NCBI RefSeq assembly: GCF_036248255.1 | Contig: NZ_CP109178.1 | Coordinates: forward strand, 6,448,001-6,512,000 | Length of the DNA: 64,000 bases | DNA from: Streptomyces sp. NBC_01717 | GTDB lineage: Bacteria > Actinomycetota > Actinomycetes > Streptomycetales > Streptomycetaceae | Direction of reading: 5' to 3' | Shown here: one piece after another, positions 1-64,000 of the stretch | Layout: the number at the start of each line of letters is the position of its first letter | Numbering within the stretch: position 1 is the first letter of the stretch | Notes under the pieces: generated by a model | The model's input: only the letters and a program-made list of their open reading frames with translations | What the model was told of the DNA's origin: nothing | Databases searched by the model: none | Program-made: the position numbers and the translations under genes

Positions 1-141
1 TCGCCCTTGAGCCTGTGGGCGGCTCTGCCGTCGCCGCGGTCGCCGACCGGCTGGAAGGCGTCGCCCGACGCCGAGCCCGGCGAGAGATCCACTGGCGCGC
101 TTTCGGGACAGCCGACCAGAATGCAGTGGAGGAGGCCTGAC

Positions 142-861
142 ATGAACGAGCTGCTCAGCCGGGCGATCGAAGCCCACGGTGGGATCACACGCTGGCAGGA
201 ACTGACCCAGGCGCAAGCCACCATCGTCAGCGGTGGCCACCTGTTCGCCGTCAAGGGTCTGCCACAGGATCCCGCGCCGCGCGAGATGACCGTCCGACTC
301 CACGAGGAGCACGCCTCGGTCGAGCCCTTCGGTGCCCCGGACCAGAAGACCGACTTCTCGCCCGGGCGAGTGGCCATCGAGAAGCTCGACGGGCGAGTGG
401 TGGCCGAACGCAAGGACCCGCGGACGTCCTTCACAGGCCACGTCCTGGAGACCCCCTGGGACCCGCTGGACCGCGCCTACTTCAACGGCTATGCACTGTG
501 GACCTACCTGACCACGCCGTTCCTGCTGACCATGCCCGGCTTCACGGTCACCGAGATCGAAGCGTGGCGGGAGGGAGGCGAAGCCTGGCGAGGACTGCGC
601 GCCACCTTCCCGTCCGGGATCGCCAGTCACAGCACCCATCAGGACTTCTACTTCGGCCCCGACCACCTCCTGCGCCGGCACGACTACCACGTCGACGTCG
701 CCGGTGGGTTCGCCGCCGCGCAGTATGTGTACGACTACGCCGAAGCGGACGGCATCGTGCTGCCCACCAGACGCCGGGCCTACCGCCGCGACACCGACGA
801 CCGCCCCGTCCTCGATGAGGTCATGGTCTCGATCGACCTCAGCAGCATCCACTTCAGCTGA
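142..861 (+). CDS. Uncharacterised protein, 239 aa
   Basis: I do not recognise a named family. The ATG at 142 follows a GGAGG at 130-134, so I use it rather than the open frame that runs back to position 7. The protein is soluble-looking, with no signal peptide or membrane segment. It starts with MNELLSRAIEAHGG and is rich in beta-strand-like stretches and aromatic residues (WDPLDRAYFNGYALW in the middle). The pattern recalls LolA/LppX-like barrel proteins annotated as hypothetical in actinomycetes, but that is only an impression. It stands alone, and the next gene points toward it. Confidence 0.75.
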   Translation: MNELLSRAIEAHGGITRWQELTQAQATIVSGGHLFAVKGLPQDPAPREMTVRLHEEHASVEPFGAPDQKTDFSPGRVAIEKLDGRVVAERKDPRTSFTGHVLETPWDPLDRAYFNGYALWTYLTTPFLLTMPGFTVTEIEAWREGGEAWRGLRATFPSGIASHSTHQDFYFGPDHLLRRHDYHVDVAGGFAAAQYVYDYAEADGIVLPTRRRAYRRDTDDRPVLDEVMVSIDLSSIHFS

Positions 862-1076
862 CGGAAGACCTGACCGAAGTCGTCAAGGCTGCGGGCGACC
901 CGCCGCAAGCCTCATGAGGGGCGCCGTCAGGCCGTCGACAATCGTTCCACCCTCTGCGCGCCTCTTTCCCGGCGGGCCGCCCGCCCGCCCGCCTGCTGGG
1001 GGTCCAGGCCTCGGGGCCGAGTTCCCTGACCGACGTGCGGACGTCGGGCACGGCAGCTGTCCCGACGCCGCTGAGA

Positions 1077-1622
1077 TCAGAGCGGAGCAAGGATCATCAG
1101 GACCTCGTCACGGGTGTCGTCGGGTGCGAGTCGCAGGGCTGCCGGCCAGCGACCGATCTCGCGCCATCCGAGCCGTCCGTAGAAGCCCTCGAGCCCCTCA
1201 CCTCCCCGGGCTGCGAGGTGCAGCTGTTCGAGGCCCAGCTCATCGCGGGCGATCTTCCGGAGCTCGTGGACGAGGGCGGATCCGATGCCGCGTCCGCGGA
1301 AGGCGGGGCGGGTCTGCAGATGGTGGACCGTGCCCCGGTGTCCGACGAGCCGGTGAGGATCGCGGTTGAGGACGACCCATCCGGCGAGGAGTCCGTCGAC
1401 CCGGGCGACAAGGAGTCTGCTCCGGTGCGGGTCGAGACGGCTGAGGAGCTGGTCCGCGACAGGGGTGACGTCGTCCTCGCCGACGGGCGGGAACGGGAAT
1501 CCCGCCGCGCCGCCGGTGTTGGTGACCGTGATCCAGCAGTCGATCAACTCCCGCCGGAGTTCAGGGGTGACATCGCGCGGGTCGGCCATCTGTACCACGT
1601 CGAGGGCGCTGTCGTGCGGCAT
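1077..1622 (-). CDS. GNAT family N-acetyltransferase
   Basis: Predicted acetyl-CoA-dependent acetyltransferase of 181 aa; the acceptor is unknown. The acetyl-CoA pyrophosphate-binding motif A is visible as RGRGIGSA (residues 109-116), preceded by the beta-4 strand HHLQTRPAF. The C-terminal FYGRLGW (147-153) is the usual motif B region. The start is uncertain: neither ATG 1622 nor the internal ATG at 1589 has a clear ribosome binding site. It converges with the first gene across about 215 bases in which I see nothing. Confidence 0.8.
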   Translation of the reverse strand: MPHDSALDVVQMADPRDVTPELRRELIDCWITVTNTGGAAGFPFPPVGEDDVTPVADQLLSRLDPHRSRLLVARVDGLLAGWVVLNRDPHRLVGHRGTVHHLQTRPAFRGRGIGSALVHELRKIARDELGLEQLHLAARGGEGLEGFYGRLGWREIGRWPAALRLAPDDTRDEVLMILAPL

Positions 1623-1765
1623 GAGGAGCAGGATGCCAGAGAGGTCCGACAGTCCTCGCCGCGGTCAGGGTCTCGTGGTGCGCTCGCCGCCTTCGGCTTA
1701 CGCGGTTTCCGTGGCCGTCGTATGCGTCGTGACGCTTTCGGTGCCAGGCCGCCGAGGGGGCGGAG

Positions 1766-1963
1766 CTACACGTGATGGCGTGACCTTCCTGGTGCCCCAT
1801 GGTGGTGTCTCGCCTTCTCGCCGGGGCTGGGGGCCCACGTCCGAGCGCATCCGGAGCAGTACCAGTGCCACAGATGCGGGGCGGCCGGTGTCGTGCGACT
1901 GGTGTCGCGCCAGAGTGCCCGGTGATCCAGGCAGTGGGGGCAGTTCGGTGACTGGTGCACCAC
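1766..1963 (-). CDS. Small zinc-ribbon protein, 65 aa
   Basis: A 65-residue protein with two Cys pairs, CPHC near the N-terminus and CSGC about 28 residues later, followed by a His-rich tail (HHH, HH). This spacing fits a zinc ribbon. An AGGAGG (as CCTCCT on the plus strand, 1969-1974) lies 5 bases before the GTG at 1963. That decides the start over a longer open frame reaching 2182, which would overlap the next gene's promoter. Role unknown; a nucleic-acid or protein-binding adaptor is possible. Confidence 0.6.
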   Translation of the reverse strand: MVHQSPNCPHCLDHRALWRDTSRTTPAAPHLWHWYCSGCARTWAPSPGEKARHHHGAPGRSRHHV

Positions 1964-2175
1964 GGCGTCCTCCTGCGTCGATTGGTGGTCAGCGTGGTAC
2001 GGCGGCCGGTGGTTCGGTGTGCTGACCCGCTCTTCCCACTCGTACGGGGGATCCGTGCCGGCAGTCGGGGCCGCGACGCCGTCACCCGAATGGATGCGTA
2101 CAGGTGGTCGCACGGGAACGTGCCGCGCAAGGTCGGTTCTGTCCGGCTTCATCCCGTTCCGGCCCAGGAGTTTCC

Positions 2176-2616
2176 ATGGCACAGACAGCGCCCACGCCCG
2201 GCAGGTCCGCCCGTTCCTCCGGTCCGGGGGACGGCAGCAATCCCTGGGCGGCCGGTGGGGTCATGTTCGCCGGTGTTCTGCTGATGGTGGACGGCGTCCT
2301 GGGGGTGATCAAGGGCATTGCCGGTATCGCGTCCGACGATGTCTACGCACGCATCAGGAATTACACGTTCAAGTTCGACGTGACGGGCTGGGGCTGGATC
2401 CATCTCGTTCTCGGCGTGATTCTTGTCGTGATCGGTCTGGGCATTCTCAAGGGCGCCGGGTGGGCCCGGGTGCTGGGTATCGTGATCGCGGCGCTCAACA
2501 TGATCGCCAACTTCATGTGGCTGCCGTACGTGCCGATCTGGGCGATCATCTCCATCGCCATCGACACGTTCGTCATCTGGGCCCTGTGCACGGACCGTTC
2601 CAAGGTGCTCGTCTGA
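2176..2616 (+). CDS. DUF7144-like integral membrane protein
   Basis: A 146-aa protein with four hydrophobic segments: near residues 25-50 (GGVMFAGVLLMVDGVLGVIK), 75-95, 98-115 and 120-138. It resembles the small four-helix DUF7144 membrane proteins common in Streptomyces, whose function is not known. ATG 2176 follows AGGAG at 2166-2170 by 5 bases, which excludes the longer upstream frame. The next gene starts 29 bases downstream on the same strand, so the two are probably co-transcribed. Confidence 0.8.
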   Translation: MAQTAPTPGRSARSSGPGDGSNPWAAGGVMFAGVLLMVDGVLGVIKGIAGIASDDVYARIRNYTFKFDVTGWGWIHLVLGVILVVIGLGILKGAGWARVLGIVIAALNMIANFMWLPYVPIWAIISIAIDTFVIWALCTDRSKVLV

Positions 2617-2645
2617 GTGCTGGTCGTGACGGAGGACGTGCACTC

Positions 2646-3995
2646 ATGGCTGCTGCATCCGATCCGTCGGAAGAGCTCGTCGCTCTTGCCGCCGAGGCGT
2701 ATGTCTACGGGTATCCGCTGGTCTTCGACCTCTCGACGGCTGAGGACTTCATGCAGGTGGGTGTCGGCCCGCTGGCGCCGACCCCGTTCAATCACTTCGC
2801 GCACCCGGGCCGATCGGCGGACCCCGGCACCCCCTGCGCCTCCGTCGGCGACGACACGCTCTGCTCGGTCGCCCAGCTCGACCTCTCCGGCGGGCCGATC
2901 CGGCTGCATGTCCCCGACACCGGCAGTGCGTACTACGTACTGCAGTTCGTGGACACCTGGACCAACAACTTCGCGTACGTCGGCCGCCGCGCCACCGGTA
3001 CGGATGAGGGCGACTGGCTCGTCGTGCCGCCGGGCTGGGCAGGCAGTGAGCCCGCTGGGGTGCGTGGGGTGATCGACGCGCCGACCTCCGTGGTCTCCGT
3101 CGTCGGCCGCATCGCCTGTGACGGCCCCGACGACGTGGAGCGGGTCCGGGCGCTGCAGAAACAGCTCACGCTCACGCATCTCGAACCCGGGACGCACCGC
3201 ACGGGGCTGCCCGCGCCCGACATCGACGTACCGGAGCAGCTGCGCTTCTTCGAGCAGCTCAGGGTGTGGATGGCCGACTTCCCGCCGGCTGCCGCCGACT
3301 GTGCGTACCAGGACAGGTTCCAGCCGCTGGGGCTGCTGGAGGAGGGGCCTTCGCCGTACGTCTCCGCCGATCCCGTCCTCGTACGCGCACTCGTCGAGGG
3401 GATGGAGCGCGGCAGGGCGCGCGTGGCGGAGGCCGGGCGGCCGGGTGCGGCGGACGGTGGGCGCTGGGTGATGGATCCGCATCTCTTCGACTACAACCTC
3501 GACCGTTTCGGGGTGGGGACGATCGACTCGCCGGAGTGGAAGATGGCCGACCGGGAGGCGTCCTACCTGGTCAGGGCGGTGGCGGCACGCGTCGCGCCGT
3601 GGGGGACCCATGGGTACGAGGCCGTGTTCGCACACACCGCCCACGACGCCGACGGTCATCGGCTGAACGGCGCCCACTCCTATGTGCTGCGCTTCGAGCA
3701 GCCGCCGCCGGTCGGGGCGTTCTGGTCCTTGACCATGTACGACGCCCCGGACGGCCGCCTCGTCGAGAACCCGGCGCGCCGGTACGCGATCGGTGACCGT
3801 ACGCCCGGGCTGGTGCGTGCGGACGACGGGTCGCTGACCGTTCACCTGGGGAAGGAACGCCCTGCGGACCCCGCGGCGGCGGCGAACTGGCTGCCCGCGC
3901 CCGACGGGGACTTCCGGCCCGTGCTCAGGCTCTACACGCCGGGGCGTGCGGTGCTCGACGGCAGTTACCGGATCCCCGCGGTCGAGCGGGGCTGA
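2646..3995 (+). CDS. DUF1254/DUF1214 domain protein
   Basis: A 449-aa protein with the two-domain layout of this family. The N-terminal DUF1254 opens with EAYVYGYPLVF and contains a PFNHF segment; the C-terminal DUF1214 region carries FWSLTMYDAPDGRLVENP and ends with the usual KERP...NWLPAP...F.P.LRLYTP pattern. There is no signal peptide, unlike many proteobacterial members. The enzymatic role of the family is not established. ATG 2646 has GGAGG at 2631-2635. It lies 29 bases after a small membrane protein gene and is probably in one transcript with it. Confidence 0.85.
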   Translation: MAAASDPSEELVALAAEAYVYGYPLVFDLSTAEDFMQVGVGPLAPTPFNHFAHPGRSADPGTPCASVGDDTLCSVAQLDLSGGPIRLHVPDTGSAYYVLQFVDTWTNNFAYVGRRATGTDEGDWLVVPPGWAGSEPAGVRGVIDAPTSVVSVVGRIACDGPDDVERVRALQKQLTLTHLEPGTHRTGLPAPDIDVPEQLRFFEQLRVWMADFPPAAADCAYQDRFQPLGLLEEGPSPYVSADPVLVRALVEGMERGRARVAEAGRPGAADGGRWVMDPHLFDYNLDRFGVGTIDSPEWKMADREASYLVRAVAARVAPWGTHGYEAVFAHTAHDADGHRLNGAHSYVLRFEQPPPVGAFWSLTMYDAPDGRLVENPARRYAIGDRTPGLVRADDGSLTVHLGKERPADPAAAANWLPAPDGDFRPVLRLYTPGRAVLDGSYRIPAVERG

Positions 3996-4063
3996 GGCCG
4001 GTCCGGGTCCGGGGGTGCCCGCTTGCCGGGGGCGATGTCAGTGGGCCGGTACACACTGGAGGC

Positions 4064-4291
4064 ATGTGCCGCAGCATCAAGACCCTTCGCCCGCCCGTCA
4101 TCCCCGAAGAGGCCACCGAGGAGGACATCCGGGCCGCCGCCCTGCAGTTCGTACGCAAGGTGTCCGGCTTCCGCGCTCCGGCCGCGCACAATCAGGAGGT
4201 GTTCGACCGGGCCGTCGACGAGATCGCCGAAGCGACCGCCCGACTGCTGGACGGTCTTGAGGTGCGGGGGGCGCCCGTCAGGACGTCTTAG
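4064..4291 (+). CDS. DUF2277 family protein, 75 aa
   Basis: Begins MCRSIKTLRPP and contains the helix EEDIRAAALQFVRKVSGF, both hallmarks of DUF2277, a small family of unknown function common in actinobacteria (a HEAT-like or ligand-binding role has not been shown). Full length for the family. Its last 14 bases overlap the end of the convergent DedA-like gene. Confidence 0.85.
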   Translation: MCRSIKTLRPPVIPEEATEEDIRAAALQFVRKVSGFRAPAAHNQEVFDRAVDEIAEATARLLDGLEVRGAPVRTS

Positions 4292-4952
4292 GTGCCGAAG
4301 CCGCCGCTGGGGCTGTCGCGGGGGTGGCTGCTGTCGCTCCGGGGCGGCGCATCAGGTACGCGGCCAGCGCGCCGGCCACGAACAGGGCCAGCACCGAGAC
4401 CGCCGTGCCCAGCCATGTCGTGCCGAGCCACTGGCCGCCGAAGTAGCCGAGGCCCACGCTGTAGCCCGCCCAGGCCACGCCGGCCAGCGCAGACCAGGGC
4501 AGGAATTCCTTCACCTTGCGGTGCGCCGCGCCCGCGCCCAGGGAGACGACCGAGCGGCCTGCCGGGGCGAAGCGGGCGATGACGACGAGGATGCCGCCGC
4601 CGCGGCCCAGGGCCGCGCCGAGACGTTCCTGTGCGGTGGTGAGGCGACGGGAGCGGGCGATGGCGCGGTCCAGCCGGTCGCCGCCGCGCCAGGCCAGGCG
4701 GTACGCGACGAGGTCGCCGAGCACCGAAGCGGTGGCCGCGCTCAGGATCAGCGCGAGGAGCGATGGAACCTGGGGGACCTCTCCGGCGGAGCCGGCTGCG
4801 ACCGAGGTCGTGCCGGCGGCGGCAGCTGTGGCCGCCGTGATCACCAGGACCCCGCTGGGCAGCACGGGCAGGAAGACGTCCAGGAGCACCGAGAGGGCGA
4901 CCACCGCATAGATCCATGGGCTGCCGGTCAGCGCACCCATACTCTCGAGCAC
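4278..4952 (-). CDS. DedA/VTT-type membrane protein
   Basis: A 224-aa polytopic membrane protein of the DedA (VTT, SNARE-associated) superfamily, implicated in other bacteria in flipping polyprenyl-phosphate or phospholipid. Visible features are an N-terminal re-entrant segment with DVFLPVLPSGVLV and the internal family motif around RFAPAGRSVVSLGAG (about residues 125-140), followed by two hydrophobic helices. The Ala/Pro-rich C-terminal tail is not conserved in the family. It overlaps the convergent DUF2277 gene by 14 bases. The family assignment is good, the substrate is inferred. Confidence 0.8.
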   Translation of the reverse strand: MLESMGALTGSPWIYAVVALSVLLDVFLPVLPSGVLVITAATAAAAGTTSVAAGSAGEVPQVPSLLALILSAATASVLGDLVAYRLAWRGGDRLDRAIARSRRLTTAQERLGAALGRGGGILVVIARFAPAGRSVVSLGAGAAHRKVKEFLPWSALAGVAWAGYSVGLGYFGGQWLGTTWLGTAVSVLALFVAGALAAYLMRRPGATAATPATAPAAASAPKTS

Positions 4953-5095
4953 CTTCGCGTACTCCCCGTTCGTTCCAACGCCGCGACGTCGCAGGGGAGC
5001 GGCAGGGGCGGCAGGGCCAGCTGTACAGCGTACGCCTGCCGTTTACCCGTACATCATTACGCGCGGTGGATGTTGTGCACCTCACGTGTCACATG

Positions 5096-5137
5096 TGCCG
5101 CGCCTGCCCCACGGGGACCGGTGGGGCAGGCGCGGCA
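5096..5137. terminator. Strong intrinsic terminator hairpin
   Basis: A perfect 17-bp inverted repeat (TGCCGCGCCTGCCCCAC at 5096-5112 against 5121-5137) with an 8-base loop. It lies 20 bases beyond the stop of the leftward DoxX gene and upstream of the DedA-like gene. No U-tract, as is common in Streptomyces. Confidence 0.8.
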
Positions 5138-5157
5138 GCACGGGACACGCCGGAGGC

Positions 5158-5616
5158 TCAGGCCGCGACCGCCGGTGCCTGCTCGCGGGTGCGGTCCTCG
5201 CTGGGCTCCGCGTCACTCCGCCGTGCGAACAGCCGGTCCACGGCCAGGGAGCCGGGGCCGGTGAAGACCAGCAGCAGGAACACCCAGCAGAAGACCGCGG
5301 ACGGCTCGCCGCCGTTCTGCAGCGGGAAGAGTGCCTCGGGCTGGTGGACCTTGAAGTACGCGTACGCCATGGAGCCGGAGGCGACGAAGGCGGCGATACG
5401 GGTGCCGAGGCCCAGGACGATCAGGGTGCCGCCGACCAGCTGGATGAGCGCCGCGTACCAGCCCGGCCAGGTGCCGGTGGGTATGGAGCCGCCGCCCATG
5501 GCGCCGCCGAGCACGCCGAAGAGCGAGGCGGCGCCATGGCAGGCGAAGAGCAGGCCGATGACGATCCGGAACAGGGCGAGAGCGTGGGGTTGTGCACGGT
5601 TCAGGCGTGCGTACAT
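5158..5616 (-). CDS. DoxX family membrane protein
   Basis: A 152-aa four-helix membrane protein of the DoxX/MauE group. It shows the family opening ALFRIVIGLLFACHGAASLF, then a glycine-rich second segment, and LVGGTLIVLGLGTRIAA. DoxX members are quinone- or redox-linked membrane proteins; in Mycobacterium a DoxX partners with superoxide dismutase and a thiol enzyme. A probable iron box lies 50 bases upstream of the ATG (5666-5684), suggesting iron-dependent control by a DtxR-type repressor. A strong terminator follows the gene. Confidence 0.85.
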   Translation of the reverse strand: MYARLNRAQPHALALFRIVIGLLFACHGAASLFGVLGGAMGGGSIPTGTWPGWYAALIQLVGGTLIVLGLGTRIAAFVASGSMAYAYFKVHQPEALFPLQNGGEPSAVFCWVFLLLVFTGPGSLAVDRLFARRSDAEPSEDRTREQAPAVAA

Positions 5617-5665
5617 GGGGGGAGGGCTCCTTCGGTCGGTGGGGGACGAGAACCGATTGAGCGCC

Positions 5666-5684
5666 TCAGGTTAGGGTGACCTCA
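5666..5684. promoter_or_regulatory. Probable DmdR/IdeR iron box
   Basis: The 19 bases TCAGGTTAGGGTGACCTCA match the actinobacterial iron-box consensus TTAGGTTAGGCTCACCTAA at 15 of 19 positions by my count, including the AGGTTAGG and ACCT cores. It sits 50 bases before the DoxX start, where a repressor would block transcription. The convergent PhoD-like gene ends at 5731, so the box can serve only the DoxX gene. Confidence 0.6.
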
Positions 5685-5730
5685 CCAGTGCTTGCAAGTT
5701 CAACATTTTGCCGACTGGCTGAAAATTTAC

Positions 5731-7437
5731 CTACTCGCCGACGGTCAGTGTCTGCTCCAGCACCGTCTCCAGCTGCGCACCTGTGGCCTTCTCTTTGGCC
5801 TGAACCAATGTCAGCGCGGCATTCCGGCCATGCAGCGTCAGCGTCATCAGCTGATTGCCGAACCACGGTCCGCCGGTCTTCCGCCACCGGATCGGTGCCG
5901 GGCCTGTCCGGCCGTGCCGCGCCAGCAGCCGGCCGAGCCGCCGCCCTGCCCGGCTCCAGCCGAAACGGAACCCCGCTTTGAGCAGTCCGGGGACCGAGTT
6001 GTGCACGGGAGAGCAGGTCAGCTGCAGGATGCGCGCCCCGGGGTCGGTGTCCGGCGCGTCGGCCGGCCACGTGGGCTGCGCGATGTACGCATGGTGCACA
6101 TCGCCTGACAGCACACAAACCGTCGCCGGGGCGTCCGGTCCGCTTCCTGCCTCCCTGATCAGCTCCGTCAGCCGACGGAAGGAGTCGGGGAAAGCCGCCC
6201 AATGCTCCAGGTCGGAGCGGCGCCGCAGATTCTCGCCGAACCGCGCCCATCGTCCATCGGGCCCGCCCCGCTCGCCCCGGCACAGCGCGGCGTTCCACTC
6301 CTCCGCGTCATGGATGAGCGGGGGCAGCAGCCACGGCAGCGAGGTGCCGATCAGGAGATGGTCGTACGAACCGGGGTCGGCGAGAGCCTCCTCGCGCACC
6401 CAGTGCGCCTCCTTGTCGTCGAGCATCGACCGGCTCTCCTCGTCGAGTACGCGGGCCGCTCGGGTGTCCACCATCAGCAGCCGTACTCGGCCGAAAACAC
6501 GGCGGTAGCTCCAGCGGGTGCGCGTGGGGTCGGCGTCCGCCTCGGCGGCGAAACGGCGCAGCACCTCGGTGCCGTCCGGATCGGCGCGGACGGCCGCGTA
6601 GACCGGGTCGGCGGCCAGAGCGGCGGGGGAGAGGTTGCCGAGGTGCTGATAGACCCAGTACGACGCCAGTCCGCTGACGATCCGCTCGTGCCACCAGGGG
6701 GTCGAACGGATGGAGGCGAGCCATGCGGCGCTGGTGTTCCAGTCGTCCACCACATCGTGGTCGTCGAAGATCATGCAGCTGGGGACGGTGGAGAGCAGCC
6801 AGCGAACCTCGGGGTCGCGCCAGGACTCGTCGTAGAGGTGGGTGTACTCCTCGTAGTCCGCGACCTCGGCGCCCGGCGGCTCCGCGAGGTCCCGGCGCGC
6901 GGCGAGGCGGCTGCGGGTCGCCTTCGACGTCTCGTCCGCGTACACCTGGTCGCCGAGGAGGAGCAGGACGTCGGGGCGTGCGGCGCCGGGATCGGCGGCG
7001 AGCCGGGCGGCAAGGGTGTCGAGCGCGTCGGGGCCGGCGGCGTCCCGCTCGCCGATGGGGGGAGCGGCCCAGCGGCAGGATCCGAAGGCGATCCGGACGG
7101 GCGTCGGCTCTGCGTTCCCGTCCGCCGCGGAGGGGGCGGGGGATATCGGGGGTGTGGTGATCGTGCTCGCGGGGAATCCGGAGTCCTCGAGCGGCCAGAC
7201 CTTACGGCCGCCGAGCAGCACCTCGTACGCCGTGGTCGAGCCCGGTGTCAGGCCCGTCACGACCACCAGCGCGTAGTGGTGACCCGCGATCGCGAACGTC
7301 CGGGAGGAGCCCGACGCGACGTCCGCGCACCGGACTTCGGCCGTGGTCGGCCGGTCGGCCTCGACCCAGACGGTCGCGGTGGAACCCGTCTCCCAGTCGA
7401 CGTACCGCAGTAGTGGTCCCAGGCGCAGTCCGGCCAT
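5731..7437 (-). CDS. PhoD-like metallophosphatase
   Basis: Predicted alkaline phosphatase D family enzyme (568 aa) hydrolysing phosphomonoesters or diesters with a Ca/Fe-type metal centre. Visible in order: an N-terminal beta-sandwich domain, then FGSCR (118-122), GDQVYAD (162-168), DDHDVVDDW (225-233) and the C-terminal SGDVHHAY metal motif near 405. No Tat or Sec signal is present, so unlike classical PhoD it is probably cytoplasmic. ATG 7437 has AGGAGG 7 bases upstream, which rules out the longer frame to 7482. I see no PHO-box repeats (GTTCACC-like) upstream. Confidence 0.85.
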   Translation of the reverse strand: MAGLRLGPLLRYVDWETGSTATVWVEADRPTTAEVRCADVASGSSRTFAIAGHHYALVVVTGLTPGSTTAYEVLLGGRKVWPLEDSGFPASTITTPPISPAPSAADGNAEPTPVRIAFGSCRWAAPPIGERDAAGPDALDTLAARLAADPGAARPDVLLLLGDQVYADETSKATRSRLAARRDLAEPPGAEVADYEEYTHLYDESWRDPEVRWLLSTVPSCMIFDDHDVVDDWNTSAAWLASIRSTPWWHERIVSGLASYWVYQHLGNLSPAALAADPVYAAVRADPDGTEVLRRFAAEADADPTRTRWSYRRVFGRVRLLMVDTRAARVLDEESRSMLDDKEAHWVREEALADPGSYDHLLIGTSLPWLLPPLIHDAEEWNAALCRGERGGPDGRWARFGENLRRRSDLEHWAAFPDSFRRLTELIREAGSGPDAPATVCVLSGDVHHAYIAQPTWPADAPDTDPGARILQLTCSPVHNSVPGLLKAGFRFGWSRAGRRLGRLLARHGRTGPAPIRWRKTGGPWFGNQLMTLTLHGRNAALTLVQAKEKATGAQLETVLEQTLTVGE

Positions 7438-7460
7438 GAGGTGTCCTCCTCGCGTCGTTC

Positions 7461-7499
7461 CGTACGGACGGGGCCCGTGCACGTACGGACGAAGCCCGT
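7461..7499. repeat. Tandem 18-bp near-repeats, 21-bp period
   Basis: CGTACGGACGGGGCCCGT (7461-7478) recurs with two changes at 7482-7499, two helical turns apart, just upstream of the PhoD-like gene. It could be a paired regulator site on one DNA face. No known consensus recognised. Confidence 0.35.
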
Positions 7500-7557
7500 C
7501 GCGTGCGAGCGGGCTCCGTACCGTACGGAACGGCGGGGGAGGGGTGAGCGGTTCCGG

Positions 7558-8202
7558 TCAGCAGCCGTTGAGAACGGACTGGAGCGCGCTCTTCTCCGCC
7601 GAGTCGACGGTCAGGTTGTAGTAGTGCTTCACGTGTACCCAGGCGCGCGCGTAGGTGCAGCGGTAAGCGGTGCGCGAAGGCAGCCACGTCGCCGGATCCT
7701 GGTCGCCCTTGGACTGGTTGACGTTGTCCGTGACCGCGATGAGCTGCGGGCGCGTCAGGTCGTTGGCGAAGGACTGGCGTTGTGCGGTGGTCCAGCTGCT
7801 CGCGCCCGAGCGCCAGGCCTCGGCGAGCGGGACCATGTGGTCGATGTCCAGGTCGGAAGCGGCGGTCCAGCTGGCACCGTCGTACTCCGAGTACCAACTG
7901 CCGCTGACGGCCGTGCAGCTGGAGTTCTGCGTCACGTTCGTGCCGTCCCGCTTCAGGACGACCTCGCGGGTGTCGCAGGCGCCCGACTGGGTTATCCAGT
8001 GCGGGAACAGGTCCCGGCTGTAGCCGGTCGACGAGCCTTCCGCCTTGACGGTCAGCTGGCTCAGGTAGGTGCGGGCGGTGGACGCGGCGACCGGCGTGGG
8101 CATGGCGGCCTGGGCGGTGGGCGCGGTGAGCAGTCCGCTGGTTGCGGCAAGTGCGGCGGATGCGACGACGACGCCGATGCGACGCGCGTAGACACCTGAC
8201 AT
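7558..8202 (-). CDS. Secreted HNH-type nuclease (DUF1524)
   Basis: A 214-aa exported protein with a Sec signal peptide (residues 1-32, ending TAQAA). The HNH/DUF1524 core shows DIDHMVPLAEAW (119-130) and NQSKGDQDPATWLP (162-175), with TRPQLIAV between, supplying the catalytic His and metal ligands. Four Cys (76, 96, 182, 214) could form two disulfides, fitting an extracellular DNase/RNase. ATG 8202 has AAGGGA upstream; the earlier in-frame ATGs would put extra residues before the signal peptide. Streptomyces secrete similar nucleases during nutrient scavenging. Confidence 0.85.
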   Translation of the reverse strand: MSGVYARRIGVVVASAALAATSGLLTAPTAQAAMPTPVAASTARTYLSQLTVKAEGSSTGYSRDLFPHWITQSGACDTREVVLKRDGTNVTQNSSCTAVSGSWYSEYDGASWTAASDLDIDHMVPLAEAWRSGASSWTTAQRQSFANDLTRPQLIAVTDNVNQSKGDQDPATWLPSRTAYRCTYARAWVHVKHYYNLTVDSAEKSALQSVLNGC

Positions 8203-8418
8203 GCGAACTCCCTTGATGTGGGGGATCTTGGGCGGGCGACCTGTGGACCCGGCCATCGTGGCGGCGCCAGGTTTCTGTGGGGTGGGCGCCAGGTAACAGA
8301 GTGGCGACATGTGCACGTCACATCAAGGGGTGTGACAGGGCTGACGCACCGACAGTTCGGGGCTGCGGAAAACCGATTCGTACCGGATGCCGGAATGGGC
8401 CCGACCTATGGTGGCCGC

Positions 8419-9153
8419 GTGCTGCTTCCGGTCAACATCACGCTCGGCGTCGTCCTCGCCCTGCTGCTCGCGGCGGCCGCCGTCGTCGCCGCCGTGGCCT
8501 CGCTCGGCCGCTCGCGCGAGATCGTCCTGGCCGGACTGCGGGCCGCGGTCCAACTCGCCGCCGTCTCCGTGCTCATCGGCTGGGTGGTCCGCTCGCTGCC
8601 GGCGCTGCTCGGCTTCGTGGCGCTGATGTACGCGGTCGCGGTACGGACCGCGGGGCGCCGGATCACCGCGAACCGCACCTGGTGGTGGGCGGCACTGCCG
8701 ATCGCCGCGGGGGTCGCGCCGGTGATCGCCGTCCTGCTGCTCACCGGACTCCTGCCGGTCCGCGGCCTCGCGCTGATCCCGGTCACGGGCATCCTCATCG
8801 GAGGTGCGCTCACCGCGACCGTGCTCGGCGGACGGCGCGCCCTGGACGAACTGACCATGCGGCACGGGGAGGTGGAGGCGGGGATGGCGCTCGGGCTGCT
8901 CGACCGTGACGCGCGGATGGAGATCGCCCGGCCGGCGGCGTCGGAGGCGCTGCTGCCGGGGCTGGACCAGACGCGGACCGTGGGGCTCGTCACGCTGCCC
9001 GGGGCGTTCGTGGGCATGCTGCTCGGCGGCGCCTCACCGGTTCAGGCGGGGGCCGTGCAGTTGTTCGTGCTGGTCGCGCTGATGGCCGTACAGGCGGTGG
9101 CCGTCGCGACGGTCCTCGAACTCGTGGCGCGCGGACGGATGTACCGGGACTGA
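8419..9153 (+). CDS. FetB/UPF0014-type membrane permease
   Basis: A 244-aa polytopic protein of the UPF0014 family, whose E. coli member FetB is the permease of an iron exporter. Visible features are the conserved amphipathic SREIVLAGLRAAVQLAAVSVLIGW segment, VRTAGRRI, a GxLIGGALTAT stretch, and the C-terminal TVGLVTLPGAFVGMLLGGASPVQAG motif. The usual ATPase partner FetA is not next to it. The GTG at 8419 is my choice; an ATG at 8398 is the alternative and neither has a good ribosome binding site. The link to iron export is family knowledge only. Confidence 0.75.
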   Translation: MLLPVNITLGVVLALLLAAAAVVAAVASLGRSREIVLAGLRAAVQLAAVSVLIGWVVRSLPALLGFVALMYAVAVRTAGRRITANRTWWWAALPIAAGVAPVIAVLLLTGLLPVRGLALIPVTGILIGGALTATVLGGRRALDELTMRHGEVEAGMALGLLDRDARMEIARPAASEALLPGLDQTRTVGLVTLPGAFVGMLLGGASPVQAGAVQLFVLVALMAVQAVAVATVLELVARGRMYRD

Positions 9154-9178
9154 GCCCCTGGGAAAGGCCCCAGGGGCT
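9153..9178. terminator. Terminator between convergent genes
   Basis: A perfect 10-bp stem (AGCCCCTGGG with CCCAGGGGCT) and 6-base loop immediately after the stop of the FetB-like gene, facing the convergent HAD gene. Confidence 0.75.
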
Positions 9179-9205
9179 GGATGTCCTCGGCCGATCGGCC
9201 GGACG

Positions 9206-9871
9206 CTACCGGGGAGCGCCGATGTACAGGTGGATCGAGCCGTCGGCCGACGCCTCCACGCGGATCTGCGTCAGATCCTCGACGTGTGCGTCCGGCGCCA
9301 GCGCCGCGGCGCGCGGGCCGACTCCCACGACCCGCATGCCGGCCGCCCGGCCCGCCGCGATGCCGGCCTCCGAGTCCTCGAAGACGATGCAGTCCGCCGG
9401 GGCGAAGCCCAGTTCGGCCGCGCCCTTGAGGAAACCCTCGGGGTCGGGCTTGCTGGCGCCGACGCATTCCGCCGTGACGCGGATGCTCGGCATCCGCAGT
9501 CCGGCTGCCGTCATCCGGGCCCGGGCCAGCGCCTCGTCCGCCGAGGTCACCAGGGCGTGCGGGAGCGCCGCGATCGCGTCCAGGAAGACGGGGGCACCGT
9601 CGATCGGGACCACTCCGTCGGTGTCGGCGGTCTCCTCGGCGAGCATCACGCGGTTGTCCGCGTAGTTCTGCTCCATCGGGCGGTGGGGGAGGAGTACTGC
9701 CATCGTGGCGTACCCCTGGCGCCCGTGGACCACCTTGAGCGCGGCCTCCGGGTCCAGGCCCTCCCGCAGTGCCCACCGCCGCCAGCAGCGCTCCACCACG
9801 GCGTCGGAGTTCACGAGGGTGCCGTCCATGTCGAGCAGGAGGGCACGTGCGGTGAGGACGGTGGCCGACAT
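9206..9871 (-). CDS. HAD superfamily sugar-phosphatase-like hydrolase
   Basis: A 221-aa HAD phosphatase of the beta-phosphoglucomutase/hexitol phosphatase subgroup. Motif I is LLDMDGTLV (12-20, nucleophile Asp14), motif II the TSADE region, motif III the Lys in GASKPDPEGF and motif IV FEDSEAGIAAGRAAG. The helical cap sits between motif I and II. It probably dephosphorylates a small sugar phosphate; the substrate is not deducible. ATG 9871 follows GGAGA; the longer frame to 9922 has no signal. The roughly 175 bases upstream, between it and the next gene's end, hold an AT-richer patch (ACTTTGTTCC, ATACAAAAA) that may be its promoter. Confidence 0.85.
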   Translation of the reverse strand: MSATVLTARALLLDMDGTLVNSDAVVERCWRRWALREGLDPEAALKVVHGRQGYATMAVLLPHRPMEQNYADNRVMLAEETADTDGVVPIDGAPVFLDAIAALPHALVTSADEALARARMTAAGLRMPSIRVTAECVGASKPDPEGFLKGAAELGFAPADCIVFEDSEAGIAAGRAAGMRVVGVGPRAAALAPDAHVEDLTQIRVEASADGSIHLYIGAPR

Positions 9872-10046
9872 CGGCGGTCTCCAGGCGGGGGGGAAGAGGG
9901 CAATGCGGGGTGACGCGAACAAGCAGGTGAAGAGAACAAGCAGCCCCGCCCGCCGGTCAGGGAGTGCGGGCGAGGGCTACTTTGTTCCATCACGATACAA
10001 AAACCTGCCCGGGAAAGCGAATCCCGTCCGTGGCGAATCCCTTCCG

Positions 10047-11069
10047 TCAGGACCTGCCGCGGCCCGTCGTCTCCGCCTCCAGCGCAAGCCGGGTGTTCGG
10101 ACCGTAGACGCCCGCCGGATCGCCCTCGATGGACTTGTACGACTGATAGACGCTTACCGCGTGCTCGACCTGGCCCGTGTAGTCGCCGTCGTCGTGCCCC
10201 CGGTACAGCCACACCTCCTGCAGCCGCCGTTGCAGCTCGGCCACCGCGGGGCCGTGATCGCCGCGCTGCAGCGTGCGACCGTGCGGTTTCGCGATCGACG
10301 GGGACGACGACGTCCCTGCGGACTCCTCGGCGGAGGCCGGGGCCGTCGGTGCGGCCGGATGCGACGAGGTGGCGGACGGGGAGGGCGAGGCGCTCGCCGA
10401 CGGCGAGGCGGAGGCGGATACGGATGGCGACGCGGAGGCCGAAGGTGAGGCGGACGGAGACGCCGACGCCGACGTCGACGCATCGGGTGAGGTGGACGCA
10501 TCGGGGACGGCCGACAGGACGGTGCTCGGCAGGGCCTGCTCGCGGTCGGCGCCCCCCTTGCCGTCCCCGCTGAACAGTCCGCCGACGAACGCCGCGGTGC
10601 CCACCACCGTGACCACGGCCGCGCCCACGGCGACCGCCGCGAACGGGCGGCGACGGCGTGGCTGCACCGGGTCCACCCGGCCCACGGCGTCCATGGTGGC
10701 AGTGGCGTCCCCGGCCTCGTAGCGGGGCTCCGGCGCTCCGGCGCTCTCCGGCAGTGCGGGCGGCGGCCCCGTCATCGCCTCCCGGTCGAGGAACAGCGGC
10801 ATCGTCATGGCCGCGTCGTTCCCCGACGGGGTGCCGGCCGCCATCGTGTCGGCCGCCGTTCCGTCGCCCCCCAGCGTCACATACGGCCTGATCCGCAGCG
10901 GATCGAAGTCCTCCGCCGCCGCTGTCTCGGCCTGCGCGGCGGCCCGTCGCGCCGCCCGCTCCGCGCATCCGCAGCCGGGCCCGGCCGAGGGTCTCCCCTC
11001 CGGTGTCCCGTCCGGTCTCTCCGCCGATCTGTTGTCCGTACCGCACTCCGGGCAGACCTGTCCGGTCAT
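10047..11069 (-). CDS. Peptidoglycan-binding membrane protein
   Basis: A 340-aa bitopic protein. Its N-terminal cytoplasmic part begins with a putative zinc site (CPEC at 6-9, a GCGC motif near 33-36). One membrane helix lies at about 145-168 after a QPRRRR stop. Then come an extended Ser/Ala/Pro linker (about 190-255, [14 protein letters not shown]) and a C-terminal PG_binding_1 domain (about 265-330, [21 protein letters not shown]). The linker would let the domain reach the wall, suggesting a wall-sensing or anchoring role. The linker DNA is a tandem array of 6-bp units around 10370-10500, prone to length change. Confidence 0.8.
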
Positions 11070-11191
11070 TTCGTGGGTCCCCTCCCCTTGAACTGCCTGC
11101 GATTATGCAGCCCGCCGCGATGACGCCCCAACAGGCCATAACGGTCCACTGCGGCCAGGATGGGGATGTAGCGGACCCGAGGAGAGTTTTT

Positions 11192-13234
11192 ATGGCCAAC
11201 CAGCTGAGCCCCCCGGCCCTGGCCCCCGGCGAAACCCGCTCCCAGCGGACCGTCCTCGTCGCCATCGGCGCCCTGCTCCTCGGCATGCTGCTCGCCGCAC
11301 TCGATCAGACCATCGTCTCCACCGCCCTGCCGACCATCGTCAGCGACCTCGGCGGCCTCGAGCACCTGTCGTGGGTGGTCACCGCCTATCTGCTCGCGTC
11401 GACCGCGGCGACCCCGCTCTGGGGCAAGCTCGGCGACCAGTACGGGCGCAAGAAGCTCTTCCAGATCGCCATCGTCATCTTCCTCGTCGGCTCCGCACTC
11501 TGCGGCATGGCCCAGAACATGCCGCAGCTGATCGGCTTCCGCGCTCTGCAGGGCCTCGGCGGCGGCGGACTGATGGTGCTCTCGATGGCGATCGTCGGCG
11601 ACATCGTCGCCCCGCGCGAACGCGGAAAGTACCAGGGCCTGTTCGGTGCGGTCTTCGGCATGACGAGCGTCCTCGGACCGCTGCTCGGCGGCCTCTTCAC
11701 CGAACATCTCAGCTGGCGCTGGGTCTTCTACATCAACCTGCCGATCGGCGTCGTCGCGCTGCTCGTCATCGCCGCCGTGCTGCACATCCCGGTCCGCGTG
11801 GCCAAGCACACCATCGACTACCTGGGCACCTTCCTCATCGCCGCCGTGGCCACCTGTCTGGTCCTGGTCGCCTCACTGGGCGGTACCACGTGGGCCTGGG
11901 GCTCGGCACAGATCATCGGGCTCGCCGTCCTCAGCGTGCTGATGCTGATCGCTTTCGTGTACGTCGAGCGGCGCGCCGCCGAACCCGTACTGCCGCTGAA
12001 GCTGTTCCGGATCCGCACGTTCAGCCTCGTCGCCGTCATCAGCTTCGTCATCGGCTTCGCGATGTTCGGTGCGATGACCTATCTGCCGACGTTCCTGCAG
12101 GTCGTGCACAACATCACGCCGACCATGTCCGGTGTGCACCTGCTGCCGATGGTCGTCGGCCTGCTCGTCACATCGACCGTGTCCGGCCAGATCGTCAGCC
12201 GTACCGGCCGCTGGAAGGTCTTTCCGATCCTGGGCACCGGCATCACCGCGATCGGCTTGATGCTCCTGCACCGGCTCACGGAGTTCAGCAGCACCGCGCA
12301 GATGAGCGCGTACTTCTTCGTCTTCGGTGCCGGGCTCGGTCTCGTGATGCAGGTCCTCGTGCTGGTCGTCCAGAACGCCGTCACCTACGAGGACCTGGGC
12401 GTGGCCACCTCCGGGGCGACGTTCTTCCGCTCCATCGGCGCCTCGTTCGGTGTCGCCATCTTCGGCACGATCTTCACCAACCGGCTCACCGACAAACTCG
12501 GCGCGGCGCTCTCCGACATCACCCTGCCACCCGGCGTCGACGCCGGCCGGCTGGCCGCCGACCCGCGCGCCATCACCCAACTGCCGCCCGTACTGCGACC
12601 CCCGGTGCTCCATGCGTTCTCGACCTCGATCACCGATGTCTTCCTGTACGCCGCCCCCGTCGTCCTGGTCGCCTTCGTCTTCGCCTGGTTCCTCAAGGAG
12701 GACAAGCTGCGCGGCTCGGTGACGGCCCCCGACAGCACCGAGACCCTGGCGTCCAACCCGGTCGAGCGGTCCTCGTACGACGAATGCGCGCGAGCCCTGT
12801 CGGTGCTCGCGACCCGCGACGGGCGACGCGATGCCTATGTGAAGATCACCGAGCGTGCGGGGTACGACCTGCTGCCCGCGGCGAGCTGGATGCTGCTGCG
12901 CATCAAACGGCACGGCACCGTCGAACCCGGACTGCTCGCCGACACCATCCCGGTGCCGCTGCGGGTGATCAGCGACGCGGCGCGGCAGCTCGAGGAGAGA
13001 GGCCTGGCCCGGCGTGAAGGGGTGCAGTTGGTGCTCACCGACAAGGGCTCGGAGGTCGTGATGAAGCTCGCGCAGGCCCGCGAGGAGTCGCTGGCCGAGC
13101 TGTTGGGCGACTGGTGGGGGCCGGAACGGCCGAGCGACCTGTGCAAACTCGTGGCGGAGCTGACCGCCGAGACGTGCGGATCGAGGGAGGAACAGCCGCA
13201 CGGGCCGGAGCCGAAACGGGATCACGCGGCCTGA
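11192..13234 (+). CDS. DHA2 MFS transporter fused to winged-helix domain
   Basis: A 680-aa protein. Residues 1-510 form a 14-helix DHA2 drug:H+ antiporter, with the D-x-T motif [13 protein letters not shown] in helix 1, motif [12 protein letters not shown], and motif C-like GPLLGGLF. Residues about 527-645 look like a MarR/PadR-type winged helix: [32 protein letters not shown] and VQLVLTDKG resemble the recognition helix and wing. Similar fusions exist in Streptomyces; the domain might sense ligand, bind DNA near the membrane or be regulatory only. The ATG at 11192 follows GGAGAG. It diverges from the peptidoglycan-binding gene across 122 bases. Confidence 0.85.
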
Positions 13235-13269
13235 GCCGCGCTGCCCGGTCCGGGGCAGCCTCGCCCGGC

Positions 13270-13746
13270 CTACAGCTCCTTGGCGAACCAGTGCTCCGCG
13301 TACGGGTTCCGGTGGAAAGCCGGGACTTCCGCGTAACCGTGCTTGGCGTACAGGCCGCGCGCCTCCACCAGGTCGTTGCGGGTGTCCAGCCGGATCCGCC
13401 GTACGTCGAACGCACGCGCCGCGCTCTCGACCGCCGCCAGCAGCAGGCCGCCACCGCCCGTGCCGCGGAACTCCGGGCGTACGAACACCCGGGTCAGCTC
13501 CGCCACGTCCGCGTCGATCAGGAGCAGCCCGGCGCAGGCCGCCGGCTTCCCGTCGAACCTGCCGACGACGAATTCCCCGGTCGGCGGGGTGAGCCGGTCG
13601 ACACCGTCGTCGGCGAGCCCCTCGTCGATCTCCTGGGCGGTCGCGGGCCGCCCCCAGTACCGGCTGGCGACCTCGTCGTAGTAGTCCCGGCGCAGCGCGG
13701 TGGAGTCGGGGGAGTCGAAGCGGTCCGGGGCAACAGTCCAGGTCAT
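13270..13746 (-). CDS. GNAT family N-acetyltransferase
   Basis: A 158-aa GNAT enzyme. The acetyl-CoA motif is variant, RGTGGGGLLLAAVE, following the strand VAELTRVFVRPEF. LYAKHGYAEVPAF gives motif B with a likely general acid Tyr. The substrate is unknown. ATG 13746 is the last good start; no strong ribosome binding site is seen. It converges with the MFS fusion gene 35 bases away. Confidence 0.8.
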   Translation of the reverse strand: MTWTVAPDRFDSPDSTALRRDYYDEVASRYWGRPATAQEIDEGLADDGVDRLTPPTGEFVVGRFDGKPAACAGLLLIDADVAELTRVFVRPEFRGTGGGGLLLAAVESAARAFDVRRIRLDTRNDLVEARGLYAKHGYAEVPAFHRNPYAEHWFAKEL

Positions 13747-14103
13747 GTTCGTGATTGTGACTTGTGCATGATCGGAAGCCAAAGGGTTTGACCGGCGGTC
13801 CGGCCGACACGGATGGCCCCGCGGACAGGTCGGTGCGGGATCTCCGTACCGCGCTTCACTCTGCGCACAACTGTTCGTGACCGTGCGCCCGTCGGTCACG
13901 GGGACAGACGTACGGGCGAAGGGTCCGGTTCCGGCCGCTGGGGCCGGAACCGATCCGCGATCCGAGCGTTCTTTCGGACAAGAGCGGGGTGACAGCCAGG
14001 CGAAGAAGGGGTTGATTGTGTCTACCTCATAGCGCAATGCGAAGGTTTCACAACACGTCCTGGGACGAGGACGGCGGATGAACGGTGGGAGGGTCGGCGC
14101 AGC
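13747..14103. other. 357-bp divergent intergenic region with hairpin
   Basis: No gene seen. An 11-bp perfect hairpin (CGGTTCCGGCC at 13926-13936 with loop GCTGG, closing at 13952) could be a terminator or attenuator. The AT-richer stretch 14010-14060 (TTGATTGTGTCTACC, then AGGTTTCACAACACG) is the likely promoter zone for the downstream glycosyltransferase gene. Confidence 0.4.
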
Positions 14104-16152
14104 GTGGCGAATGCGGAGCACAGTGTGCGCGGAAACGCGGCGACGGGGGCGAGGACCGGGGCAGCCCGGGCCGTGCTCTGGCTGATTGTCGCCTTGCTGG
14201 CGGGGCGACAGATGGCGGTGGTGCTGCGGCAGCCGCCGGGTGAACGGCTCACCGATCTGGAGACGTGGATCGGTGAGAACGGTGTCCTGCATGTGACGGG
14301 ATCGCTCTACGACAGCGACCGGTTCACCGGCACCCCCTTTGCCGGGCTGGTACTGAAGCCGCTGGCCAGGACGGCCGAACAGAGCCTCGGCGTCGCCTGG
14401 ACCTTCGGTTCGCTGCTGCTCGTCGCCGCACTCGGCCTGGTCGCGGCGCGCGCCCTGCCGGGGCCCGTCTCCCGTCGCACCGCCCTGCTGGCCGCCCCCG
14501 TCGCGATCAGCCTGCTGATGCTGTCGCTGCCGGTCCGTAACGCCCTCCACCTCGGCCAGACCAGCATCCTGCCGGTCCTGCTGGTGCTCCTCGGTTGTTT
14601 CGTGGCCCGTGGAGAACGCGCTTCCGGCGTACTGATCGGGATCGCGGCCGCGCTCCAGCCGACCGTGCTGCTCTTCGCCGTCCTGCTGTGGCTGACAGGT
14701 CGCCGCCGGGCCGCAGTGACCGGTGGCACCGCATTCGCCGCCTGCACCGCGCTGGCCTGGGCCGTGATGCCGCACGACTCGTGGTCGTACTGGGTGCACC
14801 ATGTCGCGGGCGCCGGACTCGGCGACACCGCGGACAGCCTCGCCAACCAGTCCCTCCACGGCGCGCTGCTCCGCTTCGGCCTGGCGGGCCCGCTCGAGGT
14901 CGGGCTGTTCCTGCTGCTGGCCGCCGCCGTCTGCTACGTCGGGCTGCGGCGCGCCGTGCGGTACGCGAACGACGGCCAGCTGCTCCTCGCCGTCGCCGTG
15001 ACCGGCTGTGTCGCCGTCGCCGTCTCGCCGACCGCCTGGCAACACCAGCTGCTGTGGGTGCTCCTTGCGGTGGTCGGCCGGGCCGGCGTGCGGGCCTCCG
15101 ACCGGCTGGTGTGGCCGGCCATCGTGGTGCTCGTGATCACGCTGCCCGGAAAGATACTTCTGCCGAACACCCCGGTCGCCTTCCCGGTGCGGGACAACGT
15201 GCTGCTCCTCGCTGCGCTGGGCGCCGCCTGCGCCGCGCCGTTCCTGACGCGCACCTCGCCGTACTGGCAGCGGCCGATCCCCACGGACTACGCCCTCCCG
15301 GTTCCGGCCCGTTGGAGCCGCGTACCGCTGCTGCCGTTCTGGCGACGGGTGCTCAGCCGTCCCAACCTGCTGCTCGAACTTCTGCTGATCCGGGTCGTCT
15401 ACTCGGGGTATGCGCACGTCAGGCTGGCGGCGACGGCCGGCCGCGGCACCGCCGAGGCGCACGGCCGGCAGATCCACTCGCTCGAGAAGTGGCTGCACAT
15501 CGACATCGAGCACTGGGCCAACCACGCGGTCGTGCACATCGGCTGGCTGAAGAGCTTCTTCGACTACTACTACTCGACGTTCCACTTCATCGTGCCGCTG
15601 GCCATCCTCGGTGTGCTGTACGTACGACGCCCCGCGGACTACCGCTGGGCCCGCTCCACCCTCGGCTTCGCCACCCTGGTCGCGCTGCTCGGCTTCTGGC
15701 TCTACCCGCTGGCGCCGCCGCGGCTGATGCCGGGGCTCGGCTTCATCGACACGGTCCATGGTGTCCAGGACTTCGCGAAGCCGGACTACGGGACGCTCAC
15801 CTCGATGACCAACCAGTACGCGGCGATGCCCTCGCTGCATTTCGGGTGGTCGCTCTGGTGCGGTGTCATGATCGTGATGCTGGCCCCGAAGCTGTGGATG
15901 AAGGCGCTCGGGCTGCTGCACCCGCTGTTCACCGTCTCGGCGATCGTCGCCACGGCCAACCACTGGGTGCTCGACGCGGTGGGCGGGGCGCTGGTCATCG
16001 GGCTCGGCTTCGTGCTCACCTACGTCCTCGCGGGACCGCGGAAGCTGCAACCGGCGGCGGACCGGGCAGCCGGGGCGGAACGGAACCCGCCCGCGGCGGA
16101 TCGGGCCGCTTCCGCGGAGGCGACCGGCGAGACGGTGGGCAGCAAGACCTGA
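14104..16152 (+). CDS. GT87 glycosyltransferase fused to PAP2-type phosphatase
   Basis: A 682-aa fusion. The N-terminal half (about 20-400) is a GT87/DUF2029 polyprenyl-phosphate-dependent mannosyltransferase-like membrane domain of about ten helices, with a DLETWIG loop and QTSILPVLLVLLG. The C-terminal half (about 420-650) is a PAP2 domain like inositol-phosphoceramide synthase. Its phosphatase signatures are MPSLHFGW (about 574-581) and NHWVLDAVGG (about 618-627), bearing the two catalytic His. It likely makes or recycles a lipid-linked sugar or phosphoinositide glycolipid. The start is GTG 14104. Bifunctional fusions of this kind recur in actinomycetes; the product is unproven. Confidence 0.8.
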   Translation: MANAEHSVRGNAATGARTGAARAVLWLIVALLAGRQMAVVLRQPPGERLTDLETWIGENGVLHVTGSLYDSDRFTGTPFAGLVLKPLARTAEQSLGVAWTFGSLLLVAALGLVAARALPGPVSRRTALLAAPVAISLLMLSLPVRNALHLGQTSILPVLLVLLGCFVARGERASGVLIGIAAALQPTVLLFAVLLWLTGRRRAAVTGGTAFAACTALAWAVMPHDSWSYWVHHVAGAGLGDTADSLANQSLHGALLRFGLAGPLEVGLFLLLAAAVCYVGLRRAVRYANDGQLLLAVAVTGCVAVAVSPTAWQHQLLWVLLAVVGRAGVRASDRLVWPAIVVLVITLPGKILLPNTPVAFPVRDNVLLLAALGAACAAPFLTRTSPYWQRPIPTDYALPVPARWSRVPLLPFWRRVLSRPNLLLELLLIRVVYSGYAHVRLAATAGRGTAEAHGRQIHSLEKWLHIDIEHWANHAVVHIGWLKSFFDYYYSTFHFIVPLAILGVLYVRRPADYRWARSTLGFATLVALLGFWLYPLAPPRLMPGLGFIDTVHGVQDFAKPDYGTLTSMTNQYAAMPSLHFGWSLWCGVMIVMLAPKLWMKALGLLHPLFTVSAIVATANHWVLDAVGGALVIGLGFVLTYVLAGPRKLQPAADRAAGAERNPPAADRAASAEATGETVGSKT

Positions 16153-16173
16153 GTGGCGACCGGCCGCACGTGT

Positions 16174-16220
16174 GCCGAAGGGGTGCCGGAACGACCTGTG
16201 TCGTCCGGCACCCCTTCGGC
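16174..16220. terminator. Bidirectional terminator
   Basis: A 21-bp stem (GCCGAAGGGGTGCCGG... on the left arm, one bulged A) with loop CTGT, between the convergent GT87-PAP2 and AEC genes. Confidence 0.85.
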
Positions 16221-16250
16221 GTGGATCGCCGCCTACCCCGGGCGGCCCGC

Positions 16251-16285
16251 CACTCGAACAGCCCACCCCTCACTCGAACAGCCCA
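16251..16285. repeat. 15-bp direct repeat
   Basis: CACTCGAACAGCCCA occurs at 16251-16265 and again at 16271-16285, next to the end of the AEC gene. No function evident; possibly slippage or a remnant of an intergenic repeat. Confidence 0.5.
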
Positions 16286-16291
16286 AGGCGG

Positions 16292-17266
16292 TCAGTGGGA
16301 CGGCCCGAGCGCCCAGGCGGCGAACGACAAGGTGGCCATGGAAGCGACCGTGGATGCGACGACGGAGTTGCGGGCGAGCTTGGTGTCCAGACCGTACTGG
16401 CGGGCGTAGATGAAGGCGTTCTGGGCCGTCGGCAGCGCGGAGCACACCACCACGGCCAGCAACTGATGGTCCGGCAGCCGCAGCAGCGGGCCGCCGACGA
16501 GGAACGCGATCAGCGGCTGGACCAGCGTCTTCAGCACGACGGCGACTCCCACCTCCGCACGCTCCCCGGAATCCGCCACTCTCTCCGAAGATGCGCCGGT
16601 CGCCGCCGGGCGTCCGTTCAACGACAGGCCGAGGGTGATCAGGGCCGTGGGCACCGCTGCCGCGCCGAGCAGATCGCAGGAGTGCGTGAGGGCGGTCGGC
16701 AGTCGCAGCCCGATCGCGGAGACGGCGACGCCGAACATCGAGGCCATGATGATCGGGTTGCGGACCGGCATGGTCAGCATCCGCCGGAAGGTGACGCCCT
16801 TTCCGGAGCCGGTCCCCGTCCCCGTGTCCAGCAGTGTCAGGATCACGGGGGAGACCAGCAACACCTGGAACAGGATGATCTGTGCGACGAACGACGCGTC
16901 GCCCAGCACCTGAACCGCCACCGGGATGCCGAGATTGGCGGAGTTCACGTAGCCGGACGCCATGCTGCTGATCGCCTGGTCGGCGGTCTTGCGCCCGAAG
17001 AGGCGCCGGGCCAGGACGAAGCCGAGGGCACTGACGAGCGCCGTACCCGCGGCGAAGGCCACCATCGAGGAGTTGGCGAAGGCGTTCAGCCGTGCGCCGG
17101 AGACCATGATGAACAGAGCCGCGGGCATGGCCACGTGGAAGACGAACCGGCCGAGCACGGCTTCCGCCTGTTCTCCGAGGAGGCCGCTGCGGCCGACCAC
17201 GTAACCGATGCCGGTGAGCGTCCAGATGGGGGCGAAGCCGGAGAGCAGGGCGTGCATGGACGCCAT
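16292..17266 (-). CDS. AEC family auxin-efflux-type carrier
   Basis: A 324-aa transporter with about ten hydrophobic helices arranged as two five-helix halves. Family features are the N-terminal FAPIWTLTGIGYVVGRSG, the helix-breaking SGYVNSANLGIPVAVQVLG in helix 4, and SALPTAQNAFIYARQYG near the end. AEC carriers export malate, auxin-like or other organic anions; the substrate here is unknown. It is separated from the P450 gene by 160 bases that contain a G-rich patch and no gene. Confidence 0.85.
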   Translation of the reverse strand: MASMHALLSGFAPIWTLTGIGYVVGRSGLLGEQAEAVLGRFVFHVAMPAALFIMVSGARLNAFANSSMVAFAAGTALVSALGFVLARRLFGRKTADQAISSMASGYVNSANLGIPVAVQVLGDASFVAQIILFQVLLVSPVILTLLDTGTGTGSGKGVTFRRMLTMPVRNPIIMASMFGVAVSAIGLRLPTALTHSCDLLGAAAVPTALITLGLSLNGRPAATGASSERVADSGERAEVGVAVVLKTLVQPLIAFLVGGPLLRLPDHQLLAVVVCSALPTAQNAFIYARQYGLDTKLARNSVVASTVASMATLSFAAWALGPSH

Positions 17267-17426
17267 GATCCTCGTGCCCCCCTGCGCCTCCCGGAGCGGG
17301 GGTGCGTGCGGGCAGGCCGTGGGGGACGGATGGGCAGCGGCTGCGGACAGGTCGCGGGGCGCGGACGGGCGGCGGGGGCCGGGGCGTAGGGGGGAAAGGC
17401 CCCCGCCGCCCGAATCCGCGAGCCGG

Positions 17427-20156
<2,730 letters not shown>

Positions 20157-20221
20157 GCGCGACCCCGGCCGGGGTGTTGCCAGGTGCGCCCCGGCCGGGG
20201 GTCACGCCGTCCGGGCAGGGC

Positions 20222-20254
20222 GAAGGCCCCGACCGGAACCCGGTCGGGGCCTTC
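20222..20254. terminator. Bidirectional terminator
   Basis: A perfect 15-bp stem GAAGGCCCCGACCGG with a 3-base loop between the convergent thiolase and transglycosylase genes. Confidence 0.9.
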
Positions 20255-20277
20255 GTGTGAAGCTGCTTGCCACCGGC

Positions 20278-20706
20278 TCAGTACCAGTGGTTGGCCTGCC
20301 AGAACGTCCAGGCGGCGCAGGGGCTGCCGTAGCGGGAGTTCATGTAGTCCATGCCCCACTTGATCTGGGTCGTGGGGTTGGTCTTCCAGTCGGCGCCGGC
20401 CGAGGCCATCTTCGAGCCGGGCAGCGCCTGGACCAGGCCGTAGGCGCCCGAAGAGGCGTTGGTGGCGCTGGGGTTCCAGCCGCTCTCGTGCGAAACGATG
20501 TTGCTGAAGCACTGGAACTGAGCCTCGTTGCCGATCATCGCTCGCGCCGTGCCCTGTACGCCGGTGGCGGCGGACGCCGGTGCGGCCATGGCCGGGGTGA
20601 CGCCGAGGCCCAGACCGGTGGCGCCGAGGACCGCGGCGGCTCCGGCGACGACGGCCTTGCGGCGAGCGGTGCGGGGCTGGGCGAGGAAGTTACGGACGAA
20701 CGACAC
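20278..20706 (-). CDS. Secreted transglycosylase-like (SLT) protein
   Basis: A 142-aa exported protein with an N-terminal signal (positive RRK, hydrophobic run to residue about 44, ATPAMAA-type cleavage). The compact lysozyme-like SLT domain shows SHESGWNPSATN with the catalytic Glu, then SSGAYGLVQALPGSKM and IKWGMDYMNSRYGSPCAAWTFW. It ends at HWY. Such proteins cleave peptidoglycan glycan strands during growth or germination in Streptomyces. A long untranslated stretch lies upstream (see 20707-20990). Confidence 0.85.
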   Translation of the reverse strand: MSFVRNFLAQPRTARRKAVVAGAAAVLGATGLGLGVTPAMAAPASAATGVQGTARAMIGNEAQFQCFSNIVSHESGWNPSATNASSGAYGLVQALPGSKMASAGADWKTNPTTQIKWGMDYMNSRYGSPCAAWTFWQANHWY

Positions 20707-20990
20707 AGGCGAACCTAACCGTTGGGGACGGGGGAGTCGCGGACCGGGTCCAACAGTGCGGGGACCGGTGCTGGTTGACCGCGTTCCGTTCCGGTGAACG
20801 CTTGCGGTGCTCGGCGACGTGACCAGTGTTAGCCGCGGCGTTCAACCGTGGCAATGACCCCTGATACGGCCTTGCCTCGCATCAGGGACCAAAGGTCCTC
20901 AACCACCCCAAACGGTTCTATAGCAGGTCGGAGGGGGTGAAGCGGGTTCTATGTGCGGCCGGAAACCCTACTACTCACGGTAGTGGAGGA
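20707..20990 (-). other. 284-bp leader of the transglycosylase gene
   Basis: No coding sequence seen. It contains a 7-bp inverted repeat with a 15-base loop (CCCTGAT...ATCAGGG near 20858-20886), GC-rich complementary stretches and the sequence AACGGTTAGGTTCGCC next to the start codon. Leaders of cell-wall hydrolase genes in Streptomyces often carry ydaO c-di-AMP riboswitches. I could not find that core with confidence, so it is only a candidate structured leader. Confidence 0.35.
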
Positions 20991-21830
20991 CTAAGGTCCT
21001 GTGGGCGCCTTCACGCCTTCGGGACCGTCGAATGTGACCTGGACCTCGAAGGATGCGCGGCGCGTGGCCCGTCGCAGCGCCTTCAGCAGCGTGGAGCCGA
21101 TGGTGAGGGTCAGTGCCATGGTCAGCACGGCCCGGCCCAGGTCCCAGCCCAGTGAGGTGGCCAGGCAGTACGCGAAGAAACGGACCAGATTCTCGGGCAG
21201 CGGGTCACCGGGGTGGAACGAGATGCCCGATCCGAGGCCCGGCACGATCGTCCAGCCGTACAGGTTCATCACCGTGCCGTACGCGAACGCCGCCACACCG
21301 CCGTACGCCGCGAGCATCAGCAGCTCGGCCCGCCCGCGCAGCCGGTCCGGGGCCGGCAGCAGGCCGGCGCCCATCGTGAACCAGCCCATCGACAGCATCT
21401 GGAACGGCATCCATGGGCCCACCCCGCCGGTGAGCAGGGCGGACGCGAACATCGTCACCGAGCCGAGCACGAAGCCGAAGCCGGGGCCGAGCACCCGGCC
21501 GCTCAGCACCATCAGGAAGAACATCGGCTCCAGGCCCGCGGTACCGGCGCCGAGCGGACGCAGCGCGGCACCGACCGCGGCGAGCACACCCAGCATCGCC
21601 ACCGCCTTCGCGTCCAGGCCGGAGTCCGCGATGGTGGCGACGACCACACCGACCAGGAGCGGAAGCAGTGCGGCAAACAGCCACGGTGCGTCCTGGGAGT
21701 GGGCGAGACCGGAATCCGCGTCCGCGAGCAGCGGCCAGCCGATGGAGACGACGCCGATCGCGCTGACGAGGAGGAGTGCGGCGATCGCACGGGGGCCCAG
21801 TCGTACGGGACGGCTTCGACGGTCGCTCAT
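20991..21830 (-). CDS. ECF transporter S component
   Basis: A 279-aa membrane protein with about eight hydrophobic segments, the substrate-binding subunit of an energy-coupling factor importer. Visible: GLEPMFFLMVLSGRVLGPGFGFVLGSVTMFASALLTGGVGPW, the small-residue-rich region that contacts EcfT, and MNLYGW. As the last gene of a five-gene operon, its ATG overlaps the preceding ATPase stop by 4 bases (ATGA). The upstream cobalamin riboswitch suggests that the ligand is vitamin B12 or a precursor. It is not a BtuC-type permease. Confidence 0.85.
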   Translation of the reverse strand: MSDRRSRPVRLGPRAIAALLLVSAIGVVSIGWPLLADADSGLAHSQDAPWLFAALLPLLVGVVVATIADSGLDAKAVAMLGVLAAVGAALRPLGAGTAGLEPMFFLMVLSGRVLGPGFGFVLGSVTMFASALLTGGVGPWMPFQMLSMGWFTMGAGLLPAPDRLRGRAELLMLAAYGGVAAFAYGTVMNLYGWTIVPGLGSGISFHPGDPLPENLVRFFAYCLATSLGWDLGRAVLTMALTLTIGSTLLKALRRATRRASFEVQVTFDGPEGVKAPTGP

Positions 21831-23536
21831 GCGCCTGCCTCCAGCGCCCCGCGCACCTGCGTCACGGTCAGCCACTCCTGCGGGGCGAGGATCTTCGCGG
21901 TCTGCGGCGCGAACGCCGGTGACGAGACCACCACCTGCCGGGTCGGCCCGTCCGCGACGACCTCCCCGTCCGCGAGGATCACCACCCGGTGGGCCAGCTC
22001 GGCAGCGAGCTCCACGTCGTGCGTGGCCAGGACGATCGCATGGCCCTCGGCCGCCAAATCGCGCAGCACACGTATCAGCCGGGCCTTCGCCGCGTAGTCC
22101 AGACCGCGGGTCGGCTCGTCCAACAGCAGGAGCGGGGGCCGTGCGGTCAGCACGATGGCCAGCGCCAGGGCGAGGCGCTGCCCCTCGGAGAGATCGCGGG
22201 GGTGGGTGTCGTCCGGTACGTCGGGAAGCAGCTCGGAGACCAGGGCCCGGCAGCTGCCCGCCGCCGCGCCCGCGTCGGCGTCGGCCGCCGCGCACTCGGC
22301 GGCGACCGTGTCCGCGTACAGCAGATCGCGCGGTTCCTGCGGTACGAGCCCGACCCGGCGCACCATGTCGCGTGGATGTGTGCGGTGCGGGGCCCGGCCG
22401 CCGACGAGGACGGTGCCGGTCGTGGGCCCGACCAGGCCGACGAGGGCGGCGAGCAGCGTGGACTTGCCCGCGCCGTTGCGGCCCATCAGGGCGACGGTCT
22501 CGCCCGGTGTGACGGAGAGCGTCACCCGACGCAGCGCCTCGACACGCCCACGCCGCACCCCCAGGCCCTCGACCCGGGTGGTCGCTTCCACCACACCTTC
22601 GGGAGCGGACCGGGGAGCGGGCGTGCGCAGGCGCCCGAACAGACCGCGGCGTACGGGAGCGGCCGCGGGCAGCGGCGCCGGGGCGGCGGGCGCCGACGGA
22701 GCGGGCGACGGCGGTTCGGCCGAGGCCAGCCGCTCCCGCAGATCCGTCGCACGGCGCCGTGCGTCGCGTACCGAAAGCGGTAGCGGCACCCAGCCCGCCA
22801 GCCGGCCCAGGGCCACCACCGGCGGGTGGACCGGGGAGACGGCCATGATGTCGGCGGGGGCGCCCATCACAGGTGCGGCACCCGGCGACGGCAGCAGGAC
22901 GACCTGGTCCGCGTACTGGACGACGCGTTCCAGGCGGTGCTCCGCCATCAGGACCGTCGTGCCCAGATCGTGCACCAGCCGCTGGAGCACCGCGAGGACC
23001 TCCTCGGCCGCCGCCGGGTCCAGTGCGGACGTCGGTTCGTCGAGGACCAGGACCTTGGGGTGCGGGGTCAGCACCGAGCCGATCGCGACCCGCTGCTGCT
23101 GGCCGCCGGAGAGTGTGGCGATCGGCCGGTCGCGCAGTCCGGCGAGGCCCAGCAGGTCGAGGGTCTCCTCGACCCGCCGCCGCATCACGTCGGGGGCGAG
23201 TCCCAGCGACTCCATGCCGTACGCCAGCTCGTCCTCGACGGTGTCGGTGACGAAGTGGGAGAGCGGGTCCTGTCCCACGGTGCCGACCAGATCGGCGAGT
23301 TCGCGCGGTTTGTGGGTACGGGTGTCACGGCCGTCGACCATCACCCTGCCGCGCAGCGTGCCGCCCGTGAAGTGCGGTACGAGACCGGAGACGGCGCCCA
23401 GCAGCGTCGACTTGCCGACCCCCGACGGGCCGACGAGCAGCACCAACTCGCCCTCGGGGACGGTCAGATCGACCCCGGACAGGGTCGGGCGCGCCGCCCC
23501 CTCGTACTGCACCGAGACCTGCTCGAACCTGATCAC
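21827..23536 (-). CDS. ECF transporter ATPase, fused A-A' subunits
   Basis: A 569-aa protein carrying both energy-coupling ATPases in one chain. Domain 1: Walker A GPSGVGKST (36-44), Q-loop GQDPLSHF, signature LSGGQQQ (142-148), Walker B VLVLDEP. An Ala/Pro linker (about 270-320) follows. Domain 2: Walker A GRNGAGKST (about 349-357), signature LSEGQRL (variant), Walker B LLLDEP. The two would form the A-A' heterodimer driving the T and S subunits. Its GTG start overlaps the EcfT stop (GTGA). The variant second signature (LSEGQ) is common in one site of such pairs. Confidence 0.9.
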   Translation of the reverse strand: MIRFEQVSVQYEGAARPTLSGVDLTVPEGELVLLVGPSGVGKSTLLGAVSGLVPHFTGGTLRGRVMVDGRDTRTHKPRELADLVGTVGQDPLSHFVTDTVEDELAYGMESLGLAPDVMRRRVEETLDLLGLAGLRDRPIATLSGGQQQRVAIGSVLTPHPKVLVLDEPTSALDPAAAEEVLAVLQRLVHDLGTTVLMAEHRLERVVQYADQVVLLPSPGAAPVMGAPADIMAVSPVHPPVVALGRLAGWVPLPLSVRDARRRATDLRERLASAEPPSPAPSAPAAPAPLPAAAPVRRGLFGRLRTPAPRSAPEGVVEATTRVEGLGVRRGRVEALRRVTLSVTPGETVALMGRNGAGKSTLLAALVGLVGPTTGTVLVGGRAPHRTHPRDMVRRVGLVPQEPRDLLYADTVAAECAAADADAGAAAGSCRALVSELLPDVPDDTHPRDLSEGQRLALALAIVLTARPPLLLLDEPTRGLDYAAKARLIRVLRDLAAEGHAIVLATHDVELAAELAHRVVILADGEVVADGPTRQVVVSSPAFAPQTAKILAPQEWLTVTQVRGALEAGA

Positions 23537-24684
23537 TGGCTCTCCTCGGAGTTCGCGACGGCCACAACGGGTGGCGCGGGCGCCACCACCGCGGGCAACA
23601 GCCCGATCAGCACCGCCGCCGCGGGCCACAGCGGGAACACCGGCGCCGTCAGCGGTACCACTCCGGGATGCAGCGCCTCCGTGTCGGCACTGCCCGCCCA
23701 GATCATCGCCGCCGCGACCACCGCACCCGACCCGGCCACCAGCCAGGCCCTCGCCCCCCACCGGTCGGGCCGGTAGCGGGTGCGGACCGAGCGGGCACCG
23801 CCGAGCCGGAGCCCGGCCATCGCGGCGACGAGCCCGGCGAACAGCAGCGGCAGCCCGTACACCGCACCCTGCGAGGCCAGCAGACCGTACGTGCCGGCGC
23901 AGACCCCCAGCAGCCCGCCGAGCGTGAGGACGTTCGTGGTGTGCCGCACGGCACGCGGCACCTGGGCCGTGCGCCCGTATCCGCGCGCGTCCATCGACGC
24001 CGCCACCGCCACCGACCGCTCCAGCGCACCCTCCAGCACCGGCAGCCCGATCTGCAGGACGGCCTTGATGCCACCGGCGGGGCGGCCCCGCAGCCGCCGT
24101 GCGGTGCGCAGCCGCACCACATCGGCAACCATGTTCGGTGCGAACGTCATCGCGACGACGACCGCGACGCCCGCCTCGTACAGGGCGCCCGGCAGCGACT
24201 TCAGCAGCCGGGCCGGGTTGGCGAGCGAGTTCGCCGCCCCGATGCAGATCAGCAGGGTGGCCAGCTTCGCCCCGTCGTACAGCGCGAAGAGCAACTGTTC
24301 GGCGGTGACCCGGCCGCCGATCCTGACGCCCTGCGCCCAGTCGGGCAGCGGCACTTCGGGCAGGGTGAACACCGGGTGCGTACCGGGGATCGGCGAGCCG
24401 AGAAAGACGGAGAACAGCAGCCGCACGCCTACGACGAACAGCCCGATCCTGATGAACGCCCCGTACGAACGGGCCCACGGCGCATCCGTCCGGCGCGCCG
24501 CCACGACGTAACCGGCCACCCCCACCAGCAGCCCGAGCAGCAGTGGATTGCTGGTCCGGGAGGCGGCGGTGGCCAGCCCGAGCGCCCACAGCCACCAGGC
24601 CCCCGCGGGCAGGGCGTTGCTGCGGGTCGCCTCGGGGGCACGCAGGGCACGGCCCGGCCGGGCCGTGCCGGCGGAGACGGTCAT
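23533..24684 (-). CDS. ECF transporter T component
   Basis: A 383-aa CbiQ/EcfT-type transmembrane coupling protein. Features: N-terminal TSNPLLLGLLVG helix, GGRVTAEQLLFALYDGAKLATLLICIGAANSLANP, and two cytoplasmic coupling motifs near RRLRGRPAGG and SMDARGYGR, which dock the ATPases (canonical ARG-type motifs). C-terminal hydrophobic extension of about 100 residues beyond the core. Start ATG overlaps the preceding gene's stop by 4 bases. Confidence 0.9.
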   Translation of the reverse strand: MTVSAGTARPGRALRAPEATRSNALPAGAWWLWALGLATAASRTSNPLLLGLLVGVAGYVVAARRTDAPWARSYGAFIRIGLFVVGVRLLFSVFLGSPIPGTHPVFTLPEVPLPDWAQGVRIGGRVTAEQLLFALYDGAKLATLLICIGAANSLANPARLLKSLPGALYEAGVAVVVAMTFAPNMVADVVRLRTARRLRGRPAGGIKAVLQIGLPVLEGALERSVAVAASMDARGYGRTAQVPRAVRHTTNVLTLGGLLGVCAGTYGLLASQGAVYGLPLLFAGLVAAMAGLRLGGARSVRTRYRPDRWGARAWLVAGSGAVVAAAMIWAGSADTEALHPGVVPLTAPVFPLWPAAAVLIGLLPAVVAPAPPVVAVANSEESQ

Positions 24685-25373
24685 CCGCGGCGGCGGCGGG
24701 CCTGCACGACCGCGGCGACGCCGAGCAGAAGGACGGCGGCGACACCGGCGAGCACCCCGGCGGACGGACCGCCGCTGCCGCTCCCCGGGTGGGCCGAGGC
24801 GGACGGGCTCGCGGGCTCCTGCGACGTGGTGTCGGCGTGCCCGGTGCCGGAGACCTGCTCACCGCAGCCCGAGGCCGGATAGCCGGAGATCGCGCAGAGC
24901 AGTGCCTCGCTGCTGTAGCGCAGCGGCTTGGCCACGGAGGCGAGGGCCTCCGCGGCGCTCGCGTCCTCGGCGACCTGCGCGCACGCGGTACGCGGCGCGG
25001 GCGGCGTCTCCCCGTCAGGGGCGTCCGCCGCCGTGCCGGGGTCGATGACGAGCGCGACCCGCTTGCTGCCGTCCTTGGCGGGGGTGTCCGCGCAGATCGC
25101 CGCGAAGTCGGGGGCGCGGCGTGGCTTCGCCGAGTCCTGGGAGTCCTCGCTGACCGAGAACCGGAAGCCCTGCACCGCACCGTCGTCGGGCCGGACCAGC
25201 GACGGGCCCTGGGTGGCATACGCCCAGCCCGTCCCCTTGCCCTCCCAGAACGACCAGTAGCGGTAGCCGGCCGCGTGGGCGGTGCCCGCGCCGAGCACGG
25301 TCAGGACGGCGCCGAGAACGAGCAGCAGGGCGCCCGCCGTCGGCCACCCGGATCGATTCCCCGCTCGGTTCAC
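24681..25373 (-). CDS. SCO2322-type secreted, membrane-anchored protein
   Basis: A 230-aa exported protein. The signal peptide ends near HAA (residue about 35). The extracellular domain begins AGYRYWSFWEGKGTGWAYATQGP. Four Cys are spread through the domain (in AAICAD, RTACAQ, ALLCAIS and SGCGEQ), and a Pro/Ser linker leads to a C-terminal helix followed by RRRR, so the domain stays at the outer membrane face. It resembles the SCO2322 family found beside Streptomyces ECF cobalamin-type transporters. Its function is not known; ligand capture together with the neighbouring toroid protein is plausible. GTG start overlaps the previous stop by 4 bases. Confidence 0.75.
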   Translation of the reverse strand: MNRAGNRSGWPTAGALLLVLGAVLTVLGAGTAHAAGYRYWSFWEGKGTGWAYATQGPSLVRPDDGAVQGFRFSVSEDSQDSAKPRRAPDFAAICADTPAKDGSKRVALVIDPGTAADAPDGETPPAPRTACAQVAEDASAAEALASVAKPLRYSSEALLCAISGYPASGCGEQVSGTGHADTTSQEPASPSASAHPGSGSGGPSAGVLAGVAAVLLLGVAAVVQARRRRG

Positions 25374-26635
25374 AGCTGCGGGGTCTTCCGGCGGCTGCTG
25401 ATGAGGAAGCCGACACCGGCACCGGCGGCGAGACCGATACCGACGAGCCACCACACGCCGAGACCGGCGTCGTCGCTCGTGCCGTCCTGCGCCGCGTAGT
25501 CGCTGGTGGCCGGCGAGGGTGTGTGGACGGCGGCCGGCTTCGGCCCGGTCGCGCTCAGCCGCTCGACCAGGTCGACACCGCCGAAGTCGCGGGCATCGGC
25601 GCCGGTCGTGTGCGCGGCCACGACCAACTGGGCGTAGGCGGCCGGGCCGTTCTCGGCCGCCCAGGGCGCGGCGTGCTTCTTCAGCCAGCCGAGCGCGCCG
25701 GCCGCCTTGTCCTGGTGGCCCGCGGCGGCCAGGGCGACGACCGCGTCCGCGGTGTTGCCGAAGTCGGGCTGCTCGGTGGTGTCGGTGGCGCCCGGCATCG
25801 GCGGCTGGTTCAGGTGGCCGGTCTTCGCGAGGGCACCCGCGAGATAGTGCGCACCGTTCTGGGCGGCCTGCTCGGGCTTGACGACGGCGCCCTTGTGGCA
25901 GGTGGGCGCCTTGTCCTCGGACGCGGAATTGTTCCAGGCGGCCAGCCCCTTGCCCATGGAACCGAGCACACCGGCCGCGGTGGCGTCCGCGTTGGCGGCG
26001 AGCTTGCCGCCCTTGTCGGGCTGGTACGCGAACGCGCCGCCGTCCTTGCCGCCGCACGGGATCGCCAGCTCGAGCAGCGCGTCGTACGGCGTTTTGCCGC
26101 CCTCGGTCGTCACATCGCCGAGCCGCTGGCCCCGCTTGGCCAGGGCGCCGATCACGATCGAGGTGGAGTTGGCGTCGCTGGGCGAGCCCGGGTTGTAACC
26201 CCAGCCGCCGTCCTCGTTCTGAACGGACTTCAGCCAGGCGACCCCGTTGTCGACGGCATCGCCGTGCCCGCCGACCTCGGCGAGCGCCTGGACCGCGGCG
26301 GCTGTGGCGTTGGTGTCCGTCATGGTCTTCGCGTCGCACGGTTTGCTGACATCCGCGCGGTACGAGGCGTAGGCGCCGCTGTCACACTGCTGGGCGACCA
26401 GCCAGTCGACGGACGCGGCCGCGGGGGTGACCCCTTCGAGCCGCTGGGCGATGAAGGCCAGCGACTGCCTCCAGACCCCGTCGTACGTCGGGTCCTTGGT
26501 GCCGTACAGCCCGGACGGCAGCGCGACGGACGGGGTGGGCGACGGAGACGGCGCCGCCACCGCGGCCGGGGCAGCGGCCGCACAGAGCACGGTGGCGGTG
26601 GCGGCGAGCGTTGCTGCGGTGCGGCGAACGGTCAT
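25370..26635 (-). CDS. Secreted alpha-toroid protein, transcobalamin-like
   Basis: A 421-aa exported protein. The signal peptide (1-28, ending VAA) is followed by an all-helical (alpha/alpha)6 toroid of the prenyltransferase/squalene oxidase-repeat type. Repeats show NDxDxGW-like units: SVDWLVAQQCDSGAY, GVAWLKSVQNEDGGWGY, GALGWLKKHAAPWA. A C-terminal membrane helix (about 388-412) ends in RRK. The toroid has no catalytic DXDD and so is not a cyclase; the same fold carries vitamin B12 in animal transcobalamin and intrinsic factor. As first gene of the riboswitch operon it is a candidate surface B12 binder. ATG 26635 follows GGAGAGG. Confidence 0.75.
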   Translation of the reverse strand: MTVRRTAATLAATATVLCAAAAPAAVAAPSPSPTPSVALPSGLYGTKDPTYDGVWRQSLAFIAQRLEGVTPAAASVDWLVAQQCDSGAYASYRADVSKPCDAKTMTDTNATAAAVQALAEVGGHGDAVDNGVAWLKSVQNEDGGWGYNPGSPSDANSTSIVIGALAKRGQRLGDVTTEGGKTPYDALLELAIPCGGKDGGAFAYQPDKGGKLAANADATAAGVLGSMGKGLAAWNNSASEDKAPTCHKGAVVKPEQAAQNGAHYLAGALAKTGHLNQPPMPGATDTTEQPDFGNTADAVVALAAAGHQDKAAGALGWLKKHAAPWAAENGPAAYAQLVVAAHTTGADARDFGGVDLVERLSATGPKPAAVHTPSPATSDYAAQDGTSDDAGLGVWWLVGIGLAAGAGVGFLISSRRKTPQL

Positions 26636-26721
26636 GGTGGGCTGGGCCTCTCCTGCGGTGGGAACCGGGCACAGGCACACTCAGGCACCAGGCTCCGGCC
26701 CCGTATGCCTCGACGGTGCCG

Positions 26722-26741
26722 GTCACCGGGGTTCCGGTGAC
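26722..26741 (-). promoter_or_regulatory. Riboswitch expression-platform hairpin
   Basis: GTCACCGG-GGTT-CCGGTGAC forms a perfect 8-bp stem between the cobalamin aptamer and the first ECF-operon gene. It could be the terminator or anti-terminator arm of the switch; no U-tract follows. Confidence 0.5.
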
Positions 26742-26754
26742 GCGAGCCGGTCAC

Positions 26755-26880
26755 GACCGCGGACAGGGCATTCCGACTCACCGCTGTGTCAGCGGCTCAC
26801 GGTTGCGTGGTCAGTGCCGGATTCGCACCGGCTTCCCCCTGAACGGGCATGATGACGACGCCCACACTCTACCGGGGCCT
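26755..26880 (-). ncRNA. Cobalamin (B12) riboswitch
   Basis: On the minus strand, reading toward the operon, the conserved class motifs appear in order: GGGGAAGCCGGTGCGAATCC (P3/P4 region), then CACTGACC-ACGCAACCGTGA (equivalent to the CUGNCCCGCAACUGU block), then GAGTCGGAATGCC (equivalent to GTCAGGANACCTGCC). The 5' side reaches about 26880. B12 binding to these leaders represses downstream gene expression. The boundaries are approximate. Confidence 0.9.
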
Positions 26881-27098
26881 AGCCCGCCGCTTCGGGCGGA
26901 GGGGCGCCCGGAACAGCGACGTACGTCACCCGTGAGGTCGGGCCGGGTCGGGCCGGGTCGGAGCGGTGGGAGAGGAGGTCAGCCCCTGATGACGGCCGGT
27001 GCCTCATCGCGAACCGTGGCCATGGTGGCCTTGTCGCGGGCTTCGTCGTTCAGGCGGAGGAGCGGCTCGGTGTTGGAGGGGATCGTCGGCGAACCCCC
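26881..27098. other. Intergenic region with short repeats
   Basis: No gene is supported. It contains three copies of the 10-mer TCGGGCCGGG-like unit at about 26938-26965. On the minus strand an open frame continues for 39 codons beyond the stop of the metallo-hydrolase gene (see findings). The promoter of the riboswitch transcript should lie here. Confidence 0.5.
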
Positions 27099-28136
27099 TC
27101 ACACCGCGATGTACGTCACCGGATCGCTCCCTGTCATCGCCTCCGCGCGCCCCAGCTTCACCAGTCGGCGGACGTGGGCCTCGGCCTCCGAGACCGCAAT
27201 GTTCCGTGAGCCGTGCGGGATCTGTTCCCACGGCCGGTTCCACTCCATCCGCTCGGCCAGCTGCCACGGCGTGAGCGGGGTGGCGAGCAGCGCGAGCAGG
27301 CCGGTCAGCCGCTCCTCGTGGTGGTCGAGGAGTTCCTGTACGCGCCGGGCCGCGTCCGGGAACGCGTGCTGGTGGGCGGGCAGCACCTCGGCGACGCCCA
27401 GCCGGCCGATGCGCTCCAGCGAGTCGAGGTAGTCGCCCAGTGGGTCGGTGGCCGTCGCGTCGTCCGGGTCCTCGTACAGCCCGATGTGCGGACTGATCCC
27501 GGGCAGCAGATGGTCGCCGGAGAAGAGCCGGCCGCGGCCGGGCAGGTTCGCCGGGTGGTCCTCCTCCAGATGCAGGCAGACATGGCCGGGGGTGTGGCCC
27601 GGCGTCCAGACCGCGCGGAGCCGGCGGCCCGCCAGGTCGAGCAGCTCGCCGGGGACGATCTCGCGGTCCGGGAGGGCGGCGCGAAGGCCGGGCAGGGTGC
27701 GCATCCGGCCGGTGGCGCGGGCGGCGCGCAGTGGGGCGAGGTGGTCCTCGGGGGCGCCGACCGCGGTGAGTTTCGCCGCCAGGTAGGCCAGCCAGGTGCC
27801 CGGTTCGGACTCGCGGGTGCGGCGCACGATCGCGGTGTCCGCGGCGTGCATCGCGATCCAGGCCCCGGATGATTCGCGGACCTGGCCGGACAGGCCGTGG
27901 TGGTCGGGGTGGTGGTGGGTGATGACCACGCCATGGATGTCGGTGATGCCGACTCCGATGGCGGTGAGGCCCGCGACCAGGGTGTCCCAGGCCTCCGGGT
28001 CGTCCCAGCCGGTGTCGATCAGGACCGGGCCGCGGCCGGTGTCAAGGACGTGAACCAGGGTGTGGCCGAGCGGGTTGTCCGGGATGGGGACCTTGATGGA
28101 CCACACGCCGCCGCCGTGCTCGGTCACCTGTGTCAT
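27099..28136 (-). CDS. Metallo-beta-lactamase-fold hydrolase
   Basis: A 345-aa MBL-fold enzyme. The metal-binding loop is ITHHHPDHHG (about 73-82, HxHxDH motif). Downstream ligands are the His in TPGHTPGH (about 176) and the Asp in LFSGDHLL. A C-terminal helical extension (about 250-340, EWNRPWEQIPHGSRNIAVSEAEAHVRRL) resembles the winged LACTB2/nuclease-like tail. Thioesterase, lactonase or RNase roles are all possible. It diverges from the aldehyde dehydrogenase gene across a promoter that holds a KstR-like box. Confidence 0.85.
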   Translation of the reverse strand: MTQVTEHGGGVWSIKVPIPDNPLGHTLVHVLDTGRGPVLIDTGWDDPEAWDTLVAGLTAIGVGITDIHGVVITHHHPDHHGLSGQVRESSGAWIAMHAADTAIVRRTRESEPGTWLAYLAAKLTAVGAPEDHLAPLRAARATGRMRTLPGLRAALPDREIVPGELLDLAGRRLRAVWTPGHTPGHVCLHLEEDHPANLPGRGRLFSGDHLLPGISPHIGLYEDPDDATATDPLGDYLDSLERIGRLGVAEVLPAHQHAFPDAARRVQELLDHHEERLTGLLALLATPLTPWQLAERMEWNRPWEQIPHGSRNIAVSEAEAHVRRLVKLGRAEAMTGSDPVTYIAV

Positions 28137-28192
28137 GAGATCCCCATCTCTCGTCCCGGCATGCGGCCGTGCTGCGCCGCAACCACTGTAAC

Positions 28193-28206
28193 GAGAACTC
28201 GTTCCA
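28193..28206. promoter_or_regulatory. KstR-like box (one mismatch)
   Basis: GAGAACTCGTTCCA, read on the other strand TGGAACGAGTTCTC, fits TnnAACnnGTTnnA at 7 of 8 fixed positions. It lies inside a longer dyad (AACGAG-AA-CTCGTT). It sits 57 bases before the metallo-hydrolase start and 150 before the aldehyde dehydrogenase start. Confidence 0.45.
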
Positions 28207-28272
28207 GTAGTAGCCCTGGTCGACTATTCGTCCGAGGTCGATCGCCGTCGGATCCGTGGACTCCTGGAACTG

Positions 28273-28288
28273 GAACTGGTATCAGTTC
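28273..28288. promoter_or_regulatory. Perfect 16-bp palindrome
   Basis: GAACTGGTATCAGTTC has 6-bp perfect arms and a 4-base centre. It is preceded by an extra half site (GGAACT) 6 bases upstream and lies 68 bases before the aldehyde dehydrogenase start. Probably a TetR- or LacI-type operator of unknown regulator. Confidence 0.5.
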
Positions 28289-28302
28289 TGACACGGAGTC
28301 AG
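28288..28302. promoter_or_regulatory. TGAC-N5-GTCA motif
   Basis: CTGACACGGAGTCAG is a perfect CTGAC-N5-GTCAG dyad. It abuts the 16-bp palindrome and lies 54 bases before the aldehyde dehydrogenase ATG. The same pattern recurs at 49252, 56717 and 63410. Confidence 0.5.
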
Positions 28303-28329
28303 GTATGGAGTCAGGTGCGGAGTCGGTAC
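28294..28329. repeat. Imperfect 12-bp tandem repeat, three copies
   Basis: CGGAGTCAGGTA, TGGAGTCAGGTG and CGGAGTCGGTAC follow in direct order between the operator cluster and the ribosome binding site of the aldehyde dehydrogenase gene. Confidence 0.6.
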
Positions 28330-28355
28330 GTGCCGGGTCGCGGGAGGCAGCAGCC

Positions 28356-29837
28356 ATGACCGAGCTTGTCGAACACGGAAAACTGTTCATCGGCGGGGAG
28401 TTGGTCGATCCGCTCGGCCAGGACGTCATCGAGGTGATATCGCCCCACACCGAGCAGGTCATCGGCCGGGTGCCGCACGCCTGCGAGGGGGACGTGGACC
28501 GGGCTGTCGACGCCGCCCGCCGGGCCTTCGACGAAGGGCCCTGGCCGCGGGCGTCCCTCGACGAGCGGATCGAGGTGATCACCCGGATCAAGGACGCGTT
28601 CGCCGTGCGGTACGAGGAGATCGCCCGCGTCATCAGCTCCGAGAACGGAACCCCGTACAGCTCCAGTGTGATGGTGCAGGCACTCGCCGCGATGATGGTG
28701 TGGGACGCGGCGATCACCGTCGCCCGTACCTTCCCGTACGAGGAACGGCGCGACGGCGTCCTCGGGCCGCTGCTGGTGCGCCGGGAGCCGGTCGGCGTCG
28801 TCGCGGCCGTCGTGCCGTGGAACGTCCCGCAGTTCACCGCCGCCGCCAAACTCGCGCCCGCGCTGCTGTCCGGCTGCACGGCCGTCCTCAAGGTCTCGCC
28901 CGAATCGCCCCTGGACGCCTACATCCTGGCCGAGATCGCCGCCGAGGCCGGGCTCCCCGAGGGCGTGCTGTCGATCCTCCCGGCGGACCGCGAGGTGAGT
29001 GAGTACCTGGTCGGGCATCCGGGCATCGACAAGGTGTCGTTCACCGGCTCCGTCGCGGCCGGCCGCCGGGTCATGGAGGTCGCTTCGCGCAACCTCACCC
29101 GGGTCACCCTGGAGCTGGGCGGAAAGTCCGCCGCCGTCATCCTCCCGGACGCCGATCTCGACGCGGCCGTCGCGGGCATCGTCCCGTTCGCCTGGATGAT
29201 CAACGGCCAGGCGTGTGTCGCCCAGACCCGCATTCTCGTCCCGCACTCCCGCTACGACGAGATCGCCGAGGCGTTCGCCGCCGCGGCGGGCGCGCTGAAG
29301 GTCGGCGACCCGCTCGACCCCGCCACCGAGCTCGGCCCGCTGGTCGCGCGGCGTCAGCAGCAGCGCTCCCTCGACTACATCCGGATCGGCCAGGAGGAAG
29401 GTGCCAAGATCCTTACGGGCGGCGGCCGTCCGGCCTCCCAGGAGCGTGGCTGGTACGTCGAGCCGACCCTCTTCGGATCCGTCGACAACTCCATGCGCAT
29501 CGCCCGCGAGGAGATCTTCGGCCCGGTCATCTGCCTGCTGCCGTACGGCGACGAGGCGGAGGCGGTGAAGATCGCCAACGACTCGGAGTACGGGCTCAGC
29601 GGCAGTGTCTGGACCGCCGACACCGAACGTGGCATCGACATCGCACGCCGGGTCAGGACCGGCACGTACAGCGTCAACACGTTCAGTCTCGACATGCTCG
29701 GCCCGTTCGGCGGCTACAAGAACTCCGGCCTGGGACGGGAGTTCGGCCCCGAGGGGTACGGCGAGTACTTCGAGCACAAGATGATCCATCTGCCCGCCGG
29801 GTACCAGCCCGCGCAGCCCGGACCGCAGGAGGCGTGA
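28356..29837 (+). CDS. NAD(P)-dependent aldehyde dehydrogenase
   Basis: A 493-aa ALDH-superfamily enzyme oxidising an aldehyde to the acid. Visible: VVPWNVPQFTAAAKLAPAL (substrate/cofactor entry), the GSVAAGRR nucleotide loop, Glu in LELGGKSA (about 252), the catalytic Cys in NGQACVAQTR (about 288), and EEIFGPV. ATG 28356 follows GGGAGG. The next gene, a ferredoxin, starts within its stop codon (TGATG). In a P450 pathway it would oxidise the terminal aldehyde made by the CYP125-like enzyme; that link rests on shared promoter motifs and is inferred. Confidence 0.85.
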   Translation: MTELVEHGKLFIGGELVDPLGQDVIEVISPHTEQVIGRVPHACEGDVDRAVDAARRAFDEGPWPRASLDERIEVITRIKDAFAVRYEEIARVISSENGTPYSSSVMVQALAAMMVWDAAITVARTFPYEERRDGVLGPLLVRREPVGVVAAVVPWNVPQFTAAAKLAPALLSGCTAVLKVSPESPLDAYILAEIAAEAGLPEGVLSILPADREVSEYLVGHPGIDKVSFTGSVAAGRRVMEVASRNLTRVTLELGGKSAAVILPDADLDAAVAGIVPFAWMINGQACVAQTRILVPHSRYDEIAEAFAAAAGALKVGDPLDPATELGPLVARRQQQRSLDYIRIGQEEGAKILTGGGRPASQERGWYVEPTLFGSVDNSMRIAREEIFGPVICLLPYGDEAEAVKIANDSEYGLSGSVWTADTERGIDIARRVRTGTYSVNTFSLDMLGPFGGYKNSGLGREFGPEGYGEYFEHKMIHLPAGYQPAQPGPQEA

Positions 29838-30070
29838 TGGGGGACCGCTGGCAGGTGGAGGTCGACCGGAGCGTCTGCATCGGCTCCGGGATGTGCGTGA
29901 ACCACGCCCCGGACGGCTTCCGGCTGGACTCCGCCCGGCAGTCGCATCCGGACGCCCCGGAGACCGACGCCAACGAGCAGGTGCTCGCGGCGGCGGAGGG
30001 GTGTCCCGTCGAGGCGATCACGCTGACGCTGCTCGACTCGGGCGAGGTGGTGTTCCCGCCGGAGGACTGA
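29837..30070 (+). CDS. [3Fe-4S] ferredoxin
   Basis: A 77-aa ferredoxin with three cluster Cys: C14 and C20 in CIGSGMC, and C56 in GCPVEAI. The CX5C...CP spacing binds a [3Fe-4S] cluster, the type that passes electrons to actinobacterial P450s. No P450 is adjacent; the CYP125-like enzyme at 17.4 kb is the nearest. Translation is coupled to the upstream ALDH (one-base overlap). Confidence 0.9.
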   Translation: MGDRWQVEVDRSVCIGSGMCVNHAPDGFRLDSARQSHPDAPETDANEQVLAAAEGCPVEAITLTLLDSGEVVFPPED

Positions 30071-30100
30071 GGCCTCTGCCCCGCGGGAACGTGAGCGCGA

Positions 30101-30134
30101 GGTGCGGCCCGACGCGGGACCGTCGGGCCGCACC
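30101..30134. terminator. Terminator between convergent genes
   Basis: A perfect 14-bp stem GGTGCGGCCCGACG with a 6-base loop, just after the ferredoxin and facing the PHB depolymerase gene. Confidence 0.85.
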
Positions 30135-30149
30135 GTCGACGGACGGGGA

Positions 30150-31625
30150 CTACGCGGTGCAGCCGGTGTCGGCGATCACGAAGTAGCCCGCCGGTGACTC
30201 CCGCAGGGTGTGCGTGACGAACACGTTGTACAGCCCCATGTTCTGCTCGGACCCGTTGGCGTACACATAGCCGCCCGTGGTGTGCGCCCTGCCCGCCGCC
30301 ACCTGGGCGTAGTTGGTCGCCGTGTAACAGGCGCCGCCACCCGTCCCGCCGGTCGTGGTCGCCGTCACCGCGGCCGAGACGGTACCGGCCGCGCCCGATC
30401 CGTCGACGGCCGCCACCGTGTAGCGGTACGCAGTCCCGGCGGACAGCCCCGTGTCGGTGAACGCCGTCGACGTGGGCCGGCCGACCTCGGTGCCGTTGCG
30501 GTAGACGGCGTACGAGGAGGCTCCCGTCACTGCGCTCCAGGACAGCACGGCACTGGTGCCCGTGACACCGGTGACCGTCAGACCGGACGGGGCCGGGAGC
30601 GGGTTCTCGCCGCCGCCGGGTGTGCCCTGGTCCAGCCCCCAGAAGACACCGGTGTAGTACGACGAGCAGATCGAGTTCAGGAAGTACGCGGCCGTGGACC
30701 CGCACCGATCGGTCCCCGAGCCGGGGGAGACGGCCAGGCCGTGGCCCATGCCGGAGATGGAGTACGTCTCCACCGCGGGCTTCCCGGAGGCGTCGTTGTA
30801 GACGCTGCGGGTGGTGTTGCCGGGAAGGGTGTCGGTGCTCGACGGGGTCTGGCCGATACCCCACACATCGGTCCACTGGTCACGCAGCGCGGTGGCGTTG
30901 GCCGGGTAGACCGTGTAGTCGGACGTGCCCTGCCAGATGGCGACCCGAGGCCACGGGCCGGTGTAGCCGGGGAAGCCGGCGCGGACCTTGGCGCCCCACT
31001 GGGCGGGGGTCAGCTTCTGCGGGCCCGTCTGGCAGCCGGAGGCGGCGGCCTGGCTGGTGGCGCACTGCGCGGGCAGACCGGACGCCACGGAACCGCCCGC
31101 GAACACGTCCGGGTACGCGGCCAGCAGGTCTGCGGTCATCCCGCCGCCCGCCGACAGGCCGGTGACGTACACCCGCCGCCCGTCGGAGCCGTACTGCTGC
31201 TTCGCGTGCTCCACCATCTGCACGATGGAGGCGGCCTCGCCCTTGCCCCGGGTGTCCTCGGCCGGATCGAACCAGCCGAAGCAGGAGAGCGAGTTGTTGG
31301 CGGACGTGGTCTGCGGGAAGACCACGGCGAACTTCCACAGGTCGGCGTATTTCGGCCAGCCCGAGTTGGTGTAGTAGTCGTTGGCCGTCTGCGTACAGCC
31401 GTGCAGGGCGATGACCAGGGGTGCGCCCGCGGGCAGATCGGCGGGGGCGTACTCGTACATCTGCAGGTTGCCGGGGTTCGTGCCGAAGCCGGTGACCTGC
31501 TGCAGGCCGCCGGCGGCAGCGGCGGGCTGCGTGGCGCCCACGGTGCTCAGCGTCGCCGCGACGAGGCCGAGGACGGCCGTGGACGCGACGCGCCGTAGCA
31601 GGCGTCGCAGGATCGATGGGCGCAC
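30150..31625 (-). CDS. Extracellular PHB depolymerase/esterase with FnIII
   Basis: A 491-aa secreted enzyme. The signal peptide ends at QPAAAA (about 38). The alpha/beta-hydrolase catalytic domain carries LHGCTQTANDYY (oxyanion), the lipase box GLSAGG (Ser about 157) and GMGHGLAV (catalytic His). It is linked by PGGGENPLP to a fibronectin type III domain (about 335-415) and a C-terminal domain of about 65 residues with ACYTATNY and TGC, typical of PHB-binding modules. It likely hydrolyses extracellular poly-3-hydroxybutyrate. GTG 31625 has GGAGG upstream. A 3-hydroxybutyrate dehydrogenase-like gene is nearby at 32.9 kb. Confidence 0.85.
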   Translation of the reverse strand: MRPSILRRLLRRVASTAVLGLVAATLSTVGATQPAAAAGGLQQVTGFGTNPGNLQMYEYAPADLPAGAPLVIALHGCTQTANDYYTNSGWPKYADLWKFAVVFPQTTSANNSLSCFGWFDPAEDTRGKGEAASIVQMVEHAKQQYGSDGRRVYVTGLSAGGGMTADLLAAYPDVFAGGSVASGLPAQCATSQAAASGCQTGPQKLTPAQWGAKVRAGFPGYTGPWPRVAIWQGTSDYTVYPANATALRDQWTDVWGIGQTPSSTDTLPGNTTRSVYNDASGKPAVETYSISGMGHGLAVSPGSGTDRCGSTAAYFLNSICSSYYTGVFWGLDQGTPGGGENPLPAPSGLTVTGVTGTSAVLSWSAVTGASSYAVYRNGTEVGRPTSTAFTDTGLSAGTAYRYTVAAVDGSGAAGTVSAAVTATTTGGTGGGACYTATNYAQVAAGRAHTTGGYVYANGSEQNMGLYNVFVTHTLRESPAGYFVIADTGCTA

Positions 31626-31779
31626 GGGGGGCCTCCCTGTTCGGAACGTGCGGGCGTGCGGACTGTTGCCGGAACCTACGAGTCCGGGCCGTCCCCGCCC
31701 ATGGGGCGGGCTGACATCCCTCGGTCCCCGCTGTGTGCGGCGCCGCCCTTGCGCAGCGAGCACCGGCGAGGAGCGGAGG

Positions 31780-31810
31780 TTGACATCGAGTGCGCTCGAG
31801 GATGCAGACT
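31780..31810 (+). promoter_or_regulatory. MerR-type promoter for aldo/keto reductase
   Basis: TTGACA (31780-31785) is followed by the dyad TCGAG-TGCG-CTCGA (31786-31799) and, after a 19-base spacer, CAGACT as a possible -10. An over-long spacer filled by a dyad is the hallmark of MerR-family promoters. The gene starts 51 bases downstream. Confidence 0.45.
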
Positions 31811-31860
31811 CCCGGTCAGCAACGCCCTTATCCGCCAGGGCTGTTGAGAGGGAGACAGAA

Positions 31861-32847
31861 ATGCGCTACCGCACGATCGGCACGGACCCGAAGACCCGCC
31901 GCAAGGTGAGCGTGCTCAGCCTCGGCGCGATGCTGATGGGCACGCTCACCGACGAAGCGACCTCGTTCGCCGTCCTCGACCGGTACGCCGAGGCCGGCGG
32001 CACCTTCATCGACACGTCGAACAACTACGCGTTCTGGGTCGACGGCAGTCAGGGCGGGGAGAGCGAGCAGCTGCTCGGCCGCTGGCGCCGGAGCCGTGGC
32101 GTCGGCGACGAGATCGTCATCGCCACCAAACTCGGTGCCCGGCCGAACACTCCCGCCACCGGCTTCACCCGCGACATCGAGGGACTCTCGCCGAAGGTGA
32201 TCCGGGAGTCCGCGGAGCGGAGCCGGGAACACCTCGGCGTCGAGAGGCTGGACCTGCTCTACGCGCACGTCCAGGACCACGGCGTGCCGATGCGGGACAC
32301 CGTCGAGGCGTTCGGAGAGCTGGTGACCGAAGGGACCGTGGGACTGCTGGGCGTGAGCAACCACTGGGCGTGGCAGGTGGAGCGGGCCCGGGCCCTTGCC
32401 GAGGCCGCCGGACTGCCGGGGTACGAGGTCCTCCAGTACCACCACACCTATCTGCGGCAGCGCACGGACCTGCCGAGCCTGCGCTCACCGGACGGCCAGG
32501 AGGGCGTGGCCGCCGGGGATCTCCTCAGCTACCTGCGGGCCGAACCCGCCCTCGTACCGGTCGCCTACTCGCCACTGCTGGCCGGGGCCTACGTCCGGGC
32601 GGACAAGCCGCTCGGCCCGGAGTTCGACCACCCGGGCGCCCGGGCGCGGCAGGCGGCACTGCGGACGGTGGCCGAGGAGACCGGGGCGACCGTCAACCAG
32701 GTGGTCCTGGCCTGGCTCATCGGCGGCGAGGTCCCTGTCGTCCCGCTGGTCGGCGCCTCGTCGGTGGCGCAGCTGGACGAGAGCCTGGCGGCGATGGACC
32801 TGGAGCTGACGACGGAGCAGCGGGCGACACTGGACGCCGCCCGCTGA
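31861..32847 (+). CDS. Aldo/keto reductase
   Basis: A 328-aa (beta/alpha)8 NADPH-dependent oxidoreductase. Visible: the catalytic tetrad Asp and Tyr in FIDTSNNYAFW, Lys in IATKLG and His in LLYAHVQDH. YSPLLAGAY and a C-terminal VVPLVGASS form the cofactor-binding loop. ATG 31861 follows GAGAGGGAGA. A probable MerR-type operator precedes it, suggesting induction by a toxic or redox-active compound. Confidence 0.85.
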   Translation: MRYRTIGTDPKTRRKVSVLSLGAMLMGTLTDEATSFAVLDRYAEAGGTFIDTSNNYAFWVDGSQGGESEQLLGRWRRSRGVGDEIVIATKLGARPNTPATGFTRDIEGLSPKVIRESAERSREHLGVERLDLLYAHVQDHGVPMRDTVEAFGELVTEGTVGLLGVSNHWAWQVERARALAEAAGLPGYEVLQYHHTYLRQRTDLPSLRSPDGQEGVAAGDLLSYLRAEPALVPVAYSPLLAGAYVRADKPLGPEFDHPGARARQAALRTVAEETGATVNQVVLAWLIGGEVPVVPLVGASSVAQLDESLAAMDLELTTEQRATLDAAR

Positions 32848-32943
32848 CCACCCGCACCATGTACGCCGCCACCATGGCGACGTACGACGGTGTGTGCACC
32901 GACCCCGTGTGACGTGGGCTTCGACCTCCTTACGGTGACGACC

Positions 32944-33777
32944 ATGGAGACTCCCCAGAGCCCGGTCCACGGGCCCGCGCCGCTCACCGTTCCCCCGCCC
33001 CGCGCCGCCGCTCCGTCGCCGCCGCCCGCAGATCCGTTCCTGGCCGGGCGCACCGCCCTGGTGACCGGAGCGGCGAGCGGCATCGGGCAGGCCTGCGCCG
33101 AGGCCCTCGCCGCCGCGGGCGCCCACGTGTACGTGGTGGACAAGGCCGCCGACGCGGCCAAGAGCCTGGCGGAGCGGATCGGCGGAACGGCCTGGGTGGT
33201 CGACCTGTCCGTACCCGAGGCGGTGGACACGCTGCCGGACGACGCGGACCTGGTGGTCAACAACGCGGGGCTGCAGCACGTCGCTCCCGTGCATGAGTTC
33301 CCACCGGACCGGTTCGCGCTGATCCACCGCGTCATGGTGGAAGCACCGTTCCGCATCTTGCGCCGCACCCTGCCCGGCATGTACGAACGCGGCTGGGGGC
33401 GCGTCGTCAACATCTCGTCCGTCCACGGGCTGCGCGCCAGCCCCTACAAATCGGCGTACGTATCGGCGAAGCACGCACTGGAAGGACTCAGCAAGGTGGT
33501 CGCTCTCGAAGCAGCACCGCACGGGGTGACCAGCAACTGCGTCAATCCCGGCTACGTGCGCACGCCGCTCGTCGAGAACCAGATCGCCGACCAGGCCCGT
33601 ACGCACGGCATCTCGGAGGAGGAAGTGGTGGGCAAGGTGATGCTGGAACGCAGCGCCATCAAGCGCCTCATCGAACCCCGGGAGGTCGCCGAGGCGGTGC
33701 TGTGGCTGTGCGGACCGCACACCGGTCACATCACCGGCACCTCGCTCGCGATGGACGGCGGCTGGACCGCTCACTGA
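32944..33777 (+). CDS. 3-hydroxybutyrate dehydrogenase-like SDR
   Basis: A 277-aa short-chain dehydrogenase preceded by an unusual Pro-rich 35-residue extension. The NAD loop is TGAASGIG (41-48), then NNAG, the catalytic Ser in NISSVHG and the YVSAK Tyr/Lys pair. The LRASPYKSAYVSAKHALEGL segment and FR...RTLPGMYERGWGR are typical of D-3-hydroxybutyrate dehydrogenases. With the PHB depolymerase 1.3 kb away it could oxidise the released monomer to acetoacetate. No clear ribosome binding site precedes ATG 32944; the real start may be shorter, at about the ADPFLAGR region. Confidence 0.8.
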   Translation: METPQSPVHGPAPLTVPPPRAAAPSPPPADPFLAGRTALVTGAASGIGQACAEALAAAGAHVYVVDKAADAAKSLAERIGGTAWVVDLSVPEAVDTLPDDADLVVNNAGLQHVAPVHEFPPDRFALIHRVMVEAPFRILRRTLPGMYERGWGRVVNISSVHGLRASPYKSAYVSAKHALEGLSKVVALEAAPHGVTSNCVNPGYVRTPLVENQIADQARTHGISEEEVVGKVMLERSAIKRLIEPREVAEAVLWLCGPHTGHITGTSLAMDGGWTAH

Positions 33778-33812
33778 CACTCTCCAGGTACACATCGAAT
33801 CCCCGACGAACG

Positions 33813-35801
33813 ATGGCCGCCATGTCTGCACCGCCCCCCTCCGCCGCGCCCCACCTGCGTCGCCTCCTCGACCTGCTGACCGAGGACGCTCCCGCCGAGG
33901 CACTGGGCGCCGTCTCCTCCGAGGCGCGGGCCGCCGGTGTGCCCGCGGGCGACCTCGCCGAGGTGGAGCGGGCCACCGCCACCGCGCTGCGGATCAGGGG
34001 CGCCCTGCGCCAGCACCGGCGCCGCGAACTCCAGCTCACCGCGCTCTTCGACACCGCGGGCGATCTGGCGGCCTCCCGCGATCTGGACGACGTACTGAAG
34101 GCGATCGTCCGGCGGGCCAGAATGCTGCTCGGAACGGACACGGCGTATCTCACCCTCCCCGACGAGGAGGCAGGGGACACCTACATGCGGGTCACCGACG
34201 GTTCGGTGTCGGTCCTCTTCCAGCGGCTGCGGCTGGAGCTCGGCGACGGGCTCGGCGGTCTGGTCGCGCAGACCGCGAGCCCGTACGCGACCCCCGACTA
34301 CCGCACCGACAACCGCTTCCGCCACACCCGCAACATCAACGCCGGGGTCCTGGACGAGGGGCTCGTCGCCATTCTGGGTGTGCCCCTGCTCCTCGGCTCC
34401 AGCCGCGGCGGTACGGGGAAGGTCATCGGAGTCCTCTTCGCCGCCGATCGCGCGCCGCGCGTCTTCAGCCCCGACGAGGTCGCTCTGCTCTGCTCGCTCG
34501 CCGCACACGCCGCAATCGCGATCGACACCGCCCGCGCCCTCGCCGACACCCGCGCGGCCCTCGACGAACTCGCCGGCGCCAACGCCGAACTGGCCGAGGC
34601 CAACGCTGCGGTACGGGAGCACTCGGCCGCCATGCAGCGGGCCGAGGAGGCGCACGACCGGCTGACCGACCTGGTGCTGCGCGGCGGTGACGTCAAGGAC
34701 GTCGCGACGGCCGTCGCGGGGCTGCTGGACTCCCCGCTCACCATTCACGACCCGGGCGGGCGCCCGCTGGCGGCCGTCCGGCCCGACGGCGCCGGCCTCG
34801 CCGCCGACAGCATGGACGCCGGATGGCTGGCCGAGACGGCCGAGGAGTCCCGCACCGGAGCGCGCGCCGTGCACCGCGACGGCCGGTGGATCTGCGCCGT
34901 ACTGGCCGGGCAGGAACTCCTGGCCCAACTGGTTCTGCACCAGCGCCGACGGCTCGACGACTCCGACCGGCGGCTCTTCGAACGCGCTGCCGTGGTCACC
35001 GGCCTCCTCCTCCTGCTGCGGCGCACGGTCGCCGAGACCGAGAACCGGATACGCGGCGAGCTGATCACCGACCTGCTGACCGACGCGGAACGCGACCCGG
35101 CCGGTCTCGCCGAGCGCGGCCGCCGCCTCGGCATCGACCTGGACCGCCCGCATCTGCTGCTGGTGGCCGAGGCGGGCGCCCGGGAGAAGCTGTGTGCCGC
35201 CGCTCTGCGCTACCTGTTCGGCGGGGACATCCACGGGGTGAGCGCCGAACACGCGGGCACGGTGGTGCTGTTGGTCGCGTGCGACGACGAGGAAGCGGGG
35301 GCCGGTGACGCGGCGCGGGCGGCGGCGGCCCAGCTCGGCCAGCTCGTCCAGGCCCCCGTCACCGTCGCCGCCACCGGGCCGGCCCGCGGCCCGCGCGAGC
35401 TGGCCGCCGCCCACCGGGAGGCCGCCCGCTGCCTGCGCGCGATGCGGGTGCTGGGGCGTACGGGTGAGGGTGCCTGCGTCGACGAACTCGGCTTCCTCGG
35501 CGTGGTGCTGGGCAACGCGCAGGACGTCGACGGTTTCGTCGACGCGACGCTGGGGCCGCTGCTGCGGTACGACGCCCAGCGTGGCACCCATCTGGTGCGC
35601 ACGCTGAGCGCGTACTTCGGTGCCGGTGGCAGCCTCATTCGCGCCAAGGACGAGCTTCACGTCCACGTCAATACGGTGGTGCAACGGTTGGAGCGGATCC
35701 AGGTCCTGCTGGGGCGGGACTGGAACGAGCCGGACCGGGCGCTGGAGCTCCAGCTGGCGCTGCGGCTGCATCTGTTGGCGGGGGGCCAGGAGCGGGCGTG
35801 A
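33813..35801 (+). CDS. PucR-family regulator with GAF domain
   Basis: A 662-aa transcription factor. The N-terminal helical part is followed by a GAF sensor domain (about 85-235, ARMLLGTDTAYLTLPDE to LCSLAAHAAIAIDTARAL), a coiled-coil segment (about 240-285, ELAGANAELAEANAAVREH) and a second sensor-like region. The C-terminal PucR winged helix (about 600-655) has HLVRTLSAYFGAGGSLIRAKDELHVHVNT. PucR proteins often control adjacent catabolic operons. It lies 35 bases after the 3-hydroxybutyrate dehydrogenase-like gene, likely in the same transcript. Start ATG 33813 or 33822. Confidence 0.85.
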   Translation: MAAMSAPPPSAAPHLRRLLDLLTEDAPAEALGAVSSEARAAGVPAGDLAEVERATATALRIRGALRQHRRRELQLTALFDTAGDLAASRDLDDVLKAIVRRARMLLGTDTAYLTLPDEEAGDTYMRVTDGSVSVLFQRLRLELGDGLGGLVAQTASPYATPDYRTDNRFRHTRNINAGVLDEGLVAILGVPLLLGSSRGGTGKVIGVLFAADRAPRVFSPDEVALLCSLAAHAAIAIDTARALADTRAALDELAGANAELAEANAAVREHSAAMQRAEEAHDRLTDLVLRGGDVKDVATAVAGLLDSPLTIHDPGGRPLAAVRPDGAGLAADSMDAGWLAETAEESRTGARAVHRDGRWICAVLAGQELLAQLVLHQRRRLDDSDRRLFERAAVVTGLLLLLRRTVAETENRIRGELITDLLTDAERDPAGLAERGRRLGIDLDRPHLLLVAEAGAREKLCAAALRYLFGGDIHGVSAEHAGTVVLLVACDDEEAGAGDAARAAAAQLGQLVQAPVTVAATGPARGPRELAAAHREAARCLRAMRVLGRTGEGACVDELGFLGVVLGNAQDVDGFVDATLGPLLRYDAQRGTHLVRTLSAYFGAGGSLIRAKDELHVHVNTVVQRLERIQVLLGRDWNEPDRALELQLALRLHLLAGGQERA

Positions 35802-35827
35802 ACCGGGGTGGCCGGTTGTCGCCGCTC

Positions 35828-35880
35828 TGTCCTCGAGCGCCGGACGGGCCCGAAAGATGTCCTCGAGCGCCGGACGGGCC
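35828..35880. repeat. 23-bp direct repeat, Streptomyces intergenic type
   Basis: The 23-bp unit containing CCTCGAGCGCCGGACGGGC occurs at 35828-35850 and 35858-35880. This unit is reminiscent of the REP-like intergenic repeats common in Streptomyces genomes. It lies between convergent genes. Confidence 0.65.
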
Positions 35881-35911
35881 GGGTTGTGTCCGGGAGGGCC
35901 CGAGGGCGTCC

Positions 35912-36817
35912 TCAGGCGTTGTCCGGGACGGGTGTGTTCGCCAGTGCCACCAGGCGTGTGGCGATCTCCTGCGCGCCCGCGCCACCCGTGAGCACCGTGT
36001 AGTGGTTGACGTCCGGCGCCGCCACCGGCTCCACCCGCGTGTCCCCGAGGCCGGCCGCAGCCAGTCGCTTCTCGTCGTACAGCCCCTGCTCCTCGTCCAT
36101 CAGGCCGCGCGCCGCCCACAGCAGCGTCGCCGGTACCGGCAACTTCCGTACGGCCGAGAGCACTTCGTCGTCGAAGAGGCCGATCCCGTCCGTGCGTACC
36201 GCCTCGATCCGGCAGGTGGAGTGCATCGCCGGCTCCTCGCCCGTCAGGTCGCGCTGGATGTACGCATCGACCTCCGGTGACCAGGCGTCCCCGGCGAACG
36301 CGGGGTGCGCCTGCCAGAACGCCCGGTAGGCGACGCGGTCGGCGAACGTCATCGACAGCCGGTCCATGGCCGGGCCGATCACCGCCGTCATGAGTTCGTC
36401 CGGGGACAGATGGGTGGGGGCCGGGAAGCCGACCCCGCCGTCGACGAGCAGCAGCGGACCGAAGCGGTCCGGATGCCGTACGGCGGCCAGGGCCGCCACG
36501 AACGCGCCCATCGAGTGACCGGCCAGCACCACCCGGTCCAGGCCGAGCCCCTCGGTCAGCGCGGCGACGTCATCGGCGTGTGCCGCGATCCCGTACGGGC
36601 CGGGCAGCCCGGCGCTCGCCCCCCGGCCGCGCAGATCAGGGGCGATCAGCGTGACCCGTCCGGCCAGCATCCGGGCCACCGTGCCCCAGGAGAGCGCGTT
36701 GGCCGTGATGCCGTGCAGGGCCACGACCACCGGCGCACCGGGCTCCCCGGCCGGCCAGCGCAGCGCCGCCAACTGGCCCCCGGTGACCGGGACACGTATC
36801 TCTTCGTACGGGGTCAT
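35912..36817 (-). CDS. Alpha/beta hydrolase
   Basis: A 301-aa hydrolase. LHGITAN forms the oxyanion region, the nucleophile elbow is GHSMGA (Ser about 101), and the catalytic Asp and His are likely in WAARGLMDEE and DVNHYTVL. The cap is small. It is the last gene of the Liv-type operon, its ATG overlapping the livM stop by 4 bases, so it may process the imported compound (ester, amide or peptide). Confidence 0.85.
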   Translation of the reverse strand: MTPYEEIRVPVTGGQLAALRWPAGEPGAPVVVALHGITANALSWGTVARMLAGRVTLIAPDLRGRGASAGLPGPYGIAAHADDVAALTEGLGLDRVVLAGHSMGAFVAALAAVRHPDRFGPLLLVDGGVGFPAPTHLSPDELMTAVIGPAMDRLSMTFADRVAYRAFWQAHPAFAGDAWSPEVDAYIQRDLTGEEPAMHSTCRIEAVRTDGIGLFDDEVLSAVRKLPVPATLLWAARGLMDEEQGLYDEKRLAAAGLGDTRVEPVAAPDVNHYTVLTGGAGAQEIATRLVALANTPVPDNA

Positions 36818-37971
36818 GAGTGCGGGTTCTCCTTCCGGGCTGCTGCGCCCGCTCTGGTTGCGCCTCTTGGTGCACGGAGTGCGGAGCCCAGCCGGGAAGG
36901 CAGCCGTGCCAGCCCGCCCGGCAGCAGATGTACCACGGCCACGAACAGCACACCGAGCAGGAACAGCGGCTGGGAGAGCGGCACCCGCAGCACCGCGGGC
37001 AGGTCGGCGACCGCACCCGAGCCGGCGAGATCGCCGAGCCGGTGATCGGCCCACGTGTACAGGATGCCGCCGACCATCGGCCCCCAGCGGGTACCCGAAC
37101 CGCCCAGCACCACCATCACCAGCAGCGACAGTGTGAAGTCCGAGGTCGTCGTCTGGGGTGTGGAGCCGCCGGTGAGCAGCAGATGGACGAGTCCGCCGAG
37201 CGCCGCCAGCGCACCGGCCAGGACGAAGGCCGTCAGCTTGAACCCGTACGGCCTCAGCCCCAGCACCTCCACCCGGCGCTCGTTCTCCTTGATGCCCTCC
37301 CAGACCCGCCCGGTCGGGGAGCGGACCGCCCAGTGGACGACGGCCAGGGTGAGCACCAGATAGCCGAGCGCGACCCAGTACAGGTTGGCCGTGTGCTCGA
37401 TGCCCACGAGCCCGGACGGCAGCAGCTCGGCGGGTGCGGCCCGGCCCTCCTCGCCGCCGGTGAAGCCACCGGGGTTGCGGGAGACCAGGATCGAGCCCGC
37501 CTGGGCGAAGGCCAGCGTCACCATGGAGAAGCCGATACCGGTGACCCGCAGGCTCACCGACCCCAGCACCAGAGCGAGCGCGATCCCGAAGCAGACGCCG
37601 ACCAGGGCCGAGACGGCGAACGGCAGACCTGCCTCCAGCATGATCGTGTTGGTGGCGTAGCTGCCCGCGGCGAAGTACAGCGCATGGCCGAAGGAGAGCA
37701 GCCCGGTACGGCCGAGCAGCAGGTCGTAGCCGGTGGCCAGGGCCCCGAACAGCAGGCAGGTGGCAAGGAGTTGCAGGCTTCCCGCACTTCCGACGGGGCC
37801 GTCGAGCAGGCCCGGCAGCGGCAGTGCGCTGTACGGCGCGACGATCAGCACCACCAGCACGGCGGCCGGCCACCAGCGCAGCAGCCGGGCCGTGTCGGCG
37901 CCGGCCGGTGCGCCGGACGGCGCCGCCGGTGTCCCGCTCGTGCGGTCGGGTGTCCCGGTCACGGTGCTCAC
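36814..37971 (-). CDS. livM: Branched-chain-type ABC permease LivM
   Basis: A 385-aa permease of the Liv class with about nine helices. Shows LLGRTGLLSFGHALYFAAGSYAT (the LivM GxxSFGHxxF signature) and GPMVGGILYTW. The N-terminal 30 residues are Gly/Pro-rich and cytoplasmic. GTG start overlaps the livH stop by 4 bases. Substrate: amino acid, urea, amide or related polar molecule; not determined by the sequence. Confidence 0.85.
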   Translation of the reverse strand: MSTVTGTPDRTSGTPAAPSGAPAGADTARLLRWWPAAVLVVLIVAPYSALPLPGLLDGPVGSAGSLQLLATCLLFGALATGYDLLLGRTGLLSFGHALYFAAGSYATNTIMLEAGLPFAVSALVGVCFGIALALVLGSVSLRVTGIGFSMVTLAFAQAGSILVSRNPGGFTGGEEGRAAPAELLPSGLVGIEHTANLYWVALGYLVLTLAVVHWAVRSPTGRVWEGIKENERRVEVLGLRPYGFKLTAFVLAGALAALGGLVHLLLTGGSTPQTTTSDFTLSLLVMVVLGGSGTRWGPMVGGILYTWADHRLGDLAGSGAVADLPAVLRVPLSQPLFLLGVLFVAVVHLLPGGLARLPSRLGSALRAPRGATRAGAAARKENPHS

Positions 37972-38855
37972 GCGAGCCTCCCCGTCAGTCCGCGCGGCCG
38001 TACGAGCAGCAGCGCGGCGAGCAGGACGACGACGGCCAGGTCGCCGAGCCCCGCTGCGGTGTAGTAGTTGGCGAACTGCTGGACCAGGCCGATCACGACG
38101 GACGCCGCGGCGGCGCCGGTCACCGAACCCATGCCGCCGGTGACCACCACGACGAACGCGAAGATCAGCAGCGAGGTGCCCTGCCGGGGATCGACCGAGC
38201 CGAAGTACAGCCCGCCGAGCGCCCCGCCGAGCGCGGCGGCCGAGCCGCCGATCGCGAAGACGAGGGTGAACGCCTTCCGTACGTCGATGCCGAGCGCGGT
38301 AACCATCGCCCGGTCCTCGACCCCCGCCCGTACGACCAGTCCGTGCCGGGTACGCCCGAGGAAGAGCCGCAGCGCGACCAGCACCACGACCGCGGCCGCG
38401 ATCAGCACCAGGCGGTTGACCGGAACTTCCGCGCCCAGCAGGGAGAACGTGCCGGACAGTGCCTCCGGCCCGGGGAAGCGCAGGGCGTCCGAGCCCCAGA
38501 TGCCCGACAGCAGCGCCGGGACGGCGAGCCCCACCCCGACCGTGGCGAGCACCTGCTCGCGCGGCCGGGTGTACAGCGGGCGGACGACGGCGAGCTCCAG
38601 GACCACGGCGGCGACCGTGCCCACCGCCGTACCGAAGAGGACCGCGAGGACGAAGCCCGCGCCGCCGGGGCCCGCACCCGGCAGGTTCCCGGACGCCGCC
38701 CACCAGGTGCCGTACGCGCCGATGGAGAGCAGCGCGCCGTGCGCGAAGTTGAGCACGTCCATCAAGCCGAAGATCAGCGAGAGCCCGGAGGCGATCAGGA
38801 AGTAGAGCGCTCCCAGACCGAGTCCGGTCATGGCGAGCAGAACGACGGTGGACAT
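37968..38855 (-). CDS. livH: Branched-chain-type ABC permease LivH
   Basis: A 295-aa permease of the Liv class. Typical motifs: LIASGLSLIFGLMDVLNFAHGALLSIGAY (residues about 20-48) and TGGMGSVTGAAAASVVIGLVQQF. About eight membrane helices. Start ATG overlaps the livF stop by one base. Confidence 0.9.
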   Translation of the reverse strand: MSTVVLLAMTGLGLGALYFLIASGLSLIFGLMDVLNFAHGALLSIGAYGTWWAASGNLPGAGPGGAGFVLAVLFGTAVGTVAAVVLELAVVRPLYTRPREQVLATVGVGLAVPALLSGIWGSDALRFPGPEALSGTFSLLGAEVPVNRLVLIAAAVVVLVALRLFLGRTRHGLVVRAGVEDRAMVTALGIDVRKAFTLVFAIGGSAAALGGALGGLYFGSVDPRQGTSLLIFAFVVVVTGGMGSVTGAAAASVVIGLVQQFANYYTAAGLGDLAVVVLLAALLLVRPRGLTGRLA

Positions 38856-39601
38856 CAGGAATCCGCCTCCACGGAAGGTGCTTCGGTGGCCGGGCCGCGC
38901 CCCACGCCCAGCAGCCGGCGTGCCGCCTCCGCGTCGCCCAGCAGCTCACCGGCCGGGCCCTGGTGGGCGGTTCGGCCGTCGGCGAGCACGGTGCAGTGGG
39001 TGGCCAGGCGCCGTACGACGGCGAGGTTCTGTTCCACGAGCAGCACCGGCACCGCCTCGGCGGCCCGCTCGAGCACCTCGGCGACCTCGGTGACCACCTT
39101 GGGCGCCAGTCCCTTGGTGGGTTCGTCGGCGATGATCAGCCGGTTGCCGTTGAGCAGGGTGCGGCCGATGGCCACCATCTGCTGCTGACCGCCGGACAGT
39201 GTCCCGGCCAACTGCCGCTCACGGAGCTTCAGTTCGGGGAAGAGTTCATGGACGAGCGGGTACGCCGGCTCGCCCGCCCCGCGCCGCTCGGCCAGCCGCA
39301 GGTTCTCCGCCACGGTCAGCCCGGCGAAGACGCCGCGGTCCTCGGGGGCGTAGCCGATGCCCCGCCGGACCAGCGTGTGGGTGGGCAGCGCCACGGTCTC
39401 CTCGCCGTCGAGCCGGACGCTGCCGGTGCGCGGAACGAGGCCGAGGATGCCGCGGACGGTCGTGGTCTTCCCGGCGCCGTTCCGGCCGAGGAGCGCGGTC
39501 ACCCCGTGCCGGGCGACGTCCAGGTCCACCCCGTGCAGGATGTGCCGGCCGCCGATGAGGACCCGCAGGTCCCGTACGGCGAGAAGTGTTCCGGTCGTCA
39601 C
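38855..39601 (-). CDS. livF: Liv-type ABC ATPase LivF
   Basis: A 248-aa ABC ATPase. Walker A GRNGAGKTT (38-46), Q-loop YAPEDRGVF, signature LSGGQQQM and Walker B LIIADEP. The C-terminal HQGPAGELLGD segment is LivF-like. GTG start overlaps the livG stop by 4 bases. Confidence 0.9.
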   Translation of the reverse strand: MTTGTLLAVRDLRVLIGGRHILHGVDLDVARHGVTALLGRNGAGKTTTVRGILGLVPRTGSVRLDGEETVALPTHTLVRRGIGYAPEDRGVFAGLTVAENLRLAERRGAGEPAYPLVHELFPELKLRERQLAGTLSGGQQQMVAIGRTLLNGNRLIIADEPTKGLAPKVVTEVAEVLERAAEAVPVLLVEQNLAVVRRLATHCTVLADGRTAHQGPAGELLGDAEAARRLLGVGRGPATEAPSVEADS

Positions 39602-40389
39602 AGCCCCTCCCCGAGGTATGCCTGCTGCACGGTCGGGTCGGCGGTCACGGCCTCGGGGGTGTCCAGCGCCAGCAGCCGGCCGTGGTGCATCACGGCGAGC
39701 CGGTCGGCCAGCCCCAGCAGGACGTCCATGTGGTGCTCGACCATGAGGACGGTGCGGCCCTCGTCCCGGTGCAGGGCGCGGATCAGTTCGGTGAGCGCAG
39801 GGACCTCCTCCGCGCTCACCCCGGCCATCGGCTCGTCGAGCAGCATCAGCCGCGGCTCTCCCACCAGCAGCACCGCCAGCTCCAGCTTCCGTTTCTCGCC
39901 GTGCGACAGCTCGGACGCCAGGGCCCCGGCGCGGTGGCCGAGCCCGGTGCGCTCCAGTACGCCGTGTACGTCGTCGGTGTACGGGGAAGCGCGCCGCCAC
40001 ACGCGGTACGAACCGCCCCGGGCGGCCTGCGCGGCCAGCCGGACGTGGTCGGCGACGCTCATCCCCGGCCAGAGGCTGGACGTCTGGAACGTCCGGCCGA
40101 TCCCGCGCCGGGCCCGGGCGTGCGCGGGCCGGCCGGTCATGTCCGTGCCGTCCAGCGCGATGGTGCCCGACGTGGCCGTGGTCAACCCGCTGATCAGGTT
40201 GAACAGTGAGGTCTTGCCCGCCCCGTTGGGGCCGATGAAGGCGAGGAACTCGCCCTCGCGGACGTCCAGCGTGATGTCCTCGACGATGGTCGCCCCTCCG
40301 ACGCCCCAGCCGAGGCCGGTCAGCCGGAGCACGGGAGCGGTGCTCCGCGCCCCGCTCCCGTGTTCCGTCGTGATGCCCGGTGCGGCCAT
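39598..40389 (-). CDS. livG: Liv-type ABC ATPase LivG
   Basis: A 263-aa ABC ATPase. Walker A GPNGAGKTS, RTFQTSSLWPGMSVADHVRLA, signature LSHGEKRK (the LivG form), Walker B LMLLDEPMAGVS. It starts 3 bases after the binding-protein stop. Confidence 0.9.
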   Translation of the reverse strand: MAAPGITTEHGSGARSTAPVLRLTGLGWGVGGATIVEDITLDVREGEFLAFIGPNGAGKTSLFNLISGLTTATSGTIALDGTDMTGRPAHARARRGIGRTFQTSSLWPGMSVADHVRLAAQAARGGSYRVWRRASPYTDDVHGVLERTGLGHRAGALASELSHGEKRKLELAVLLVGEPRLMLLDEPMAGVSAEEVPALTELIRALHRDEGRTVLMVEHHMDVLLGLADRLAVMHHGRLLALDTPEAVTADPTVQQAYLGEGL

Positions 40390-40392
40390 CGG

Positions 40393-41640
40393 TCAGCCCG
40401 CCGAGGGCTTCGCGGGCGGCGCCACCTTGTCCATCGGCTCGGTGGTCACCAGTTTCGGCTCGGCGGTGGCACCCTTGCCGGTCAGCTTGGCCACGAACAT
40501 CGGCTGAATCAGGGCGTGGTCCTCGGCTCGCACCTGCTCCTTGCCCTTCACCCCGTCGAAGGTCCAGCCCTCCAGGGCCTTCGCCATGGCGGCGGGATCG
40601 GTGGCGCTGCCCTCCTCCACCGCGTGCACGATCATCTGCGCGGCGGTGAAGCCGTCGGGGGTGAACAGGTCAGGGGTGCCGCCCGCCTTGGCCACCGAGT
40701 CCAGCATCGACTTCTCCACGGCGTTGCCGCCGCCCGCACCGGGGAAGTAGTGCGCCAGGAACGAGACCTTGGAACCGGCGGCGCCGAAGATCGGGTACGA
40801 GGCCGTGCCGGCCAGCCCGGTGACGACCTTGGACGCACCCAGCACACCCTGCTGGTCCAGCGCGGTCCACAGCGCGGGGGCGGTGGAACCCGCCCAGGCC
40901 ACGAAGACCAGATCCGGTCCGGCGGCCTTCACCTGCCGGGCGAACGGGGTCAGGTCCGTGGCGCTCGGCGGGGCCAGCACGGAGCCGACCTTCGCGCCCT
41001 TGCCACCGAGGACGGCCTTCACCGCGGCGACGTTGGCCTGGCCGAAGGTGGAGTCCTGGGCCAGCACGGTGACCTTCTTGCCCTCGGCCTCGCCGAGCAT
41101 CGTCCCGGCGGTGAGGATGTCCTGGTAGGACTGCCGGCCGGAGCGGAACGTGTAGTCGTTGATCCCGGTCACGGCGTCGGTCGCGGCGGGCCCGCTGACG
41201 TACAGGACCTTGTTCTGCGCGGCGAGCGGCGCCATCTGCAGGGCGACCCCGGAGTCCGTGGTCCCGGCGAGCACCTTGTAGCCCTTGCCGATCAGGTTCT
41301 TCGCGGCGGAGACCGCCTTGCCCGGGTCGCCCGCGTCGTCCTGCTCGGTGACCTCGATGCGGTGCCCGGCGACCTTGCCGGTGCCGTTCGTCGCGTAGTC
41401 CAGGCCTGCCATGAACCCGTCGCGGTACTGCTTCCCGTAGTCGGCGAGCAGCCCGGTCCGGGAGTAGACCAGCCCCACCTTGACGGTCTGGGCCTTCGCG
41501 CCCTTGCCGGACGCGGAGTCCGCCTCACCCGCCTTCCCGGCGGCGGTGCAGCCGACCAGCAGGAGTCCTGCGGCGGCCAGGGTGACGACGGCGGAGAGGG
41601 ATCTGCGGTGGTGGACGGTGCCTGTGGCTCTGCGACGCAT
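40393..41640 (-). CDS. livK: Liv-type substrate-binding lipoprotein
   Basis: A 415-aa periplasmic-type binding protein. The lipoprotein signal shows LLLVGC (lipid-attached Cys at about 31). The class I fold shows KVGLVYSRTGLLADYGKQYRDGF, VLAGTTDSG, LYVSGPAATDAVTG and HYFPGAGGGNAVE. First gene of the livKGFHM-hydrolase operon. An upstream perfect palindrome (41741-41759) may be the operator. Confidence 0.9.
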   Translation of the reverse strand: MRRRATGTVHHRRSLSAVVTLAAAGLLLVGCTAAGKAGEADSASGKGAKAQTVKVGLVYSRTGLLADYGKQYRDGFMAGLDYATNGTGKVAGHRIEVTEQDDAGDPGKAVSAAKNLIGKGYKVLAGTTDSGVALQMAPLAAQNKVLYVSGPAATDAVTGINDYTFRSGRQSYQDILTAGTMLGEAEGKKVTVLAQDSTFGQANVAAVKAVLGGKGAKVGSVLAPPSATDLTPFARQVKAAGPDLVFVAWAGSTAPALWTALDQQGVLGASKVVTGLAGTASYPIFGAAGSKVSFLAHYFPGAGGGNAVEKSMLDSVAKAGGTPDLFTPDGFTAAQMIVHAVEEGSATDPAAMAKALEGWTFDGVKGKEQVRAEDHALIQPMFVAKLTGKGATAEPKLVTTEPMDKVAPPAKPSAG

Positions 41641-41740
41641 GGTGACCGGCTCCTCGGCGGGATTCCTGTGATGTCGCCGAACCGTATGAACACCGTGGCG
41701 CCGTCGACATGGTGCAGGACGCCCCACCTGAGGCGGTGCG

Positions 41741-41759
41741 CATGTGCGGGCCGCACATG
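41741..41759. promoter_or_regulatory. Perfect 9-1-9 palindrome
   Basis: CATGTGCGGGCCGCACATG, 101 bases upstream of the binding-protein start codon. Candidate operator of the transport operon. Confidence 0.45.
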
Positions 41760-41848
41760 GCCCGGGGCCGGGGGTGAAGGGGGGCGGCCCCGGCCCCGGC
41801 CCCGTCAACACCCCGTCACCTACGGGGACATGACCCGGCCTTGGCCCG

Positions 41849-42196
41849 TCAGTACCAGATCGCCTGGACCGTGGCCATGACGAATCCCGTGCCCGCGAAC
41901 ACGCAGCCGACGATCCCCATCACCATTCCGGCGGTCGCCTGGCCGTGGCCGCCCCCTTCGCCGCGGTCCGCCATGCGCCGCGCCGAGACGCCGAGGCACA
42001 GCGCGATGATCGGCAGCACGATCGGTATGAGCAGCAGCCCGAGGATGCCGAGCACCATGGACGCCGTCGCCTTGCCGCTGGGCAGCGGGGCGTTCCCGGG
42101 GTACGCGTGGCCGTACGCGGGCTGAATGCCGGGGGCGAACCTCGACGCGTCCCCCGTGTTCGCCGTGCCGCCTGCCGCACCTGATGTGTCAGCCAT
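41849..42196 (-). CDS. DUF4190-type small membrane protein
   Basis: A 115-aa protein with an N-terminal Gly/Pro/Ala-rich cytoplasmic stretch and two hydrophobic segments (about 50-70 and 90-112) separated by the cationic loop SARRMADRGEGGG. This matches DUF4190, a Streptomyces membrane family of unknown role. ATG 42196 is preceded by GGAGAGGAAG. Confidence 0.75.
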   Translation of the reverse strand: MADTSGAAGGTANTGDASRFAPGIQPAYGHAYPGNAPLPSGKATASMVLGILGLLLIPIVLPIIALCLGVSARRMADRGEGGGHGQATAGMVMGIVGCVFAGTGFVMATVQAIWY

Positions 42197-42277
42197 GTCT
42201 TCCTCTCCTTCTTTGCTGGTCATGACCATGCTAGGAGAGATCTGCGACCCTTTCGGACAGGGCTGCGGGGACAGCCC

Positions 42278-42889
42278 TTAGGACGCTTCCGGGGGTGCCG
42301 TCACGTCGATCAGCCGGCACACCGTCTCGATGTCTATCTTCACCTGGGCGATCGACGCCCGTCCCGACAGCCAGGTGATCAGCGCCGAGTGCCAGGTGTG
42401 CTCGATGACCCGGACCGCGGAGAGCTGCTCGGGCGTCGGGTGCTCCAGCCCCATCGAGTCCAGGATGATCGCCGTCGTGAGCCGCGAGACGGTGTCCACC
42501 TCGGGGCTCACGCTGCGGTCCGCGAAGGTCAGCGCCCGCACCATCGCGTCCGCCAGATGCGGTTCGCGCTGCAGCGCGCGGAACGCCCGCATCAGTGTGT
42601 CGGCGACCCGCTGGGCCGCGTCGTCCCCGGCCGGAGGCCGTTTGCGCAGCGTCCCGTGCATGTGCTGGAGCTGGTCCTGCATGGTGGCGACCAGCAGATG
42701 GATCTTGGACGGGAAGTACCGGTACAGCGTGCCCAGGGCGACCCCGGCGGCCTCCGCCACCTCGCGCATCTGCACCGCCTCGAACCCGCCCCTGCTGGCG
42801 AGCTGGGCGCTGGCGTGCAGGATGCGGCGGCGGCGGGCCTCCTGCCGTTCCGTCAGGGGCGGCGATGCCGGCTTGGCTTCCGCTGTCAT
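42278..42889 (-). CDS. kstR: KstR-like TetR-family repressor
   Basis: A 203-aa TetR regulator. The helix-turn-helix region (about 37-62) reads EAVQMREVAEAAGVALGTLY followed by RYFPSK, almost the same as mycobacterial KstR (EAVQMRAVADRADVAVGTLY, as I recall it). The ligand domain also matches at FADRSVSPEVDTV and WHSALITWLSGRAS. KstR represses cholesterol catabolism genes and responds to 3-oxo-cholestenoyl-CoA. It is divergent from a glycosyltransferase gene, with an exact KstR box 160 bases upstream of the ATG, suggesting autoregulation. The operators at 18.8, 28.2, 54.3 and 63.5 kb are its likely targets. The orthology call is from memory, not alignment. Confidence 0.75.
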   Translation of the reverse strand: MTAEAKPASPPLTERQEARRRRILHASAQLASRGGFEAVQMREVAEAAGVALGTLYRYFPSKIHLLVATMQDQLQHMHGTLRKRPPAGDDAAQRVADTLMRAFRALQREPHLADAMVRALTFADRSVSPEVDTVSRLTTAIILDSMGLEHPTPEQLSAVRVIEHTWHSALITWLSGRASIAQVKIDIETVCRLIDVTAPPEAS

Positions 42890-43049
42890 GTGTCCCCATC
42901 CATGGCTTCTGTCCGCAACCGGAGGAGGCGCGTGGGCTCCCGGCGGCGCACAGCATGCCAGGGTGCCGGTCGTGGCGCGAATCACCTGATCCGGCCGTTG
43001 CGCCGACGCTACCTGCCGGTAGATTCGTAGCTCATTGAACGATCCAGTC

Positions 43050-43063
43050 TGAAACTTGTTCTA
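43050..43063. promoter_or_regulatory. KstR box (exact match)
   Basis: TGAAACTTGTTCTA fits TnnAACnnGTTnnA at all 8 fixed positions. It lies between the kstR-like gene and the divergent glycosyltransferase gene, so it may control either or both. Confidence 0.65.
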
Positions 43064-43117
43064 GATTAGCGTGAGCGGTTACGCTCCGGCGAACACGCAG
43101 TGAGAAGGGGGCCGAGT

Positions 43118-44452
43118 GTGACCGCTGAGGCCATAGAGACGGGCCCCCGCACGGGCAGTGACACGTCGGCCGCCGCCGTCGGCGGGCGACCGTTGCGCAT
43201 CGCACTCCTCACCTACAAGGGCAACCCCTTCTGCGGCGGCCAGGGTGTCTACGTACGCCATCTCGGTCGCGAGCTCGCCCGCCTTGGCCACAGCGTCGAA
43301 GTGATCGGCGCCCAGCCCTATCCTGTGCTCGACGAGGGCGTCCCGCTCACCGAGTTGCCGAGCCTGGACCTCTACCGCCAGCCCGACCCGTTCCGCACCC
43401 CGAAGCGCGGCGAGTACCGGGACTGGATCGACGCCGCCGAGGTCGCCACCATGTGGACCGGCGGCTTCCCGGAACCGCTCACCTTCAGCCTGCGTGCCCG
43501 CCGCCATCTCGCCGCCCGTCGCGGCCAGTTCGACGTCATCCACGACAACCAGACCCTCGGGTACGGGCTGTTGGCGGACCTCGGTGCCCCGCTCGTCACC
43601 ACCATCCACCACCCCATCACCGTCGACCGGCAGCTGGAGCTGGACGCCGCCGGCAGCCGTCGCCGCCGCGCCTCCGTACGCCGCTGGTACGCCTTCACCC
43701 GCATGCAGAAGCGGGTGGCACGCCGGCTGCCGTCGGTGCTCACCGTCTCCGGCTCCTCCAAGCAGGAGATCGTCGACCATCTCGGCGTGGGGCAGGACCG
43801 GATCCATGTCGTGCACATCGGCGCGGACACCGACCTGTGGTCGCCCGACCCGTCGGTCGCCGAGGTGCCCGGCCGGATCGTCACCACCTCCAGCGCCGAC
43901 GTCCCGCTGAAGGGCCTTGTCCACCTCGTCGAGGCGCTCGCCAAACTCCGTACCGAGAACCCACAGGCGCACCTCGTGGTCGTCGGCAAGCGGGCCGAGG
44001 ACGGACCCGTCGCGCACGCCATCGAGCGGTACGGACTCCAGGACGCCGTCCGGTTCGTCAAGGGCATCAGCGACGCCGAACTCGTCGACCTGGTGCGCAG
44101 CGCCGAGGTCGCCTGCGTCCCCTCGCTGTACGAAGGGTTCTCGCTGCCCGCCGCCGAGGCCATGGCCACCGGCACCCCGCTCGTCGCGACCACCGGCGGG
44201 GCGATCCCCGAGGTCGCGGGTCCGGACGGCGAGACCTGTCTGGCCGTGCGGCCCGCCGACGCCGGGGCCCTGGCCGCCGCGCTCGCCCGGCTGCTCGGCG
44301 ACCCGGAACTGCGGGCCCGGCTCGGCGCCGCGGGCCGCGCCCGGGTGCTGGCCCGGTTCACCTGGAAGCAGGCGGCCATCGGCACCGCGGAGCTCTACCG
44401 GCAGGCGATCGCAGCCCGCGCCGTCACCACGCAACCCGGCGGCCGACGGTGA
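43118..44452 (+). CDS. GT4-type glycosyltransferase
   Basis: A 444-aa GT-B retaining glycosyltransferase. Features: N-terminal GNPFCGGQGVYVRHLGRELARLG, C-terminal GT4 nucleotide-sugar motif with ADVPLKGLVHLVEAL and the E-x7-E motif YEGFSLPAAEAMATG. It contains DVIHDNQTLGYGLL, frequent in mycothiol- or lipid-type GT4 enzymes. The GTG at 43118 is chosen for the AGAAGGGGG just upstream. It heads an operon with a SAM methyltransferase and an alpha-toroid protein whose role is unknown. Confidence 0.85.
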   Translation: MTAEAIETGPRTGSDTSAAAVGGRPLRIALLTYKGNPFCGGQGVYVRHLGRELARLGHSVEVIGAQPYPVLDEGVPLTELPSLDLYRQPDPFRTPKRGEYRDWIDAAEVATMWTGGFPEPLTFSLRARRHLAARRGQFDVIHDNQTLGYGLLADLGAPLVTTIHHPITVDRQLELDAAGSRRRRASVRRWYAFTRMQKRVARRLPSVLTVSGSSKQEIVDHLGVGQDRIHVVHIGADTDLWSPDPSVAEVPGRIVTTSSADVPLKGLVHLVEALAKLRTENPQAHLVVVGKRAEDGPVAHAIERYGLQDAVRFVKGISDAELVDLVRSAEVACVPSLYEGFSLPAAEAMATGTPLVATTGGAIPEVAGPDGETCLAVRPADAGALAAALARLLGDPELRARLGAAGRARVLARFTWKQAAIGTAELYRQAIAARAVTTQPGGRR

Positions 44453-44514
44453 CCCCGCAGCCCGCCCCCGCTGTCCCCGCCCCCTGAACCCCTCGACCGC
44501 GAAAGCAGGCACTT

Positions 44515-45288
44515 GTGCTGACCGTGGACTTCACCCGCTTCCCGCTCGCCGCAGGCGACCGAGTGCTCGACCTGGGCTGCGGCGCCGGACGCCACGCCTT
44601 CGAGTGCTACCGGCGCGGCGCCCAGGTCGTGGCACTCGACCGGAACGGCGAGGAGATCCGCGAGGTCGCGAAGTGGTTCGCGGCGATGAAGGAGGCCGGA
44701 GAGGCCCCCGCGGGCGCCACCGCCACCGCGATGGAGGGCGACGCGCTCAACCTGCCGTTCCCCGACGAGTCCTTCGACGTCGTCATCATCTCCGAGGTGA
44801 TGGAGCACATCCCCGACGACAAGGGCGTGCTCGCGGAGATGGTCCGGGTCCTCAAGCCGGGCGGCAGGATCGCGATCACCGTGCCGCGGTACGGCCCCGA
44901 GAAGGTCTGCTGGACGCTCTCCGACGCGTACCACGAGGTCGAGGGCGGCCACATCCGCATCTACAGGGCCGACGAGCTCCTCGGCAAGATCCGCGGCGCC
45001 GGCCTCAAGCCGTACGGCACCCACCACGCGCACGCGCTGCACTCCCCGTACTGGTGGCTCAAGTGCGCATTCGGAGTCGGCCGCGACGGCAAGGACGCAG
45101 CGCTGCCGGTCCGTGCGTACCACAAGCTGCTGGTCTGGGACATCATGAAGAAGCCCGCCGTCACCCGGGTCGCCGAGCAGCTGCTCAACCCGGTCGTCGG
45201 CAAGAGCTTCGTCGCGTACGCCACCAAGCCGCACCTGCCCAAGGCCGCTGCGGCTGCCGCGAATGACCTTTCGAAGGCCGAGGCGTGA
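44515..45288 (+). CDS. SAM-dependent methyltransferase
   Basis: A 257-aa class I methyltransferase (Methyltransf_11 type). SAM motif I DLGCGAGRHAFE (about 19-30), acidic strand VVALDR, motif II/III EGDALNLPFPDESFDVVIISEVMEHI. A long C-terminal part with WWLKCAFGVGRDGK suggests a hydrophobic acceptor. GTG start 62 bases after the glycosyltransferase; stop overlaps the next ATG by 4 bases. Substrate unknown. Confidence 0.85.
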   Translation: MLTVDFTRFPLAAGDRVLDLGCGAGRHAFECYRRGAQVVALDRNGEEIREVAKWFAAMKEAGEAPAGATATAMEGDALNLPFPDESFDVVIISEVMEHIPDDKGVLAEMVRVLKPGGRIAITVPRYGPEKVCWTLSDAYHEVEGGHIRIYRADELLGKIRGAGLKPYGTHHAHALHSPYWWLKCAFGVGRDGKDAALPVRAYHKLLVWDIMKKPAVTRVAEQLLNPVVGKSFVAYATKPHLPKAAAAAANDLSKAEA

Positions 45289-46364
45289 CCACTCCCGAGC
45301 AGACCGAACACCTCGTGCTGCCCGGAGTGCTCACCGCGGAGCAGGCGACGGAGACCGTCGCCGCGCTGCTCGCCGTCCAGCGCGAGGACGGTGCGCTGCC
45401 CTGGTTCCGAGGCCACCACCTCGACCCGTGGGACCACACCGAGGCCGCCATGGCCCTCGACGCCGCGGGAGAGCACGCCGCCGCGGAACGCGCGTACGAG
45501 TGGCTGGCCCGGCACCAGAACAAGGACGGCTCCTGGTACGCCGCCTACCACGACGGCGACCCGGACCGGCCGACCGACCGGGGCCTGGAGTCCAACTTCT
45601 GCGCGTACGTGGCCGTCGGCGTCTGGCACCACTACCTCGCCACCGGCGACGACGGGTTCATCGACCGGATGTGGCCGACCGTGTACGCGGCCGTCGAATT
45701 CGTCCTGCGGCTCCAGCAGCCCGGCGGCCAGATCGGCTGGAAGCGCGAACCCGACGGCACCCCCGTCGACGACGCACTGCTGACCGGCAGCTCCTCCATC
45801 CACCAGGCACTGCGCTGCGCACTCGCCATCGCCGAGCAGCGCGAGGAGCCGCAGCCGGACTGGGAGCTGGCGACCGGCGCGCTCGCGCACGCGATCCGCA
45901 GCCACCCCGAACGCTTCCTCGACAAGAGCCGCTACTCGATGGACTGGTACTACCCGGTCCTCGGCGGCGCGCTCACCGGAGCGGCCGCCAAGGAGCGGAT
46001 GGAGGAAGCCTGGGACCGTTTCGTCGTCCCCGGCCTCGGGGTGCGCTGCGTGCTGCCCAACCCTTGGGTGACGGGCGGCGAAAGCTGCGAACTCGCCCTG
46101 GCCCTCTGGGTGATGGGGGAGTCCGACCGGGCCCTGGAGATCCTCCAGTCCATCCAGCATCTGCGCGCCGAGGGCGGCATGTACTGGACGGGGTACGTCT
46201 TCGAGGGCAACCGGGCGTTCTGGCCGGAGGAACTCACCACCTGGACCGCCGGATCGCTGCTGCTCGCCGTGGCCGCCCTGGGGGGCGACGAGGCGACCGT
46301 CGCGGTCTTCGGCGGCGAACGGCTGCCGACGGGCCTGGAGCCGGACTGCTGCGCCGCCCCCTAG
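45285..46364 (+). CDS. Alpha-toroid (prenyltransferase-repeat) protein
   Basis: A 359-aa soluble protein of the six-hairpin/squalene-cyclase-like class. It shows a repeated W-rich pattern (LPWFRGHHLDPWDHTEAAMALDAA, YEWLARHQNKDGSWY, GGMYWTGYVFEGNRAFWPEE). It has no DXDD motif and may act as a glycoside hydrolase-like or prenyl-binding toroid. Overlap with the methyltransferase gene (GTGA) and the operon with GT4 suggest tailoring of a lipid-linked or secondary sugar metabolite. Confidence 0.75.
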   Translation: MTTPEQTEHLVLPGVLTAEQATETVAALLAVQREDGALPWFRGHHLDPWDHTEAAMALDAAGEHAAAERAYEWLARHQNKDGSWYAAYHDGDPDRPTDRGLESNFCAYVAVGVWHHYLATGDDGFIDRMWPTVYAAVEFVLRLQQPGGQIGWKREPDGTPVDDALLTGSSSIHQALRCALAIAEQREEPQPDWELATGALAHAIRSHPERFLDKSRYSMDWYYPVLGGALTGAAAKERMEEAWDRFVVPGLGVRCVLPNPWVTGGESCELALALWVMGESDRALEILQSIQHLRAEGGMYWTGYVFEGNRAFWPEELTTWTAGSLLLAVAALGGDEATVAVFGGERLPTGLEPDCCAAP

Positions 46365-46392
46365 GGGCGGGCCCAACGGCCGGGCCGTGGGG

Positions 46393-46686
46393 TCACGGAC
46401 GCCGGATCCGGCCCGCCACCGCGTGTCCGATGAAAAGATAGACGATGGCTGCGAGGCCGTATCCGGAGACGACCCGCGCCCAGGCCTCGTCGAACGTGAA
46501 CAGGTCGTACGACCAGCCGGCCAGCCAGCGGGCGGCGTTCTTGACGAAGGCCACGAGGTCGTTGCCCCGGTTCGCGTCCAGCAGGTACATCAGGATCCAC
46601 AAGCCGATGATGAAGGCCATGACATCGGCCACCACGGCTATGACACGTGCGGCGGTGCTGCTTCTCGTGCCTATTCCAGGAGACAT
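46393..46686 (-). CDS. Small membrane protein, 97 aa
   Basis: Three hydrophobic stretches (about 10-35 AVVADVMAFIIGLWILMYLL, about 65-90) in a 97-aa protein starting MSPGIGTRSST. No ribosome binding site is seen at ATG 46686 and the family is not recognised. It converges with the alpha-toroid gene 29 bases away. Confidence 0.6.
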   Translation of the reverse strand: MSPGIGTRSSTAARVIAVVADVMAFIIGLWILMYLLDANRGNDLVAFVKNAARWLAGWSYDLFTFDEAWARVVSGYGLAAIVYLFIGHAVAGRIRRP

Positions 46687-46839
46687 GGATATCGGGTTGC
46701 CGTTTTCCGCGGTCCGAAACCCGGTCGGCACCCCCTGAGTGGCGCGGCACACGGACCCGGGTGAGCCTGGCAGGGCGTGCCGCACTGCGGCACCCACCGC
46801 CGAACTCGCCGTTGATGTGCCCCGTCAGGGAGGCCCGCT

Positions 46840-47391
46840 GTGCCCAGTTCCGTACCGCTCCGCCGTCTGTTCGTGGCGCTGCTGTTGTCCTGCACCGTAC
46901 TGGTGAGCGCCACGGCGTGCGGCAACGACTCCGGCACCGGCGCGAGCGCCTCCGCGTCACCGAGCGGTACGGCGTCGGCGCAGAAGCAGAAGCTCGCCAA
47001 GACGCGGTTCGTAGCCAACGCCGGGCTCGCTGCGGGCGCGACCTACCAGTGGATCATCAAGCCGTACCGTGCGGGCAAGTTCAAGAAGGGTGCGGACGGA
47101 CGGACGTTCGCGCTGGTCAAGGCCGGGCTCGCGGGCGGCTTCGCCTACAACAGGCTCAAGGCGGCAGCGGAGAACGCCAAGGGCGATCCGCTGCTGTCGA
47201 AGGCGGTCGCACCGCTGACGGCGGGCATCGAGTCGCTCAAGGGGATGGGCACCAAGCTGCGCAGCGGCCAGGCGGGCGCGGGGGATGTCGGCGCCTTCGA
47301 GGACGTCATCACCAACATCAAGGACGCCGGCAAGAGTGCGGGCGCCGAGGTGAAGGACAAGGTGCCGTCCGCCTCCCAGCTCGGTGGATAA
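46840..47391 (+). CDS. Putative lipoprotein, 183 aa
   Basis: An exported lipoprotein: N-terminal PLRRLF, hydrophobic LLLSCTVLVSATAC with lipobox Cys about 27, then a Ser/Ala linker and a Gly/Ala/Lys-rich, helix-forming region (AKTRFVANAGLAAGATYQWIIKPYRAGKFKKG). No recognised domain. GTG 46840 has AGGGAGG upstream. Role unknown. Confidence 0.7.
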   Translation: MPSSVPLRRLFVALLLSCTVLVSATACGNDSGTGASASASPSGTASAQKQKLAKTRFVANAGLAAGATYQWIIKPYRAGKFKKGADGRTFALVKAGLAGGFAYNRLKAAAENAKGDPLLSKAVAPLTAGIESLKGMGTKLRSGQAGAGDVGAFEDVITNIKDAGKSAGAEVKDKVPSASQLGG

Positions 47392-47431
47392 CCGCATGGG
47401 GGAGGCGTCACACGAGCAATAGGGTGCCGTC

Positions 47432-48208
47432 ATGACGCTTCTGGCACACGACCACTACTGCGAAGAGATCCTCCGTCAGACCGATGGGCTGAGAGCCGTG
47501 ATCAGCGGTGCGGACCTCGGTGCGAAGGTTCCGACCTGCCCCGAGTGGACGCTGCGCGACCTCGCGGTCCACGTCGGTGGCGCCCACCGCTGGGTCTACG
47601 AGATCGTCCGTACCCGGGCGACCGAGGCGGTCCCGGACGAGCGGGTGCCGCAGTTCACGCCGGACGGCGACGACCCCGCGGTGCTCGACGCGTGGCTGGC
47701 TGACGGGGCCGCGAAGACCGTCGCCGCCCTGCGCGAGGCCGGTGCCGGGCAGCCGGTCTGGGCCTGGGCATGGGACCGGAGCACCGGATTCTGGGCGCGG
47801 CGCATGGCCCACGAGACGGTCGTCCACCGCGCGGATGCGGCCGTCACGGTGAACGCCGACTACACGGTGGCGCCCGAGCTGGCGGCCGACACGATCGACG
47901 AATGGCTGGAGATCGTCGCCTTCGCGCAGTCCGAGGGGGACAGGGAGGCCGTGGAGCTCCGGGGGGCCGGAAGGTCCCTTCATCTGCATGCCACGGACAC
48001 GCCCGGGGCGGAGTGGCTGATCGAGTTCGGCGACGACGGGTTCACCTGGCGGCGGGCGCACGAGAAGGCGACGGTCGCGGTGCGCGGGACGCTGACCGAT
48101 CTGATGCTGGTGTTCAACCGGCGGGAGGGCGTGGACAGCGGTCGCGTCGAGGTGCTGGGGGAGCGGGAGCTGCTGGACTTCTGGCTGGAGCGGGCGACGT
48201 TCGCATGA
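47432..48208 (+). CDS. Mycothiol-dependent maleylpyruvate isomerase family protein
   Basis: A 258-aa protein of the DinB-like/MDMPI family that uses mycothiol. The N-terminal helix bundle shows CPEWTLRDLAVHVGGAHRWVYEIV (His and Asp metal ligands) and RRMAHETVVHRADA (third-ligand region). The C-terminal part GAEWLIEFGDDGFTW is the MDMPI_C-type domain. It probably catalyses an isomerisation or detoxification; the substrate is unknown. Confidence 0.8.
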   Translation: MTLLAHDHYCEEILRQTDGLRAVISGADLGAKVPTCPEWTLRDLAVHVGGAHRWVYEIVRTRATEAVPDERVPQFTPDGDDPAVLDAWLADGAAKTVAALREAGAGQPVWAWAWDRSTGFWARRMAHETVVHRADAAVTVNADYTVAPELAADTIDEWLEIVAFAQSEGDREAVELRGAGRSLHLHATDTPGAEWLIEFGDDGFTWRRAHEKATVAVRGTLTDLMLVFNRREGVDSGRVEVLGERELLDFWLERATFA

Positions 48209-48217
48209 GGCGGGCGC

Positions 48218-49231
48218 TCAGGCGTTGTTGAGGTCTGCCAGTACGCGCAGCGTGTGGGGATCCGGTGCCGTGATCAGCAGGTCGGTCACCGGGCCCTTGC
48301 GCCACAACTCCAGCCGCTCCGCGATCCGTTTCCGTGGTCCGACGAGCGAGATCTCGTCGGCGAACGCGTCCGGCACGGCCAGCACCGCCTCCTCCTTGCG
48401 GCCCTCCAGGAACAGCCGCTGGATCCGCCGCGCCTCCTCCCCGAAGCCCATCCGGGCCATCAGATCGGCATGGAAGTTGCGGGCGGCATGACCCATCCCT
48501 CCGATGTAGAAACCGAGCATCGCCTTCACCGGCAGCAACCCCTCCGCGACGTCGTCACAGACGTGCGCGCGGGCCATCGGCGCGATCATGAAGCCGTCGG
48601 GGAGACCGGCCAGCGAGGCCTCGTACACATCGGTGCGCTGCGGCGACCAGTACAGCGGCAGCCAGCCGTCCGCGATCCGCGTCGTCTGCGCGATGTTCTT
48701 CGGCCCCTCCGCGCCCAGCAGCACGGGCAGCCCGGCTCGCAGCGGATGGGTGATCGGCTTCAGCGGCTTGCCGAGGCCGGTCGCGTCCGGACCGGTGTAC
48801 GGATGCGAGTGGAAGCGTCCGGCCAGTTCAACAGGGGCCTCACGCCTGAGCACTTGCCGGATGATCTCGACGTACTCGCGGGTGGCGGTCAGTGGACTCT
48901 TCGGGAACGGGCGCCCGTACCAGCCCTCCACCACCTGCGGCCCGGAGAGCCCGAGCCCGAGCATCATCCGGCCGCCGGAGAGATGGTCGAGAGTCAGTGC
49001 GTGCATGGCGGTCGCGGTCGGGGTACGCGCCGCCATCTGCGCGATGCCGGTGCCGAGCCGGATGCGAGAGGTGTGGGCGGCGATCCAGGTCAGGGGGGTG
49101 AAGGCGTCGGAGCCCCAGGCCTCCGCCGTCCACACCGAGTCGTAGCCCAGCCGCTCCGCCTCGCGGGCGAGCTCCAGATGGGCTGGGTTCGGGCCGCGGC
49201 CCCAGTAGCCGAGAGCGAGTCCGAGCCGCAT
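48218..49231 (-). CDS. LLM-class F420-dependent-type oxidoreductase
   Basis: A 337-aa luciferase-like (beta/alpha)8 flavin or F420 oxidoreductase. Visible: LGYWGRGPNPAHLELAREAERLGYDSVWTAEAWGSDAF, GTGIAQMAARTPTATAMHALTLDHLSGGR (F420-dependent subgroup), and LGVSGP-like LGLGLSGPQVVEGWYGRPF. Active-site residues not assigned. A TGAC-N5-GTCA dyad is only 21 bases upstream of ATG 49231. Such enzymes are often encoded beside lipid or steroid catabolic genes. Confidence 0.85.
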   Translation of the reverse strand: MRLGLALGYWGRGPNPAHLELAREAERLGYDSVWTAEAWGSDAFTPLTWIAAHTSRIRLGTGIAQMAARTPTATAMHALTLDHLSGGRMMLGLGLSGPQVVEGWYGRPFPKSPLTATREYVEIIRQVLRREAPVELAGRFHSHPYTGPDATGLGKPLKPITHPLRAGLPVLLGAEGPKNIAQTTRIADGWLPLYWSPQRTDVYEASLAGLPDGFMIAPMARAHVCDDVAEGLLPVKAMLGFYIGGMGHAARNFHADLMARMGFGEEARRIQRLFLEGRKEEAVLAVPDAFADEISLVGPRKRIAERLELWRKGPVTDLLITAPDPHTLRVLADLNNA

Positions 49232-49251
49232 GACGGTCCCTCCGACCATGT

Positions 49252-49266
49252 ATGACGATGCGTCAG
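49252..49266. promoter_or_regulatory. TGAC-N5-GTCA motif
   Basis: ATGACGATGCGTCAG, with TGACG-ATG-CGTCA fully symmetric arms; the reverse complement of its core equals the core at 56718-56730 in front of the SCPx thiolase. It abuts the LLM oxidoreductase start. Confidence 0.55.
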
Positions 49267-49344
49267 TTCGATCCGCACGGACGGAGGGTACGACAGCGGC
49301 CCCCCGCCCGGAAGGGGCGAGGGGCCGGTGGAAAGTGGCTGCGG

Positions 49345-50184
49345 TCAGCCGCGCTGAATGCCCGTGGTGTCCTGAAGCACACCGCGACGGCCGTCCTGGG
49401 TCTGGGCGATGAGGCCCGGACCACGCTGCTCCACCGCGAGGTACCAGGTGCCCGGCGCCAGTTCGGCGATCGGGCTCGGCGAACCGTCCTCGCCGTACAG
49501 CGGACGGGCCACCGGCACCGCGAACCAGAACGGCGTGAAGTCGCCGGCCGGCGCCGAGCCGCCCTGCGGGGCCTGCTGCGCCTGCGGCGCGTGCGCCATG
49601 GCGGGATCGGGCTGACCGGGCTGCGGCTGCGCACCGTACGGCTGCGGCTGACCCGGCTGGGCACCGTACGGCTGCTGCTGGGCGCCGGGGTAGCCGTAAC
49701 CCTGGCCCGGCTGCGGCTGGCCACCGTACGGCGACTGCACGGCCTGCGGACGCGGGGCGCCCATCAGGGGAGCCTTGAGCGCCGGGACGAGCGGCGTCGC
49801 GACCGCGCCGCCGGCGAGCACGATGGTCGCGAGCAGGCCGAGGATCAGGCCGGTACCCGCGTCGCTGGCGTCGATGGTCGTCCAGAAGGCCGTCCACAGC
49901 GCGAAGACGCAGAAGGCGGCTCCGAATTGACCGAGATCGAGGCCGACAACCTTGCGGCTCGGCATGGCGCGGCCCACAACCACCAGCACCGCACCGATGA
50001 TTCCGGCCAGGAAGACGCTCATGAGGACCCCGAGCGCGTCCCAGGCATTCGGGGCGTCGAAGCTGGAGCAGTTGAGGCCCGCAGGGCAGTCGATGCCGGC
50101 GAGGTCGAGGAAAGAGGCGATGAACAGCACCACCGCTGCGCCGATCACCACGCCATCGCCTCGAGTGAGGGAGCGGATATTCAC
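49345..50184 (-). CDS. Membrane protein with Gln/Pro-rich linker
   Basis: A 279-aa protein. N-terminal four-helix membrane region (about 1-130: VIGAAVVLFIASFLDLAG, WDALGVLMSVFLAGIIGAVLVVVG, FGAAFCVFALWTAFW, GLILGLLATIVLAGGAVATPLV). Then a Q/P/Y/G-rich tract (about 150-205, YGGQPQPGQGYGYPG type) and a C-terminal domain of about 70 residues (FWFAVPVARPLYGEDGS ... QDTTGIQRG) with no known homologue to me. GTG start 50184 with AAGGACC upstream. Confidence 0.75.
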   Translation of the reverse strand: MNIRSLTRGDGVVIGAAVVLFIASFLDLAGIDCPAGLNCSSFDAPNAWDALGVLMSVFLAGIIGAVLVVVGRAMPSRKVVGLDLGQFGAAFCVFALWTAFWTTIDASDAGTGLILGLLATIVLAGGAVATPLVPALKAPLMGAPRPQAVQSPYGGQPQPGQGYGYPGAQQQPYGAQPGQPQPYGAQPQPGQPDPAMAHAPQAQQAPQGGSAPAGDFTPFWFAVPVARPLYGEDGSPSPIAELAPGTWYLAVEQRGPGLIAQTQDGRRGVLQDTTGIQRG

Positions 50185-50382
50185 GTGAAGGTCCTTAGTC
50201 GGTCGTCTCGTCGGGGCGGTCGTCGCTGCCGCCGGTACGGCGGGCACGGCGCGAAGCTCGGAGGCGGCTCCCCACCGTACGGATGAATCTATCGTCTGCC
50301 CGGACGGGTTGTGTCCCGGCCCGGACGTTGCGCGGTCATCCCCCGTAATACCCCCGCACAACTACCGCACAACTCCTCTGCT

Positions 50383-51324
50383 TTACCCGTTGAAGTAGGA
50401 AGTGATGCCATCGGCAATGCCTTGTGCGGCCTTCTGGCGCCAACCCGCGCTGGTGAGCAGAGCGGCGTCCTTCGGATCACGCATATTGCCGCACTCGATG
50501 AACACCTTGGGCACGGTCGACAAATTCAGCCCGCCCAGATCGCTGCGGGTGTCCAACCCCGTATTGCCGCCGACGTAATTGGAAGGCGCACTTCCGGTGG
50601 CGCGGACGAAGAGCCCCGCGATACGGGTGCCGAGATCGCGCGACGGATCCACGATCTTCGAGGTGTCGGCGGCTCCGCCGCGCACCAGTGCGGGAAGGAT
50701 CACATGGAACCCCCGGTTACCGACCGCGGAACCGTCCGCGTGCACCGAGACGACCGCATCGGCCTCGGCGTTGTTGCCGATCCGGGCCCGCTCGTCGACG
50801 CACGGCCCGTACGGGCGGTCGTTGTCGTACGTCAGGATCACCTTCGCGCCCTGCGCCTGGAGCAGCGCACGCAGCCGGTGCGACACATCCAGCGTGAACT
50901 GGGCTTCCGCGTACCCGGAGTTGGTGGACGTGCCGGTGGTGTCGCACTCCTTGTGCGTGGTGCCGATGTCCACCTGCCGGCTGATCTCGCGGGTGTGCAG
51001 ATGGTTGTTCGGGTTGTGCCCGGGATCGATGACGACGGTCTTCCCGGACAGCGGCCCTGACGCCCGGCCTCCCGAGGTCTTCGAGGGCGACGCGGACGGC
51101 GGCGATGCGGACGTCCTGTCCGGCGCCGGAGCGCTCCGGGACGGCGAGACCGACGGCGGCGCGGCGGAGGTGGCGCTGCTGCCCTGCCGGGGCCGGGCCT
51201 GCGCCTCGCCGCTGTCCCCGCCCGCGCCGCAGCCCGCGGCACTCAGGCACACGGCTGCGAGCGCAGCGGCGACGAGCAGGGGCCGGCGGTGCGGGGTGGG
51301 GGAAACGCTGTCGTCGTACGGCAC
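50383..51324 (-). CDS. Secreted N-acetylmuramoyl-L-alanine amidase (Amidase_3)
   Basis: A 313-aa exported amidase with a lipobox CLSAAGC (Cys 32), a Ser/Pro-rich linker and a zinc amidase domain. VIDPGHNPNNH gives the first His ligand, the conserved Glu lies near EISRQVDIG, SVHADGS gives the second His and FIECGNM the catalytic Glu. It cleaves the stem peptide from MurNAc in peptidoglycan. GTG 51324 start; it diverges from nothing, being 3' of the methyltransferase gene and in the same direction. Confidence 0.85.
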   Translation of the reverse strand: MPYDDSVSPTPHRRPLLVAAALAAVCLSAAGCGAGGDSGEAQARPRQGSSATSAAPPSVSPSRSAPAPDRTSASPPSASPSKTSGGRASGPLSGKTVVIDPGHNPNNHLHTREISRQVDIGTTHKECDTTGTSTNSGYAEAQFTLDVSHRLRALLQAQGAKVILTYDNDRPYGPCVDERARIGNNAEADAVVSVHADGSAVGNRGFHVILPALVRGGAADTSKIVDPSRDLGTRIAGLFVRATGSAPSNYVGGNTGLDTRSDLGGLNLSTVPKVFIECGNMRDPKDAALLTSAGWRQKAAQGIADGITSYFNG

Positions 51325-51346
51325 GCCGCGATGCTATCGGGGCGGC

Positions 51347-51991
51347 TCAGATCCCCGTTCCCGTACGGCGCAGGACGCGCAGCGAGTCCGTGACCGATAC
51401 TTCGCTGAACGCCCCGGACTCCAGTGCCCGCAGATACACCCGGTACGGGGCCTGGCCGCCGTGCGCGGGATCGGGGAACACGTCGTGGATCACGAGCAGC
51501 CCGCCCTCGGCGAGATGCGGCGCCCAGCCCTCGTAGTCACCGTTCGCATGCTCGTCGGTGTGCCCGCCGTCGATGAAGACGAAGCCGAGCTTCCCGCCCC
51601 AGACGGCCGCGACCTGCGGGGACCGGCCGACGAGCGCCACGACATGGTCCTCGAGCCCGGCCGCGTGCAGGGTGCGGCGGAACGTCGGCAGTGTGTCCAT
51701 CCGGCCGACCTCCGGGTCCACGACGGTCGGGTCGTGGTACTCCCAGCCGGGCTGCTGCTCCTCGCTGCCACGGTGATGGTCGACGGTGAGCGCCGTCACA
51801 CCGGCCGCCCGGGCGGCGTCGGCGAGCAGGATCGTGGACCGGCCGCAGTACGTCCCGACCTCCAGCAGCGGCAGACCGAGCGCGGCGGCGTCGGTGGCGG
51901 CCGCGTGGAGGGCGAGCCCCTCACCCACCGGCATGAACCCCTTGGCGGCCTGAAAGGCGGCGAGAATCTCGGGCTTGGGCTCGGCGGCCAC
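51347..51991 (-). CDS. Class I SAM-dependent methyltransferase
   Basis: A 214-aa Methyltransf_24-type enzyme. SAM motif LEVGTYCGRST (about 42-52); DHHRGSEEQQPGWEYHDPTVVDP; acidic strand FVFIDGGHTDEHANGDYEGW with metal-type DGGH, as in catechol-type O-methyltransferases. GTG 51991 has AGGAGG 5 bases upstream. Acceptor unknown. Confidence 0.8.
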   Translation of the reverse strand: MAAEPKPEILAAFQAAKGFMPVGEGLALHAAATDAAALGLPLLEVGTYCGRSTILLADAARAAGVTALTVDHHRGSEEQQPGWEYHDPTVVDPEVGRMDTLPTFRRTLHAAGLEDHVVALVGRSPQVAAVWGGKLGFVFIDGGHTDEHANGDYEGWAPHLAEGGLLVIHDVFPDPAHGGQAPYRVYLRALESGAFSEVSVTDSLRVLRRTGTGI

Positions 51992-52347
51992 GGGGTTCCT
52001 CCTGGCGGTACGGGGATCGAACGGCGCCCTATGGTGCCGTACGGCCTGGTCGGCGGTGTCGGTGGGGGTGCTGCCGCACGATTTCCGGGATCGGTCCGGC
52101 GCTCGCACGGAATGCCGTATGCCTCCGCCGGAAGGAGTTCGGCGGAGGCATACGCGGGGTGAGCTCGGGTCGGGGCGGCCCCCGGCGGAGCTGCTGGATC
52201 GACTCAGCAGCTCTGCCAGAGCCTGGTCATGAGGGCTGCGGGTCGACGGTCGTCAGGCCCGGGTGCAGGGCGCCCGCCCCGCCAGGCTGTCCACCCGCGG
52301 CGCCGAGCCGAGGGAACTCCCGGTGGGGTCGGACGTCTCTCATCTGC
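51992..52347. other. 356-bp intergenic region with terminator
   Basis: No gene supported. The strongest element is a 15-bp perfect hairpin (CGTATGCCTCCGCCG at 52116-52130 with a 9-base loop, to 52154), listed separately. An 8-bp dyad AGCTGCTG...CAGCAGCT lies near 52188-52211. Confidence 0.5.
52116..52154. terminator. Terminator hairpin
   Basis: A perfect 15-bp stem with a 9-base loop, between the MFS gene (leftward, ends 52348) and the methyltransferase gene start. Confidence 0.75.
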
Positions 52348-54147
52348 TCACGACGGCACCGCGGTTCGACGCTCCGGTGCGCTGACCGTCAGCACGAGGT
52401 CGACCTCGGCCGACAGGCCGTTCGCCGGGTACGTCGCCGGGCAGGCGCGCGGCGCGTATCCGGTGGCGGAACCGGCCAGGACGAAGGTGCCGGTGGACGG
52501 GGCGGCCAGGGAGTACCGGCCGGCTTCGTCCGTCACGGTGAGTCCCGCCTGCCGCCCCATCCGGTCGATCAGCGTGACGTTGGCGCGGGCCACCGGTGTG
52601 CCGTCCGCATCCAGCACCCTGCCCTGGAAGCCGTCCGATCCGGCGACGGGACGCGAGGCCTCCTGGGCGGGCTCCGCCCCGTCCGTGCTGCTGGCCAGCA
52701 GTACCGGCCGCAGCGCGTCGCGCTGCGACGGCAGGAAAGCGGCCAGTACCAGGCCGATCAGCACCGCACCCGTCGCGATCATGAACGAGGTCCGGAACCC
52801 CTCCATCGAAGGCACCTGCACCGGACCCATCCGCACCGAGGTGTTGGCCAGCACCATGCCGATCACGGCGCTCGACACCGACGTACCGATCGACCGCATG
52901 AGAGTGTTCAGACCGTTGGCCGCGCCGGTCTCCGACGGGTCGACGGCCCCGATGATCAGCGCGGGCAGCGAGGAGTACGCGAGGCCGATACCGGCCCCGA
53001 GCACCACCGCGATCATCACGGTCTGCCAGGCGGCACTCATCAGACCGAGCCCTGCCCCGTAACCGATCGCGATGATCAGCATGCCGAGCATCAGCGACAC
53101 CTTGGGGCCGCGGCGGGCCGACAGCCGGGCGTACAGCGGGGCGACGAACATCATGGTCAGACCGAGCGGTGCCACGCACAGCCCCGCCACGACCATCGAC
53201 TGCCCGAGTCCGTACCCGGTCGACGCCGGCAGCTGGAGCAGCTGCGGCAGGACGAGCGAGACCGCGTAGAACGCGACGCCGACCATCACCGAGGTGAGGT
53301 TGGTGAGCAGTACCTCGCGCCGGGCCGAGGTCCGCAGATCGACCAGCGGCGCCGGGCTGCGCAGCTCGAAGAGCCCCCACAGCACCAGGATCAGCAGGGA
53401 CGCGGCGATCAGTCCGAGCGTGGTGGCCGAGGTCCAGCCCCAGTCGCTGCCCTTGGTGATCGGCAGCAGCAGGCAGACCAGGCCGAGCGAGAGCCCGAGC
53501 GCACCGGGCAGATCGAACCGGCCGGGCGCCCGCAGCGAGGTCTCCGGTACGGCGAGGACGGTAAGCACCATCGACAGCACCCCGAGGCCGGCCGCGCCGA
53601 AGAACAGCGTGTGCCAGTCGGCGTGCTGGGCGACCAGTGCGGCGGCGGGCAGCGCGAGGCCGCCGCCCACCCCGATCGATGAGCTCATCAGCGCCATCGC
53701 CGAGCCGAGCTTCTCGCGCGGCAGCTCGTCGCGCATGATGCCGATGCCCAGCGGGATGGCGCCCATGGCGAAGCCCTGGAGCGCCCGCCCTGCGATCATG
53801 ACCACGAGTTGATCGGTGAAGGCGCAGATCAGCGAGCCGATCACCATGACGGCGAGGCTGGTGAGCAGCATCTTCCGCTTGCCGTAGAGGTCGCCGAGCC
53901 GGCCCATGATCGGTGTGGCGACGGCCCCCGCGAGCAGGGTCGCGGTCATCACCCAGGTGGCGTTGGACGGATCGGTGTGGAGAAGGGCCGGCAGGTCCTT
54001 GATGACGGGGACGAGCAGGGTCTGCATGACCGCGACGGTGATACCCGCGAAGGCGAGAACGGGGACGACACCGCCACCCGCACGGTGGGTCCGCGGATCG
54101 GGGAGCGACTGCTCCCCGGCGTGCTGATCGTGCGTCGCTTGTGGCAT
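52348..54147 (-). CDS. MFS drug transporter with C-terminal beta-sandwich domain
   Basis: A 599-aa DHA2-like MFS exporter. Features: motif GRLGDLYGKRK, AGRALQGFAMGAIPLGIG, SSSIGVGGGLALPAAALVAQ; 14 helices. The C-terminal about 95 residues (from about 502) form a carboxypeptidase-regulatory-like beta domain (GFQGRVLDADGTPVARANVTLIDRMGR, TVTDEAGRYSLAAP). This is unusual for MFS pumps and may lie outside the cell. ATG 54147 follows GGAGG. It diverges from the FadE34-like gene, sharing a promoter that carries a KstR box. Confidence 0.8.
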   Translation of the reverse strand: MPQATHDQHAGEQSLPDPRTHRAGGGVVPVLAFAGITVAVMQTLLVPVIKDLPALLHTDPSNATWVMTATLLAGAVATPIMGRLGDLYGKRKMLLTSLAVMVIGSLICAFTDQLVVMIAGRALQGFAMGAIPLGIGIMRDELPREKLGSAMALMSSSIGVGGGLALPAAALVAQHADWHTLFFGAAGLGVLSMVLTVLAVPETSLRAPGRFDLPGALGLSLGLVCLLLPITKGSDWGWTSATTLGLIAASLLILVLWGLFELRSPAPLVDLRTSARREVLLTNLTSVMVGVAFYAVSLVLPQLLQLPASTGYGLGQSMVVAGLCVAPLGLTMMFVAPLYARLSARRGPKVSLMLGMLIIAIGYGAGLGLMSAAWQTVMIAVVLGAGIGLAYSSLPALIIGAVDPSETGAANGLNTLMRSIGTSVSSAVIGMVLANTSVRMGPVQVPSMEGFRTSFMIATGAVLIGLVLAAFLPSQRDALRPVLLASSTDGAEPAQEASRPVAGSDGFQGRVLDADGTPVARANVTLIDRMGRQAGLTVTDEAGRYSLAAPSTGTFVLAGSATGYAPRACPATYPANGLSAEVDLVLTVSAPERRTAVPS

Positions 54148-54339
54148 TCGTGCGGCCTCCGGGCAGCGGAAGAAGGGGGGTGGAGGTGGAGTGCGGTCCG
54201 GCGGCGGGCAGCAGTGACCGCCAAGTGCGTGCAGGTTGAACACTTCCGGATGTCGGCCGTATTCCTGTGAACGCCGGGCGAATGGGACACGACGCGATAC
54301 TCGGCGGGAAGCGTACGGTTGTCCGACCTTCCATCGGAT

Positions 54340-54353
54340 TGGAACGTGTTCTA
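54340..54353. promoter_or_regulatory. KstR box (exact match)
   Basis: TGGAACGTGTTCTA matches TnnAACnnGTTnnA at all 8 fixed positions. It ends 43 bases before the ATG of the FadE34-like gene, at the expected promoter position; it also supports starting that gene at 54397 rather than at 54319. Confidence 0.7.
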
Positions 54354-54396
54354 CTCTTGCGCCGTTCCAGTGGCCGCGACCGGCGAGGATCCGCAC

Positions 54397-56571
54397 ATGG
54401 GCATCGCAATCACCCAAGAACAGAGGGAGCTGGCGCAGTCCGTACGGGGGTGGCTGGCGCGCACCGTGCCGCCGGAGGAGATCCGCAAACTCCTCGATGC
54501 GAGCGCCCCTTCTGCGCCCGGCGTGCGCCCCGGTTACTGGGACGGGCTCGCGGAACAGGGTCTGCTCGCCCTCCATCTGCCCGAGGGGTACGGGGGAGGG
54601 GGCGGCGCACTCCTCGACCTCGCCGTGGTCCTGGAGGAGACGGGGCGGGCCGCGCTCCCCGGCCCCTACCTGGCGACCGTACTCGCCTCGGCGCTGCTCG
54701 GCGGGGCAGGCGCGAGTGATCTTGCACGCGCCCTCGCGGACGGCACCCGCATCGGCGCCGTCGCCCTCGGCCCAGGCACCCTGACCGCTGTGGACAGCGA
54801 GGGCGGCCACCTCCTCGACGGCGTCGCCCCGGTGCTCTCCGGCGCCGAGGCCGACCTGCTTCTGCTCCCCGCCGCCGCGGCAGGCGGCACCCGCTGGTTC
54901 GCCGTCGACTCCGCTACCGAAGGGCTGACCGTATGCCCGCACCGCGGCGCCGACCCGACCCGGCCCACCGCCGAGGTCCGCGCCGGCGGCGTACTCGTCC
55001 CCGCGGCCCGTGCCGTACGCATCGGCTCCGGGACCGTCCGCGACCTCGCCGCCGTCCTGTTCGCCGCCGAGGCATGCGGCACCGCTGCCTGGGCGCTGGA
55101 CACCGCCGTCGCGTACGCCAAGGTCCGTGAACAGTTCGGCCGCCCCATCGGACAGTTCCAGGGCATCAAACACCTCTGCGCCGACATGCTCGTACGCGTC
55201 GAGCAGGCCCGCGCACTGGTGTGGGACGCCGCACGCGCGGCGGACGAGGCCCCGGAGGCACGCGCACTGGTCGCCGCCCTCGCCGCGGGCACCGCTCTCG
55301 ACGCCGCCTACAGCTGTGCCAAGGACTGCATCCAGATCCTCGGCGGTATCGGCTTCACCTGGGAGCACGACGCCCACCTCCACCTGCGCCGGGCCGTGGT
55401 GGCGCGCCAGCTGCTCGGGGCCGGGGACGCCCACCGGCTGCGGGCCGCCCGGCTGGCCGAAGGCGGAGCTCGCCGCGAGCTCTCCCTGGAACTCCCCGCC
55501 GAAGCCGCCCGTCACCGCGCCGAGGCGCGCGAAACCATCGCCGCCGCCCGGAACCTGGCCCCGGAGGCGGCCCGCCGCGCCCTCGCCCCGACCGGCTACG
55601 CCGCCCCGCACCTGCCCGCCCCGTACGGACTGGACGCCGGACCGGTGCAACAGCTGGCCGTGCAACAGGAGCTGAAGGAACAGGGCGTGAAGGTGAGCGG
55701 CCTCGGAATCGCCACCTGGGTGGTGCCGTCGCTCCTCGCGTACGGGACACCGGAGCAGCAGGACCGCTATCTCCTGCCCACCCTGCGCGGCGAACTCCTG
55801 TGGTGCCAGCTGTTCTCCGAGCCCGGCGCCGGCTCGGACCTCGCCTCGCTCCGGACGAGGGCCGAGCGGACCGCCGACGGCTGGCGGATCAACGGCCAGA
55901 AGGTGTGGACGAGCGCCGCCCAATGGGCCGACCACGGCATCCTGCTCGCCAGGACCGACCCGGACGCCCCCAAGCACCAGGGGATCGGCTACTTCCTCGT
56001 CGACATGAAGGACACCGCAGGCATCCACATCCGCCCGCTGAAGGAGATGACCGGCGACTCCCTCTTCAACGAGGTGTACTTCGACGACGTCCTGCTGCCC
56101 GCCGACGCAGTCGTCGGCGACGTCGGCGACGGCTGGCGGGTCGCCCGCAACACCCTCGGCAACGAACGCGTCCACATGGCCGACCAGATGACCTTCGACA
56201 CCGGCCTGGAAGCGCTGATCGCCCGCTCCGGCGAACTCGACGGCACGCACCGGGCGCGGATCGGCGCACTCGCCGCCGAGGCGCACGCGCTCGCCTGCAT
56301 CGGGCTGCGGACCACCATGCAACAGGTCTCCGGCCTGGAACCGGGCGCCGGGGCATCCGTACGCAAGCTCGTCCAGACCTCCCACCAGCAGAAGGTCGCC
56401 GAGCTCGCCCTGGAACTTCTGGGACCGGCCGGGGCGACCGACGAGGGCCCCGGGGCGCGGGCCCTGCACGGCTTTCTGATGTCCCGCTGTCTGACCATCG
56501 CGGGCGGCACCACCCAGGTCCAGCTCAATGTCGTCGCCGAGCGCATCCTCGGCCTGCCACGGGACCCGTGA
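54397..56571 (+). CDS. FadE34/ChsE3-like double-domain acyl-CoA dehydrogenase
   Basis: A 724-aa fusion of two acyl-CoA dehydrogenase modules, about twice the usual length. Module 1 (about 1-365): REQFGRPIGQFQ (244-255), GGIGFTWEHD (316-325). Module 2 (about 375-724): CQLFSEPGAGSDLASL (470-485), WRINGQKVWTS, and RCLTIAGGTTQVQLNVVAERILGLPRDP at the end. In mycobacteria FadE34 (ChsE3) has this architecture, acts on CoA esters of steroid side chains and is KstR-regulated. ATG 54397 has an exact KstR box 44 bases upstream. The substrate is inferred from homology. Confidence 0.85.
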   Translation: MGIAITQEQRELAQSVRGWLARTVPPEEIRKLLDASAPSAPGVRPGYWDGLAEQGLLALHLPEGYGGGGGALLDLAVVLEETGRAALPGPYLATVLASALLGGAGASDLARALADGTRIGAVALGPGTLTAVDSEGGHLLDGVAPVLSGAEADLLLLPAAAAGGTRWFAVDSATEGLTVCPHRGADPTRPTAEVRAGGVLVPAARAVRIGSGTVRDLAAVLFAAEACGTAAWALDTAVAYAKVREQFGRPIGQFQGIKHLCADMLVRVEQARALVWDAARAADEAPEARALVAALAAGTALDAAYSCAKDCIQILGGIGFTWEHDAHLHLRRAVVARQLLGAGDAHRLRAARLAEGGARRELSLELPAEAARHRAEARETIAAARNLAPEAARRALAPTGYAAPHLPAPYGLDAGPVQQLAVQQELKEQGVKVSGLGIATWVVPSLLAYGTPEQQDRYLLPTLRGELLWCQLFSEPGAGSDLASLRTRAERTADGWRINGQKVWTSAAQWADHGILLARTDPDAPKHQGIGYFLVDMKDTAGIHIRPLKEMTGDSLFNEVYFDDVLLPADAVVGDVGDGWRVARNTLGNERVHMADQMTFDTGLEALIARSGELDGTHRARIGALAAEAHALACIGLRTTMQQVSGLEPGAGASVRKLVQTSHQQKVAELALELLGPAGATDEGPGARALHGFLMSRCLTIAGGTTQVQLNVVAERILGLPRDP

Positions 56572-56696
56572 CGCTGGAGTACCCGGTGATCCGGCACATG
56601 AACAACCTGGAGTCCGTCCTCACCTACGAGGGCACCACGGAGATGCACACCCTCGCTCTCGGTCAGGCGCTCACCGGTCACGCAGCCTTCCGCTGA
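56568..56696 (+). pseudogene. C-terminal remnant of glutaryl-CoA dehydrogenase-like gene
   Basis: Directly after the FadE34-like stop, another frame encodes YPVIRHMNNLESVLTYEG and then TTEMHTLALGQALTGHAAFR before a stop. This is the last about 40 residues of GcdH-type acyl-CoA dehydrogenases, where YEGT..MHTLALG contacts FAD. Only the tail is present. A GTG at 56568 overlaps the preceding stop, so a 42-residue peptide could be made, but it would lack the fold. It looks like the scar of a lost tandem acyl-CoA dehydrogenase gene. Confidence 0.75.
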
Positions 56697-56716
56697 CCGG
56701 ACCCCGCTGCCATTAT

Positions 56717-56731
56717 CTGACGCATCGTCAG
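56717..56731. promoter_or_regulatory. TGAC-N5-GTCA motif
   Basis: CTGACGCATCGTCAG, a dyad with TGACG/CGTCA arms, 38 bases before the SCPx thiolase ATG. Its core is the reverse complement of the core before the LLM oxidoreductase. Confidence 0.6.
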
Positions 56732-56768
56732 ACGAGTCGAAGCGTGGCAGCGGACCGGGAGGAAGACC

Positions 56769-57962
56769 ATGAAGGCCTACATCGTCGGTGTCGGGATGAC
56801 GAAGTTCGAGAAGCCCGAGACGCGTGACTGGCAGTACTGGGACATGGCGAGGGAGGCCGGGAGCGCGGCGCTCGCCGACGCCGGGGTCCGCTACGAACAG
56901 GTGCAGCAGGTCCCCGTCGGCTACTGCTTCCAGGCCTCCACGGCCGGTCAGCGCGCCGCGTACGAACTCGGACTGACCGGCGTACCCGTCTACAACGTCA
57001 ACAACAACTGTGCGACCGGCTCCACCGCGCTGATGATGGCCCGCCAGTTCGTCGAGGGCGGCATCGGCGACTGCGTGCTCGCGCTCGGATTCGAGAAGAT
57101 GGCGCGCGGGGCACTGGGCGGCGGCGGATCCGACGGCGGCGCCGACTTCCGGACGTCGCCCGTTGCCCGGCACTACGGGATCATGGCCGCCGCCCACGGC
57201 TTCGAGATGTCCCCGCCCACCGCCCAGATCTTCGGCAACGCGGCCCGCGAACACATGGACCGGTACGGGACGACCGAGGCGCAGCTCGCGGCGGTCGGCG
57301 CCAAGAACCACCGGCACTCGGTGAACAATCCGTACGCCCAGTTCCAGGACGCGTACACGGTCGACGAGATCCTCGCCGCCCGGACCATCCACCGCCCGCT
57401 GACCAAGCTCCAGTGCTCGCCCACCTCCGACGGAGCGGCCGCCGCCGTCGTCGTATCGGAACGGTTCGTCGAGAGCCACGGGCTGGGCGACCGGGCCGTC
57501 GAGATCGTCGCCCAGGCCATGACGACCGACACCGGCGAGTCGTTCGCCTCCGGCACCTGCATCGACGCCGTCGGCCCGCCCATGTCCCGGGCCGCCGCCC
57601 AGCAGGTGTACGACACCTCGGGGCTCTCGGCCGCGGACCTCGACGTCATCGAGCTGCACGACTGCTTCTCCATCAACGAACTCCTGACCTACGAGGCGCT
57701 CGGCCTGTGCGGCGAGGGCGAGTCCGGCAAGCTCGTCGAGTCCGGAGCCACCACCTACGGCGGCCGCTGGGTCGTCAACCCGTCCGGCGGGCTGATCTCC
57801 AAGGGTCACCCGCTCGGCGCCACCGGCATCGCCCAGGCCGCCGAACTCACCTGGCAGCTGCGCGGTGAGGCGGGCCCCCGGCAGGTCGCCGATGCCCGGG
57901 TCGGACTCGCCCACAACATCGGGCTCGGCGGCGCGGCGGTGGTCACGCTGCTCCGTCGCTAA
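56769..57962 (+). CDS. SCPx-type thiolase (lipid-transfer protein)
   Basis: A 397-aa thiolase of the SCP-x/lipid-transfer group. Nucleophile Cys81 in NNNCATGSTA, His-Asp-Cys in ELHDCFSINE replacing the NEAF motif of classic thiolases, and SKGHPLGATGIA. Such enzymes cleave branched-chain 3-ketoacyl-CoAs, as in peroxisomal sterol side-chain shortening; mycobacterial homologues are annotated as Ltp proteins. It lacks the SCP2 domain. Its stop codon lies at the edge of a MITE-like element. Confidence 0.85.
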   Translation: MKAYIVGVGMTKFEKPETRDWQYWDMAREAGSAALADAGVRYEQVQQVPVGYCFQASTAGQRAAYELGLTGVPVYNVNNNCATGSTALMMARQFVEGGIGDCVLALGFEKMARGALGGGGSDGGADFRTSPVARHYGIMAAAHGFEMSPPTAQIFGNAAREHMDRYGTTEAQLAAVGAKNHRHSVNNPYAQFQDAYTVDEILAARTIHRPLTKLQCSPTSDGAAAAVVVSERFVESHGLGDRAVEIVAQAMTTDTGESFASGTCIDAVGPPMSRAAAQQVYDTSGLSAADLDVIELHDCFSINELLTYEALGLCGEGESGKLVESGATTYGGRWVVNPSGGLISKGHPLGATGIAQAAELTWQLRGEAGPRQVADARVGLAHNIGLGGAAVVTLLRR

Positions 57963-58155
57963 GGGCTGTCCCGTGATCCCCGGCGGGCGCACGACGACAG
58001 CTACGGCACCTCTCCCCCGTAGCCTCAACGGCACGGGGGTACCCCCTCCGTTGTCGGAACACCCGAATACATCCGGTATGAGGATGTTCCTCCGCCTTGT
58101 GATGCACCCCATCTGACGCCGCACGCCGATCCATCAGGGATTACGGGACAGTCCT
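57962..58155. mobile_element. 194-bp MITE-like element
   Basis: Imperfect 19-bp terminal inverted repeats, AGGGCTGTCCCGTGATCCC (57962-57980) and the complement of AGGACTGTCCCGTAATCCC (58137-58155), match at 17 of 19. There is no transposase. The inner 150 bases hold no supported gene. GGCTGTCCCGT ends are, as I recall, typical of non-autonomous elements in Streptomyces intergenic regions. No clear target duplication. The left end starts on the last base of the thiolase TAA stop. Confidence 0.6.
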
Positions 58156-58213
58156 TGGTCGGAGGCGGGGCCCGACCATATACCGATGTACGGGGCGCAG
58201 GGCGCCTGCGAGT

Positions 58214-59740
58214 ATGACGCCCATGGCAGACGTCACGACACCCGCGCATGTGCAGAACCGGCGAACACCCCGGACCTGGGCGGTGGTGCTCGCCGCCTGC
58301 GTCGGCCAGTTCCTCGTCGTCCTCGATGTGTCGGTCGTCAATGTGGCGCTGCCGTCCATGCGGTCCGACCTGGGGCTGAGCGCCGCACAACTGCAGTGGG
58401 TGCTCAACGCCTACGCGATCGCGTTCGCCGGCTTCATGCTGCTCGGCGGGCGGGCCGCCGACCTGTACGGCCGCAAGCGGATGTTCCTGGTCGGACTCGG
58501 CCTGTTCACCGCGGCCTCGCTGGCCGGTGGATTCGCGCAGGAGGGCTGGCAGCTGCTGGCCGCCCGCGCGGCGCAGGGGCTCGGCGCCGCCGTGCTGTCC
58601 CCCGCCACCCTCACCATTCTCACCGCCGCCGTCCCCGAAGGCCACGCCCGGACCAAGGCGATCGGCACCTGGATGGCCGTCGGTGCGGGCGGCGGCGCGG
58701 CCGGCGGGATGGTCGGCGGAGTGCTCACCGACGTCCTCAACTGGCGCTGGGTCCTGCTGATCAACGTGCCGTTCGGTGTGCTCGTCCTGATCGGCGGCGC
58801 CGCCTGGCTCGCCGAGAGCCGGGCGCGCGAGCGGCACCGTATCGACCTGCTGGGCGCGGTGCTCGTCACGGCGGGCCTGGCCGCCGTCGCCTACGGCATC
58901 GTGCAGACCGAGCAGGAGGGCTGGGCCGCACCGGCCACCCTGGTGCCGCTGCTCGGCGGACTCGCGCTGCTCGCGCTCTTCGTCCTGGTGGAAGCCCGGA
59001 CGGCGGCGCCGCTGATGCCGCTGCGGGTGCTGGGCACGCGGGCGGTGGCGGCGGCGAACGTGGCGATGATCGTGATGGGGTCCGCGACCTTCTCGATGTG
59101 GTACTTCATGACTGTGTACGCACAGTCGGTGCTGGGCTATACGCCGATGCAGGCCGGATTCGCCCTGCTGCCCACCTCGTTGGCGGTCGTTCTCGGCTCG
59201 ACGTTCGCGCCGCGGATGATGGCACGGGTCGGCGCGAAGAATCTTGTCCTGATCGGTCTGGCGGTCACCGCAGCGGGCTTCGGGTGGCAGTCCACGATGG
59301 GCGCCGACGGCTCGTACTTCACGTCGATCTGCGGGCCCGGCGTCCTGATGATGGCCGGAGCGGGATTCGCGTCCACCCCGCTCGCCTCCCTCGCCACCTC
59401 GGGCGCGGCGTCCGGAGACGCCGGGCTGGTCTCCGGGCTGGTCAACACCTCGCGCACGATGGGCGGTGCGCTGGGGCTCGCAGTGCTCTCCACCGTCGCG
59501 GCGGCGCGCACCGGGGGCGGAACCGGGGCGGAGGACCTCACCGCGGGGTTCGCGCTGGCGTTCCGCACGGCGGGCTCGGTGCTGCTCGGCGGGCTGCTGC
59601 TGATGACGCTGTGGCTGCCGCGTCACCGCTCGCCGCGTTCCGGTACCCCGAGCGTGTCGGGTGCATCGAGCCCGTCCCGGACGTCGAGCCCGTCCGGCAC
59701 GTCAAGCGCGTCGGACATGTCGAGGACGTCCGGCGACTGA
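58214..59740 (+). CDS. DHA2 (EmrB/QacA) MFS transporter
   Basis: A 508-aa drug/H+ antiporter with 14 helices. Motif D1 FLVVLDVSVVNVALPSM in helix 1, motif A GGRAADLYGRKRMF, motif C-like GAGGGAAGGMVGGVL, and a Ser/Thr-rich C-terminal tail of about 50 residues. ATG 58214 is used; ATG 58223 is the alternative and neither has a strong ribosome binding site. Likely exports an amphipathic compound. Confidence 0.85.
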   Translation: MTPMADVTTPAHVQNRRTPRTWAVVLAACVGQFLVVLDVSVVNVALPSMRSDLGLSAAQLQWVLNAYAIAFAGFMLLGGRAADLYGRKRMFLVGLGLFTAASLAGGFAQEGWQLLAARAAQGLGAAVLSPATLTILTAAVPEGHARTKAIGTWMAVGAGGGAAGGMVGGVLTDVLNWRWVLLINVPFGVLVLIGGAAWLAESRARERHRIDLLGAVLVTAGLAAVAYGIVQTEQEGWAAPATLVPLLGGLALLALFVLVEARTAAPLMPLRVLGTRAVAAANVAMIVMGSATFSMWYFMTVYAQSVLGYTPMQAGFALLPTSLAVVLGSTFAPRMMARVGAKNLVLIGLAVTAAGFGWQSTMGADGSYFTSICGPGVLMMAGAGFASTPLASLATSGAASGDAGLVSGLVNTSRTMGGALGLAVLSTVAAARTGGGTGAEDLTAGFALAFRTAGSVLLGGLLLMTLWLPRHRSPRSGTPSVSGASSPSRTSSPSGTSSASDMSRTSGD

Positions 59741-59768
59741 GACACGGCAGCCGCCGGCCGCCGGCCGC

Positions 59769-60410
59769 CTACAGCCAACCCTGCTGCCGTGCCGCCCGCA
59801 CCGCCTCCATGCGATTACGGGTCCCCGTCTTCCCGATCGCGGACGACAGATAGTTGCGCACCGTCGACTCCGACAGATGCAGCTTGGCCGCGATGTCCGC
59901 GACCGTCGCCCCGTCCACCGAGGCGTTCAGCGCGTCCCGTTCCCGCGCGGTGAGCGGGCTGGGCCCCGCGCTCAGGGCCGCGGCGGCGAGGGCGGGGTCG
60001 ACGACGGTCTCGCCGGTCAGCACCCGGCGGATCGCCTCCGCGAGTTCCTCGACCGGGCCGTCCTTGACCAGAAAGCCTGCTGCCCCGGCCTCCATCGCGC
60101 GGCGCAGATAGCCGGGCCGGCCGAAGGTGGTGAGGATCAGCACCCGGCAGTCCGGCACCTCCTCGCGCAGATCGGCGGCGGCGTCCAGTCCGCTGCGGCC
60201 CGGGAGTTCGATGTCGAGGAGTGCCACATCGGGACGGGACATCAGCGCCGCGTCCACGATCTCGTCCCCGGCGGCCACCTGGGCCACCACCTCGATGTCC
60301 GGTTCCAGACCCAGCAGCAGGGCGAGCGCGCCGCGCATCATGCCCTGATCCTCGGCGAGCAGCACACGTACGGCCTTGGTGGGCCGGTGATTCCGGGGCA
60401 TCTCGTTCAC
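59769..60410 (-). CDS. LuxR-type response regulator
   Basis: A 213-aa NarL/LuxR response regulator. Receiver domain: LAEDQGMMRGAL, phosphoacceptor Asp in DVALLDIELPG (about 60), LTTFGRPGYL and FLVKDGP. C-terminal HTH: LTARERDALNASVDGATVADIAAKLHLSESTVRNYLSSAIGKTG. GTG 60410 overlaps the kinase stop by 4 bases; ATG 60401 is the alternative. It is the last gene of an ATPase-permease-kinase-regulator operon, typical of cell-envelope stress or antibiotic-responsive DesR/LiaR-like systems. Confidence 0.85.
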   Translation of the reverse strand: MNEMPRNHRPTKAVRVLLAEDQGMMRGALALLLGLEPDIEVVAQVAAGDEIVDAALMSRPDVALLDIELPGRSGLDAAADLREEVPDCRVLILTTFGRPGYLRRAMEAGAAGFLVKDGPVEELAEAIRRVLTGETVVDPALAAAALSAGPSPLTARERDALNASVDGATVADIAAKLHLSESTVRNYLSSAIGKTGTRNRMEAVRAARQQGWL

Positions 60411-61627
60411 CGGCCCAGCGTAGGGGGTGGGACCGAGCAGTCGGCGGTATCCACTCCGTCCGCGGCGTCCGTCGCGTCCACCGGCAGTTCCGCCGTGACC
60501 ACGAAGCCGCCGTCCGGACCGGGGCCCGCCGTGAGCGAGCCGCCGGCCGCCGCGAGGCGTTCGGTGAGGCCCTTCAGACCGGTGCCGCCGATGCCCGGAG
60601 CGGGCGGCTCGGCGGCCTGCCCGCGGCCGTCGTCGGTGACGGTCAGCCGGACCCGCTCGGTCGTGCCGTCGACCATGAACGAGCAGGTGGTCGCATCGCT
60701 GTGGCGTACGACGTTGGTCACCGCCTCCCGTACCACCCAGCCCAGCAGTGCCTCGGCCTGCGGGGCGAGCGGCGGTCCCGATCGGCGCACCAGCGGTTCG
60801 GTCCCGGCGGCGGTCAGCGCGGACCTCGCCCGGTCGAGTTCGGTGGCCAGACTCCCCTCGCGGTAGCCGGTGACGGCCTCCCGGATCTCGGTGAGGGCCT
60901 GGCGGCCGACGGACTCGATGTCGGCGACCTGGAGCAGCGCCGCGTCGATGTCGCGCGGGGCCAGCCGGCGCGCGGCCTCCGACTTGACGACGATCACGGA
61001 GAGCGTGTGCCCCAGCAGGTCGTGCAGATCGCGGGAGAACCGGAGCCGCTCCTTCTCCACGGCTGTCCGGGCCAGTTCCTGCCGGGTGGCGCGCAGTTCC
61101 ATCACGGTCTCCGACAGGGTGAGGATCGCGGCGGTCACCGCACCGGAGATGAAGGTGCCGTATCCGATGGCCCACGGTTCCGAGACGTTGTCCCCGCGCC
61201 AGACGGCGACGAGACTGGCCACGGCCGCCAGACACAGCAGGCCGAGCAACAGCTGCCGCTGACGCAGCACGGTGCCGCAGGCCAGCGAGAGCAGCGGGAA
61301 GAACAGCAGCCAGCTGCCGCCGTAGCCGATCGCCAGGCCGAACGTGACCACGGCCATCGCGGCGAGCAGCCAGTACGACCCGGGGCTCTCGCGCTTCTCC
61401 TTGACGAACGCCCGGAACACCACAGAGATGTAGAGGGAGTTGAAAGTGAGCAGACCGAGACCACCGATCCAGGGGTTCGGCGTCTCCCCCTGGAAGAGGT
61501 TGGAGAAGGCGCCGAGGCCCATCAGCAGCCAGGGCAGCAGAGCGTACGGGCCGGGCGGCCCGGGGCGCCCCTCCTCGCGGTGCCGCCGGCGCCGTTCCCG
61601 CCACGATCCTGATCCGTTCCGGGCCAT
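60407..61627 (-). CDS. Sensor histidine kinase (HisKA_3)
   Basis: A 406-aa kinase. A cluster of basic residues at the N-terminus is followed by five to six membrane helices (about 25-165), then the HisKA_3 dimer/phospho-acceptor FSRDLHDLLGHTLS (His about 203) and a HATPase_c domain with REAVTNVVRHSDAT (N box) and TDDGRG (G box). Membrane-bound sensor with no large extracellular domain, as in DesK. ATG 61627 has GGGAG upstream; the GTG at 61642, which overlaps the permease stop, is an alternative. Confidence 0.85.
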   Translation of the reverse strand: MARNGSGSWRERRRRHREEGRPGPPGPYALLPWLLMGLGAFSNLFQGETPNPWIGGLGLLTFNSLYISVVFRAFVKEKRESPGSYWLLAAMAVVTFGLAIGYGGSWLLFFPLLSLACGTVLRQRQLLLGLLCLAAVASLVAVWRGDNVSEPWAIGYGTFISGAVTAAILTLSETVMELRATRQELARTAVEKERLRFSRDLHDLLGHTLSVIVVKSEAARRLAPRDIDAALLQVADIESVGRQALTEIREAVTGYREGSLATELDRARSALTAAGTEPLVRRSGPPLAPQAEALLGWVVREAVTNVVRHSDATTCSFMVDGTTERVRLTVTDDGRGQAAEPPAPGIGGTGLKGLTERLAAAGGSLTAGPGPDGGFVVTAELPVDATDAADGVDTADCSVPPPTLGR

Positions 61628-61638
61628 GCCGACTCCCG

Positions 61639-62364
61639 TCACGCCGTCCTCGCGGACCGACGGTACGAGACGACCGCGTACGCACCGAACAGCAGAAGCC
61701 ATCCGGCGAGCACGGTGATCGTCCCCACGGACGGCGCGTGGCCCTCCGTGGCCGCCCAGCCCAGGTCGGCGAACCGGTGGGCGGGGGTGTACGCGCCGAT
61801 GCTGCGCACCCACGACGGGAACAGGGAGAGCGGGAACCACAACCCACCGACGATCGCGAAGCCCATCAGCGCGGCCACGTTGACCACCCCGGTGGCCTGT
61901 GGGGTGAGCCGGTAGCCGTTGCCGATGCCGAGCAGGGTGAACGGCAGTGCGCCGATCCACAGCAGCAGCGTCAGGGAGATCCACTGCCCGGCCTCCAGCC
62001 GTACGCCGTTGACCAGCGCCCCGGCGAGCAACACCGCCAGGACGGTGGGCAGCACGGTCACCGAACCGCTGATCGCGCGGCCGGTGACCACCCGGGACGG
62101 GTCGAGCGGGGTGATCCGCAACTGCTGGAGCCAGCCGAGGGACTTGTCGGACGCGACGCCCGTACCGATGGACATGGCTGCGCCCAGTGCCCCGTACGCC
62201 GCCATGCCGACCATGGACATGACCTTCCATTCGGCCGCGTCGTCGCCGCCGGCACCGATGTTGGTGAAGAGCAGATACATCAGCACCGGCATCCCGATCC
62301 CGAAGATCATGAAGAATCCGTCGCGCAGGGTACGGCGGATCTCGAGCACGATGTAGGGAAACAT
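61639..62364 (-). CDS. ABC-2 type transporter permease
   Basis: A 241-aa six-helix permease of the ABC-2 exporter class, with FFMIFGIGMPVLMYLLF, VLAVLLAGALVNGV and GGLWFPLSLFPSWVRSIGAYTPAHRFADL near the C-terminus. Start ATG overlaps the ATPase stop by one base. With the ATPase it likely exports a drug, peptide or lipid. Confidence 0.85.
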   Translation of the reverse strand: MFPYIVLEIRRTLRDGFFMIFGIGMPVLMYLLFTNIGAGGDDAAEWKVMSMVGMAAYGALGAAMSIGTGVASDKSLGWLQQLRITPLDPSRVVTGRAISGSVTVLPTVLAVLLAGALVNGVRLEAGQWISLTLLLWIGALPFTLLGIGNGYRLTPQATGVVNVAALMGFAIVGGLWFPLSLFPSWVRSIGAYTPAHRFADLGWAATEGHAPSVGTITVLAGWLLLFGAYAVVSYRRSARTA

Positions 62365-63299
62365 CAGACGGTCTCCTTCTCCGAGATGGTGGCTGGGGTG
62401 GTCAGCGAGAGGAACGCGTCTTCGAGCGTGGGCCGGGAGACCTGGAGATCGCGGACCCGGCCGAGGCGGGCCAACTCGATCACCGTGGCGTCCGAGTCGT
62501 CCGTACGCAGCAGGGCACGGTCCCCGCGGACCTCGACGGCGTTGACGCCGGGCAGCAGTTCCAGGCCCTCGGTCGGTCCTCCCGCCAGGTCGAAGGAGAC
62601 GCGGCTGCCGCCGACCGACTCCTTGATCCGCTCGGCACTGCCGTCGGCCACGATCCGGCCGTGGTCGATGACGACGATCCGGTCGGCGTTCTCGTCGGCC
62701 TCCTCCAGATAGTGGGTGGAGAAGAGGACCGTGTTGCCGCGCCGGGCGTAGGCCCGCATGGCGTCCCAGAACGCCCGCCGGGCCTCGACGTCCAGGGCGG
62801 CGGTCGGCTCGTCCAGGACGATCAGTTCCGGGTTGCCGGCCAGCGCGACGGCGAACCGGACGCGCTGGACCTGCCCGCCGGAGAGCTTGTCGACGCGCCG
62901 GTCGGCGTACGCGCTGACGCCCGCCAGGGCGAGCGATTCGGGGACCGGCATCGGGCTCGGGTAGGTGGAGGCGACGAAGGCGATCAGTTCGCGGACCGTC
63001 ACCCGGGGGATGGGCTGCCCGTCCTGGAGCATGGCGCCGACCCGGCCGGCCCGTACCGCCTGCTCGGGGGTCCGGCCGAGCAGCTGCACGCCACCGGAGT
63101 CCGGCTCGTCGAGTCCGAGCAGAAGGCTGATGGTGGTGGACTTGCCCGCACCGTTGCGGCCGAGCAGGGCGACGGTCTCGCCGCGTTCGACGGTCAGGTC
63201 GATCCCGTCGACGGCGCGTACGGTCTGTGCCGCCCGGCCGAAGGTCTTGACTGCCCCGGTGAAGATCACCGCGGGCCCGCTCCCCGTTGTCTTTTCCAT
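62364..63299 (-). CDS. ABC transporter ATPase
   Basis: A 311-aa ATPase of the drug-export type. Walker A GRNGAGKST (about 46-54), Q-loop MLQDGQPIP, signature LSGGQVQRV and Walker B LIVLDEPTAALD. A C-terminal regulatory tail of about 90 residues follows (EVRGDRALLRTDDSDATVIELARLG). First gene of the operon; the palindrome at 63359-63374 lies 60 bases upstream of the ATG. Confidence 0.9.
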   Translation of the reverse strand: MEKTTGSGPAVIFTGAVKTFGRAAQTVRAVDGIDLTVERGETVALLGRNGAGKSTTISLLLGLDEPDSGGVQLLGRTPEQAVRAGRVGAMLQDGQPIPRVTVRELIAFVASTYPSPMPVPESLALAGVSAYADRRVDKLSGGQVQRVRFAVALAGNPELIVLDEPTAALDVEARRAFWDAMRAYARRGNTVLFSTHYLEEADENADRIVVIDHGRIVADGSAERIKESVGGSRVSFDLAGGPTEGLELLPGVNAVEVRGDRALLRTDDSDATVIELARLGRVRDLQVSRPTLEDAFLSLTTPATISEKETV

Positions 63300-63358
63300 G
63301 ACCCCGACGTTACGGAGTCGGGTGGCAGTCCCGGCAGAGGCGCATGTACGAACTCCGG

Positions 63359-63374
63359 GATGACAAATGTCATC
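63359..63374. promoter_or_regulatory. Perfect palindrome before ABC/two-component operon
   Basis: GATGACAAATGTCATC has 7-bp perfect arms with an AA centre. It lies 60 bases before the ATPase start and resembles the ATGACA-N-TGTCAT sites bound by DesR/LiaR-type regulators, suggesting autoregulation by the operon's own response regulator. Confidence 0.5.
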
Positions 63375-63409
63375 GCCGGCCCGTCGTCATGCGTTGCCCG
63401 GTACGGCTT

Positions 63410-63424
63410 CTGACGGAATGTCAG
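63410..63424. promoter_or_regulatory. TGAC-N5-GTCA motif
   Basis: CTGACGGAATGTCAG, 49 bases before the KstR box of the hydratase gene. Confidence 0.5.
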
Positions 63425-63472
63425 CAGTCTTCACAACTGCTGGGAGCTGCGTTATACATAGGGCCAACCGGC

Positions 63473-63486
63473 TAGAACGCGTTCTA
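63473..63486. promoter_or_regulatory. KstR box (perfect palindrome)
   Basis: TAGAACGCGTTCTA matches TnnAACnnGTTnnA exactly and extends to a perfect 16-bp palindrome (63472-63487). It lies 97 bases before the hydratase ATG, making it the strongest box in the window. Confidence 0.75.
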
Positions 63487-63582
63487 GAACGAGCGCGCCG
63501 GCCGGCCCCGCACGACCTCGGTGCGGCCGACGGTGCGGACGGCCGTGCCGAGGTCTTCCCACCATCAAGGAGCAGCTTTCCC

Positions 63583-64000
63583 ATGCCCATTGATGCCGCA
63601 AAGGCGGTCGCCGCCGAACCCCGGACCGCCGAGATCTCCTGGGACCACAAGGACGTCCAGCTCTACCACCTGGGACTCGGTGCGGGCGCCCCCGCCACCG
63701 ACCCCGCCGAACTTCGCTACACCCTCGAATCCCGGCTCCATGTCCTGCCCAGCTTCGCCACCGTCGCGGGTGCGGGCACAGGCGTCGTCGGCGGGCTGTC
63801 CTCGCCCGGGATCGACGTCGACCTGGCCGCCGTGCTCCACGGCGGCCAGGCCGTAAGGGTGCACCGGCCGATCCCGGCCGAGGGCAGGGCCGTCCAGACG
63901 TCGAAGGTCGCGGCGGTGTACGACAAGGGCAAGGCGGCCGTCCTCGTCCTGCGCACCGAGGCTGCCGATGACGAGGGCCCTCTGTGGACCAACGACGCCG
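63583..64000 (+). CDS. MaoC-type enoyl-CoA hydratase, partial (window edge)
   Basis: The first 139 residues of a hotdog-fold hydratase 2-type enzyme: opening MPIDAAKAVAAEP, then DVQLYHLGLGAGA, VLPSFATVAGAG and LHGGQAVRVHRPIPAEGRA, typical of sterol-CoA or branched-chain 2-enoyl-CoA hydratases of the mycobacterial ChsH3 group. The catalytic C-terminal half lies beyond the window. ATG 63583 has AAGGAG about 10 bases upstream. Confidence 0.8.
   Translation, partial: MPIDAAKAVAAEPRTAEISWDHKDVQLYHLGLGAGAPATDPAELRYTLESRLHVLPSFATVAGAGTGVVGGLSSPGIDVDLAAVLHGGQAVRVHRPIPAEGRAVQTSKVAAVYDKGKAAVLVLRTEAADDEGPLWTNDA

Follow-up and report, generated by a model that had tools for sequence, protein, structure and literature searches.

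KstR is the switch that controls cholesterol catabolism in mycobacteria and rhodococci. In M. tuberculosis, its box was reported in intergenic regions that include Rv3545c/Rv3546 and Rv3515c/Rv3516 (Kendall 2007, PMC1995591), and the mycobacterial repressor is released by a CoA-thioester, according to the accessible parts of two reports (PMC6678751, PMC9782250). A 2012 comparison, in which two Streptomyces were included, traced KstR back to the ancestor from which mycobacteria and Rhodococcus descend, and counted two to three paralogues in more distant organisms (PMC3388012, available sections). SCO2319 of S. coelicolor was named a "possible orthologue" of KstR with 32% identity and without synteny; the accessible text gave it no regulon, operator or neighbour function (Kendall 2007, PMC1995591). 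A search with the SCO2319 tag found no paper besides that one.

Two further lines of work bear on this locus. In the available part of Bergstrand 2016, 55 of 57 Streptomyces genomes were without a steroid pathway (PMC4810484), and CYP125A13 of S. peucetius was reported to hydroxylate cholesterol (PMC9728343, in part). On the side of the methylmannose polysaccharides (MMP), the structures 7QSG and 7QSJ correspond to ManT and MmpH, characterised as the MMP mannosyltransferase and hydrolase; the accessible text of the same study stated that S. griseus makes acetylated MMP and has a ManT homologue sharing 53% identity with its M. hassiacum counterpart (PMC9883506). That text contained none of the words KstR, operon, transcription and regulat-.

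The window analysed here is a stretch of 64,000 nucleotides (G000:C1:6448001-6512000) of the 10.2-Mb genome of Streptomyces sp. NBC_01717, which is assembled in three contigs. The sequence-only reading had described a TetR protein gene at 42278–42889 on the minus strand and the element TGAAACTTGTTCTA at 43050–43063, and both were present (Table 1). The genes on the other side of this element, which that reading had not identified, are predicted to form an MMP operon, and the box at 43050 is placed as its putative operator.

Table 1. Features of the window (positions counted from its first nucleotide).
Feature	Position	Strand	Basis
CYP125 (steroid C26/C27 monooxygenase family)	17427..18704	-	5dqn, 524 bits
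One-mismatch box between cyp125 and fadA5	18776..18789	+	pattern match
One-mismatch box TAGAACGCGTACTA, 57 bp before fadA5	18916..18929	+	pattern match
FadA5 (steroid thiolase), divergent from cyp125	18987..20156	+	4ubv, 511 bits
MBL-fold hydrolase gene	27099..28136	-	NF053820, 684 bits
KstR-type TetR repressor (predicted), 203 aa	42278..42889	-	TetR_N + TetR_C_20; NF033703, 196 bits
KstR-type box TGAAACTTGTTCTA, putative operator before ManT operon	43050..43063	+	exact match
-10-like TAGATT overlapping the box end	43062..43067	+	by eye; block conserved over 35 dereplicated loci
ManT homologue, GT4 mannosyltransferase of methylmannose polysaccharide	43100..44452	+	7qsg, 455 bits
SAM-dependent methyltransferase	44515..45288	+	Methyltransf_11; nearest solved structure distant (68 bits)
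MmpH homologue, methylmannose-polysaccharide hydrolase	45285..46364	+	7qsj, 380 bits
Exact box before FadE34-like gene	54340..54353	+	exact before 6/6 FadE34 genes found in 20 relatives
FadE34-like two-domain acyl-CoA dehydrogenase, 722 aa	54403..56571	+	Pfam
Lipid-transfer-protein/thiolase (PRK08256)	56769..57962	+	NF006102, 626 bits (cut-off 436)
Exact palindromic box TAGAACGCGTTCTA before hydratase operon	63473..63486	+	exact before 9/11 orthologues found in 20 relatives
MFE-2-type hydratase gene, start by eye, runs past the window	63583..64000	+	domain match

The earlier description of the regulator as KstR-like held in its main part. NF033703 (KstR) was the top NCBIfam model for the protein, which was the sole full-length member of the KstR family found in the genome (195.9 bits vs. 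42.9 bits for the next match) and contained both the TetR_N and TetR_C_20 domains. However, its score stayed below the 280-bit cut-off of the model. It had 78 of 182 residues in common with 3mnl, the structure of M. tuberculosis KstR; 24 of 31 residues were identical in the helix-turn-helix stretch and 41 of 126 in the remainder, the ligand domain. The top PDB match by score was 3bjb, a member of the TetR family that does not bear the name KstR (150 bits vs. 140 bits for KstR). The protein was about as close to 3bjb as to 3mnl, with overall identity to 3bjb of 82/194 (45/128 in the ligand domain). We take 3bjb to come from Rhodococcus RHA1.

Proteins of 89–100% identity were found in 80 named Streptomyces records, the closest 80 of at least 556. 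In a tree of 30 proteins the Streptomyces regulators formed their own clade, apart from the 3bjb clade; the deep forks were weak or open, and the root was unreliable because of the very long branches of the TetR outgroups. Elsewhere, NF033703 scored 330–332 bits for proteins of families f4 and f46, 258–259 for f26, 226 for f35, 211 and 153 for f18, and 142 for f17; the 3bjb-like f4 protein L210 had no match to this model at E ≤ 1e-40. In view of the score below the cut-off, the nearly equal closeness to 3bjb, the weak deep branching and the scores in the other families, the protein is assigned by sequence to the KstR subfamily and is not called KstR proper. SCO2319 is probably its orthologue.

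The genes of ManT, the methyltransferase and MmpH were all found at each of the 80 named Streptomyces loci (the closest 80 of at least 556). The run at 43100–46364 holds one methyltransferase gene, which lies between ManT and MmpH. Its third gene was originally named a terpene-cyclase-like toroid on a weak SQHop match, and this name was dropped for MmpH after the 7qsj match. The locus of S. griseus NCTC13033 (L062) had the same ManT-MT-MmpH genes and an exact box.

The position of the box was nearly fixed with respect to ManT. At these 80 closest loci, the best-matching site no more than 500 bp from kstR was exact in 78 and had one mismatch in two; in the 78 exact loci the distance from the box to the ManT start was 36 bp (60 loci), 35 bp (16) or 37 bp (2), and the distance to kstR varied from 128 to 280 bp. 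Twenty further relatives were hand-picked, so as to have contiguous assemblies and cover a range of identities, from the 186 other regulator-bearing genomes of the genus. The ManT box was exact in all 20, at 35–37 bp in 19 and at 3 bp in G058 as judged from the alignment start. After removal of near-duplicates from the closest 80, conservation over the remaining 35 loci was 0.947 in the box columns, 0.602 in the left flank and 0.762 in the right flank, the last also fairly conserved as expected of a promoter and leader. A sigma-70 scan of the ManT promoter reported nothing. At three loci (L245 and L249 of G031 and G154, and L253 of G055) the ManT box was accompanied by a second exact box some 90 bp upstream of kstR, which suggests separate autoregulation there.

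Three exact matches to TNNAACNNGTTNNA had been claimed for the window, and exactly three were found (43050, 54340 and 63473), against 0.02 expected; none of 100 shuffles reached three. The accompanying claim of three one-mismatch matches, all in promoters, did not hold. There were 11 such sites, giving 14 sites at up to one mismatch vs. 2.54 expected, and at least four of them were inside genes (19422 in fadA5, 56065 in the FadE34-like gene; 12752 in one further predicted gene and 47146 in another). Sites 18776 and 18916 lay between cyp125 and fadA5. Another one-mismatch box, GAGAACTCGTTCCA at 28193–28206, lay 57 bp upstream of the MBL-fold hydrolase gene.

In the whole genome the loose pattern TNNAACNNGTTNNA had 41 exact sites, many of them intragenic, vs. 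22 for a control read backwards. Since this was only about twice the background, the analysis was moved to a stricter half-site and to conservation. The stricter TNNAACNNGTTCTA had nine distinct genome sites (11 strand hits), of which seven lay before genes of the proposed regulon and two in coding sequence; a crude gene caller had wrongly put two of the seven inside over-long ORFs. Allowing up to two mismatches to TAGAACNNGTTCTA gave 117 sites in the genome vs. 293 for the control, below control and uninformative. Near the one-mismatch sites at 3404892, 4753250, 4992176, 7108389 and C2:459675, no sterol or MMP gene was recognised from the first residues of the predicted proteins. The TTGAACNNGTTCAA sites at G000:C1:1369921/1369966, 3919477/3919521, 5432084 and 5518320 (L007, L017, L019, L020) also fit the loose pattern, and two sets of them are tandem pairs 44–45 bp apart just before genes; they look like the motif of another regulator.

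Boxes before other lipid-catabolism genes, which the sequence-only reading had named as support, were found at cyp125/fadA5, fadD19/echA19, FadE26, FadE34, the hydratase operon and cholesterol oxidase. We take Rv3545c/Rv3546 to be cyp125/fadA5 and Rv3515c/Rv3516 to be fadD19/echA19; the divergent pairs homologous to these two were boxed in Streptomyces too. The EchA19-like gene (371 bits vs. a model cut-off of 400, and above the cut-off of the related PRK07799 model) was divergent from a PRK07798-type acyl-CoA synthetase gene, which we call FadD19-like, with an exact box between them. On the echA19 side, two lipid-transfer or thiolase-type genes came next. Exact boxes also preceded the cholesterol oxidase gene (743 bits to 1coy) and the FadE26-like gene (450 bits to 4x28_A, presumably the FadE26 chain). 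The FadE34-like gene lies about 11 kb from the regulator with its own box, and probably shares an operon with the lipid-transfer-protein/thiolase gene; its name was given for its architecture and because a homologous gene stands divergent from KstR in f4, f35 and f46 loci. Outside the window, the MFE-2-type hydratase gene was followed by a zinc alcohol dehydrogenase and an SDR, and its box was missing in two of the 11 orthologues found in the 20 relatives (G151 and G172). KshA (PF19298), which acts in ring cleavage, had no match in this genome. In addition, there was a perfect palindromic box at G000:C1:4742884 (L353:7885). The acyl-CoA dehydrogenase-type gene behind it immediately follows a PaaE-like gene (417 bits vs. 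a cut-off of 420.8), which may point to a connection with phenylacetate genes.

Boxes of up to one mismatch were sought within 300 bp upstream of three of these genes in the 30 best-scoring loci for each (of 135 CYP125, 119 cholesterol-oxidase and 133 EchA19 genomes), a choice that favours closer relatives. All 30 loci had a box in each case: none exact and 30 with one mismatch for cyp125; 15 and 15 for cholesterol oxidase, at 25–26 bp from the start in 29; 18 and 12 for echA19, at 21–24 bp from the start in 25. Equal stretches inside cyp125, cholesterol oxidase and echA19 had sites in 0, 1 and 0 of 30.

Among 199 genomes of the genus, the regulator orthologue was present in 187, including the present one. 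CYP125 was found in 135, EchA19 in 133 and both in 132; CYP125 occurred in 134 of the 187 regulator genomes vs. one of the 12 without the regulator, and 53 regulator genomes had no CYP125. Cholesterol oxidase (E ≤ 1e-150) was found in 119 genomes, in a close form of 74–100% identity in 62, the other matches being a form of 51–55%. Strong KshA matches (E ≤ 3e-85) existed in only 18 genomes, 16 of which had CYP125, and 119 genomes had CYP125 without strong KshA; the PF19298 matches in 41 of the 59 matching genomes (E 4e-28 to 9e-4) were taken as other Rieske oxygenases, judged by the score gap. Few Streptomyces seem equipped for ring cleavage by these gene contents, and most holders of CYP125 do not. 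The low number reported by Bergstrand 2016 fits a side-chain-only gene set having been passed over.

Strict-pattern hits per genome, on both strands, averaged 8.94 (control 1.94) in the 134 genomes with regulator and CYP125, 3.42 (control 1.42) in the 53 with the regulator only and 2.83 (control 0.92) in the 12 without it; the last two differed little (p 0.047 leaving out G071, in statistics that ignore relatedness). Five of the 20 relatives (G031, G052, G082, G154 and G158) kept the regulator, the box and the MMP operon, and had none of FadE34, Ltp, hydratase, SDR and ADH in the 28 kb read and neither CYP125 nor EchA19. Genome G071 (contig C64) possessed CYP125, EchA19, cholesterol oxidase and eight strict-pattern hits; no regulator was found in this genome or in about 40 kb beside its CYP125, a stretch with a short N run.

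Outside the genus, 55 genomes were hand-picked among the 144 of 394 with a regulator-like match. By coordinates, the regulator was next to ManT, in divergent orientation, in 13 of the 14 f26 genomes examined, was within 2 kb of ManT in four of eight f17 genomes, and adjoined it in none of the 21 f4 genomes having ManT (of 26 f4 genomes). Instead, in six of seven f4, f35 and f46 loci (L206, L207, L208, L209, L212 and L213) it was divergent from the FadE34 homologue beside it; the seventh, L210, carries the 3bjb-like paralogue. Family f4 was read as containing Mycobacterium since loci L212 and L213 encode KstR proteins with almost the sequence of 3mnl.

The box was examined in the 30 best-scoring of 49 outgroup genomes with ManT. 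In f17 it was exact in four of seven ManT loci, with no regulator next to ManT there; the remaining three had no box. Among ten f26 loci it was exact in one and had one mismatch in five, overlapping the aligned ManT start; it was missing in the other four, three of them beside the regulator, so that three of nine kstR-adjoining loci were without a box. None of seven f4 loci had an exact box (one had a one-mismatch site 250 bp away), and six ManT loci of other families had no box. This distribution of boxes and adjacency indicated, at the level of sequence, that putative KstR-type control of MMP genes extends over Streptomyces and parts of f17 and f26, and not over f4. A divergent KstR-like subgroup (L218 and L219 of f17; G292 and G394) stood beside ManT without the box and may read another operator.

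Three other explanations were weighed. Random hits of a loose pattern in GC-rich DNA would account for a count of 41 vs. 22 with many intragenic sites, but not for three exact sites where 0.02 were expected, nor for near-fixed positions before orthologues in most of the relatives examined; already disfavoured by the conservation of the box, this explanation has next to no probability left. It is also very unlikely that the boxes are real and bound by another regulator, or that the conserved block upstream of ManT belongs to a promoter and has nothing to do with the TetR protein. The pairing of box and TetR protein is drawn from sequence, and G071 combines box hits and sterol genes with no regulator found, which would suit such a reading. 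However, the motif equals the published KstR box in the accessible text (PMC1995591) and the helix-turn-helix is near that of KstR. The box further lies between the regulator gene and ManT, and it recurs at homologues of known KstR targets at varied distances from their starts.

More weight, although still little, was given to an ordinary sterol-catabolism KstR, with the MMP operon adjacent by history and the box at 43050 serving autoregulation of kstR alone. The boxes at sterol side-chain genes and the co-occurrence of CYP125 with the regulator agree with this proposal, as do the f4 loci, whose MMP genes lacked an exact box in seven of seven cases, and the self-repression of mycobacterial KstR (PMC1995591, in part). 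It is improbable nevertheless: the box keeps its distance to ManT (35–37 bp) and not to kstR (128–280 bp), in five of 20 relatives the regulator, box and MMP operon occur without any sterol gene tested, 53 of 187 regulator genomes are without CYP125, and at four f17 loci an exact box precedes a ManT gene with no regulator next to it.

We favoured, with good confidence, a KstR-type repressor whose constant target in Streptomyces would be the MMP operon, with the sterol side-chain genes as the variable part. A repressor dimer would occupy the boxes near start codons, and at the ManT operon the box overlaps the -10-like TAGATT, so that transcription should be blocked. In about two-thirds of the sampled species, the repressor would also guard the scattered cyp125/fadA5, fadD19/echA19/Ltp, FadE26, FadE34 and hydratase-operon genes, and in some species cholesterol oxidase as well. 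By analogy with mycobacterial KstR, a CoA-thioester would release it, presumably a steroid-CoA where sterol genes exist, and the MMP genes and the sterol side-chain genes should then rise together.

We speculated further, as a tentative idea with less than even chances, that KstR-type regulators in Streptomyces, and in parts of two other families, have the conserved job of coupling the load of acyl-CoA or steroid-CoA to the making and recycling of MMP. The polysaccharide might serve as a solubiliser or carrier of bulky CoA-thioesters, among them sterol side-chain intermediates where a strain has CYP125 and no KshA; the mycobacterial cholesterol regulon might then be one lineage's version, with the MMP genes not under it. 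If the favoured explanation is true, it would supply a regulator, a candidate class of inducer and a genetic handle for a polysaccharide with only a proposed role, and the Streptomyces genes for CYP125, cholesterol oxidase and FadE proteins, scattered as they are, would form one regulon. CYP125 alone would be poor ground for inferring full sterol degradation, given the 119 of 199 genomes that carry it without strong KshA.

The sequence-only reading had regarded a scattered KstR regulon in a streptomycete as new. The KstR homologue itself had been named as SCO2319 by Kendall 2007; the regulon and its link to MMP were not found in the literature searched. No paper joining KstR and MMP was found there (most subscription papers were outside the search), and none with both "polymethylated polysaccharide" and "repressor"; six neighbouring or related gene tags returned nothing of evident bearing by title and abstract start. 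The predicted boxes before both the MMP genes and the scattered sterol-breakdown genes suggest a link between the two that was not found in print.

Compared with known systems, the Streptomyces regulator shares with mycobacterial KstR (Rv3574 / MSMEG_6042) the TetR family, the box and a box at its own promoter, as far as the accessible text describes that regulon (Kendall 2007, PMC1995591). In contrast, its divergent partner is ManT-MT-MmpH and not fadE34, its targets are scattered and include putatively the MMP genes, KshA is lacking from this genome, and its model score is under the cut-off. The 3bjb protein and its relatives in f4, f17 and f26 belong to the same TetR subfamily at about equal identity, in a separate clade of the tree, and no exact box was found at the loci of L205, L210 and L216. 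The MMP cluster of nontuberculous mycobacteria (MeT1, MmpH, pMeT3 and ManT), in the available description, likewise unites ManT and MmpH homologues with methyltransferase in one gene run (PMC9883506), whereas the Streptomyces run has one methyltransferase instead of two and a KstR-type regulator and box in front.
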